A stretch of 38,299 nt of DNA from an uncultured Pelagibacteraceae bacterium (lineage in GTDB: Bacteria; Pseudomonadota; Alphaproteobacteria; Pelagibacterales; Pelagibacteraceae): the NCBI GenBank assembly GCA_902622795.1, contig CACNRD010000009.1, forward strand, positions 1 to 38,299, given 5' to 3'. Below, in pieces: positions 1-38,299 of this stretch. Positions within the stretch are counted from its first letter, which is position 1, and each line of letters starts with the position of its first letter. The position numbers and the translations under genes were made by a program. A model generated the notes under the pieces. It was given only the letters and a program-made list of their open reading frames with translations. It was not told the DNA's origin and did no database searches.

Positions 1-1452
1 TTTGAAACATCTGATGTAAAAGGAGAGGATTACAAAATTAGTGATGGCTCAGTTTTAATTGCTGCCATAACCTCTTGTACAAATACTTCAAACCCAAATG
101 TTTTAATTGGAGCTGGCTTATTAGCTAAGAAGGCTGTTGAATTTGGATTAGATGTAAAGCCATGGGTTAAAACTTCCTTAGCACCTGGATCTCAAGTAGT
201 TACAGATTATCTTAAAAAAGCTGGACTAAATGAATATTTAGATAAATTAGGTTTCAATCTTGTGGGTTATGGTTGTACAACATGTATAGGAAATACTGGT
301 CCATTACCTGAAAATATAGTTGAAGCAGTTCAAAATAATAAACTTTATGGAGTATCTGTATTATCAGGAAATCGAAATTTTGAGGGAAGGATTTCACCAC
401 ATGTGAAAGCAAATTATTTAGCTTCCCCTCCACTAGTTGTTGCCTACGCTCTTGCCGGACATATGGAATTTGACTTGTACAAAGACTCTTTTGGAAAAGA
501 CCAAAATGGAAAAGATATTTATTTAAAAGACATTTGGCCATCAAATAAAGAAATTGAGGATACCTTAAAACAATCATTAAATGCTGAAATGTTTATTAAA
601 AGGTATTCAAATGTTGCTGAAGGTCCAAAGCAATGGCAAGATATAAAAAGTGAAAAGAGCAGCATCTATAACTGGGACTCTGGATCAACTTACGTAAAAA
701 AACCACCTTTCTTTGATAATTTAACAGATGAACCTGAAGGGTTTAAACCTATAAAAGAGGCAAGACCCTTGTTGATACTTGGCGATATGATCACAACAGA
801 TCACATATCACCAGCTGGAAGTATTCAAAAAGACAGTCCTACTGGAGATTATTTTATGGAGCATCAAATTTTACCTCAAGATTATAACTCTTATGGTGCA
901 AGAAGAGGAAATCATGAAGTTATGATGAGAGGTACTTTTGCAAATATAAGAATTAGAAACGAAATGGCGCCTGGTACCGAAGGTGGTTTCACTAAACTAT
1001 ATCCAGAAAATAAAACAGTTCCAGTTTATGATGCGGTAGTGGAATATAAAAGAAGAGGAACAGACTTAGTTGTAATTGGAGGTAAAGAATATGGTACTGG
1101 GTCCTCAAGAGATTGGGCTGCAAAAGGAACAAAATTACTTGGGATTACACTTGTGATTGCAGAAAGTTTTGAGAGAATACACAGATCTAATTTGATAGGT
1201 ATGGGAGTGTTACCTCTTCAATTTGTAAATGGTATGGACAGAAAAGGTTTGAAACTCACTGGATCAGAGTTAATAAGTGTTTTAAATCTTGAAGAAGGAA
1301 TAAATCCGTCTGATCAAGTAGATGTTGAAATCAAATATATTTCAGGTGAAATTAAAAAAATTAAAGCACTTTGTAGAATAGACACCAAAAACGAGCTTGA
1401 ATATTACAAAAATGGTGGAATACTTCAATATGTTTTGCGTAATATGATTTAA
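1..1452 (+). CDS. acnA: Aconitate hydratase A, 5'-truncated by window edge
   Basis: This is the C-terminal part (483 codons visible) of a monomeric aconitase, the TCA-cycle enzyme that isomerises citrate to isocitrate through a [4Fe-4S] cluster. The frame is open from base 1, so the start lies outside the window; a full-length enzyme is about 890 residues. Visible landmarks are SCTNTSNP near codon 26 and GYGCTTCIGNTGPL near codon 90, which supply the three cluster cysteines, and the domain-4 swivel segment with GDMITTDHISPAGSI (about codon 262) and GTGSSRDWAAKG (about codon 366). The gene stops 2 bases before the next start, so it is probably cotranscribed with the YfgM/BamB pair. An internal ATG at 262 is not the real start, because the first cluster cysteine lies upstream of it. 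The identification is essentially certain. Confidence 0.97.
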   Translation, partial: FETSDVKGEDYKISDGSVLIAAITSCTNTSNPNVLIGAGLLAKKAVEFGLDVKPWVKTSLAPGSQVVTDYLKKAGLNEYLDKLGFNLVGYGCTTCIGNTGPLPENIVEAVQNNKLYGVSVLSGNRNFEGRISPHVKANYLASPPLVVAYALAGHMEFDLYKDSFGKDQNGKDIYLKDIWPSNKEIEDTLKQSLNAEMFIKRYSNVAEGPKQWQDIKSEKSSIYNWDSGSTYVKKPPFFDNLTDEPEGFKPIKEARPLLILGDMITTDHISPAGSIQKDSPTGDYFMEHQILPQDYNSYGARRGNHEVMMRGTFANIRIRNEMAPGTEGGFTKLYPENKTVPVYDAVVEYKRRGTDLVVIGGKEYGTGSSRDWAAKGTKLLGITLVIAESFERIHRSNLIGMGVLPLQFVNGMDRKGLKLTGSELISVLNLEEGINPSDQVDVEIKYISGEIKKIKALCRIDTKNELEYYKNGGILQYVLRNMI

Positions 1453-1454
1453 AT

Positions 1455-2099
1455 ATGGATGAGGAAATATCAATTATAAATTCAAATAATAGGAATGATA
1501 AAATTAAAAATTTTATTGTTCATAATAAAAATAAAATAATTTCATCTATAATAATTATACTAATTGCTATTATTAGTTTTTATATTTTTGACAAATATAA
1601 AATAAATCAAAAAAAAAAAATTTCAGATGATTTCAATTTAGCAACTATTGAGCATTCAGAAAATCTTAATGACAAAACTACCAACAAGTTAATTGCTATA
1701 ATTAAACAAAAAGATCCAACATATTCTCCATTGTCACTTTATTTCATTATTGATAATAAACTTATTTCAGATCAGGATCAGATAAATGGTTTTTTTGATG
1801 TTTTAATCAAACAAACACCTCTAGAAAATGAGATAAAGAATTTAGTGATATATAAAAAAGCTTTATATAATGCGGATCAATTCTCTGAGGGAGATCTATT
1901 AGAGACTTTAAATCCATTGATTAATTCTAAAAGTGTATGGAAATCTCACGCTTTATATTTAATGGCAGAGTATTTTTACGCTAAAAAACAAAATCAGAAA
2001 GCAAAAGAGTTTTTCAATCAAATAATCAGTTCAGAAAACCCTAATCCAGATATAAGGTTGCAAGCAGAGAAAAGATTGAAAAGAGATTTTAGTGAATAG
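1455..2099 (+). CDS. YfgM-like one-helix membrane protein with TPR-like periplasmic domain
   Basis: The protein has 214 residues: a short charged cytoplasmic N-terminus, one strongly hydrophobic segment at about residues 28-47, and a soluble domain whose C-terminus has helical TPR-like pairs (YLMAEYFYAKKQNQKAKEFF, about 170-190). This architecture, and its place directly before a BamB-like gene, match the YfgM family (TPR_21), an ancillary subunit of the SecYEG translocon; in enterobacteria yfgM and bamB are also neighbours. The ATG lies 2 bases after the aconitase stop and the gene overlaps bamB by 8 bases, so translational coupling is likely. The sequence is very Lys/Asn/Ile-rich, so the family call rests on architecture and context more than on motifs. 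Confidence 0.7.
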   Translation: MDEEISIINSNNRNDKIKNFIVHNKNKIISSIIIILIAIISFYIFDKYKINQKKKISDDFNLATIEHSENLNDKTTNKLIAIIKQKDPTYSPLSLYFIIDNKLISDQDQINGFFDVLIKQTPLENEIKNLVIYKKALYNADQFSEGDLLETLNPLINSKSVWKSHALYLMAEYFYAKKQNQKAKEFFNQIISSENPNPDIRLQAEKRLKRDFSE

Positions 2100-3390
2100 A
2101 TTAATTATTTTATTAATTGCCTTTTTTTTCATAAATAATTGTTCATTTAACGAAAATTCAAGAATATGGAAAGATAAGGATAAAGAAAAATTATCAAAAT
2201 CAAATGTTAAAAAAATTTTTGAAGCAAAAAATTCTGTGGTTAAAGAATTTAATCAGATTTTAAATTTAGATTTGTCAGGTATTAATACAAATAATAAATT
2301 TATTAGTAATCAAAATGATTATGGTTCACAGAGTTACATGGGAGAGTTAAAAAAGATAGGAAGTTATAAATTTTCAAAATTAGAAGAATTAAATCAAATT
2401 AATTTAAAACCTCTATTTATAGAAAATGATATCGTGTTTTTCGATAAAAAAGGTTCAATTATAAGATTCAATGAAAATCAAAAAATTTTATGGAAAAAAA
2501 ATTATTATACAAAAGCCGAAAAAAAGTTGCGTCCTAAATTAGATTTTATTTTCCACGAAGAAAATATTTTAGTAAGTGATAGTATATCAAAGTATTATTC
2601 AATTAATGCAAATAATGGTGAGCTTAATTGGTCTAAAAATAACACCTATCCTTTTAACTCAGAAATTAAAAAATATAAAAATAAATTTTTTGTTATTGAT
2701 TATAAAAATACTCTCAGATGTTACAAAATAGAGGATGGATCAGAATGTTGGAATTTACCAACTGAAGAGTCTTTTACAATATCTGATGCAAAATATTCAT
2801 TAATTATATTAAATGACATGGTGCTGTTTAGCAATTCTATTGGTGACATTACTTCTGTTGATATCGAAAGTGGTTTGATTATTTGGCAATTACCCACTCA
2901 AAGCACTAGTATCTTAAATGAAACTTACGATTTTAAAACTTCAAAACTTGTTTCAGATGGTAATTCTGTTTTTTTTTCAAATAATAAAAATGAATTTTAT
3001 TCAATTGATATAAAAACAGGTACTACTAATTGGATAAGCGAAATCAATTCTAATATTACACCGGTGATAACTGGAAATTTAATATTTACAGTCTCAAATG
3101 AAGGTTATTTGTATGCAATAGAAAAGAATAAAGGAAATATAATTAGAGTGACTGATCTTTTTAAATTCTATAAACCGAAAAAAAGAAAAAATATTTACCC
3201 TATAGGATTTGCAATAGGTGACAAAAATTTATATTTAACAAATTCTGAAGGTAAAATGATTGTGGTAGATTTACAAAATAGTAACATTCTCAAAACAGAA
3301 AAAGTTTCTTCTAACCTTGTCTCAAAACCATTTATATTTAATAATAATTTATTTTTAGTCAGAAATGGATCTATCATCCAGTATAATTAA
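2092..3390 (+). CDS. bamB: BamB-like beta-propeller lipoprotein of the outer-membrane assembly machinery
   Basis: This 432-residue protein starts with GTG, overlapping the previous gene by 8 bases. The N-terminus is a short hydrophobic signal ending in FFFINNCSFN, a plausible but non-ideal lipobox with Cys17 as the acylated residue. The body carries PQQ/WD-like blades with recurrent 'G..LNW' or 'G..IW' turns (NGELNWSKNN, GLIIWQLPTQ, TGTTNWISEIN), typical of the eight-bladed BamB propeller. BamB is a periplasmic lipoprotein that supports BamA in inserting outer-membrane beta-barrels. In many proteobacteria the GTPase gene der follows bamB; here a cupin-like gene follows instead. The BamB call is good at the level of fold and context. 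Confidence 0.75.
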   Translation: MNRLIILLIAFFFINNCSFNENSRIWKDKDKEKLSKSNVKKIFEAKNSVVKEFNQILNLDLSGINTNNKFISNQNDYGSQSYMGELKKIGSYKFSKLEELNQINLKPLFIENDIVFFDKKGSIIRFNENQKILWKKNYYTKAEKKLRPKLDFIFHEENILVSDSISKYYSINANNGELNWSKNNTYPFNSEIKKYKNKFFVIDYKNTLRCYKIEDGSECWNLPTEESFTISDAKYSLIILNDMVLFSNSIGDITSVDIESGLIIWQLPTQSTSILNETYDFKTSKLVSDGNSVFFSNNKNEFYSIDIKTGTTNWISEINSNITPVITGNLIFTVSNEGYLYAIEKNKGNIIRVTDLFKFYKPKKRKNIYPIGFAIGDKNLYLTNSEGKMIVVDLQNSNILKTEKVSSNLVSKPFIFNNNLFLVRNGSIIQYN

Positions 3391-3392
3391 GT

Positions 3393-3821
3393 ATGATCTT
3401 AAAATTTTTAGATAAGATCGGCAGAAAAAAAGTTGTGTTAGATAGAGGTCCCTCTCACCCAAAATTTAGTCAAGCAAAACCCTGGATGAACCGATATTAT
3501 GTTTTAATGAGACATCGACCTAAGTGGTTTCCATTTAATATATTGATTCATGAGATGCTTGCTAATGATCATGGTGATGGTGTGCATAATCACACATTTC
3601 CTTATGTAACAATAGTTTTAAGAGATGGTTATTGGGAGACTTTAAGTGAAGGAAAATTTTGGAGACCACCTGGTTATATAGGCTTTAGGTCAGCAAATAA
3701 TCTACATAGAGTGGATCTTAAGCCAGGAACAAGACCATTAACTATATTTATTTCTGGTCCATTTGGATTACGTAAAGGACCAAGATCAGAATATGGTATT
3801 GACTTTAAAACCAAAAAATGA
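3393..3821 (+). CDS. Small cupin-like conserved hypothetical protein
   Basis: The protein has 142 residues and no signal peptide or membrane segment. The central part looks like a single cupin barrel: HGDGVHNHTFPYVTIVLRDG supplies clustered histidines on one strand, followed by RPPGYIGFR and a later NNLHRVDL histidine, reminiscent of cupin motifs 1 and 2. A metal site is therefore plausible, but the canonical acidic ligand is not clearly placed, so no reaction can be assigned. It starts 2 bases after bamB and overlaps zapE by 4 bases (ATGA), so it belongs to this operon. Aromatic and proline residues are frequent, unlike the Lys/Asn-rich neighbours. I do not recognise a named family. Confidence 0.6.
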   Translation: MILKFLDKIGRKKVVLDRGPSHPKFSQAKPWMNRYYVLMRHRPKWFPFNILIHEMLANDHGDGVHNHTFPYVTIVLRDGYWETLSEGKFWRPPGYIGFRSANNLHRVDLKPGTRPLTIFISGPFGLRKGPRSEYGIDFKTKK

Positions 3822-4870
3822 ATTTAAACAATCTTTTTCAAAGTTTTTGTAAAAAAAATAATTTAGAAATTAATTCTTATCAATTAACTGTTATTGACGA
3901 ATTAAAAAATTATTATAAATTAAATTTTAATAAATCAATTTTAAATAAATTTTTTTCAAAAAAAAATTCAAGACTAGCTTTTTATTTACATGGAGGTGTT
4001 GGTGTTGGAAAAACAATGATCTTAAATTTTTTTTTTGATTTAGTAGAAGAAAAAAAATTAAGACAGCACTTCAATGAGTTTATGCTGAGCTTTCATGATT
4101 TTGCACATGAAAGAAAGGAAAATAATGAGGAAAATATAATCAACCAATTTGTAAAAGATTTAAAATCTAAAACTAAATTAATTTATTTTGATGAGTTTCA
4201 AGTAACCAATATTGTTGATGCGATGATTTTAGGAAAATTATTTGAGCAAATATTTAAAGAAAATGTTAAAATTATTTTAACGTCTAATACAAAAATTTCT
4301 GAACTTTATAAAGACGGACTTCAAAGAGATCAGTTTAAACCTTTTATAAAAATTATGGAGAAACATTCTGTTGAACTTGAGCTTAAAATAGAAGACGATT
4401 ATAGAAAATCATATGAAAATCAAAAACAAAGATACTTTTACCCTCTCAATCAAGAGACTAATTTTAAAATAAATAAGTTTTTTAGAACTATCACAAAAGA
4501 TAAAAATCATTTATCAAAAATAATTAGCGTAAAGGGAAGAGATTTTAAAATAGAACATTTTTATGAAGGAGTAGCTAGATTTAATTTTGATGATCTATGT
4601 AGTCGAAACCTTGGTGCTGAAGATTATTTGGAGATAATAAAAAATTGCAAATTTGTTACACTTGATAATATTCCACAATTTAATGATATTAATTCTAATC
4701 AACAACAACGATTTATAACTTTAATAGATGTCATATATGACAAAAATATTCCTTTAGCTGTTACTGCTGATCAAAATATAGATCAATTCACTTCATCAAG
4801 ATTATTAGAAAAGCCTTTTAAACGAACTGTCAGTCGATTATATGAGTTAACATCTGTGGAAAAAAATTAA
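3818..4870 (+). CDS. zapE: ZapE/AFG1-family P-loop ATPase
   Basis: This 350-residue AAA-like ATPase has Walker A GGVGVGKT at residues 59-66, Walker B LIYFDEFQ at 121-128, and the family's sensor stretch LTSNTKISELYKDGLQRDQF. Length and motifs match bacterial ZapE (YhcM), homologue of mitochondrial AFG1/LACE1. In E. coli it interacts with the FtsZ ring and matters under stress and low oxygen; the mitochondrial homologues act in quality control of respiratory complexes. The start overlaps the preceding stop by 4 bases, and the stop shares one base with the ATG of the next gene (TAATG), so translation is probably coupled. The protein is Lys/Asn-rich as expected in an AT-rich genome. The family call is secure, the cellular role less so. 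Confidence 0.92.
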   Translation: MNLNNLFQSFCKKNNLEINSYQLTVIDELKNYYKLNFNKSILNKFFSKKNSRLAFYLHGGVGVGKTMILNFFFDLVEEKKLRQHFNEFMLSFHDFAHERKENNEENIINQFVKDLKSKTKLIYFDEFQVTNIVDAMILGKLFEQIFKENVKIILTSNTKISELYKDGLQRDQFKPFIKIMEKHSVELELKIEDDYRKSYENQKQRYFYPLNQETNFKINKFFRTITKDKNHLSKIISVKGRDFKIEHFYEGVARFNFDDLCSRNLGAEDYLEIIKNCKFVTLDNIPQFNDINSNQQQRFITLIDVIYDKNIPLAVTADQNIDQFTSSRLLEKPFKRTVSRLYELTSVEKN

Positions 4871-5289
4871 TGAAACAAGAGTTCTTTAATCTTAAAATAA
4901 GTACTACTGGTCAAAAGTTGTATGAATTCACTGATCAGACAATTCAGTGGATTAACAATAATAAGTTTAAAGATGGGATGCTTAATTTAAGTATTCAGCA
5001 TACTAGTGCATCTCTAATTGTTCAAGAAAATGCTGATCCAGATGTTCAAACAGATTTAATAAATTATTTTGATAAACTAGTTCCTATGAACAATAAATTG
5101 TACACACACACCACTGAGGGTAAAGATGATATGCCTGCACATATAAAATCTGTATTAACAAACAATCAAATTTCTCTTAGTATTAAAGATACTGAATTAT
5201 TGCTTGGAACTTGGCAGGGGTTATATTTATTTGAGCATCGTTTAGAGCCACAAAATAGAACAATTATTCACCATTTTATTGGTGAATAG
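4870..5289 (+). CDS. YjbQ/UPF0047 family protein
   Basis: This 139-residue protein has the full UPF0047 signature: IQHTSASLIVQENADPDV (about 42-59) with conserved His44, HTTEGKDDMPAH (80-91), and GTWQGLYLFEHR (113-124), where the histidines form a probable metal site. E. coli YjbQ has low-level thiamine-phosphate-synthase activity, but the physiological function is unsettled. The gene is coupled to zapE through TAATG and ends 5 bases from the convergent photolyase gene. No terminator-like hairpin is visible in that junction. Confidence 0.9.
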   Translation: MKQEFFNLKISTTGQKLYEFTDQTIQWINNNKFKDGMLNLSIQHTSASLIVQENADPDVQTDLINYFDKLVPMNNKLYTHTTEGKDDMPAHIKSVLTNNQISLSIKDTELLLGTWQGLYLFEHRLEPQNRTIIHHFIGE

Positions 5290-5294
5290 AGCAT

Positions 5295-6713
5295 TTATTT
5301 CTTAAGTGATTGAAAAGCCTCTAGAGCAGCAGCTCTAGCTTTTTCATGGATTACAATAGGTTTAGGATAATCTTTCCCTATTATAGTCTTTATTGCTTCT
5401 TGATACTTGTGTTCCATTTCCCAAGGTTTATGGATGAATTTATTAGGCACTTTATTTAATTCTGGAACCCATTTCTTCACATACAAACCTTCTTTATCAA
5501 ATTTTTCGCCCTGCAAAATTGGATTAAATATTCTAAAGTAAGGTGCAGCATCAGCTCCACAACCAGCAACCCATTGCCATTGAGCTACGTTATTTGCTTT
5601 ATTAAAATCTAATAAACAATTTCTGAAATGTTTTTCACCCTCAGTCCAATTAATTCTCAAATGCTTAACCAAAAAAGAACCAACTACCATTCTAATTCTG
5701 TTATGCATCCATCCAGTTTCATATAACTCTCTCATTCCAGCATCTACAATAGGGTAGCCTGTCATTCCTGATTTCCATGCTTTTAGAAACTTTTCGTTTT
5801 TTACCCAAGGAAATCGATCAAATTCTTTTCTATAATTACCTTTTAAAAATTCTGGAAAATAATTAATTAAACTATGTGAAAACTCACGCCAACCTAATTC
5901 ATTGATATATTTTCTGTAACCAATTCCTTTAGATTTAATTTCATTACATTTTTGCCAAATAGTACTTACATGAATTTGACCATGTTTAATATAGGGAGAC
6001 AATTTTGATGTGCCTTCAACCGATGGATAATCTCTAGCAGTTCCATAATCTTTAATCCTCTTTTCAATTAAAGTATTAAGAACTTTTTTAGAGTCACTTT
6101 CTGAAACTTTCCAATATTCTTCAAATTTTTTATACCAATTCTTTTTAGGTAAAATATCTTTAGGCTCAATACAATTCTTGAAAACTGTGATTGACTTTGT
6201 CTTTTTTTTTACAATATAATTTTTACTTGGAGGTAAGCTTAAATATTTTTGTTCAGCATTTCTCCAAAATGGACTAAATACTTTAAAGGGTGTTCCGTCG
6301 TTTTTAGTTACTTCTTGAAATTCATTTAAAATATTTCCTTTAAAATACTTAAACTGAACTTCATTTTTTAAAAAAGCATCTCTAATTTTTATACCTTTAG
6401 CAATTACATCTGGTTCGTATATTTTATTCCAATAAACTGAAATGTTATCTTTTTTTTTTATCTTTGATAACACATCTAGTTCATCTCCCTCTAATATTTG
6501 AAGATTTATTTTATATTTAGATAATTCTGATTTAAATTCTTCTAAAGATTTATAAAGCCACCATTTTTGTGCTTCTCGTTTTTTATCAAAATCAGCTTTG
6601 TTATAAATAAATAATCCAACAACATTATCATGATTTTGACTAGCAAAAGAAAGTGCTGGATTATGTTCAATTCTAAAATCTTCCCTGATCCAAAATATTG
6701 CATTTTTTGTCAT
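5295..6713 (-). CDS. phrB: Deoxyribodipyrimidine photolyase (CPD photolyase, class I)
   Basis: This is a 472-residue cryptochrome/photolyase-family protein that uses FADH- and light to split cyclobutane pyrimidine dimers. The N-terminal antenna domain begins MTKNAIFWIRED, the family's usual first strand. The C-terminal FAD domain carries GWREFSHSLINYFPEF, MTGYPIVDAGMRELYETGWM, HNRIRMVVGSFLVKHL and NNVAQWQWVAGCGADAAPYF, including the Trp/Asn residues of the flavin and dimer pocket. The frame is open 19 codons further upstream, but that extension would run into the preceding gene and add sequence foreign to the family, so I chose the ATG at 6713. Photolyase suits a surface-water bacterium. It is last in a - strand series, 7 bases after the PLP-enzyme gene. 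Confidence 0.93.
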   Translation of the reverse strand: MTKNAIFWIREDFRIEHNPALSFASQNHDNVVGLFIYNKADFDKKREAQKWWLYKSLEEFKSELSKYKINLQILEGDELDVLSKIKKKDNISVYWNKIYEPDVIAKGIKIRDAFLKNEVQFKYFKGNILNEFQEVTKNDGTPFKVFSPFWRNAEQKYLSLPPSKNYIVKKKTKSITVFKNCIEPKDILPKKNWYKKFEEYWKVSESDSKKVLNTLIEKRIKDYGTARDYPSVEGTSKLSPYIKHGQIHVSTIWQKCNEIKSKGIGYRKYINELGWREFSHSLINYFPEFLKGNYRKEFDRFPWVKNEKFLKAWKSGMTGYPIVDAGMRELYETGWMHNRIRMVVGSFLVKHLRINWTEGEKHFRNCLLDFNKANNVAQWQWVAGCGADAAPYFRIFNPILQGEKFDKEGLYVKKWVPELNKVPNKFIHKPWEMEHKYQEAIKTIIGKDYPKPIVIHEKARAAALEAFQSLKK

Positions 6714-6720
6714 GTGAATT

Positions 6721-7854
6721 TTATTTTCTTCCTTTAGATAGCAGTTGTTTGTAAAGTTTAACATCTGCATTACCTTCGCATCCTATTACTAAAACATTAG
6801 ATTTTTCGTTAAGTTCAATCATTTTTTTAGTCTTATAATTATTACAAACACCAATTAGGCTTATAATCCCAGGTGTTGAGCATTCTCCACCAATTAATGA
6901 ATTTTTGCTGAGCTTTTTGTCTTTTAACATAGCTACAGTTTTGGCAACATTCCGATCACTTATAGATACACAACAATTGCTTGCTTTTTTCAATATTTGC
7001 CAAGGAATATATGACATTTCATTACATGACATACCACCCATGATGCTTTCTTTTTTAATCTTAATTTTTTTAAGTCTATTAATTTTAATGCTCTGAAGTA
7101 CACAATCAGCTCTATCAGGCTCAACAATTATAATTTTTGGAATTCTTTTAAAATATTTTGCAACACCAGCAACAACACCAGCAGCCATGCCCCCGACACC
7201 GGCTTGTAAAAAAATATGGGTTATATATTGATTAGTTTGTTTAGATATTTCTCTTATCATTATGGAATATCCTGCCATAGTAAGTTGAGGGACTAATTTG
7301 TAATCTCTTGTCGCAACATCTTGCACAATTTTCCAATTATTTTTTTTCGATAACTTTTTACATTCATTAAGTGAGTTCTCATAATCTCCTTTAACTCTTA
7401 TAACTTCAGCTCCAAATTTTTTAATTTCATTAACTCTTGAGTCACTTACGTATTGACTGACAAAGATTTTACATTTTAAACCTAATCTTTTTGCACCCCA
7501 TGCAACGGATCTACCATGGTTTCCAGCAGTTGCTGAGGAAATAATTATATTTTTTTTTCCTCTAGATATTCTTTCAACAGCATATGCTCCTCCTAATGCC
7601 TTAAAGGATTTTAAATGAAATCTTTTGGACTCGTCTTTATAAAAAACATTATTTACTTTTAAATTTTTTTGTAATTTATCAAGTTTAAGCAGGGGTGTAG
7701 CCTTATAATTTTTCCAACTAGAAATTGATTTAAAAGCTTTTGTTAATAACAAAGAAGGGACAAATCTCAAAACATAATTTCTTTTAAAACTGAAATTATT
7801 ATTTTTTATAGATTTTGTAAGCGTCCAGTTTTTAATACTTTTTAAAGTCTTCAC
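6721..7854 (-). CDS. Diaminopropionate ammonia-lyase-like PLP enzyme
   Basis: This 377-residue fold-type II PLP enzyme carries the cofactor lysine in LKSFKALGGAYAVE (Lys85), followed by ATAGNHGRSVAWGAKRLG, the glycine-rich phosphate loop LQAGVGGMAAGVVAGV, VEPDRADC, and GGMSCNEMSYIPWQIL. The VEPD and GG.SC.E..Y..W patterns are those of DpaL (2,3-diaminopropionate ammonia-lyase) rather than ordinary threonine dehydratase, and the length fits. The expected chemistry is elimination of ammonia from a beta-substituted amino acid to give pyruvate; the true substrate is uncertain, and dehydration of a hydroxy-amino acid is possible. It starts with GTG, one base after the stop of the upstream GS-family gene, so coupling is likely. 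The context suggests nitrogen salvage from unusual amino acids. Confidence 0.75.
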   Translation of the reverse strand: MKTLKSIKNWTLTKSIKNNNFSFKRNYVLRFVPSLLLTKAFKSISSWKNYKATPLLKLDKLQKNLKVNNVFYKDESKRFHLKSFKALGGAYAVERISRGKKNIIISSATAGNHGRSVAWGAKRLGLKCKIFVSQYVSDSRVNEIKKFGAEVIRVKGDYENSLNECKKLSKKNNWKIVQDVATRDYKLVPQLTMAGYSIMIREISKQTNQYITHIFLQAGVGGMAAGVVAGVAKYFKRIPKIIIVEPDRADCVLQSIKINRLKKIKIKKESIMGGMSCNEMSYIPWQILKKASNCCVSISDRNVAKTVAMLKDKKLSKNSLIGGECSTPGIISLIGVCNNYKTKKMIELNEKSNVLVIGCEGNADVKLYKQLLSKGRK

Positions 7855-7855
7855 T

Positions 7856-9181
7856 TTAACAGTCTAAAGTATTTTGTCTTTCCCATTGTGTTACAGGTTT
7901 GGACTTATCGAAGTTTTCTTTATTATCAAATTCATTAATTTCAGATTTTCTAAGTTTTATATAACTATTAATTGTTTGTTTTCCAAAAGCTTCATTCATT
8001 TCCTTATTATTTTTCAAAAGTTCTAGCGATTCTTGAAGTTCATTTGGTAATTTAGGTAAATTAGGATATTTTTTGTAATCTGTGTACATATTACAAGTAA
8101 GAGGCTCTCCTGGATCAATTTTATTTTTTAATCCATATAGCCCAGCAGCTAATACACTTGCTTGTAGTAAATATGGATTTGCAGATCCATCCATCAATCT
8201 TAATTCAAATCTACCAGGATCTGGAATTCTTATCATATGTGTTCTGTTATTGCCTGTATAAGATATGCTGCTTGGTGACCATGATGCCCCAGATTTTGTT
8301 GGAGGTGCATTAATTCTTCTATAGCTATTTATTGTTGGATTAAAGAAAGCAGATAGAGATGAGGCATTTTTAATTACTCCACCTAAAAAATTGTAAGCCA
8401 TTTTACTAAGTCCAAGCTTGTCTGATTTATCTAAAAATTTATTTTTCTTTCCATTCCAAACTGATACGTGGGCATGACAACCATTACCGGTGAGGTTTTC
8501 AAATGGTTTAGGCATAAAAGTTGCTCTTAAACCATGTTTTTCAGCTATAGTTTTTACCATATATTTAAAAAATGTATGTCTATCTGCAGTTTTTAGACAA
8601 TCATCATAATCCCAATTCATCTCAAATTGACCATTAGCATCTTCATGATCGTTTTGATAAGGACCCCATCCCATCTCAATCATGCAATCACAAATCTCTT
8701 TAATTAAATCATATCTCCTCATTAAAGCTGATTGGTCATAACAAGGTTTAGACTGGGTATCTCTCGGATCAGCAATTGAACTTCCATCCGGTGAGATTAA
8801 AAAGTATTCACACTCTACACCTGATTTCATTGTTAGATTTTGTTTTTTTAATCTCTTAATTTGATTTTTTAGCATTACTCTTGGAGAAGCTTCTACAGGT
8901 TTACCGTTCATCCATAAATCAGATGCAAGCCATCCTACTTCTTTATTCCAAGGCAATTGAATTAAACTATTTGGATCAGGAATACCGAACATATCGCTAT
9001 CTGCAGGTGACATATCTAGCCAAGCTGCAAAACCAGCAAATCCTGCTCCTGCAGTCTGCATTTCTTTAATAGCATGCGCTGGAACTAGTTTTGATCTGAG
9101 TACACCAAAAAGATCAACAAAGCTAATTAAGAAATATTTTATTTTTTTTTGCTTTGCTATTTTGAATAAGTTTTTAGCCAT
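7856..9181 (-). CDS. glnT: GlnT/GmaS-type glutamine synthetase family ligase
   Basis: This 441-residue ATP-dependent ligase has GS-family metal and substrate motifs: GVECEYFL (121-128), NDHEDANGQFEMNW (177-190), NGCHAHVSVW (233-242), and NRTHMIRIPDPGRFELR followed by ANPYLLQASVLAAG. Overall pattern and length match rhizobial GlnT and gamma-glutamylmethylamide synthetase (GmaS) rather than GlnA. Expected reactions are glutamate plus ammonia to glutamine, or glutamate plus methylamine to gamma-glutamylmethylamide; sequence alone does not separate them. Near amt, glxBCD and methylated-amine genes, the GmaS role is attractive, but this is inference. A 50-residue membrane protein precedes it by 17 bases and the PLP enzyme follows after 1 base. 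A second, more divergent paralogue lies at 14834-16303. Confidence 0.85.
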   Translation of the reverse strand: MAKNLFKIAKQKKIKYFLISFVDLFGVLRSKLVPAHAIKEMQTAGAGFAGFAAWLDMSPADSDMFGIPDPNSLIQLPWNKEVGWLASDLWMNGKPVEASPRVMLKNQIKRLKKQNLTMKSGVECEYFLISPDGSSIADPRDTQSKPCYDQSALMRRYDLIKEICDCMIEMGWGPYQNDHEDANGQFEMNWDYDDCLKTADRHTFFKYMVKTIAEKHGLRATFMPKPFENLTGNGCHAHVSVWNGKKNKFLDKSDKLGLSKMAYNFLGGVIKNASSLSAFFNPTINSYRRINAPPTKSGASWSPSSISYTGNNRTHMIRIPDPGRFELRLMDGSANPYLLQASVLAAGLYGLKNKIDPGEPLTCNMYTDYKKYPNLPKLPNELQESLELLKNNKEMNEAFGKQTINSYIKLRKSEINEFDNKENFDKSKPVTQWERQNTLDC

Positions 9182-9198
9182 TGCCTAGGCTATCACAA

Positions 9199-9351
9199 TT
9201 ATTTAAAAAATGAAAAGATAGTTTCTTTATATAAAATAAAATTTACCAGTACTATTAAGATAATTGCAAGAATTACTCCATACTTTGCTTTTGGAAAAGC
9301 AACCCCTCTCATTTTCGTAGGTCTTAGCTCTTCGTTTTTATCTTCACTCAT
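9199..9351 (-). CDS. 50-residue single-pass membrane protein
   Basis: This short protein begins MSEDKNEELRPTKMRG and has one hydrophobic helix at about residues 25-43 (GVILAIILIVLVNFILY) with a short C-terminal tail. The positively charged segment before the helix suggests an N-in orientation. I chose the ATG at 9351 because the longer in-frame start would have to be translated through the terminator hairpin at 9362-9396. It lies between the amt-linked small gene and the GlnT-like ligase, 17 bases upstream of the latter, and probably heads that transcript. I do not recognise a family. It could be a regulatory micropeptide or an accessory subunit; nothing visible decides this. Confidence 0.6.
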   Translation of the reverse strand: MSEDKNEELRPTKMRGVAFPKAKYGVILAIILIVLVNFILYKETIFSFFK

Positions 9352-9361
9352 TATAATAAGA

Positions 9362-9396
9362 TTATAAAAAAAGGGCGCTACATTCAAGTAGCGCCC
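9362..9396 (-). terminator. Rho-independent terminator after the amt / small-protein pair
   Basis: A perfect 9-bp GC-rich stem (GGGCGCTAC pairing with GTAGCGCCC, positions 9373-9381 and 9388-9396) encloses a 6-base loop. On the - strand it is followed at once by a run of seven T. It lies 15 bases after the stop of the 76-residue gene, so it ends the amt transcript before the 50-residue protein and GlnT-like gene. It is one of only two convincing intrinsic terminators in the window. Confidence 0.92.
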
Positions 9397-9410
9397 AAAT
9401 TTTCTTTTAA

Positions 9411-9641
9411 TTACCAATCAGTAATATTGCTTTTATGATCGTTTGCACCGTGTCTTTTTCTAGATAATCTATCAAGTTCTTCCCTCTCAGATTTATCTGT
9501 TATGACACTCCATCCAATCCATACAGCAATTAACAATAGGACTAGTATAAATTCACTAGACCCTGCTCCAGGATAAACCGATCCAGCAACCTCTTCTGCA
9601 GGTTTATTTAGATGATCTATCCAGTTTGATACTGTAGCCAT
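9411..9641 (-). CDS. Amt-linked 76-residue single-pass membrane protein
   Basis: This small protein has a soluble N-terminus (MATVSNWIDHLNKPAEEV), one hydrophobic helix at about residues 29-47 (SEFILVLLLIAVWIGWSVI) and a charged C-terminus rich in Arg, Lys and Glu. It starts 11 bases downstream of the amt stop. Its good AAGGAG ribosome-binding site overlaps that stop region, and the strong terminator at 9362-9396 follows, so amt and this gene appear to form a closed two-gene unit. I know of no named family. By position it may be an accessory or stabilising subunit of the ammonium transporter, or may act in place of a PII-type regulator; both are inference. No glnK-like gene accompanies amt here. 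Confidence 0.75.
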   Translation of the reverse strand: MATVSNWIDHLNKPAEEVAGSVYPGAGSSEFILVLLLIAVWIGWSVITDKSEREELDRLSRKRHGANDHKSNITDW

Positions 9642-9652
9642 ATTTTTCTCCT

Positions 9653-11053
9653 TTACCTGGTTGCTGATGAAACTGCTTTTTCGTCATCTTTTGCAGTCTC
9701 CATCATTTCATAGTCTAGTCCCGCTATCTCAACTTCACGTGGGATTCTTAATTTACCCATTCCGTTAAGAACTCTAGCAATTATATATCCTGGTATAAGC
9801 CCTAGAACTAAGAACATTATTATTGCTCCTATAAATTGACCTAATGGATTAATTGTTGCGTAAGTTGTTCCATCAAACATAGCTCCAACGCTATATCCAG
9901 ATGAAGGATAACCATTCAAAACAAATCCACAGATTACAAGACCAATAAAGCCAGCATAACCATGTACAGCTACTGCTCCAACTGCATCATCAATTTTGAA
10001 CTTTCGTTCAACCCAATAATGAAGTTTGTAGGAAATCACAACTCCAATCATACCAATAATTAAAGCTTGAATTGGATGATATAGATCATTTCCAGCTGAT
10101 GCACATATTATACCTGCTAGTCCACTTGAGTAAGTCCAGAAAGGATCACCTTTTGCAATGACATACCCAGCTAACAATCCACCTGATAACGACATTAAGA
10201 AGTTCATAGTTATTCCACTTAATGTAGTAGGCGTTAAATAGATGTTAGTTGCTGTCCAGAATGTTACTCCTTCCATTCCATACTCAGGTCCAAGGTCATA
10301 TATCGGAACATTACATGCTGCATAAAATCCCCAAAAACCAGTATAAATTAAAAACAATCCAATTGTAACTAGCCAAGGATTTCGTGGTCCTATATTTCTT
10401 GGTTCACCACTTGATGAGAATTTTCCAATTCTTGGTCCAAGCACCATTAGAACACCAAGTGCAAATCCGCCTGCTATTGCATGAATAACACCTGAAGCAT
10501 AAGCATCATGATAACCTAGAATTTTTAACATCCAGCCATCAAAGTGCCATCCCCATGAAGCATCTATCGACCAGAAAACCGATCCAATCGCAATTGCTAA
10601 AACTCCAAATGCAAAAGTTGTTATTCTTTCAATAATAGCTCCTGAAACAATAGAAGCAGCTGTCCAAGAAAATAATAAGAAAGCCGCCCAGAAAACACCC
10701 ATTATATGATCGTTAAGATTAACTGCCATAAGAGCGTTAGTTGGATTAGCGAGATCATTCCCTCCAAATCCTCCACCTAAAACTAGCCCGGTACTTTCGG
10801 TCATAATTGATGGTGCTATTCCTGGTCCTGTTGGAAAAGCCCAATAAATCCACCAACCAAATAAAAACCAAGTTACTGTTACCAAAGGTATAAGCATTGT
10901 GTTTTTCATTAAGGTATGTTGGTGGTGTTTGTATCTTGACGCCCCAACTTCATACATACAGAAACCGACATGAATTAAAAACATCAGTACTACCGTTACC
11001 CAGTAGTAAAACTCTGTAAATATAGTAGTAAGAGCACCTAACTGATCAGTCAT
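9653..11053 (-). CDS. amt: Ammonium transporter (Amt/MEP family)
   Basis: This 466-residue polytopic protein has about 11 membrane segments and forms a trimeric ammonium channel in the inner membrane. The twin histidines of the pore are visible as His191 in GVIHAIAGGFAL and His364 in VAVHGYAGFIG, and the conserved Asp of the recruitment site is in HDAYASG (Asp183). SGAIIERI is another family mark. There is no signal peptide; the first helix starts at about residue 15, as in many marine Amt proteins. The start has a very G-rich ribosome-binding site (GGGGG, 6 bases before ATG). It is followed by a small membrane protein gene and a terminator. Substrate could include methylammonium, a common Amt analogue, which would fit the neighbourhood. 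Confidence 0.95.
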   Translation of the reverse strand: MTDQLGALTTIFTEFYYWVTVVLMFLIHVGFCMYEVGASRYKHHQHTLMKNTMLIPLVTVTWFLFGWWIYWAFPTGPGIAPSIMTESTGLVLGGGFGGNDLANPTNALMAVNLNDHIMGVFWAAFLLFSWTAASIVSGAIIERITTFAFGVLAIAIGSVFWSIDASWGWHFDGWMLKILGYHDAYASGVIHAIAGGFALGVLMVLGPRIGKFSSSGEPRNIGPRNPWLVTIGLFLIYTGFWGFYAACNVPIYDLGPEYGMEGVTFWTATNIYLTPTTLSGITMNFLMSLSGGLLAGYVIAKGDPFWTYSSGLAGIICASAGNDLYHPIQALIIGMIGVVISYKLHYWVERKFKIDDAVGAVAVHGYAGFIGLVICGFVLNGYPSSGYSVGAMFDGTTYATINPLGQFIGAIIMFLVLGLIPGYIIARVLNGMGKLRIPREVEIAGLDYEMMETAKDDEKAVSSATR

Positions 11054-11177
11054 TTTTTACCCCCATATTTGTTTAGGAAATCTTATGAAATTTTTAGGGG
11101 TGTGACAAACAAAACAACTCTTAAAAACCTACTGTGGACAATAGATTTAAAAATAAAATCAACTCTTGATTGTGATA
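11054..11177 (-). promoter_or_regulatory. amt upstream region with direct repeat and G-rich ribosome-binding site
   Basis: This 124-base non-coding stretch upstream of amt is long for the window. On the - strand it holds two copies of AAGAGTTG (11167-11160 and 11122-11115), 45 bases apart; extended to 12 bases (AAGAGTTG-W-TTT) they differ at one position. Near the start codon GGGGGT (11064-11059) is the Shine-Dalgarno, and ACCCC (11101-11097) could pair with it across a loop of about 33 bases. I see no convincing sigma-54 or standard -35/-10 pair. The repeats could be binding sites and the pairing a translational switch; both are inference. Confidence 0.35.
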
Positions 11178-11591
11178 TTAAAATTTTAAATAGGCTTTTT
11201 TCAAATCAACAAGTGGATGTTTAGGAGACATTTGAAATTTAACTAAGAGTTCTCTAGCTATCATGTCTCTATCTTGTTGATTGTTTGGTAATTTAATTGA
11301 TTTTGGAATAGTAACCCACCCGTTAGCATTTCTACAAAATACTGCAGGTCTATCTTCTTCATAACCCATATGAACATCTTCTAGCCAGTTAAGGTCGTCC
11401 CATCCCATAGCTTCAATATACTTCTTTAAAAATGGAGTTATCTTTTTGTAATCAGGAAGTAAGTTAACATCATATCTATAACCAATATGTTGACCAATTA
11501 ATTTTTCTCTTGCAGTTTCCTTAAAAGTACTAAGCTTGTCTTTTTTTGACTTACCTTTAGATTTTATTTTTTTTGTTTTTTTCTTTGGCAT
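11178..11591 (-). CDS. Conserved hypothetical protein linked to glxBCD
   Basis: This 137-residue soluble protein has a lysine-rich start (MPKKKTKKIKSKGKSKKDKL) and a compact domain with aromatic and acidic patches (AMGWDDLNWLEDVHMGYEED, NGWVTIPKSI, ELLVKFQMSP). I chose the ATG at 11591, 7 bases after the glxD stop; the frame is open 12 codons further up, but that would overlap glxD. The lysine-rich start resembles that of GlxD itself (MPKKKSKKNGK). It has no membrane segment or cysteine pair and only one cysteine. Its place immediately after glxD suggests an extra subunit or assembly partner of the GlxBCD enzyme. I do not recognise the family. Confidence 0.7.
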   Translation of the reverse strand: MPKKKTKKIKSKGKSKKDKLSTFKETAREKLIGQHIGYRYDVNLLPDYKKITPFLKKYIEAMGWDDLNWLEDVHMGYEEDRPAVFCRNANGWVTIPKSIKLPNNQQDRDMIARELLVKFQMSPKHPLVDLKKAYLKF

Positions 11592-11598
11592 AGTTAAT

Positions 11599-13020
11599 TT
11601 ATATTTTGTGATAATTATCAACTCCAACAGTATAATTAGTTCCAGCTAAAGGAACTTTTGCTAAAGCAGATGCCTCAGATGTTAATGCAGCTAAATCTTC
11701 AGGCTCTAATGAGTGGATATTTGTTTTACCACAAGCTCTAGCTAATAATTGAGCTTCTAGAGTCATTGAATGCAAATAATTATAAACTCTTAAAGCAGCA
11801 TCATCAGGATTTAATCTTGCTCTTAATTTTGGATCTTGCGTAGCAACTCCTACTGGGCAACGACCTGTGTGACAGTGGTAACATTCTCCAGCTTTTACAC
11901 CCATTTCTTTTTCAAAATCAGCTTCAGGAATATCTTTGTTGCAGTTTAGTGCAATCATTGATCCAGTACCAATTGCAATTGCATCAGCTCCTAATGCTAG
12001 GGCTTTTGCCATATCGGCACCATCTCTTACACCACCTGCATAAATTAGAGTTACCTTTCCAGTTTTACCAACATCATCAATCGCTCTTCTGGCCTCTCTA
12101 ATAGCAGCAATTCCAGGTATTCCAGTATTTGCAGCGGCAATGTGTGGTCCCGCTCCAGTTGATCCTTCCATTCCATCTAGATAAATTGAATCAGGATCAC
12201 ATTTTGCAGCCATACGCACGTCATCATAAACTTTTGATGCTCCTAATTTTAATTGAATTGGAACTTTATTTTTTGTTAATTGTCTTAATTCTTCAACCTT
12301 TAAAGCTAAATCATCAGGACCTAACCAGTCAGGGTGTCTAGCAGGCGATCTTTGGTCAATACCTGAAGGTAATGATCTCATTTCTGCAACTTGGTCAGTT
12401 ACTTTTTGCCCCATAAGGTGGCCACCCATTCCAACTTTTTGACCCTGTCCAATAAAAACTTCTATTCCATCAGCTAACTGAGCATGATGAGGATTAAAAC
12501 CGTATCTTGATTGAATACATTGATAATACCATTTTTCAGAATATCTTCTTTCATCTGGTATCATTCCACCTTCACCTGAACAAGTAGCGCTACCGGCCAT
12601 AGTTGCTCCTCTTGCTAAAGCAGTTTTAGCTTCGTAAGAAAGTGCACCAAAACTCATCCCAGTAATATAAACTGGTATATCTAATTCAATTGGGTTTTCA
12701 CATCTTGGGCCAATTACTGTTTTAGTTTCACATTTTTCTCTATAACCTTCAATTACAAATCTTGTTAATGTTCCTGGTAAGAAAACTAAATCATCAAATG
12801 TTGGAATTTTTTTCATCAATGCCATTCCACGCATTCTGTATCTTCCTAACTGTGCTTTAATATGTATGTCGTCGATTACTTCAGGAGTGAAGATAGCGTT
12901 ATGCCCTAATAAACTTTTATTTCTTTTTCCATCTTCGTGTGCATGAACGTCAGCTTTTCCACCAACTCCTTTTCCATTTGATTTTACTTTTCCATTTTTT
13001 TTACTTTTTTTCTTAGGCAT
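11599..13020 (-). CDS. glxD: GlxD / MgsC-like glutamate synthase FMN and Fe-S domain protein
   Basis: This 473-residue protein corresponds to the FMN-binding TIM-barrel domain of GltB. It shows GMSFGALSYEAKTALARGA (121-139), QLKLGASKVYDD, EGSTGAGPHIAA, the phosphate-binding IYAGGVRDGADMAKALALGA and the cluster motif CYHCHTGRCPVGVATQDP (Cys380, Cys383, Cys388) for a [3Fe-4S] centre. In N-methylglutamate synthase the homologue is MgsC; in rhizobia it is GlxD. The expected role is reductive transfer of an amino or methylamino group to 2-oxoglutarate or glutamate, with the GATase and GXGXG subunits encoded just upstream. The N-terminal 34 residues are an unusual Lys/Gly/His-rich tail. Its ATG shares one base with the glxC stop (TAATG). 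Confidence 0.9.
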   Translation of the reverse strand: MPKKKSKKNGKVKSNGKGVGGKADVHAHEDGKRNKSLLGHNAIFTPEVIDDIHIKAQLGRYRMRGMALMKKIPTFDDLVFLPGTLTRFVIEGYREKCETKTVIGPRCENPIELDIPVYITGMSFGALSYEAKTALARGATMAGSATCSGEGGMIPDERRYSEKWYYQCIQSRYGFNPHHAQLADGIEVFIGQGQKVGMGGHLMGQKVTDQVAEMRSLPSGIDQRSPARHPDWLGPDDLALKVEELRQLTKNKVPIQLKLGASKVYDDVRMAAKCDPDSIYLDGMEGSTGAGPHIAAANTGIPGIAAIREARRAIDDVGKTGKVTLIYAGGVRDGADMAKALALGADAIAIGTGSMIALNCNKDIPEADFEKEMGVKAGECYHCHTGRCPVGVATQDPKLRARLNPDDAALRVYNYLHSMTLEAQLLARACGKTNIHSLEPEDLAALTSEASALAKVPLAGTNYTVGVDNYHKI

Positions 13021-13874
13021 TAAATTGCTCCCTTCTTCTCTGTAGGTTCTAAATTATCATAATTCCAAAGTTTTTTACCAGCTACAATTTTTTTCATTTT
13101 GCTAACGTCAAAATCTTCACCTATTTCTGCAACCTTTAGTTTTCGTCTTAACCAATCTTGGTCACTAGATGTTAATTCTGCATCTACAGCATCACTACCA
13201 TATGACCCAATTTCTCCACCTACGAAAATTGTCCCATCGTACATAGAATCACCTAAATTTATTCCAACATCTCCAAGGATAATTATTCTTCCTCTTTGCA
13301 TCATAAAACCAGTAAATGCTCCAGCATCTCCACCAATAATAATCGTTCCACCTTTCATATCGATACCAGTTCTTGCACCAACACTACCTTTGCAGATTAA
13401 ATCTCCACCTCTTATAGCAGCTCCAAAACAAGAACCTGCATTTTTTTCAATAACCACTTTTCCAGCCATTAAATTTTCTGCACATGACCAACCAACTCTT
13501 CCGTTAATTCTAACAATTGGACCATCACAAGATCCCATTCCAAAATAACCTAAACTTCCTTCAAAAATTAAATTTAGTTTATTCAAAATACCAACACCTA
13601 AACTGTGTTTTCCTTGTGGATTTTTAATTACTATTGTTCCATATCCTTGGCTCATTAAATTATCTATTTCCTTATTAGCTTCAGGTGCTGACATATTCAT
13701 TACGTCTAAGTCTGTTCTTTTATTGAAGTCAACATCGTAAGTTCCAAAATAATAAAAGTTTTCAGCTTCATCAGGGTTAAAAAACTTTTGCTGAGTTCTT
13801 CCTGTTAACACTTCTGTGTGCATTCCCATTGATTGGGCTTTGGACTTTTTCTCGATAGTTTTTATATTTGCCAT
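13020..13874 (-). CDS. glxC: GlxC / MgsB-like GXGXG (glutamate synthase C-terminal) domain protein
   Basis: This 284-residue protein is homologous to the right-handed beta-helix at the C-terminus of GltB. Repeated glycine turns mark successive coils: GSLGYFGMGSCDGP, GSCFGAAIRGGDLICKGSVG, GGTIIIGGDAGAFTGF, GRIIILGDVGINLGDSMYDG and GTIFVGGEIGSYGSDA. The domain has a structural role in glutamate synthases, linking the amidotransferase and FMN domains. It overlaps glxB by 13 bases and glxD by 1 base, consistent with three subunits of one complex. About 65 residues before the helix have no obvious match to GltB and may be lineage-specific. The family call is clear. Confidence 0.9.
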   Translation of the reverse strand: MANIKTIEKKSKAQSMGMHTEVLTGRTQQKFFNPDEAENFYYFGTYDVDFNKRTDLDVMNMSAPEANKEIDNLMSQGYGTIVIKNPQGKHSLGVGILNKLNLIFEGSLGYFGMGSCDGPIVRINGRVGWSCAENLMAGKVVIEKNAGSCFGAAIRGGDLICKGSVGARTGIDMKGGTIIIGGDAGAFTGFMMQRGRIIILGDVGINLGDSMYDGTIFVGGEIGSYGSDAVDAELTSSDQDWLRRKLKVAEIGEDFDVSKMKKIVAGKKLWNYDNLEPTEKKGAI

Positions 13875-14806
13875 ACTTTTACCTCTCCATCAAAAGGATC
13901 ATAAGTATCAATTTCATGTGGTAACACAGATCTGATTGCAATCTCTTCTGATCCCATTGCAACTAAATCATCCGATTCATAAAGTACTAAAGGTTTTGCT
14001 GCCATAGTATCTTTTGCCATACCTAAAGAGTCTTTTGTTGCTACAAAATAAGTAAATACACCGTCTAGGCCAGTTAGAGAGTCTTTCATTCCTTCTTCAA
14101 GACTTGCTCCTTCTCTCATTTTTTGTGCTATATAAACCGCTATCAATTCTGAGTCACATTCTGACATAAATCTCATACCTTTATTTTCTAAAACTCTTCT
14201 ATTGTTCCAATAATTTGTAAGCTGTCCATTATGAACAACTGATACATCACTAAAAGGATAACCCCAAAAAGGGTGAGCTGATTTAATATCCACACCAGAC
14301 TCAGTCGCCATTCTTGCATGACCTATGGCGTGTGTTCCAACAAGTTTATCTAAACTATATCTGTCGCATACCATTTTTGCGTTCCCTAGATCTTTGATTA
14401 CTTCTAAAGATTTTCCCATAGATAATATTTCTACTCCAGGAATACTTTCAATTCTTTGTGAAAAATCTAATAAATCTTTAGTTTCATAATCAACTTCATA
14501 TCTTAATGAGTAGGGAAGAGTTCTTTCCTCTTTGATAATTTTTGCACCCATCTCAGATAGAGTTTGATCAACGATTTTTTTTCTTTCATCGTAGACCGAA
14601 ACATCTTCCATAACTGAGGAACTACCTTCTCCAACATTTTCTCCAACTTTAAAACGCATGATAAAATTTTTACCATCCGTATCTCCGTATAAAGCATAAC
14701 CTGTTGAATCTTCACCTCTGTGTTTTAATGCTTGAAGCATGCCTTGAAGTTCACTTCCAACATTTGAAGACTTTCCTCTATGAATTAAACCTGCGATACC
14801 ACACAT
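13862..14806 (-). CDS. glxB: GlxB / MgsA-like class-II glutamine amidotransferase subunit
   Basis: This 314-residue Ntn-type amidotransferase begins MCGIAGLIHRGK, so Cys2 becomes the catalytic N-terminal nucleophile after Met removal. Further class-II landmarks are LKHRGEDSTGYALYG, GHARMATESGVDIKSAHPF, VVHNGQLTNYW and SECDSELIAVYIAQKM. The expected job is to release an amine (ammonia from glutamine, or methylamine from gamma-glutamylmethylamide) and pass it to GlxD. The ATG has a purine-rich site (AAGGG, 7 bases upstream) and follows the GS-family gene by 27 bases, so ligase and synthase subunits seem to form one operon. In the N-methylglutamate pathway this subunit is MgsA; which substrate applies here cannot be read from sequence. 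Confidence 0.9.
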   Translation of the reverse strand: MCGIAGLIHRGKSSNVGSELQGMLQALKHRGEDSTGYALYGDTDGKNFIMRFKVGENVGEGSSSVMEDVSVYDERKKIVDQTLSEMGAKIIKEERTLPYSLRYEVDYETKDLLDFSQRIESIPGVEILSMGKSLEVIKDLGNAKMVCDRYSLDKLVGTHAIGHARMATESGVDIKSAHPFWGYPFSDVSVVHNGQLTNYWNNRRVLENKGMRFMSECDSELIAVYIAQKMREGASLEEGMKDSLTGLDGVFTYFVATKDSLGMAKDTMAAKPLVLYESDDLVAMGSEEIAIRSVLPHEIDTYDPFDGEVKVWQI

Positions 14807-14833
14807 ATTTTTACCCTTCTTTTATTTAAAGAC

Positions 14834-16303
14834 CTATGGAAGACAATCAAGATAAGTATCCAGATCCCATTGAGTTGTTGCACCTAAAAATCTTTCCCAT
14901 TCATCATTTTTGTACCAATGGAAAATTTTATACATTTCATCAGGCATAGCAGATTGTATTACTTTATCTTCTGCTAATCTGTCCAAAGCTTCACCCAAAC
15001 TTAAAGGTAATTTTTTGACATCTTTTCCTGCTTTCTGAGCTTCATAAATATTTCTAGACTCAGGTTTACCTGGATCAATGTTGTTTGTTAATCCATCATC
15101 AAACGCTTTTAATAATGATGCTCCCATTAAATAAGGATTGTGCATTGAGTCCACTGAACGATATTCAAATCTACCAGGAGCAGATACTCTTAAACCACAA
15201 GTTCTGTTTTGATAACCCCAGTCAGCATAAACAGGAGCCCAGAAACCTTGATCCCATAATCTTCTATAAGAATTAACTGTGGATGATCCAATAGCAGTTA
15301 AAGCAGGAAGGTGTTTCATAACACCACCAATAGATTTTAATCCAATCTTACCTGGTAACTGAACATCTTTAGTATCTGGCATGAATGTATTTGTTCCACC
15401 TTCGACATAACTAAACACTTCATCCATTCCAGGAAGAGATTTATGACCCAATTTATTTACTTTATCTTTTCCACCTGTCCATAAAGACATGTTTGTATGA
15501 CATCCACTCGCAGAAACACCCATGAAAGGTTTTGTCATAAAGCAAGCAATTAAATTAAACTCTCTAGCAACTTGTGCACAAATTTGTCTGTAAGTTGATA
15601 ATCTGTCCGCATTTCTTAAAACATCATCAAACATCCAGTTTAATTCTAACTGACCTGGAGCATCTTCATGGTCTCCCTGAATCATATCAAAACCCATAGC
15701 TCTTGCGTATTCCATTACCCTCATAAACACTGGTCTTAATGACTCGAATTGGTCAATATGATAACAATATGGTTTCGAGAAGCCCTTACCAGTAGGAGTT
15801 CCATCCTCATTTCTTGTTAACCACATCATCTCAGGCTCTGTTCCAACTCTTAACTGATAACCATGCTTTTTCTTAAATTCCTTAGCTATAATTCTTAAAT
15901 TACCTCGACAATCAGAAGTTAGATGACCACCTGGATTTTCTCTCTCTTCTCTGTTTCTAAAACAAGTTACAAAAACTCTAGCAACTTTTTTATCCCAAGG
16001 TAACTGGCAAAAAGTTTCAGGATCTGGAATACCTACAAGCTCTTTTGCTTCTGGTCCATAACCTATGTAGTTATTGTGACGATCTAAGAAAAGGTTTGCT
16101 GTTGCACCATAAACTAATTGAAAACCTTTTTCGCATGTTCTTTCCCAATGGTCTGCAGGTATTCCTTTACCTACAACTCTTCCAGTAACAGATATGAACT
16201 GAAAAAAAATATAATCAATTTTAAGTTCATTAATTTTAGCTCTAACTTGTTTTACTAGTTTATCTCTTCCAGGTTGGTTAACATGTTTTTCTAAATCAGT
16301 CAT
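14834..16303 (-). CDS. Divergent glutamine synthetase family ligase heading the glxBCD operon
   Basis: This 489-residue ATP-grasp-like ligase of the GS superfamily has VGTEPEMMW (153-161), QGDHEDAPGQLELNWMFDD (209-227), SASGCHTNMSLW (264-275), NRTCGLRVSAPGRFEYR and HNPYLMGASLLKAF. It is longer than GlnT proteins, mainly through an N-terminal extension and inserts. The usual H-x-H/Q active-site strand reads CHTNMS, so the second conserved His is Asn. Being directly upstream of glxBCD, it is a candidate for making the gamma-glutamyl amide consumed by GlxB. In Pelagibacter literature the GS gene beside glxBCD has been called glnT; I leave the symbol blank because a second paralogue here fits rhizobial GlnT better. 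A strong AAGGGG site precedes the ATG by 4 bases. Confidence 0.85.
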   Translation of the reverse strand: MTDLEKHVNQPGRDKLVKQVRAKINELKIDYIFFQFISVTGRVVGKGIPADHWERTCEKGFQLVYGATANLFLDRHNNYIGYGPEAKELVGIPDPETFCQLPWDKKVARVFVTCFRNREERENPGGHLTSDCRGNLRIIAKEFKKKHGYQLRVGTEPEMMWLTRNEDGTPTGKGFSKPYCYHIDQFESLRPVFMRVMEYARAMGFDMIQGDHEDAPGQLELNWMFDDVLRNADRLSTYRQICAQVAREFNLIACFMTKPFMGVSASGCHTNMSLWTGGKDKVNKLGHKSLPGMDEVFSYVEGGTNTFMPDTKDVQLPGKIGLKSIGGVMKHLPALTAIGSSTVNSYRRLWDQGFWAPVYADWGYQNRTCGLRVSAPGRFEYRSVDSMHNPYLMGASLLKAFDDGLTNNIDPGKPESRNIYEAQKAGKDVKKLPLSLGEALDRLAEDKVIQSAMPDEMYKIFHWYKNDEWERFLGATTQWDLDTYLDCLP

Positions 16304-16373
16304 TTTTCCCCTTAATGAATTATAAATTTTATAAAGCGTAGCTGAAAAATTTATTTGTGTCTAGGCTTGAAGT

Positions 16374-17699
16374 TTAACTCCAAGGGAACGGACTGTTCGA
16401 AGTAGGGTGAAGTTCACCTTTCTCGTAACGGTTGAATCTAAACGGTTTTAATAAATCACTCTCAGTACCCAGAATTTCTTTTGCAACAAGTTCACCAACA
16501 CCAATCATTTTGTATCCATGATTTGCATCAGCAATCATATAAACATTTTCTAAAAATTTATCAAAAATTGGAAACGAGTCTGGTGTCATGCATCCAAGAC
16601 CACCTGATGGTCCTTTTCTATATAAACCAGATTTTCCCTCAAATCTTTTTTGACAATGTGCTAGAGCTGAACACCACATATCATTAAATGCTTCAGTTGT
16701 TTGGTATTCAGGAGACTCCACTCCGTACGGGTCAACATTAACTTGATCAAAATGTTTATCAACTATGTAAGGAGATGTTCCACCCTGAACACCAAGTCCT
16801 TCAATGTCTGGCTTGTAATATATTCCCCAAATTTTATCAGTAATTAATTTTTTTGTTGAATCAGAATATAATGGAGCGGTGGAATCAACGTGAATAACAG
16901 GGGGTTGTTTACCATTATTCATTTTTAAAAAATCTGGCTCAACACCTAGAACACCTTCTTGCAGCATCCAGTATTTCCACATATCAGTAGTATGTAATTT
17001 ACCATCTTTGTCTTTTATATTTGCAGTTTTTGGAAGTTCTAACATGTTCCAGAAATCTCTTACCCAAGGACCTGCACCAACAACTACTTGTTCGCACTCA
17101 ATTGTACCTTTATCAGTTTCTACACCAGTTACAGCTTTGCTGTTACTTCCTCTTTTAAATCCAGTTACTTTAACTTCTTTAAATACGTTCACTCCATTTG
17201 ATGTTGATTTTTTTTCAAGCGCTTTTATAGAGTCTACATTAAATGCGTAACCACCTTTTTTTTCATGCAAAATAGACGTTATGCCTTTTGCCTGCCAATC
17301 ATCGAACATACCTTTCATATAATTCGTACAATCTTTTTCACCTTCTATAAATTCTGAGTCGTAACCAATTGCTTTTTGCTGGTCATAAATTGAAGCCACA
17401 TCTTCATGCATAACTTCAGGCGAAATTTGTAAATATCCAACTGCATTATATTTGAAAGCATCTGGATCACTTTCCCATACAGAAACTGAATGCGCCATTA
17501 ATTCTCTCATTGCCGGCTGAAAATAATTATTTCTTACAACACCACATGCTATGCCACTTGCACCTGCAGCAGTATCTTTTTTTTCTAGAACAACTATGTC
17601 TCCGGGATTTTTATATGTTTCTGATAGTTTCCACGCGGTACTTAAACCGTGTATTCCACCACCTATAATGACTACTTTTGCTTTTGTGGGTAATGACAT
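16374..17699 (-). CDS. FAD-dependent oxidoreductase, SoxB / dimethylglycine dehydrogenase-like
   Basis: This 441-residue DAO-superfamily flavoprotein has the Rossmann motif VVIIGGGIHGLSTAW (9-23), the acidic strand end VVLEKKD, and AGASGIACGVVRNNYF (45-60), typical of sarcosine-oxidase beta and dimethylglycine-oxidase relatives. The C-terminus has GPSGGLGCMTPDSFPIFD and ADANHGYKMIGVGELVAKEI, where the family's final FAD loop lies. It lacks a GcvT domain, unlike full dimethylglycine dehydrogenases, and lacks the RHDA motif seen in SoxB at 31962. Likely reaction: oxidative N-demethylation of a secondary or tertiary amino acid such as dimethylglycine or sarcosine. It lies between the GS/glx operon and the tdm unit, separated from both by about 70-100 bases, so it may be transcribed alone. 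Confidence 0.8.
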   Translation of the reverse strand: MSLPTKAKVVIIGGGIHGLSTAWKLSETYKNPGDIVVLEKKDTAAGASGIACGVVRNNYFQPAMRELMAHSVSVWESDPDAFKYNAVGYLQISPEVMHEDVASIYDQQKAIGYDSEFIEGEKDCTNYMKGMFDDWQAKGITSILHEKKGGYAFNVDSIKALEKKSTSNGVNVFKEVKVTGFKRGSNSKAVTGVETDKGTIECEQVVVGAGPWVRDFWNMLELPKTANIKDKDGKLHTTDMWKYWMLQEGVLGVEPDFLKMNNGKQPPVIHVDSTAPLYSDSTKKLITDKIWGIYYKPDIEGLGVQGGTSPYIVDKHFDQVNVDPYGVESPEYQTTEAFNDMWCSALAHCQKRFEGKSGLYRKGPSGGLGCMTPDSFPIFDKFLENVYMIADANHGYKMIGVGELVAKEILGTESDLLKPFRFNRYEKGELHPTSNSPFPWS

Positions 17700-17753
17700 T
17701 CTGAAACCTTATTTTTTACAAAGTAGAATTAATATAATTATTTTTAGAACTAA

Positions 17754-17780
17754 AAAGTATATATATAAAATATACACTTT
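17754..17780. promoter_or_regulatory. Near-perfect palindrome upstream of the flavoprotein gene
   Basis: An inverted repeat has 11-base arms (AAAGTATATAT and ATATACACTTT, 10 of 11 positions paired) around a 5-base centre. It sits in the 102-base gap between the end of the winged-helix gene and the start of the flavoprotein gene, about 55 bases before the latter's ATG. Its size and symmetry suit a dimeric winged-helix operator. On the - strand it is followed by TTTT, so a weak AU-rich terminator for the tdm unit is the alternative. Confidence 0.35.
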
Positions 17781-17801
17781 AAACTTAACAGAAATATGTG
17801 C

Positions 17802-18152
17802 TTAATAGCTTATATTTTTAAGAGTAGTCAAATATTCATTGAACTCTTTGATAAAAGAGTCACTTGGCTTAATATTTTTAATTCTTTGATCTGTTGAAGT
17901 TTTTTCCAATAAGAAGAATCCTTTTTCGCAAGCTTCATTAATGATTAAAGCCGATTTTGGCCTCGATGTTTTGAATAGTTTAGTTTTTAGTTGTTCAACA
18001 GATAATTTTTTATTTTCTTTGTAGGCAGACATTACTAATAACATCATATGATAATGAGAAGGTGATTTTCTAAAAAAATAGTTACTTGAGGTATGAGATT
18101 GTCTCATTTGATCTTCCCAGAAATTTAATAGAGTTTTTTTGTCTTTTGGCAT
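17802..18152 (-). CDS. Winged-helix (MarR-like) transcriptional regulator candidate
   Basis: This 116-residue basic protein has no membrane segment. Residues about 50-116 look like a winged helix: KKLSVEQLKTKLF (helix), TSRPKSALIINEACEKGFFL (recognition helix region), then the wing turn with TSTDQRIKNIKPSDSFIKEF, which resembles the MarR pattern 'D-x-R-x-x-x-x-x-T/S-x-x-G' and its following helix. The N-terminal part (MPKDKKTLLNFWEDQMRQSH) is probably a dimerisation helix. It follows tdm by 5 bases on the same strand, so it should be cotranscribed and may regulate the TMAO genes. SAR11-type genomes hold few regulators, which makes a local one notable. The family call is tentative because the protein is short and divergent. 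Confidence 0.6.
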   Translation of the reverse strand: MPKDKKTLLNFWEDQMRQSHTSSNYFFRKSPSHYHMMLLVMSAYKENKKLSVEQLKTKLFKTSRPKSALIINEACEKGFFLLEKTSTDQRIKNIKPSDSFIKEFNEYLTTLKNISY

Positions 18153-18157
18153 TTAAT

Positions 18158-20497
18158 TTATGATCTTACTCTAGACTTAGTTGGATCATAAAAAGGAAAG
18201 GCAACTACTTTGGCAGCTATTCTTTTTTGATGACCATCAATTTTACCAACTTCAACCTCAGTCCCAATTTCTGAATACTGCATATCAATTCTACACAATG
18301 CTATATTTTTATTTAAAGTTGAGGATAGACATCCACTTGTAACCACTCCAACTTGAGATCTTCCGATATGAACACAGTCACCATGACCCGCAATTTCTTT
18401 ACCTGATAATTCTAACCCAACAAGTTTTTTTTGAGGGTTATTTTTTCTTTTAATTAATTCTTCTTTACCAATAAAATTCTCTTCTTTTGTTTTCAATGGA
18501 ACAGCAAAACCAATTCCTGCCTCAAAAGGATCTTGTTGACCATCAAACTCATTACCAAATAAAATTAGTCCTGCTTCAATTCTAAGTTTGTCTAAAGCTC
18601 CAAATCCTGCAGGAATCAAACCATCTTCTTTTCCTGCTTCCATTAATTTATCCCAGACCTCAGGAGCATGTTTAGGGTGGCACCAAATTTCATATCCAAG
18701 CTCACCAGTATAACCAGTTCTAGAAACAATCAACGGTATTCCTTGCAACTCTTCTATTCTACAAATGCTAAATCTAAACCAACCAAGTTCATCTATAGAG
18801 GGTTGAGTGGGAGGTGTAAAAATTATCTTTTTTAAAATTTCTCTACTTTTTGGACCTTGTAATGAAACATTACTTATTTGGTCTGTTGAATTTTTTATAT
18901 TTGCATTGAAATTTTTCTTTTTTGCAATTTCTTTTAACCATTCACCTCCATATTCATCTCCACAAATCCATCTAAAACCAGTCTCACTTAATCTTAAAAG
19001 AGTACCATCGTCAAACATCATTCCATTTTCGTAGCACATTGCAGAATATACAACTTGACCTACCGATAATTTTTTAATGTTTCTTGTAAGTGTATAATTT
19101 AATAATTCTTCTGCATCAGGGCCAATAATTTCAAATTTTCTTAATGAGGATAAATCAATTAAAACTGCATCGTTTCTGCAAGCGTTGTACTCATTAACAA
19201 GCCCGTGTTTTGTGTAATCATTTGGAAGCCAAAAACCTCTAGCATCTATAAAGTTTCTGGTTAGCTTTGATGTTCTTTCATAAAAGCCAGAGTTTCTTGT
19301 TAGTTTTTTTTCAGAGTCTGTTTTCATTCTAAATGCAAATGATTTAGTAAATTCTTTTTTTTTGTCATATGTTCTAACAAAAATATTAGTTGGATTCCAT
19401 GAATTACAAGGATCTATATCACTTGGACATGCTGTAGTTCCAATAGTTAAATCTTTTAAGGCTCTAAACATGACATAATCACCAGGACGCGAATATGATT
19501 CATCTGATACAACAGAGTTTAATCCACCCTCAGAAGTATTAAAAAATAAATTAATTGCGTGCCAACCTTTTTGCTTCTGAAGACCGTACTTAGACATACT
19601 TTCTGATAAATTATCAGAGCAATTTGCATGGCCAAAATAACCAGCATCTTCATAGTACTTTGAAGTACAGGCAAGATTAAAAGTATCATGTTTACCAACG
19701 GTATCTCTAATTACTTCTACCAAAGGTTCGTGGTCAGTATCATAAAATTTAGAAAATAATCCAGGTCCTGGAAATGTATTTCCCATGAAAGTTCTTGTTG
19801 TTTGCCAATCCAACCCTTTCTCAATTCCTTTTTCTAGTTTCCTTGTGTCAAATGCTACAAAGTCTGAACATTGTCTTCCAGTAGGACTTATTACCTGGAT
19901 GTAATCACCTTCTTTAACTTCATAAGATATACTACTTGCTTTATTAATATTCTCCTCGTACGAAGGTTCAAAGACAGGGTTTGGAATAACATTTAATTCT
20001 TTGTCATCAATAATATTTGCTCTTTTAATATAAATAATTAAATCAGAAGGTGGATTTTGCTTTGTAACATCCATGTCTTGTCCAGGAGCTGCAAATATTG
20101 CAAAACATTTATCTTTAGACTTTAATTTAATTTTTTCGCCAATTTGACTATCAATATCAAATACGATTGAGGATTTTGAATTTGAAATATCTAAATTTAG
20201 TTTTTTAAGTTGATAATTGGTTGCTAATATACTTTCATCTTTTTTACTTAAGATTTCTTTAATAAAATTTTTATTGTTGTTACTTTTAAGATTTAAAATA
20301 CCTACATCTGATTTTCTGTCTTTATTGAAACAGATAATTTCACAAATTTGATTACCTTCGTTATTGATTATCTCTATCTCATCGTCAGGGAAAATATTAA
20401 AAGCAGTAAGACCACCACCATTTACAACATGTCTTTCAACCCCTGGTGGTAAAATATTTAGTCCTGGATATTTTATTTCTTTACTAGTTCCTAACAT
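18158..20497 (-). CDS. tdm: Trimethylamine N-oxide demethylase-like DUF1989-GcvT fusion
   Basis: This 779-residue two-domain protein has an N-terminal DUF1989 (urea-carboxylase-associated) region to about residue 380 and a C-terminal GcvT/aminomethyltransferase region from about 395 (FEIIGPDAEELLNYTLTRN, MMFDDGTLLRL, SLQGPKSREIL, SRTGYTGELGYEIW, PAGFGALDKLRIEAGL). This is the architecture of TMAO demethylase (Tdm), which converts TMAO to dimethylamine and formaldehyde and can pass the one-carbon unit to tetrahydrofolate. The three cysteines in NLACTSKYY, GHANCSD and GTTACPSD (277, 293, 357) are spaced 16 and 64 apart; as I recall, the zinc ligands of Methylocella silvestris Tdm (Cys263, Cys279, Cys343) have the same spacing. 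I chose the ATG at 20497 over a TTG two codons earlier. It lies between the regulator and the divergent transporter gene. Confidence 0.85.
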   Translation of the reverse strand: MLGTSKEIKYPGLNILPPGVERHVVNGGGLTAFNIFPDDEIEIINNEGNQICEIICFNKDRKSDVGILNLKSNNNKNFIKEILSKKDESILATNYQLKKLNLDISNSKSSIVFDIDSQIGEKIKLKSKDKCFAIFAAPGQDMDVTKQNPPSDLIIYIKRANIIDDKELNVIPNPVFEPSYEENINKASSISYEVKEGDYIQVISPTGRQCSDFVAFDTRKLEKGIEKGLDWQTTRTFMGNTFPGPGLFSKFYDTDHEPLVEVIRDTVGKHDTFNLACTSKYYEDAGYFGHANCSDNLSESMSKYGLQKQKGWHAINLFFNTSEGGLNSVVSDESYSRPGDYVMFRALKDLTIGTTACPSDIDPCNSWNPTNIFVRTYDKKKEFTKSFAFRMKTDSEKKLTRNSGFYERTSKLTRNFIDARGFWLPNDYTKHGLVNEYNACRNDAVLIDLSSLRKFEIIGPDAEELLNYTLTRNIKKLSVGQVVYSAMCYENGMMFDDGTLLRLSETGFRWICGDEYGGEWLKEIAKKKNFNANIKNSTDQISNVSLQGPKSREILKKIIFTPPTQPSIDELGWFRFSICRIEELQGIPLIVSRTGYTGELGYEIWCHPKHAPEVWDKLMEAGKEDGLIPAGFGALDKLRIEAGLILFGNEFDGQQDPFEAGIGFAVPLKTKEENFIGKEELIKRKNNPQKKLVGLELSGKEIAGHGDCVHIGRSQVGVVTSGCLSSTLNKNIALCRIDMQYSEIGTEVEVGKIDGHQKRIAAKVVAFPFYDPTKSRVRS

Positions 20498-20503
20498 CTT
20501 CAA

Positions 20504-20609
20504 TGTTTTATTATAATTTTATTGTGACCATATTATAATGAAAACGAGTTGACTATACCTTTAAATCAGAACATACTTTGTCATTAATATTAATAATTGA
20601 GGGGAAAAA
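20504..20609 (+). promoter_or_regulatory. Divergent tdm / tmoX control region with tmoX promoter candidate
   Basis: The region separates the divergent tdm and tmoX genes. For tmoX, TTGACT (20549-20554), a 17-base spacer and CATACT (20572-20577) form a plausible sigma-70 promoter with a leader of about 26 bases. The Shine-Dalgarno GAGGGG (20599-20604) is followed by five A before the ATG. Two copies of the self-complementary ATTATAAT (20510-20517 and 20532-20539) start 22 bases apart, about two helical turns; they could be regulator half-sites, or -10 elements for tdm on the other strand. Confidence 0.45.
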
Positions 20610-21563
20610 ATGAAAAAAATAATATCATTATTATCTGCTCTTATAATTTCTGTAGTTAGTTTTGCAGGAATTTCTAATGCTGCAGATAGCAAAAAACCCA
20701 TCGTAATCCCAACTCATAACTGGTCAAGCCAAATTGTGATGGCCTATGTTATTGGTGGAATTTTCGAAAGTATGGGTAACAATGTTAAATATGTAAATGC
20801 TGACTCACAAGCAGTTTATGAGTCAATTAGAATTGGTGATGTAACTATATCTCACGAAGTGTGGGAGTCTGCATTTGGTAAATCATTTACAACTGCTTTA
20901 GATAAAGGTGGTTTAATTGATATGGGTGATCATGAAGCAAGAACACTTGAAGATATGGGATACCCAAACTGGGTTACAGACAAAGGACTATGTCCTGGTT
21001 TACCAGACTGGACTGCTTTAAAAAATCCTGACTGTGCTAAAAACTTTACAACACCTGACTCTCCAAATGGAAAAGGAAGAATGTTGGAAGGTCCACAAAC
21101 TTGGCACGGTGACTTAATTCCACAAAGGGTTGATGCTTTAGGTTTAGGTGACCTTTGGTGGGTTAAATTTGCTGGAAGTGCAGATGCGCTTTGGGCTGAA
21201 TTAGCAGCTGCTGAAAAAGAAGGAAGAGGAACAATAATTTTCAATTGGACACCAAACTTTACAGATGGTGCTGGTTTTACATTTATTGACTTTCCTCCAT
21301 ACACTGCAGGTTGCAGACCAGAAGATGGTGGAGATGGAAAATGTGGTTCTCCAGATGGTTATCTGAAAAAAGCAGCACATGAGGATTTTCCAAAAACTCA
21401 TCCAAATGCAGCTAAAGTATTCAAAAAAATGTCATTTTCTACAAGTCAAATTGGAGCAATGGCAGCTTTAGTTGATTTAGATAAGATGACTCATGAAGAT
21501 GCAGCTAAAAAATGGTTAGCCGATAATAAGAAAGTGTGGGAAGAATTTACACACGATCATTAA
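20610..21563 (+). CDS. tmoX: Periplasmic TMAO / quaternary-amine binding protein (TmoX/ProX type)
   Basis: This 317-residue OpuAC-family solute-binding protein has a clear signal peptide, cleaved near SNA-AD (residues 24/25). The mature start IVIPTHNWSSQIVMAYVI and the segments SHEVWESAFG, GYPNWVTDKG, GPQTWHGDLI and IFNWTPNFTDG carry tryptophans 38, 85, 121, 165 and 213, suitable for an aromatic cage around a trimethylammonium group. TMAO is the favoured ligand because tdm is divergently adjacent and tmm lies downstream; glycine betaine or choline remain possible, and older Pelagibacter annotation calls this type ProX. Cys128, 142, 235 and 245 may form disulfides. The strong promoter and ribosome site, and a terminator after the gene, suggest it is made in excess over the membrane components. 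Confidence 0.85.
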   Translation: MKKIISLLSALIISVVSFAGISNAADSKKPIVIPTHNWSSQIVMAYVIGGIFESMGNNVKYVNADSQAVYESIRIGDVTISHEVWESAFGKSFTTALDKGGLIDMGDHEARTLEDMGYPNWVTDKGLCPGLPDWTALKNPDCAKNFTTPDSPNGKGRMLEGPQTWHGDLIPQRVDALGLGDLWWVKFAGSADALWAELAAAEKEGRGTIIFNWTPNFTDGAGFTFIDFPPYTAGCRPEDGGDGKCGSPDGYLKKAAHEDFPKTHPNAAKVFKKMSFSTSQIGAMAALVDLDKMTHEDAAKKWLADNKKVWEEFTHDH

Positions 21564-21586
21564 GGTTAAAAATATAAAACTTATAA

Positions 21587-21621
21587 ATCTCTCCCAACTT
21601 TGTTGGGGGGGATTTTTTTTT
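21587..21621 (+). terminator. Rho-independent terminator after tmoX
   Basis: A stem of 12 pairs (two of them G-U), with arms 21587-21598 and 21602-21613 and a TTT loop, is followed directly by a run of T. It lies 23 bases after the tmoX stop and before the MORN gene on the same strand, so it probably ends most tmoX transcripts and lets a minority continue into the permease genes. Confidence 0.92.
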
Positions 21622-21647
21622 ATTTAATTTTTGTATAAAATAAACAC

Positions 21648-22025
21648 ATGAAAAAATTTTTTTTATTTTTACTTTTAACTTTTTTTATCAGTTCATCAGT
21701 TTTTGCGCGAAGTACTGGATGTAAAGAGGGAAATTGTGAAAATGGATATGGAAAATGGGTCTATACAGATAAAACTACTTATGAAGGTGAGTGGGTTGAA
21801 ACAAAGAAACAAGGTCAGGGAGTAGAAACTTGGCCTAATGGATATATTTATAAAGGTGAATTTGAAAATAGCGTATGGAGTGGGCAAGGACTTTTAACAT
21901 TCCCAGATGGTTCTACTTACGATGGCGAATGGGCCAACGGCTTTATGAATGGTCAAGGAACATTTACTTGGGCGGATGGAAAACAAAAATCAGGAATTTG
22001 GAAAAACGGAAAATTACAGGAATAA
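21648..22025 (+). CDS. Secreted MORN-repeat protein
   Basis: This 125-residue protein has a signal peptide (cleavage near VFA-RS, residue 20) and three MORN repeats with exact 23-residue spacing, beginning at Tyr45 (YEGEWVETKKQGQGVETWPNG, shortened here to its ends Y-EGEW and WPNG), Tyr68 (YKGEF...TFPDG) and Tyr91 (YDGEW...TWADG), plus a degenerate fourth turn. Two cysteines lie just before the repeats (Cys25, Cys30). MORN repeats form beta-hairpin rods and often serve protein or membrane contacts; no catalytic residues are visible. It lies between tmoX and tmoW, after the terminator, and its stop overlaps the next start (TAATG). A role in the transporter is suggested only by position. Confidence 0.88.
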   Translation: MKKFFLFLLLTFFISSSVFARSTGCKEGNCENGYGKWVYTDKTTYEGEWVETKKQGQGVETWPNGYIYKGEFENSVWSGQGLLTFPDGSTYDGEWANGFMNGQGTFTWADGKQKSGIWKNGKLQE

Positions 22026-22576
22026 TGTCTCAAGAAAATTATTTTACTAAATTAAAGGAATTACCAGAATCAGTTAGACAGTTTGTTGGATTAATAATAA
22101 TTACTTTAATCATTATTTTGTCATTTGTTATTTTAAATAACATTTTTGGAGAAGGTGATGATTTAGTTAAAAGAATGAAAATAGAAGAAGATAGAATTGC
22201 AGAAGAGAGAAAATTAAATGAATTAATATCAAGTCTGCCATCTGGAATTTTAGTTACTTTTGATGGAACTGATCATCATAGATTATCCGACGAGGTTTAC
22301 GAGAAAGTCTGCAAAGCTACAAAACTTATTCCTCAAAGAGCAATAATGGGGGCTAATTTTCTTAATTTTAGAGCTCATGAAATTTATACGATTAATGGAA
22401 ACAAAATTGATGAGACATTTGTTGAGTGGGATGAAGAAAAAAACAAATGTTTTGCAGGTTTTACAGTAAGTGGAAATAATGTTGGGGTTGATGAAAAAAT
22501 TAAAGTAAGTGGGGAGGCGTTAAGTTTTTTAAGTACCGGCATTGATACTAGAATTTATTATATCAAAAATTTTTAA
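22025..22576 (+). CDS. Single-pass membrane protein coupled to the MORN gene
   Basis: This 183-residue protein begins MSQENYFTKLKELPESVRQF and has one hydrophobic helix at about residues 20-42 (FVGLIIITLIIILSFVIL). A charged, probably coiled-coil stretch follows (VKRMKIEEDRIAEERKLNEL, about 48-67), then a soluble domain of about 110 residues with two cysteines. The ATG shares a base with the MORN stop (TAATG), and this start fits better than an out-of-phase extension through the MORN gene. Topology predicts the C-terminal domain in the periplasm, the same side as the secreted MORN protein, so the two may interact. I recognise no family for the C-terminal domain. Confidence 0.8.
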   Translation: MSQENYFTKLKELPESVRQFVGLIIITLIIILSFVILNNIFGEGDDLVKRMKIEEDRIAEERKLNELISSLPSGILVTFDGTDHHRLSDEVYEKVCKATKLIPQRAIMGANFLNFRAHEIYTINGNKIDETFVEWDEEKNKCFAGFTVSGNNVGVDEKIKVSGEALSFLSTGIDTRIYYIKNF

Positions 22577-22642
22577 TTAAGGAGAAACAAGTATTATATA
22601 GATATTAATTCAATTAAATTTCGTATAACTTGATAATAATTT
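22577..22642 (+). promoter_or_regulatory. Leader between membrane-protein gene and tmoW with a displaced SD-like motif
   Basis: This 66-base gap lies inside the transporter operon. AAGGAG lies only a few bases after the upstream stop, about 55 bases from the tmoW ATG, with no ATG-started frame behind it. No Shine-Dalgarno is visible close to tmoW itself, and an in-frame stop lies just before its ATG, so the tmoW start cannot be moved upstream. I cannot assign a function. Confidence 0.25.
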
Positions 22643-23674
22643 ATGTCTGACGCAGTTATTAAATGTGAGTCTGTTTATAAAATTTTTGGCGAAAATGCTG
22701 AAAAAATGCTTCAAGAAGCAAATGGAAATGTAGATGCAAAAACTTTTCAAGAAAATGGATGTATAGTCGGAGTTAACAATGCTTCTTTTGAAGTAGCAAA
22801 AGGAGAAATGTTGGTTGTGATGGGTTTATCTGGCTCAGGTAAATCAACATTACTTAGATGTATTTCAAGATTAACAGATGCAACAGGTGGAAAAATTTTT
22901 ATAGAGGGTCAAGATTTATTAGAGTTAAACAACAAAGAATTAATTGATCTTAGAAGAAATAAAATGGGAATGGTTTTTCAGAGCTTTGCACTGTTACCAC
23001 ACAAAACTGTTGTAGAAAATATAGCATTTCCACTTCAGATTAAGGGAATTAATACTGACGATAGCATTAGTAAGGCAATGGATATGGTTAAGTTAGTTGG
23101 ACTAGATGGTAGAGAAAACTATTTTCCAAGAGAACTCTCAGGTGGACAACAGCAAAGAGTAGGTATTGCAAGATCCTTAGCTGTTGAACCGGATATTTGG
23201 TTTTTAGATGAGCCTTTTTCAGCATTAGATCCTTTGATACGAAAAGAAATGCAGGATGAATTTTTAAGACTTCAAGATAAATTGCAAAAAACTATAATGT
23301 TCATAACTCATGATTTTGACGAAGCTTTAAAGCTAGCTGATCGAATAGCAATTATGAAAGATGGTATCATTGAACAATTAGATACACCCGCTAAAATAGT
23401 TTTAAATCCTGCAACTGAATATGTGAGGAAATTTACAGAAGAAGTTCCAAGGGAAAAAGTTTTGTTAATTGAAGATGTAATGGATCAATCTGCGAGTGAC
23501 AATTTAGGTGACTTAAGAGTTTCAAAAGATGAGATTATTGAAAATGTTGCTGAAAAAATTTTAACTCAAGAAAAAACTGTGGGAGTTATAGATGGGAATA
23601 ATAAAATTATAGGCACTATTAATCCTACAAAGATAATTAATACAGTTTTTGGTGGAAGGAAAAATGGAAATTAA
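22643..23674 (+). CDS. tmoW: ABC transporter ATPase, ProV/TmoW type
   Basis: This 343-residue ATPase energises the adjacent permease. It shows Walker A GLSGSGKST (61-69), the Q-loop in GMVFQSFALLPHKTV, signature LSGGQQQRVGIARSLA, Walker B IWFLDEPFSALDP and the H-loop ITHDFDEALKLADRIA. An N-terminal extension of about 40 residues (VYKIFGENAEKMLQEANG) is typical of the ProV/OpuAA subgroup for betaine-like osmolytes. The C-terminal 70 residues resemble a reduced CBS-like regulatory region (TVGVIDGNNKIIGTINPTKI), shorter than in E. coli ProV. It is 3 bases from the permease gene. Substrate assignment to TMAO comes from the tdm/tmm context. Confidence 0.9.
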   Translation: MSDAVIKCESVYKIFGENAEKMLQEANGNVDAKTFQENGCIVGVNNASFEVAKGEMLVVMGLSGSGKSTLLRCISRLTDATGGKIFIEGQDLLELNNKELIDLRRNKMGMVFQSFALLPHKTVVENIAFPLQIKGINTDDSISKAMDMVKLVGLDGRENYFPRELSGGQQQRVGIARSLAVEPDIWFLDEPFSALDPLIRKEMQDEFLRLQDKLQKTIMFITHDFDEALKLADRIAIMKDGIIEQLDTPAKIVLNPATEYVRKFTEEVPREKVLLIEDVMDQSASDNLGDLRVSKDEIIENVAEKILTQEKTVGVIDGNNKIIGTINPTKIINTVFGGRKNGN

Positions 23675-23677
23675 ATT

Positions 23678-25831
23678 ATGGAATTTCTAAAAAAAAATCC
23701 AAAAATATTTCAGTGGTTATTTTTATTAATTGTTTTTTTTGCATTATGTTTTGCAATCGAAGTTCCTGAAACATATAAGTTTATAAGAGGTCAGGCAGAG
23801 TTTATTAAAGACCCTAACCAAAGTACCTTTGTTTTTGCAGGTAAAGAGGTGAGGTATTATGCTTTTGATGTCTTTTGGAGATTACCCCCATTACTTGGAT
23901 GGTTACCTATATGGATAAATGACTCATTATTTTTTCTAATGAATGACTGGATGCCGATGGAGTTTTGGAATGAGGATACACAAGAATTTAAAACAAGACC
24001 ACTTCTCCTGCAAATAAGTAGAAATTTAACTGCATTTATGACCTTTATAATTGAGTTAATTAGAGAGATTTTATTAGGTGGATTAGAAACTATTGTTGCA
24101 TTTACAAGTTGGGATTTTATTGATGCTAATCCATGGGCAGAATTACCAGGTTTACCATGGACTATTGTTGCTGCTGGAGCAACAATATTATCTTATAAAT
24201 TGAGCGGTAAAGGTTTAGCCATTTTTGCTGGATTAACAATGGTTTACATTTCTATTTTTGGTCAGTGGAAACCATCTATGCAAACTTTATCGTTTATTTT
24301 AGTTGCCGCGCCATTATCTTTTATATTTGGACTAGGTCTGGGTATATCTGCATTTAAAAGTAAACGAGTGGAAAAAGCTCTTTATCCAATTCTCTTAGTT
24401 ATGCAAACCATGCCACAATATGCAGTTCTTGTTCCTGCGCTAGTTTTATTTGGAGTAGGTGATCATGCGGCAGTAATTATAACCATGATAGTTGCCATTC
24501 CACCAATGATATTATTAACTTTATTAGGATTAAGAGCCATACCACCTGAAGTAATTGAAGCTGGCAAAATGAGTGGATGTAACAATTGGCAATTAATGTT
24601 CAAAGTATTAATTCCTACGGCTAGAAGAGATATACTAATCGGAGTTAATCAGGTGATAATGGTTTGTTTTTCAATGGCGGTTATCTCAGCATTTATTGGA
24701 GCAAAAGGTTTAGGTTTTAATTTATTATTAGCTCTTAATCAGCTTAATATTGGATTAGCTTTAGAAGCAGGTTTGTGTATTAGTCTTATCGCAATATTAT
24801 TAGATAAAATGTCCTTAGCCTGGGCAAATAAACAAAATGACTATTTTGGTAATCTTACATTTTTCGAAAGGAATAAAAATGCTATATTTTTTGCAGGAGC
24901 GTTTGTTGTAGGAATTATACTTGCATATATTGGAACTTTTTTGTTCAAAGGAACATTCAATTATTTATTTGAAATTCCACACAACAAAGGAATATCAACT
25001 GCAGATTTTTGGAACAAAGGAGTTGATTGGATCTTTGATACATTCTTCGTATATATAAAAGCATTTAACACATGGTTAATTCAAGAGGTATTACAGCCAA
25101 TGCGAGCGCTTTATTTGAGAATGCCTGCTGTTGCTACAATCGTTTTAGTAGTTGGGGCTGGTTACTTAATTGGTGGAATTAGATCAGCATTAGTAGTATG
25201 TGGATTAACTTTATTTATAGCTCTTAGTCCATGGTGGGACAGAGCGTTGGTTACAACATACATGGCTACTTTTGGAGTTGTAATTTCGTGTTTAATTGGT
25301 TTTACAGTTGGAACCTTGTGTTTTCAAAGCAAAAGTGCAGCAAAATTTATGTTAGGAGTATGTGATATATTTCAAACCTTTCCATCTTTTGTATATTTAA
25401 TTCCGGTAATGATGTTATTTGGAATAACAGACACATCAGTTTTAATTGCTGTGATTGTTTACGCAACAATTCCTGCAACTAGATATACAATTGAAGGCCT
25501 TAGAAGTGTTCCAGTAGGCTTACATGAAGCTGCAACGATGTCTGGTGTAAATAAGTTTCAACGATTAACAAAAATTGAATTCCCATTAGCTTTTCCTCAC
25601 ATGATGCTTGGTTTAAATCAAACAATAGTTTTTGCTCTATTCATGGTAATTATTGGAGCCTTCATTGGGACAGAAGATCTAGGTCAATATATTTTAAAAG
25701 CTTTATCTGATAAAAATGGTGCAGGTATAGGTCTGACATTAGGTATTTGTGTAGCATTTATAGGGTTAATTTTTGATAATTTGATAAGAACTTGGGTTAG
25801 TAAGAGAAAGAAACATTTAGGAATAGCCTAA
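23678..25831 (+). CDS. tmoV: Double-module ABC permease, ProW/TmoV type
   Basis: This 717-residue protein contains two complete permease modules fused in tandem. Each has the EAA cytoplasmic loop that contacts the ATPase: GLRAIPPEVIEAGKMSG (about 284-300) and GLRSVPVGLHEAATMSG (about 607-623). Each is followed by a matching helix pattern (GVNQVIMVCFSMAVISAFIG versus GLNQTIVFALFMVIIGAFIG). ProW of E. coli has one module and works as a dimer; here the two halves are one polypeptide, as in TmoV-type TMAO transporters. The halves have diverged clearly. The first has a long N-terminal region with extra helices and a periplasmic loop (about 30-160). It lies between the ATPase gene and a GpsA homologue. 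Confidence 0.9.
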   Translation: MEFLKKNPKIFQWLFLLIVFFALCFAIEVPETYKFIRGQAEFIKDPNQSTFVFAGKEVRYYAFDVFWRLPPLLGWLPIWINDSLFFLMNDWMPMEFWNEDTQEFKTRPLLLQISRNLTAFMTFIIELIREILLGGLETIVAFTSWDFIDANPWAELPGLPWTIVAAGATILSYKLSGKGLAIFAGLTMVYISIFGQWKPSMQTLSFILVAAPLSFIFGLGLGISAFKSKRVEKALYPILLVMQTMPQYAVLVPALVLFGVGDHAAVIITMIVAIPPMILLTLLGLRAIPPEVIEAGKMSGCNNWQLMFKVLIPTARRDILIGVNQVIMVCFSMAVISAFIGAKGLGFNLLLALNQLNIGLALEAGLCISLIAILLDKMSLAWANKQNDYFGNLTFFERNKNAIFFAGAFVVGIILAYIGTFLFKGTFNYLFEIPHNKGISTADFWNKGVDWIFDTFFVYIKAFNTWLIQEVLQPMRALYLRMPAVATIVLVVGAGYLIGGIRSALVVCGLTLFIALSPWWDRALVTTYMATFGVVISCLIGFTVGTLCFQSKSAAKFMLGVCDIFQTFPSFVYLIPVMMLFGITDTSVLIAVIVYATIPATRYTIEGLRSVPVGLHEAATMSGVNKFQRLTKIEFPLAFPHMMLGLNQTIVFALFMVIIGAFIGTEDLGQYILKALSDKNGAGIGLTLGICVAFIGLIFDNLIRTWVSKRKKHLGIA

Positions 25832-25839
25832 TCTTTATT

Positions 25840-26799
25840 ATGAAAAAAATTTTGATTATAGGATCAGGAGCAATGGGAGCTGCTTTTTCTATTCCTTTAC
25901 TAGAAAATAGACATCATGTAACACTTTCTGAGCCACATAATATTAAATTAATTAGTAAATTAAATCTTAAAAAAAAGTTTCATCCATCTTTAAAAATTAA
26001 TTTACCAAAAAAAATAAAAACAAAAAAATTTGTTCCTGATATGTTAAATTTAAAGTGGGATCTTATAGTTGTAGCTGTAAGTTCCGTTGGAATAGAAATA
26101 ATTAGTAAATATTTAGCACACCTTAAAAGTAAAACTCCTATTTTGGTTCTTACTAAAGGACTAAAGTTAGATAAAACAAAAAAAATTATTACTATGTCTG
26201 AACAGCTTAATAAAAATAATAACAAACTAAATATTTCTGTCTTAAAAGGCCCGTGTTTAGCAAAAGAGCTTGCTCGAAAGATAAAGAGTTATACTGTTAT
26301 TGGGAATAAAAATATTAAGGTAGCAAAAGATATTGGAAAGATAATATCCACTAAGTATTATAAGACAGAACATACGACTGATGTCAGAGGTGTAGAGTTT
26401 TCTTCAGCTATTAAAAATATATATTCTATGATAATTGGATCAGGACAAGGTGAGAACACATCTTCAGCTTTATTTAGGAAATCAATTGATGAAATGGATT
26501 ATTTAATTAAATATTTTAAGGGAAAAAAAGAAACTGTTTATGGGCTTGCTGGTGTAGGTGATCTTTACGTAAGTGCTGTTGGTGGCAGAAATAGTAAAAT
26601 GGGTGATTATCTTGGTAAAGGTTTTACTTTTAAATCTGCCAAGAAAAAATTTATGAAAGATGATACTGTTGAAGGTGCTGATCTTGCTTTCGAAATTGCT
26701 CCTTACATTCTAAAGAAAATTAATCGTAAAAAAATACCTTTAATGATTGCATTATTAAATGCAATTACAAAAAATAAAAAATTAAAAATAAAATATTAA
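25840..26799 (+). CDS. gpsA: NAD(P)-dependent glycerol-3-phosphate dehydrogenase homologue
   Basis: This 319-residue protein has the N-terminal dinucleotide fold KILIIGSGAMGAAFSIPLL (3-21), then VLTKGL, VLKGPCLAKELARK, the catalytic-lysine segment VEFSSAIKNIYSMIIG and the C-terminal TVYGLAGVGDLYVSAVGGRN and TVEGADLAFEI. These are GpsA-family marks; the length matches. GpsA reduces dihydroxyacetone phosphate to glycerol-3-phosphate for phospholipids. Several positions vary (for example PHNIKLISK where NADH contacts are usual), and it sits 8 bases after the permease gene of an amine-transport operon. It may therefore be a paralogue acting on another substrate, or simply a relocated housekeeping gene. 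Whether another gpsA exists in the genome cannot be seen here. Confidence 0.75.
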   Translation: MKKILIIGSGAMGAAFSIPLLENRHHVTLSEPHNIKLISKLNLKKKFHPSLKINLPKKIKTKKFVPDMLNLKWDLIVVAVSSVGIEIISKYLAHLKSKTPILVLTKGLKLDKTKKIITMSEQLNKNNNKLNISVLKGPCLAKELARKIKSYTVIGNKNIKVAKDIGKIISTKYYKTEHTTDVRGVEFSSAIKNIYSMIIGSGQGENTSSALFRKSIDEMDYLIKYFKGKKETVYGLAGVGDLYVSAVGGRNSKMGDYLGKGFTFKSAKKKFMKDDTVEGADLAFEIAPYILKKINRKKIPLMIALLNAITKNKKLKIKY

Positions 26800-26802
26800 A
26801 TT

Positions 26803-28134
26803 TTATTTATTCAGAAAAGTTTTCATAGAATCGTCCATTGCTTTTTCCCAAGGCGTATGATGGATTGGAGCAATGGAACCAGTCACAGGTGAAGAAAAGG
26901 ATTTATTTCTATAAGTTAGAATATCTTCAACTTTATGATGCTCCCACTCTTTGAAATGTTTTCTAATTAATTCAAAATCTATATTAGGATAATCTGACAT
27001 TTCATGAAGTTCTTTAGTATATTCTGTTTGAAAATCTATCATTTGATCTGGATTTTCTAATTTTTCTTCCATACCAACCCACTTGTTAATGTCCTTTTCT
27101 ATTTCATCATTACTAGGCATTTTAATCTTACCCATAATAACGTCTCTTGCATACCAAGCTTGGCAATCAAACATATTAAAAGTATGAAATTGATCCTGCA
27201 TTCCTAAATATAAAATTTTATGATTATCTTGCCATACTACCCCCTTGTATAATTTTGGTGGGTATAATCTATTATGAGTTTTTAATTTTAAACTTTCATC
27301 TAAAAATGGGAAGTGATGTAGATAACCAGTGCATAAAATTATGACATCTGCATCTTGTTTTGTTCCATCTTTGAATATTGCATTTTTACCATCAAGTTTA
27401 TCTAAGTAATGAACTTCTTTCATACCTTTGGGCCATTTAAATCCCATTGGATTGTGTCTATAGCCAATAGTAACACTTTTAGCTCCATATTTATTACACT
27501 GTAGCGCAACATCTTCTGCAGAATAGCTACTGCCAAGAACAATTACATTTTTATCTCTGAATTCTTCAGCATCTCTAAAGTCGTGAGAATGCATAATTCT
27601 TCCAGGAAAGGAATTCATTCCCTCATATTCTGGGATAAAGGGAACAGAAAAATGACCAGTCGAAATAACCAAATAATCAAAATTTTCAGTTAAAATTTTA
27701 TTATTAGCTTTATCTTGATAGCTAATTTCAAACTTGTCATTTTTGAATGAGGTATTTGTAACTCGAGTATTAAATTTAATTTTATGTTTTAAATTACCTT
27801 TGCTTACTCGTCCAACTATATAGTCATATAGAACTTCTCTAGGAGGAAAAGATGGTATTGGTTTACCAAAGTGGTCATCAAAAGAATAATCAGCAAACTC
27901 CAAACATTCTTTAGGACCGTTTGACCATAAATATCTGTACATGCTGTTTGGTACTGGATCTCCATATTGGTCAGAACCTGTTCTCCAGCTATAATTCCAA
28001 AGGCCACCCCAGTTATCTTGTTTTTCGAAACAAACTATTTCAGGTATTTTTTCACCTTTATTTTCCAAATGTTCAAATGCTCTTAACATCGAAAGACCAC
28101 ATGGACCCGCACCTATAATTGCTACTTTAGACAT
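26803..28134 (-). CDS. tmm: Flavin-containing monooxygenase, trimethylamine monooxygenase type
   Basis: This 443-residue FMO has the FAD motif GAGPCG (8-13), the FMO signature FPGRIMHSHDFRD (176-188), the NADPH motif GSSYSAEDVA (201-210), WSNGPKECLEF (70-80) and the C-terminal CTGYLHHFPFLDESL. Length and motifs fit bacterial Tmm, which oxidises trimethylamine to TMAO with NADPH and O2 and can also oxidise dimethylamine or dimethylsulfide. It faces the transporter operon convergently (3-base gap) and is divergent from the alcohol dehydrogenase gene. Together with tdm and tmoXWV it supports a TMA/TMAO pathway. An indole or sulfide substrate cannot be excluded from sequence, but context favours TMA. 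A weak AGGA site precedes the ATG. Confidence 0.9.
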   Translation of the reverse strand: MSKVAIIGAGPCGLSMLRAFEHLENKGEKIPEIVCFEKQDNWGGLWNYSWRTGSDQYGDPVPNSMYRYLWSNGPKECLEFADYSFDDHFGKPIPSFPPREVLYDYIVGRVSKGNLKHKIKFNTRVTNTSFKNDKFEISYQDKANNKILTENFDYLVISTGHFSVPFIPEYEGMNSFPGRIMHSHDFRDAEEFRDKNVIVLGSSYSAEDVALQCNKYGAKSVTIGYRHNPMGFKWPKGMKEVHYLDKLDGKNAIFKDGTKQDADVIILCTGYLHHFPFLDESLKLKTHNRLYPPKLYKGVVWQDNHKILYLGMQDQFHTFNMFDCQAWYARDVIMGKIKMPSNDEIEKDINKWVGMEEKLENPDQMIDFQTEYTKELHEMSDYPNIDFELIRKHFKEWEHHKVEDILTYRNKSFSSPVTGSIAPIHHTPWEKAMDDSMKTFLNK

Positions 28135-28210
28135 CTAAATTTTCCTATCATTAATAATTCTATAAATATATCTTACTAACAAAAAAAGAAAAATAAAATT
28201 ATTATTTACT
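28135..28210. promoter_or_regulatory. Divergent tmm / alcohol dehydrogenase spacer
   Basis: This 76-base AT-rich spacer must hold promoters for both divergent genes. It contains a TATAAAT-type element (28162-28168), but no convincing -35 partner in either direction, and only an AGGA ribosome site on the tmm side. No inverted repeat of note is seen. Confidence 0.35.
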
Positions 28211-29368
28211 ATGAAACATAATTGGAATTACCCAACTTTGATGTGGGTAGGCGAAAATAGGATTAATGATCTAGTTGATGCCTGCCAAGAACTAAAAATA
28301 TCAAATCCATTATTCGTTACTGACAAAGATTTAATTAACCTTGATATGATTAAACATATATTACAAAATTTAAAAAAAAAATTTAATAATTTAGAAATTT
28401 TTTCAAACTTTTCAGGAAATCCAATAGGTCAAAATGTAGATGAAGGTGTAAAAGTTTATAACAAATCTAATTGCGACGGTGTAATAGCAATTGGTGGTGG
28501 AAGCGCACTTGATGTTGGTAAGGCAATAGCATTTATGTGCGGTCAAGAAAGGCCAATTTGGGATTTTGAGGATATTGGAGACTATTGGAAAAGAGCTGAA
28601 AGCTCTAAAATTCCAAGCATTATAGCAATACCTACAACAGCTGGAACAGGCTCTGAAACTGGACGGGCTTCAGCAATTATAAATAAAGATACAGCTGTTA
28701 AAAAAATTATTTTTCATCCAAAGATGTTGCCATCAATTGTTATTTTAGATCCCGTTTTAACTCTAGATCTTTCGCCTAGATTAACAGCAGCGACTGGCAT
28801 GGATGCATTAGCACATAATTTAGAGGCATTTTGTTCACCAGGTTTTCATCCGATGGCAAATGGAATTGCAATTGAAGGTATTAAATTAATTAAAAAATAT
28901 TTAATTACTGCCTATAAAGATGGAAAAAACATCGAAGCAAGAATGTGTTTACTCTCGGCTTCTTCGATGGGCTCAACTGCATTCCAAAAAGGTCTTGGTG
29001 CTATTCATTCTTTAAGTCATCCAGTTAACTCAAAGTTTAACATTCATCATGGTTTATCAAATGCAATATTTATGCCATATGTATTATCATTTAATAAAAG
29101 TGAAATAGAACACAAGATATTAGAAATTTGTGATTATTTAAATGTAAATAAAAGTTTTGATAGTTTTTTAGAATGGATTTTAGATTTAAGAAAAGATTTA
29201 AATATACCTCATAAATTATCAGATGTGATGGACTGTAATAATATTAATCTTGATGAACTTTCTTTAATGGCTTTTGAAGATCCATCTACTGGAGGAAACC
29301 CAAAAAAAATTAATCAAAAGGATTTAAAAGAAATGTATGAAAAAAGCATTTCTGGAAATTTGTTTTAA
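28211..29368 (+). CDS. Iron-dependent alcohol dehydrogenase family protein
   Basis: This 385-residue type-III (Fe-ADH) dehydrogenase has a nucleotide-binding loop AIGGGSALDVGKAIA (93-107) and PTTAGTGSETG (141-151). Its metal site is built from Asp198 and His202 in GMDALAHNLEAF, His266 in IHSLSHP and His280 in NIHHGLSNA. Members oxidise alcohols or reduce aldehydes with NAD(P); some act on formaldehyde, lactaldehyde or methanol. The gene is coupled to a class-I amidotransferase (TAATG) and lies between tmm and fhs, so a role in aldehyde or one-carbon handling is possible. The substrate is not readable from sequence. The entry is confident as to family only. Confidence 0.9.
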   Translation: MKHNWNYPTLMWVGENRINDLVDACQELKISNPLFVTDKDLINLDMIKHILQNLKKKFNNLEIFSNFSGNPIGQNVDEGVKVYNKSNCDGVIAIGGGSALDVGKAIAFMCGQERPIWDFEDIGDYWKRAESSKIPSIIAIPTTAGTGSETGRASAIINKDTAVKKIIFHPKMLPSIVILDPVLTLDLSPRLTAATGMDALAHNLEAFCSPGFHPMANGIAIEGIKLIKKYLITAYKDGKNIEARMCLLSASSMGSTAFQKGLGAIHSLSHPVNSKFNIHHGLSNAIFMPYVLSFNKSEIEHKILEICDYLNVNKSFDSFLEWILDLRKDLNIPHKLSDVMDCNNINLDELSLMAFEDPSTGGNPKKINQKDLKEMYEKSISGNLF

Positions 29369-30156
29369 TGAAAAAAATATTAATTGTTGAAGGAAATTTG
29401 AGAGAAGAAAATCAACATTTTTCATCTGCAGGTATTCAAACACATACTGAAAGTTTGAAGGATAGTCTTAGTTTTTTCACAAAAGATTTAACTACAGATG
29501 TTGTTAATCCTTCATCAGATGAAAATATATTTAAAAATATAGACGATCTGAACAGTTACGATGGACTTATTTGGGGTGGTAGTAGCTTAAATATTTATAA
29601 CGACACTCCTGAAATTAGAAGACAGATTCAGTTTATGAAAGAATGTCAAAAAAAAATTAAAAAAATCTTAGCAATATGTTGGGGTATGCAAGTAGCTGTC
29701 ACAGCTGCAGGAGGTGAGGTCAAAAAAGGCACCAAAGGTTCACACAAAGGAATTGCATTTGATATTGAAATAAATGAAAGGGGATTAGACCATCCACTTT
29801 ACAAAAATAAAAAAAAAAAATTTAATACACCTGCTTTTAATTTCGATGAAGTGGTTACCATGCCACAAAATTCTGTATTATTGGCTTCAAACCCTATTAA
29901 TAAAGTTCAAGGTTTAAACTTTAAAGTAAATGATTGTGATATCTGGGGGCTTCAATATCATCCAGAAATTACATACAATAAAATGGTTAACATTATTGTT
30001 TTTAGAAAAGAGAGGCTATTAAAAAAAGAAGCTTTTAGTGACGAGAAGGAAATTAACAGTCACATACAACATATTGAAAGTGAAAATAAGAAGCTTGATA
30101 AAATTTCTAGGATGAGGGAATTAGAAAATTGGTTAAATTACCTTAATTTAGAATAA
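29368..30156 (+). CDS. Class-I glutamine amidotransferase-like protein
   Basis: This 262-residue single-domain protein has a complete catalytic triad: Cys104 in [10 protein letters not shown], and His198 and Glu200 in WGLQYHPEI. The oxyanion strand [15 protein letters not shown] is also present. It resembles free-standing GATase1 proteins rather than one fused to a synthetase, and no partner synthetase gene is adjacent; the coupled upstream gene is an iron alcohol dehydrogenase. A possible role is hydrolysis or transfer from a gamma-glutamyl compound, which would connect with the GS-family ligases of this region, but that is inference. The 3' end overlaps the convergent fhs gene by 9 bases. 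Confidence 0.85.
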
Positions 30157-31833
30157 TCCTTCGATGTCACCCTTATCATTTAGTTTTATAGAGTCTGCTG
30201 CAGGGACACGAGGTAGTCCTGGCATAGTCATAATTGCTCCACAAACAACAACAATAAATTCAGCGCCTGACGAAAGTCTTATTTCTCTTACAGGCAAAAC
30301 ATGGCCTGTTGGTGCACCTTTAAGATTTGGGTCGGTTGAAAAACTGTATTGTGTTTTTGCTACACAAATTGGCAATTCTCCATAGCCTGCCTCCTCAAAA
30401 CCTTTTAATTGATCTCTTATTTTTGTATCAGCAATCACTTCATCGGCTCTATAAATTTCTTTTGCAATTGTCTCTATCTTTTTAAACAGAGGTGTTTTAC
30501 TTTCATAAAGAAAATTAAACTTAACATCTTTTTTTTCACACAAATCAGCAACGTGTGCTGCTAATTCTTTTGTTCCTTCACCACCATTTGCCCAGTGTGT
30601 GCATAAACTTGCTTTAACCCCTAAGTTTTTACAAAAATCAATTAAAGCTTTAACTTCACTATCTGTATCTTTAATAAAATGATTAACCGCAATCGCAACA
30701 GGTAATCCAAATTTTTTTACATTTTCTATATGTCTTTCAAGATTCACTAGACCTTTTTTTAAAGCCTCAACATTTTCGTTTTTCAAGTCATCCTTTGCAA
30801 CACCACCATGCATTTTTAAAGCTCTAATTGTTGCTACGATGACAACACAACTCGGTTTCAAATTAGATTTTCTGCACTTAATATCTAAAAACTTTTCTGC
30901 CCCAAGGTCTGCACCAAAACCTGCTTCTGTTACAACATAGTCTGCAAGTTTTAATCCAGTTTTAGTTGCTATAACGGAGTTACATCCATGTGCAATATTT
31001 GCAAAAGGACCACCATGAATAATTGCAGGATTATTTTCTAATGTTTGAGTTACATTTGGTCTGATCGCATCTTTTAATAATACAGTCATTGGACCATGTG
31101 CTTTCAAGTCTTTCGCGTAAACTGGTTTCTTATCTCTTGTATAAGCAATTGTAATATTGCCAATTCTTTTTTCTAAATCTTCCAAATCATTTGATAAGCA
31201 GAAAATTGCCATGATTTCTGAAGCAACGGTAATATCAAATCCGTCTTCCCTAGGAAAACCATTTGCTACTCCTCCTAAATTTATATTTATTGATCTTAAT
31301 GAACGGTCATTCATATCCATAACTCTTTTCCAAACAATCCGTCTTACATCTATATCTAATTTGTTACCCCAATAGATATGATTGTCGATTAATGCTGATA
31401 ATAAATTATGAGCTGATGTAATTGCATGAAAATCTCCGGTAAAATGTAAATTAATTTGCTCCATTGGAACAACTTGAGCATAACCTCCTCCAGCAGCACC
31501 ACCCTTCATCCCAAATGAAGGTCCAAGACTTGGTTCTCTTAAACAGACTATAGATTTTTTTCCAATTTTATTTAATCCATCATTTAAACCAACTGAAGTA
31601 GTGGTTTTTCCTTCACCAGCGGGTGTAGGTGTAATTGCAGTGACTAAAATTAGCTTCCCTTCTGGTTTATCTTTTAATGTGTCTAAATACTCCAGATTAA
31701 TTTTTGCAATGTGTCGTCCCATTGGACTGAAAGCAGTACTCTCATCTGGAACATTTATCTTTGCTAATACCTCATTTATAGGCTGCATTTTTGCTTCTCG
31801 AGCTATTTGGATATCTGATTTAACATCACTCAT
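30148..31833 (-). CDS. fhs: Formate-tetrahydrofolate ligase
   Basis: This 561-residue enzyme joins formate and tetrahydrofolate at the cost of ATP, giving 10-formyl-THF; the reverse direction yields ATP during one-carbon oxidation. It has the P-loop [16 protein letters not shown] (69-84) and family marks [69 protein letters not shown] and [20 protein letters not shown] (ends given only). The length is standard. Its place between the tmm unit and soxBDAG suits oxidation of methyl groups released as formaldehyde or methylene-THF, where it would recover ATP. It starts 128 bases from the divergent soxB and overlaps its convergent neighbour. Confidence 0.96.
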
Positions 31834-31961
31834 TATTAATCCTATAAATAATATGTTATCGTTGCAGACTTCTTATCCTTTTTTGTCATATTTGGAAACT
31901 TCTAAAAAATATATATAAAAAAAATAAGAACTATTTATATTCTTTGTTATAAAATTAATGA
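31834..31961. promoter_or_regulatory. Divergent fhs / soxB spacer
   Basis: This is the longest non-coding stretch between genes here, 128 bases and about 80% A+T. A TATAAA (31948-31953) lies only 8 bases before the soxB ATG and would give an almost leaderless message. An AGGAT site 7 bases before the fhs ATG is its likely ribosome-binding site. I see no paired -35 element and no riboswitch-like fold. Confidence 0.35.
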
Positions 31962-33218
31962 ATGCAAAAATACTCCATATTTAATTTAGTTAAAAACGCA
32001 TTTTCTAATCATGAAAACTGGGATTTAGCTTGGAAGGATCCAACTCCAAAAGAGGAATATGATGTTGTTATTATTGGTGGAGGTGGCCATGGACTTGCCA
32101 CTGCATATTACCTTGCAAAAGAACATAATATTACAAAAGTTGCAATTATTGAAAAAGGTTGGATAGGTGGCGGAAACGTTGGAAGAAACACAACGATAAT
32201 TAGATCAAATTACATGCATGATGAAAACGCTCTGTTCAGTGAATTTGGAATGGATCTGTGGAGAAAAATGAGCCAAGATTTAAATTACAATGTGATGTTC
32301 TCACCAAGAGGAATTATCAATCTTGCACACTCCGATGCACAAATGAATGCCTATGCAAGACGAGGAAATTCGATGAGATTAAATGGAATTGATGCTGTTT
32401 TATTAAACCGTGAACAAGTAAAAGAAATAATTCCAATGGCTGACTTTTCAGAAGATGTTAGGTTTCCAATTTTTGGTGGATTAATGCAGCCAAGTGCAGG
32501 TACAGCAAGACACGATGCAGTTGCTTGGGGATACGCACGTCAAGCAGACTCTATGGGTGTTGATATTATTCAAAATTGTGAAGTAACTGGTTTTGATGTT
32601 ACAGCAGGTAAGATTAATGGCATAAGAACATCTCGAGGAAATATAAAAACTAAAAAAGTTGGATTATGTGTTGCTGGAAGCACAAATATTTTAGCTGAAA
32701 AGTTAAATATGACTTTGCCAATAGAAACTCACCTTCTTCAAGCATGTGTATCAGAGCCTGTTAAACCAATATTAGATAGAGTAGTAACTTTTGGTGCAGG
32801 TCATTTTTATATAAGTCAGTCTGACAAAGGAGAAATGGTAATGGGCGGAGACCTAGATGGATATAATAGTTACGCTCAAAGAGGAAATTTACCAACTCTT
32901 CAACATGTTTTAACAGAGGGAATCGCGATGATGCCTTTTTTAAGCAAATTGAAAATGCTTAGAACTTGGGGTGGTATAATGGATATGTCAATGGATGGTT
33001 CACCTATTATAGATAAAACACATATTGATGGTTTGTATTTAAACTGCGGTTGGTGTTATGGTGGTTTTAAAGCAACGCCAGCTTCAGGTTGGACATTCGC
33101 TCATACAATCGCTCAAGACAGAGTTCACGAACTGAATGCTGGATTTAGTCTAAATCGATTTAGTACTGGACACTTAATTGATGAAAAAGGACTTGGTACT
33201 AAGACCTGGATATCTTAA
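31962..33218 (+). CDS. soxB: Heterotetrameric sarcosine oxidase beta subunit (SoxB / MgdA-like)
   Basis: This 418-residue flavoprotein has the FAD motif VVIIGGGGHGLATAYYL (35-51), EKGWIGGGNVGRNTTIIRSN (64-83) and AGTARHDAVAWGYARQ, in which His184 matches the histidine that carries covalent FMN in sarcosine oxidase beta. It is the amine-oxidising subunit of a four-subunit enzyme encoded by soxBDAG, which demethylates sarcosine to glycine and passes the methylene group to tetrahydrofolate. N-methylglutamate dehydrogenase (MgdABCD) is a close homologue, and the glx/GS genes nearby make it a serious alternative. The start has no visible Shine-Dalgarno and the next gene begins immediately at the stop. 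Confidence 0.93.
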   Translation: MQKYSIFNLVKNAFSNHENWDLAWKDPTPKEEYDVVIIGGGGHGLATAYYLAKEHNITKVAIIEKGWIGGGNVGRNTTIIRSNYMHDENALFSEFGMDLWRKMSQDLNYNVMFSPRGIINLAHSDAQMNAYARRGNSMRLNGIDAVLLNREQVKEIIPMADFSEDVRFPIFGGLMQPSAGTARHDAVAWGYARQADSMGVDIIQNCEVTGFDVTAGKINGIRTSRGNIKTKKVGLCVAGSTNILAEKLNMTLPIETHLLQACVSEPVKPILDRVVTFGAGHFYISQSDKGEMVMGGDLDGYNSYAQRGNLPTLQHVLTEGIAMMPFLSKLKMLRTWGGIMDMSMDGSPIIDKTHIDGLYLNCGWCYGGFKATPASGWTFAHTIAQDRVHELNAGFSLNRFSTGHLIDEKGLGTKTWIS

Positions 33219-33488
33219 ATGCTTCATATTAAATGCCCGCATTGTGGGATGCGATCACAAAATGAATTTTCTTATGGCGGGGATGCTAGTGTAAAAAGAC
33301 CAGAGCTTAATAAAGAAATCTCTGATGAAGAATGGGATAACTTTGTTTATAATCGAAAAAGTTTAAGAGGTAAGCACCTAGAATTGTGGCAGCACCTATT
33401 TGGATGTAGACAATGGATTAAGGTGGAAAGAGACACTGCTACTCATGAAATATTTAATACATATAAAGCTGATGAGGAAATTTCTTAA
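33219..33488 (+). CDS. soxD: Sarcosine oxidase delta subunit (SoxD / MgdB-like), zinc protein
   Basis: This 89-residue protein begins MLHIKCPHCGMRSQNEF. Cys6 and Cys9 with His59 and Cys63 (LWQHLFGCRQW) are the four zinc ligands, at the same positions I recall for characterised SoxD. The small subunit clamps the alpha subunit; it has no catalytic residues of its own. It lies without spacing between soxB and soxA (stop directly followed by ATG at both ends), as expected for fixed stoichiometry. Confidence 0.95.
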   Translation: MLHIKCPHCGMRSQNEFSYGGDASVKRPELNKEISDEEWDNFVYNRKSLRGKHLELWQHLFGCRQWIKVERDTATHEIFNTYKADEEIS

Positions 33489-36485
33489 ATGACTCAAAAA
33501 TTTAGATTAGAAAATGTTGGTCTAATTAATAGAGATAAAAAATTATCATTTAAATTTAATGGAAAAACATACTATGGTTACGAGGGAGATACTTTAGCAT
33601 CTGCTTTAATTGCTAATGGAGTACATTTAGTCGGTAGAAGCTTTAAATATCATAGACCAAGAGGGTTTTTTGGAGCTGGGGTAGATGAGCCCTATGCAAT
33701 CGTCCAGCTTTATAGAAATAATGAAACCGAGCCAAATATTAAAGCTACGGAGCAAGAGCTTTTTGAAGGACTAGAAGCTAAAAGTGTAAATTGTTGGCCA
33801 AGTGTAAATTTCGATATTGGTGCAATTAATAACTTTTTAAAAATTTTTCTACCAGCAGGATTTTATTATAAGACTTTCATGTGGCCTAAAAGTTTTTGGT
33901 ATCGAGTTTATGAACCATTTATTAGAAAAGCTGCAGGCTTAGGTGTTGCTTCTACAAAACATGATAAAGAGAGATATGAACATAAATATGAGTATTGTGA
34001 CTTATTAATTGCTGGTTCTGGTCCATCTGGTTTGGCAAGTGCTTATGCAGCTGCAAAAAATGGTGCAAGAGTAATTCTAGCTGAAGATAAACCGAGATTT
34101 GGAGGATCCCTGTTAACTAGCGATGTAAATATTGGAAATCAATCAGGTGAGGATTGGGCAAATGGCATTATTTCTGAACTAAAAGAAATGCCAAATGTTG
34201 TTGTTAAAAATAGATCTCAAGTTTTTGGGTACTATGATCACAATATGTTAGTGATGTCAGAAAAAGTTAGCGATCATCTGCCAAAAACAAAAAAACATCA
34301 TCCAAAACAAAGACTTTGGTATATTAGGGCAAAAGAGGTTTTAATTTCTTCAGGATCAATTGAAAGACCACTAGTATTTGGGAACAATGATACTCCTGGC
34401 GTAATGTTGTCTTCAGCAGCAAAAGAATATTTAAAAGTATACGGTGTTTTAGTTGGTAAAAATCCATTAGTTTTTACAAATAACGACAGCGGATATGAGA
34501 CAGCTATTGAATTTAAAAAAAATGGAATTAATCCAATTATTTTAGACTCTAGAATTAATCCACAATCAGAAATAATCGATGAAGCGATAAATCTTGGTAT
34601 TAAAATAAAATTTTCATATGTTGTTGTTGCCGCACAGGGATATAAAAAAGTAAGCTCAGCAGATATCGCAAAAATTTCAAATGATAAAAAGCAACTTGGT
34701 GAAATTGAAAATATTAAGTGTGATTGTATTTGTGTTTCAGGTTTCTGGACACCAACTATTCATTTAGCTTCACAATCAGGCAATAAAACTAAATTTAAGG
34801 AAGAAATTGATGCTTTTGTGCCTGGGACATCTAAACAAAATGAAACAACTTTAGGTGCTGCTAATGGGATTTTTACACTTGGAGAAACTTTAAAAAGTTC
34901 ATTCACAGCTGGACAAGATTTGTCGAAAAAGATTACAAACAAAGATAATAAAATTTCGTTTCCTAATGTTGTTGAGAAAATATCTTCTCAACATGACAAG
35001 TTTTGGTGTGTGCCTTTGCCTAAAGGAAAAAATTATAAGAGATTTTTAGATTTTCAAAATGATGTTGCTGTTTCAGACATCGAAATAGCTTTAAAAGAGG
35101 GATATCGATCTATAGAGCATGTTAAAAGATACACAACTCTTGGAATGGCGACTGACCAAGGCAAAACAAGTAATTTGAATGGACTACAATTAGTTTCTGA
35201 TATTGAAAATAAAGTAGTACCTGCAGTAGGTCATACTACTTTCAGACCTCCATATACCCCAATATCTATCGGAGCAATTGTAGGTAGAGAAGTTGGAAAG
35301 CATTCCAAACCTACTCGTAAGTCTCCTATGCATTCATGGCATGAAAAAAATAATGCTGTATTTGTTGATGCTGGAGTTTGGTTAAGACCAAGATATTATA
35401 AACAAGGAAACGAAAATCTTTTTGAAGCATCAAAGCGAGAAGCTAAAAATGTTAGAACGAATGTTGGTGTTTGTGATGTTACCACTTTAGGAAAAATTGA
35501 TATCAAAGGTCCTGATGCAGCAGAACTGCTTAATAGAGTTTACACAAATGCTTGGTTAAAGTTACCAGTTGGTAAAGCAAGATATGGAGTGATGCTTAGA
35601 GAAGATGGGATAGTTATGGATGATGGAACAACAACAAGAATCTCTGAAAATCACTATCATATGACAACCACTACAGCCCAAGCAGCAAATGTACTTTCTC
35701 ATCTAGAATATTATCTGCAGCTTGTTTGGCCTGAATTGAATGTGAATGTAGTTTCCACAACAGAACAATGGGCTGGTGCAGCAATAGCTGGACCAAAATC
35801 TAGAAAATTATTAGAAAAATTATTTCCTAATAATGATGTTTCAAACGAGGGACTGCCTTTTATGGGGTACATGGAGTCTGAATTGTTTGGAGTTAAAGCT
35901 AGAATTTTTAGAATCTCATTTTCAGGTGAATTAGCTTACGAGGTAAATGTAGAATCTGACAATGGACAATTTATGTGGGAAAAAATTATTGAACTAGGTA
36001 AAGAGTTTCAAGTTCAGCCTTATGGAACAGAGGCGTTATCAACTCTGAGAATTGAAATGGGACATGTGGCAGGATCAGAACTTGATGGAAGAACAATTTC
36101 TTATGACACTTCACTAGAGGGATTAATCAGCAAAAAGAAAGATTTTATTGGTAAAAGGTCATTAAATAGAGAAGCTTTTACCTCAAGTGACAGACAAAAG
36201 ATTGTCGGAGTAGTCCCTCTAGACAAAAAAACAAGCATACCAGAAGGTTCTCATTTAGTGAAAGACGCTCAGGCTCCTTTACCAAACAAAAAATTAGGAC
36301 ACATATCTGCCTCATGCTGGAGTGTAGAGTATGATAATCCTTTTTCTCTTGCGATTTTAAAGGATGGAAAAAATATGATTGGAGAAAAATTATTTGTTAT
36401 GTCTCCATTGAAAAACAAAGTAATTCCAGTTGAAATAGTTTCATCACATTATGTGGATCCAAAAGGAGAAAGAGTTAGATCATGA
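33489..36485 (+). CDS. soxA: Sarcosine oxidase alpha subunit (SoxA / MgdC-like)
   Basis: This 998-residue protein has the usual three parts. An N-terminal ferredoxin-like fold (residues 10-75, with [12 protein letters not shown] and [13 protein letters not shown]) lacks the cluster cysteines, as in the family. A dinucleotide-binding domain follows with [17 protein letters not shown] (172-188) and a second NAD-contact region. A C-terminal GcvT-like tetrahydrofolate domain starts near residue 610, with [46 protein letters not shown] and [14 protein letters not shown]. The C-terminal domain takes the methyl group as 5,10-methylene-THF. It overlaps soxG by 4 bases (ATGA). N-methylglutamate dehydrogenase remains possible, as for soxB. 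Confidence 0.95.
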
Positions 36486-37069
36486 GTAGAATATCAGCTT
36501 TAGAAAATACCCATCAAAAAGGACAATTTGGTGATTGTGAAGGAAAAAATGAAAAAAATTTAATTAAAATTTCAGAAATAAAAAACTTATATATTACTCA
36601 GATTGTTCAACATAAAAATTCGAATGCTGTATGCGAAGAAATTAAAATAGATAATTTAAATCTAATTTCAAAACCATTATCGGTAGAAAATAATGAAAAT
36701 ACTCGAATTCTTTGGAATGGACCAAGAAATTGGCTGGTTATTACAACCCAAAAAGAAGTTTTTTTTGAAATTGATAAAAAATTTGAAGAGGGTGATTTTG
36801 CAGTCACAGATATTTCTCATTCAAAATCAATTATTGAGCTAGAAGGAGATAATGCTAAAGAAGTTTTAAAAAAAGGATGCCCTTTTAACTTTAATGAATT
36901 AAATAAAAATAATTGTCTGAATTCTACATTTAACGGAATGTCTATAATTGTTGACATGATAAATGACGAACCAGATACATTTAGAATTTTTGCTCTAAGA
37001 AGTTTTGGAGAGTCACTATATGATTCAATAACAGACTCATCCTTAGAATTTGGCTATATAGGAAAATAA
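36482..37069 (+). CDS. soxG: Sarcosine oxidase gamma subunit (SoxG / MgdD-like)
   Basis: This 195-residue protein is the last gene of the soxBDAG operon and overlaps soxA by 4 bases. It has the short GcvT-like fold of SoxG, with [13 protein letters not shown] (about 75-87), [20 protein letters not shown] and [10 protein letters not shown]; the last two motifs are those best conserved in the family. SoxG is a structural subunit bound to the others and lacks a cofactor. It is more Lys/Asn-rich and less conserved than the other subunits, as is common. The stop is 1 base from the convergent EamA gene, with no visible terminator. Confidence 0.88.
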
Positions 37070-37070
37070 T

Positions 37071-37919
37071 TTAATCTCTTGTAGCTACATAAACACCAAT
37101 TGTTGCAATTAAAAAACCTAGAAGATCTAAATTACTTAGGCTTTCATTTAAAAAAATCCAAGCCATTAATGCAGAAGTAGGAGGAATTAAAAAAAAAATA
37201 GAAACTGTTTTACTTGCAGAATTTCTTTTAATTAAAAGCATTAAAATTGTAAAAGCTCCAAACGAAACTAAAAAAATCTGATGACTCATTGCAATTAAAA
37301 AAGTGGTTGAAAAATCTATGTAAGGTTCTGCAAAAAGAATAATTATCACAATATGAAAAACAACCCCCCCCAAAGCTTGATTCATATTACTGACTGGTAA
37401 AGGCAAGTTATTACTTAATTTTTTTTGCCACAAAGTAGAAAATGTAATTGCTAGTAAAGCGATTATAGTCGCGATTAATCCTGCTGTTGGTATTTTAGAG
37501 CCTAAATCAAAACCTAGTACAAGTCCTGCACCAGTAAATCCCAATAAAACACCCACCCATTGTTTTGTTGATACTTTCTCATTTAAAACTGGTCCACTTA
37601 ATGCATTTGTGAGAACTGGTTGAAGGGTTACAATTAAAGCCGCAATTGCTGTGGGCATGCCAATTGAAATTGAGTAAAAGACACCGCCAAGATAAAAACC
37701 ATGAAATAATACACCACTAAAGAAAGACTCAAAAAAGTTTCTTTTACTTACAAGAATTTTTTGTTTTGAATAAATAGAAAATAAAAAAAAGCCTAAAGCA
37801 ACTAAAGCAAATCTAAAAGCTAGGGCAGCAAATGGATCACTGTAGTCTATAATAGGCTTGGTTGTTATGAAAGCAGAGGACCATAGAAGTATAAATATGA
37901 AAGGGTATATTTTTAGCAT
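37071..37919 (-). CDS. EamA/DMT-family transporter
   Basis: This 282-residue polytopic protein has about ten hydrophobic segments and two EamA repeats, beginning at FIFILLWSSAFITTKPII (about 7-24) and GLIATIIALLAITFSTLWQK (about 148-167). Family marks include YSDPFAALAFRFA in the first repeat and GLVLGF near the repeat junction. DMT-family members export amino acids, metabolites or drugs; the substrate cannot be told from the sequence. Its location after soxG is convergent, so no shared operon. A short perfect inverted repeat lies just upstream of its start (37921-37935). Confidence 0.9.
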   Translation of the reverse strand: MLKIYPFIFILLWSSAFITTKPIIDYSDPFAALAFRFALVALGFFLFSIYSKQKILVSKRNFFESFFSGVLFHGFYLGGVFYSISIGMPTAIAALIVTLQPVLTNALSGPVLNEKVSTKQWVGVLLGFTGAGLVLGFDLGSKIPTAGLIATIIALLAITFSTLWQKKLSNNLPLPVSNMNQALGGVVFHIVIIILFAEPYIDFSTTFLIAMSHQIFLVSFGAFTILMLLIKRNSASKTVSIFFLIPPTSALMAWIFLNESLSNLDLLGFLIATIGVYVATRD

Positions 37920-37967
37920 CTTGTTTAATAAACAAATAAATTAAATAAAATCAAATAAATCAGTACC

Positions 37968-37973
37968 TATAAT
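37968..37973 (+). promoter_or_regulatory. -10 promoter candidate for the last gene
   Basis: A perfect TATAAT stands 49 bases before the ATG at 38023, in a 103-base AT-rich spacer. No good -35 hexamer is found 16-18 bases upstream, so the call is weak. Confidence 0.3.
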
Positions 37974-38022
37974 GAACAAATTAGATATAGAAACGAATTA
38001 GCAAATCACTTAATGTTTAACT

Positions 38023-38299
38023 ATGAAATTTAGATTGTTTAGAATTTTAACAGTTATAGTGTCTTTTTTCTTTTTGACGGGTTTTGTACCAATTGTTTCA
38101 TTTATTGGTCCAGGTGTGACAGCTCTTACCTCAGGCAACGTTTATAAAGCTAGTGTACAATTCATAATTAATCAAAGTATAGAAAAAGAGACTGGTAAAA
38201 ATTCTTTAACTTTAATTAAAGAAACGTTAGTCGAAGAAAAAGATAAAAAAACTAAAATTAACTCGTTTGATGAAGACCTAAGACAATTAGTGGAAACAA
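38023..38299 (+). CDS. Membrane-anchored or secreted protein, 3'-truncated by window edge
   Basis: An open frame of 92 codons runs off the window end. It begins MKFRLFRILTVIVSFFFLTG, a basic N-terminus with a hydrophobic stretch of about 25 residues (signal peptide or anchor), followed by a Gly/Pro/Thr segment (FIGPGVTALTSGN) and a charged, probably helical region (IEKETGKNSLTLIKETLVEE, about 53-72). It is divergent from the EamA gene. I do not recognise a family and the missing C-terminus prevents more. Confidence 0.75.
   Translation, partial: MKFRLFRILTVIVSFFFLTGFVPIVSFIGPGVTALTSGNVYKASVQFIINQSIEKETGKNSLTLIKETLVEEKDKKTKINSFDEDLRQLVET

Follow-up and report, generated by a model that had tools for sequence, protein, structure and literature searches.

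The tmo cluster of an uncultured Pelagibacteraceae bacterium raises the question of what two small genes are doing between the binding-protein gene and the ATPase gene of an importer by which abundant ocean bacteria acquire trimethylamine N-oxide (TMAO). In the 38,299-nucleotide stretch of contig CACNRD010000009.1 analyzed here (the window), tmoX (20610-21563, + strand) encodes a 317-residue periplasmic TMAO-binding protein of the OpuAC type (PF04069, 8.3e-36), kin to the solved TmoX (4xz6; phmmer, 2.5e-85). It is accompanied by adjoining genes of the ProV/ProW type: tmoV (22643-23674, +), whose ATPase product scored above the TIGR01186 cut-off (4.6e-101), and tmoW (23678-25831, +), encoding a 717-residue permease with two PF00528 (BPD_transp_1) stretches, for which none of 17 NCBIfam matches passed its cut-off, the best being TIGR03416, below its own. 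These binding protein, ATPase and permease families are those of the TmoXWV importer of R. pomeroyi DSS-3 and Pelagibacter HTCC1062. Upstream of tmoX, on the opposite strand, are genes for a DUF1989/GcvT protein, presumably Tdm, a 116-residue ORF and an FAD oxidoreductase. Downstream of tmoW lie a glycerol-3-phosphate-dehydrogenase-like gene and, on the opposite strand, a flavin monooxygenase gene that we take to be tmm, both Tdm and Tmm being tentative names given from domain content. The 116-residue ORF beside tdm (17802-18152, −) had a match in 77 of the 100 family loci that we fetched; a Pfam search with it returned nothing at 0.001, and its identification as marR would be a guess.

The gap between the end of tmoX and the start of tmoV, exactly 21564-22642, holds the two genes recognized by the initial annotation, one encoding a secreted MORN protein of 125 residues (21648-22025, +) and the other a one-helix protein of 183 residues, HEL (22025-22576, +). 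The reported TAATG coupling was also confirmed, the stop and start codons overlapping by one base. Spacing between the two genes ranged from −23 to +11 bases across 85 loci measured and was −1, as in the window, in 35. All five genes are on the + strand in the order X-MORN-HEL-V-W, contrary to the X-W-V order that had been expected of such transporters; X-V-W was also the order in 14 of 20 loci fetched from outside the order Pelagibacterales.

The MORN protein has a hydrophobic N-terminus ending, as read by eye, in the cleavage site VFA|RST. PF02493 matched it at 1.2e-23 over three stretches, and three genomic stretches passed the curated cut-off of this family. By eye, residues 33-124 form four 23-residue units; the repeats had been described as exact, which is true of their period but not of their letters, which differ between units. 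Near the mature N-terminus is a CxxxxC motif with both cysteines present in 88 of 88 aligned orthologues (short fragments dropped). The predicted model (pLDDT 86.5) had a MORN1 structure as its top Foldseek match and also matched eukaryotic MORN structures in the PDB, some of them complexed with partner proteins or peptides, suggesting that the protein adopts the beta-hairpin ladder fold of the MORN repeat family. Median dN/dS values of 0.094 for MORN and 0.153 for HEL indicate purifying selection on both genes, with 0.081, 0.060 and 0.059 for tmoX, tmoV and tmoW as comparison (150 pairs for each gene at dS 0.1-1.5, with MORN and tmoX taken without their first 25 codons).

HEL consists of an N-terminal helix, a charged stalk and a soluble domain with two invariant cysteines (both found in every one of the 86 sequences aligned after short fragments were removed), and ends in IDTRxYxIKN, the fixed letters of which were invariant in 42 diverse sequences. 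No Pfam or NCBIfam family matched it above the curated cut-off, its predicted model, built from a shallow alignment, reached a pLDDT of 57.6, and no relatives were found in viral contigs. The description of HEL as a single-pass protein with a periplasmic soluble domain is supported by its one strong hydrophobic segment, preceded by about 20 residues, and by the net charge of the flanks, which favors an N-in/C-out orientation in 75 of 86 orthologues. However, flanks counted by lysine and arginine alone were equal in 63 of the 86, so this topology is likely but not certain. DsbB is encoded in the window's genome.

A survey of the family revealed that the pair accompanies one type of TMAO transporter nearly without exception. 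TmoX matched in 97 of 297 family genomes, 92 of the window type and five at 46-47% identity, and HEL matched in 90; strong MORN matches, by our cut of E below 1e-34, were likewise found in 90 genomes among the matches listed. Weaker MORN matches, many in longer frames, were counted as other MORN proteins, and one genome (G058) encodes a near-full-length MORN relative at 42% identity, with neither HEL nor TmoX found there. Both MORN and HEL were present in 88 of the 92 genomes with window-type TmoX. In three of the four exceptions (G104, G042 and G112) the contig stops within or immediately past tmoX or MORN, and the fourth (G284) has an orphan tmoX (L122, 6714-7652, −; 82% identical), with tmoV, tmoW, MORN and HEL unmatched in the 14 kb fetched. 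In another genome (G264) the contig starts inside the tmo cluster. HEL matches inside long frames (G120, G725 and the second match of G001) were weak, including the HEL match of G120, and were taken as chance.

Among the 100 fetched loci, which were chosen for holding a match, 84 read X-MORN-HEL-V-W, and the other 16 were seven loci truncated at contig ends, five diverged cassettes, a split cluster counted as two halves, a single orphan tmoX and a chance match. The diverged tmoX-tmoV-tmoW cassettes, those with TmoX at 46-47% identity, lacked the pair in all five cases (L128-L132; G186, G274, G224, G131 and G226); four of them occupy the same locus as the usual cassette, as judged by the flanking tdm and dmg genes, and the contig of the fifth was too short. 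The position of the pair between tmoX and the ATPase gene is thus nearly invariant rather than sporadic, and every clear HEL match in the loci examined was accompanied by tmo genes, so that the pair is not equally common in unrelated loci. The suggestion that the two proteins form a general scaffold in the envelope is disfavored because 53 of the 127 good genomes have no HEL.

Beyond the family, HEL was found in 63 of 147 genomes drawn from the order, a draw with many genomes in common with the family survey. Five of the 63 were from another family (four clear matches and one near chance), the number drawn from that family not being shown. All four clear cases read X-MORN-HEL-V-W, two adjoining tdm and two adjoining tmm. 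At the level of the class, HEL was found in two of 385 genomes, that of the window and another from the same genus, and TmoX relatives at E 1e-50 or better in 24. Neither MORN nor HEL was detected in 20 outside tmoX loci (of 22 beyond the order; tblastn, E 1e-3), 17 of which carry X with V and W. Since these 17 loci and the five diverged cassettes do without the pair, it is not needed for the TmoXVW transporter family as such. Among the best 80 of 521 confirmed HEL contig loci (all at least 81% identity), tmoV was present in 80 and MORN in 79; one of the 80 reads HEL-tmoV-tmoW without MORN and tmoX, beside a turned-round tdm, and may be misassembled. In sum, the pair is strictly associated genetically with one transporter type, with one sampled locus lacking MORN.

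To which part of the cluster does the pair belong? An intrinsic terminator with a 14-pair stem and a T run lies 3' of tmoX (21585-21615, +). A terminator-like hairpin was found at this place in 86 of 87 loci versus 1 of 435 control stretches inside tmoX, and the diverged cassette L128 has one after tmoX as well; between HEL and tmoV no terminator-like site was found in any of the 87 loci. The terminator after tmoX therefore groups the pair with tmoV-tmoW. The earlier placement of the pair inside the transporter operon holds for its position between tmoX and tmoV, but the strong terminator parts tmoX from it. A split cluster in one genome (G154; L120 and L121) has the same division: tmoX lies by tdm with a hairpin behind it by eye, and MORN-HEL-tmoV-tmoW lies on another contig behind a 372-residue ORF, a block relocation seen in this one genome and possibly a misassembly. 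Pearson correlations of protein distances over 62 loci, calculated without a significance test, were highest with tmoW (0.96 for MORN and 0.97 for HEL), followed by tmoV (0.92 and 0.91), tmoX (0.79 and 0.85) and tdm (0.33 and 0.42). The corresponding Spearman values lay closer together (tmoW, 0.77 and 0.78; tmoX, 0.70 and 0.73; tdm, 0.38 and 0.53). The pair goes with a single transporter type and, within it, more closely with the membrane part than with tmoX.

The permease itself carries a matching feature. We aligned TmoW from 23 diverse pair-bearing loci and 18 pair-lacking loci, the latter comprising 15 of the 18 tmoW-matching loci from outside the order (the remaining three, L244, L254 and L261, yielded no frame or one not within the length limits) and three of the five diverged cassettes. 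Residues 33-63, after the first helix (23774-23866, +), are the one group-specific insertion of at least four residues in TmoW, and none of that size was found in the TmoX or TmoV alignments. The insertion was present in 23 of 23 pair-bearing proteins, at 31 residues in 20 and 21 residues in three; of the pair-lacking proteins, 15 had none and the three from diverged cassettes had five aligned residues. In four close relatives from outside the order (L245 to L248) the flanking WRLP motif is kept and the insertion is absent. Lysines before the first helix suggest that the insertion faces the periplasm. The pair and the insertion may each be of single origin, in which case their agreement would amount to a single event, possibly a chance outcome of shared ancestry, instead of many.

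A third secreted gene, P3 (about 153 residues), which like the tmoX terminator had gone unmentioned in the initial annotation, lies between that terminator and MORN in 36 of 87 loci (e.g. L093, 7808-8263, −; L043, 7339-7800, −), with two cysteines invariant in 36 of 36 and no terminator-like site between P3 and MORN in these 36 loci. The genome of the window (84% complete) gave no match to P3. P3 occurred in four of the best 80 of the 521 HEL contig loci, and a clear relative was present elsewhere in 16 of 177 genomes; of the 12 such loci fetched, the three whose neighbors were scanned gave a metallo-beta-lactamase-fold gene, an NAD-kinase-like gene and a PfkB gene. This patchy occurrence, together with the relatives in unrelated loci, rules P3 out as part of a strict MORN-HEL module. 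HEL and P3 showed no kinship, as hhalign gave a probability of about 1% (E 0.057) across 27 hydrophobic columns, and the search for solved relatives of either protein by sequence gave matches at E 0.35 or worse only.

We propose that MORN and HEL are probably accessory subunits of the Pelagibacterales-type TMAO ABC importer that work with its membrane part, TmoV/TmoW, a reading drawn from sequence comparison. Co-inheritance, the one block relocation and the matching TmoW insertion support the earlier idea of a periplasmic accessory of the transporter, although the contact itself is inferred. Other ABC importers have a small extra subunit encoded alongside, such as MetNIQ with SliC and MlaFEDB with MlaD, a likeness of arrangement, with no kinship of sequence claimed. 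In the mechanism that we consider simplest, HEL would be anchored in the inner membrane by its N-terminal helix and its stalk would hold up a periplasmic domain secured by a disulfide. The MORN ladder, a soluble protein, could then grip in its groove a segment of HEL (e.g. the conserved tail) or of the TmoW insertion, as modeled on peptide binding by eukaryotic MORN proteins. Jointly the two proteins would give TmoW a platform at its outer face, assisting the docking or holding of the very abundant TmoX and allowing more uptake at low substrate. That the MORN ladder and its membrane-anchored partner constitute an undescribed permease docking platform, bound to a dedicated TmoW insertion, by which an oligotroph keeps its abundant binding protein close to the pore, is a more tentative proposal, which we regard as possible but rather doubtful.

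The pair could instead be hitch-hikers, envelope proteins of unrelated role that were fixed by chance between tmoX and tmoV and inherited by linkage. The observed link to the transporter is genetic and not directly functional, other MORN proteins are encoded in many family genomes (the weaker matches), and P3, which some genomes carry at this position, has paralogues that lie in unrelated surroundings. Nevertheless, we consider this explanation unlikely, given that the pair is missing where the cassette is absent or diverged, that HEL is missing from 53 of the 127 good genomes, and that the pair stayed with tmoV-tmoW in the relocated block and is matched by an insertion in TmoW. Less probable still is a sensory or regulatory role, in which the periplasmic domains would sense TMAO or the extent to which TmoX is occupied, and adjust the transporter's activity instead of docking TmoX; the probably membrane-anchored domain, the invariant C-terminal motif and cysteine pair and the fixed place beside the ATPase gene are consistent with such a role, but about 20 residues alone precede the HEL helix and no known signaling domain was found in Pfam or NCBIfam. 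Finally, a dedicated chaperone pair for assembly or quality control of TmoW or TmoX would fit the block inheritance with tmoV-tmoW and the cysteine pairs in periplasmic proteins, and nothing specific argues against it, although the TmoW insertion would suggest a stable contact; we rate it the most improbable of these readings.

Comparison with published work suggested that the pair may have been present in earlier experiments. In the parts of the HTCC1062 transporter paper available (PMC8918994), X, W and V are described and neither the pair nor the TmoW insertion is mentioned; the words MORN, operon and hypothetical are absent from its text. These parts report TMAO binding and uptake for this relative and restored growth of a R. 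pomeroyi tmoW mutant on 2 mM TMAO by the HTCC1062 cluster, amplified with one flanking primer pair. Because a single flanking pair was used and the survey genome that we take as HTCC1062 (G026) has MORN, HEL and P3, the complementing cluster probably carried the MORN and HEL genes unnoticed. In the accessible portions of two other papers, SAR11_1302 is mentioned as a glycine betaine transporter gene (PMC3160333, PMC5069961), and no mention of locus tags SAR11_1299 to 1301 was found in the literature searched. MORN repeats are described as protein-protein interaction modules in the part of PMC7725318 available. In the portions of the Pelagibacter/SAR11 literature covered, they appeared in PMC9238414 only, on repeat proteins in viral long reads, and a search for MORN repeats with periplasm and ABC transporter, mostly outside subscription papers, returned only a Leptospira paper.

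The window's MORN protein shares its repeat family and predicted fold with MORN1, MORN4-Myo3a (6jle) and junctophilin-2 with a CaV1.1 peptide (7rxq) but, unlike these eukaryotic proteins, is a secreted protein with four repeats and a CxxxxC motif whose gene lies in an ABC importer cluster. If MORN and HEL belong to the TMAO importer, its published description is incomplete, and the TmoW insertion offers a concrete candidate for their contact with the permease. Should the docking platform prove true, MORN repeats would form the basis of a subunit of a bacterial transporter.
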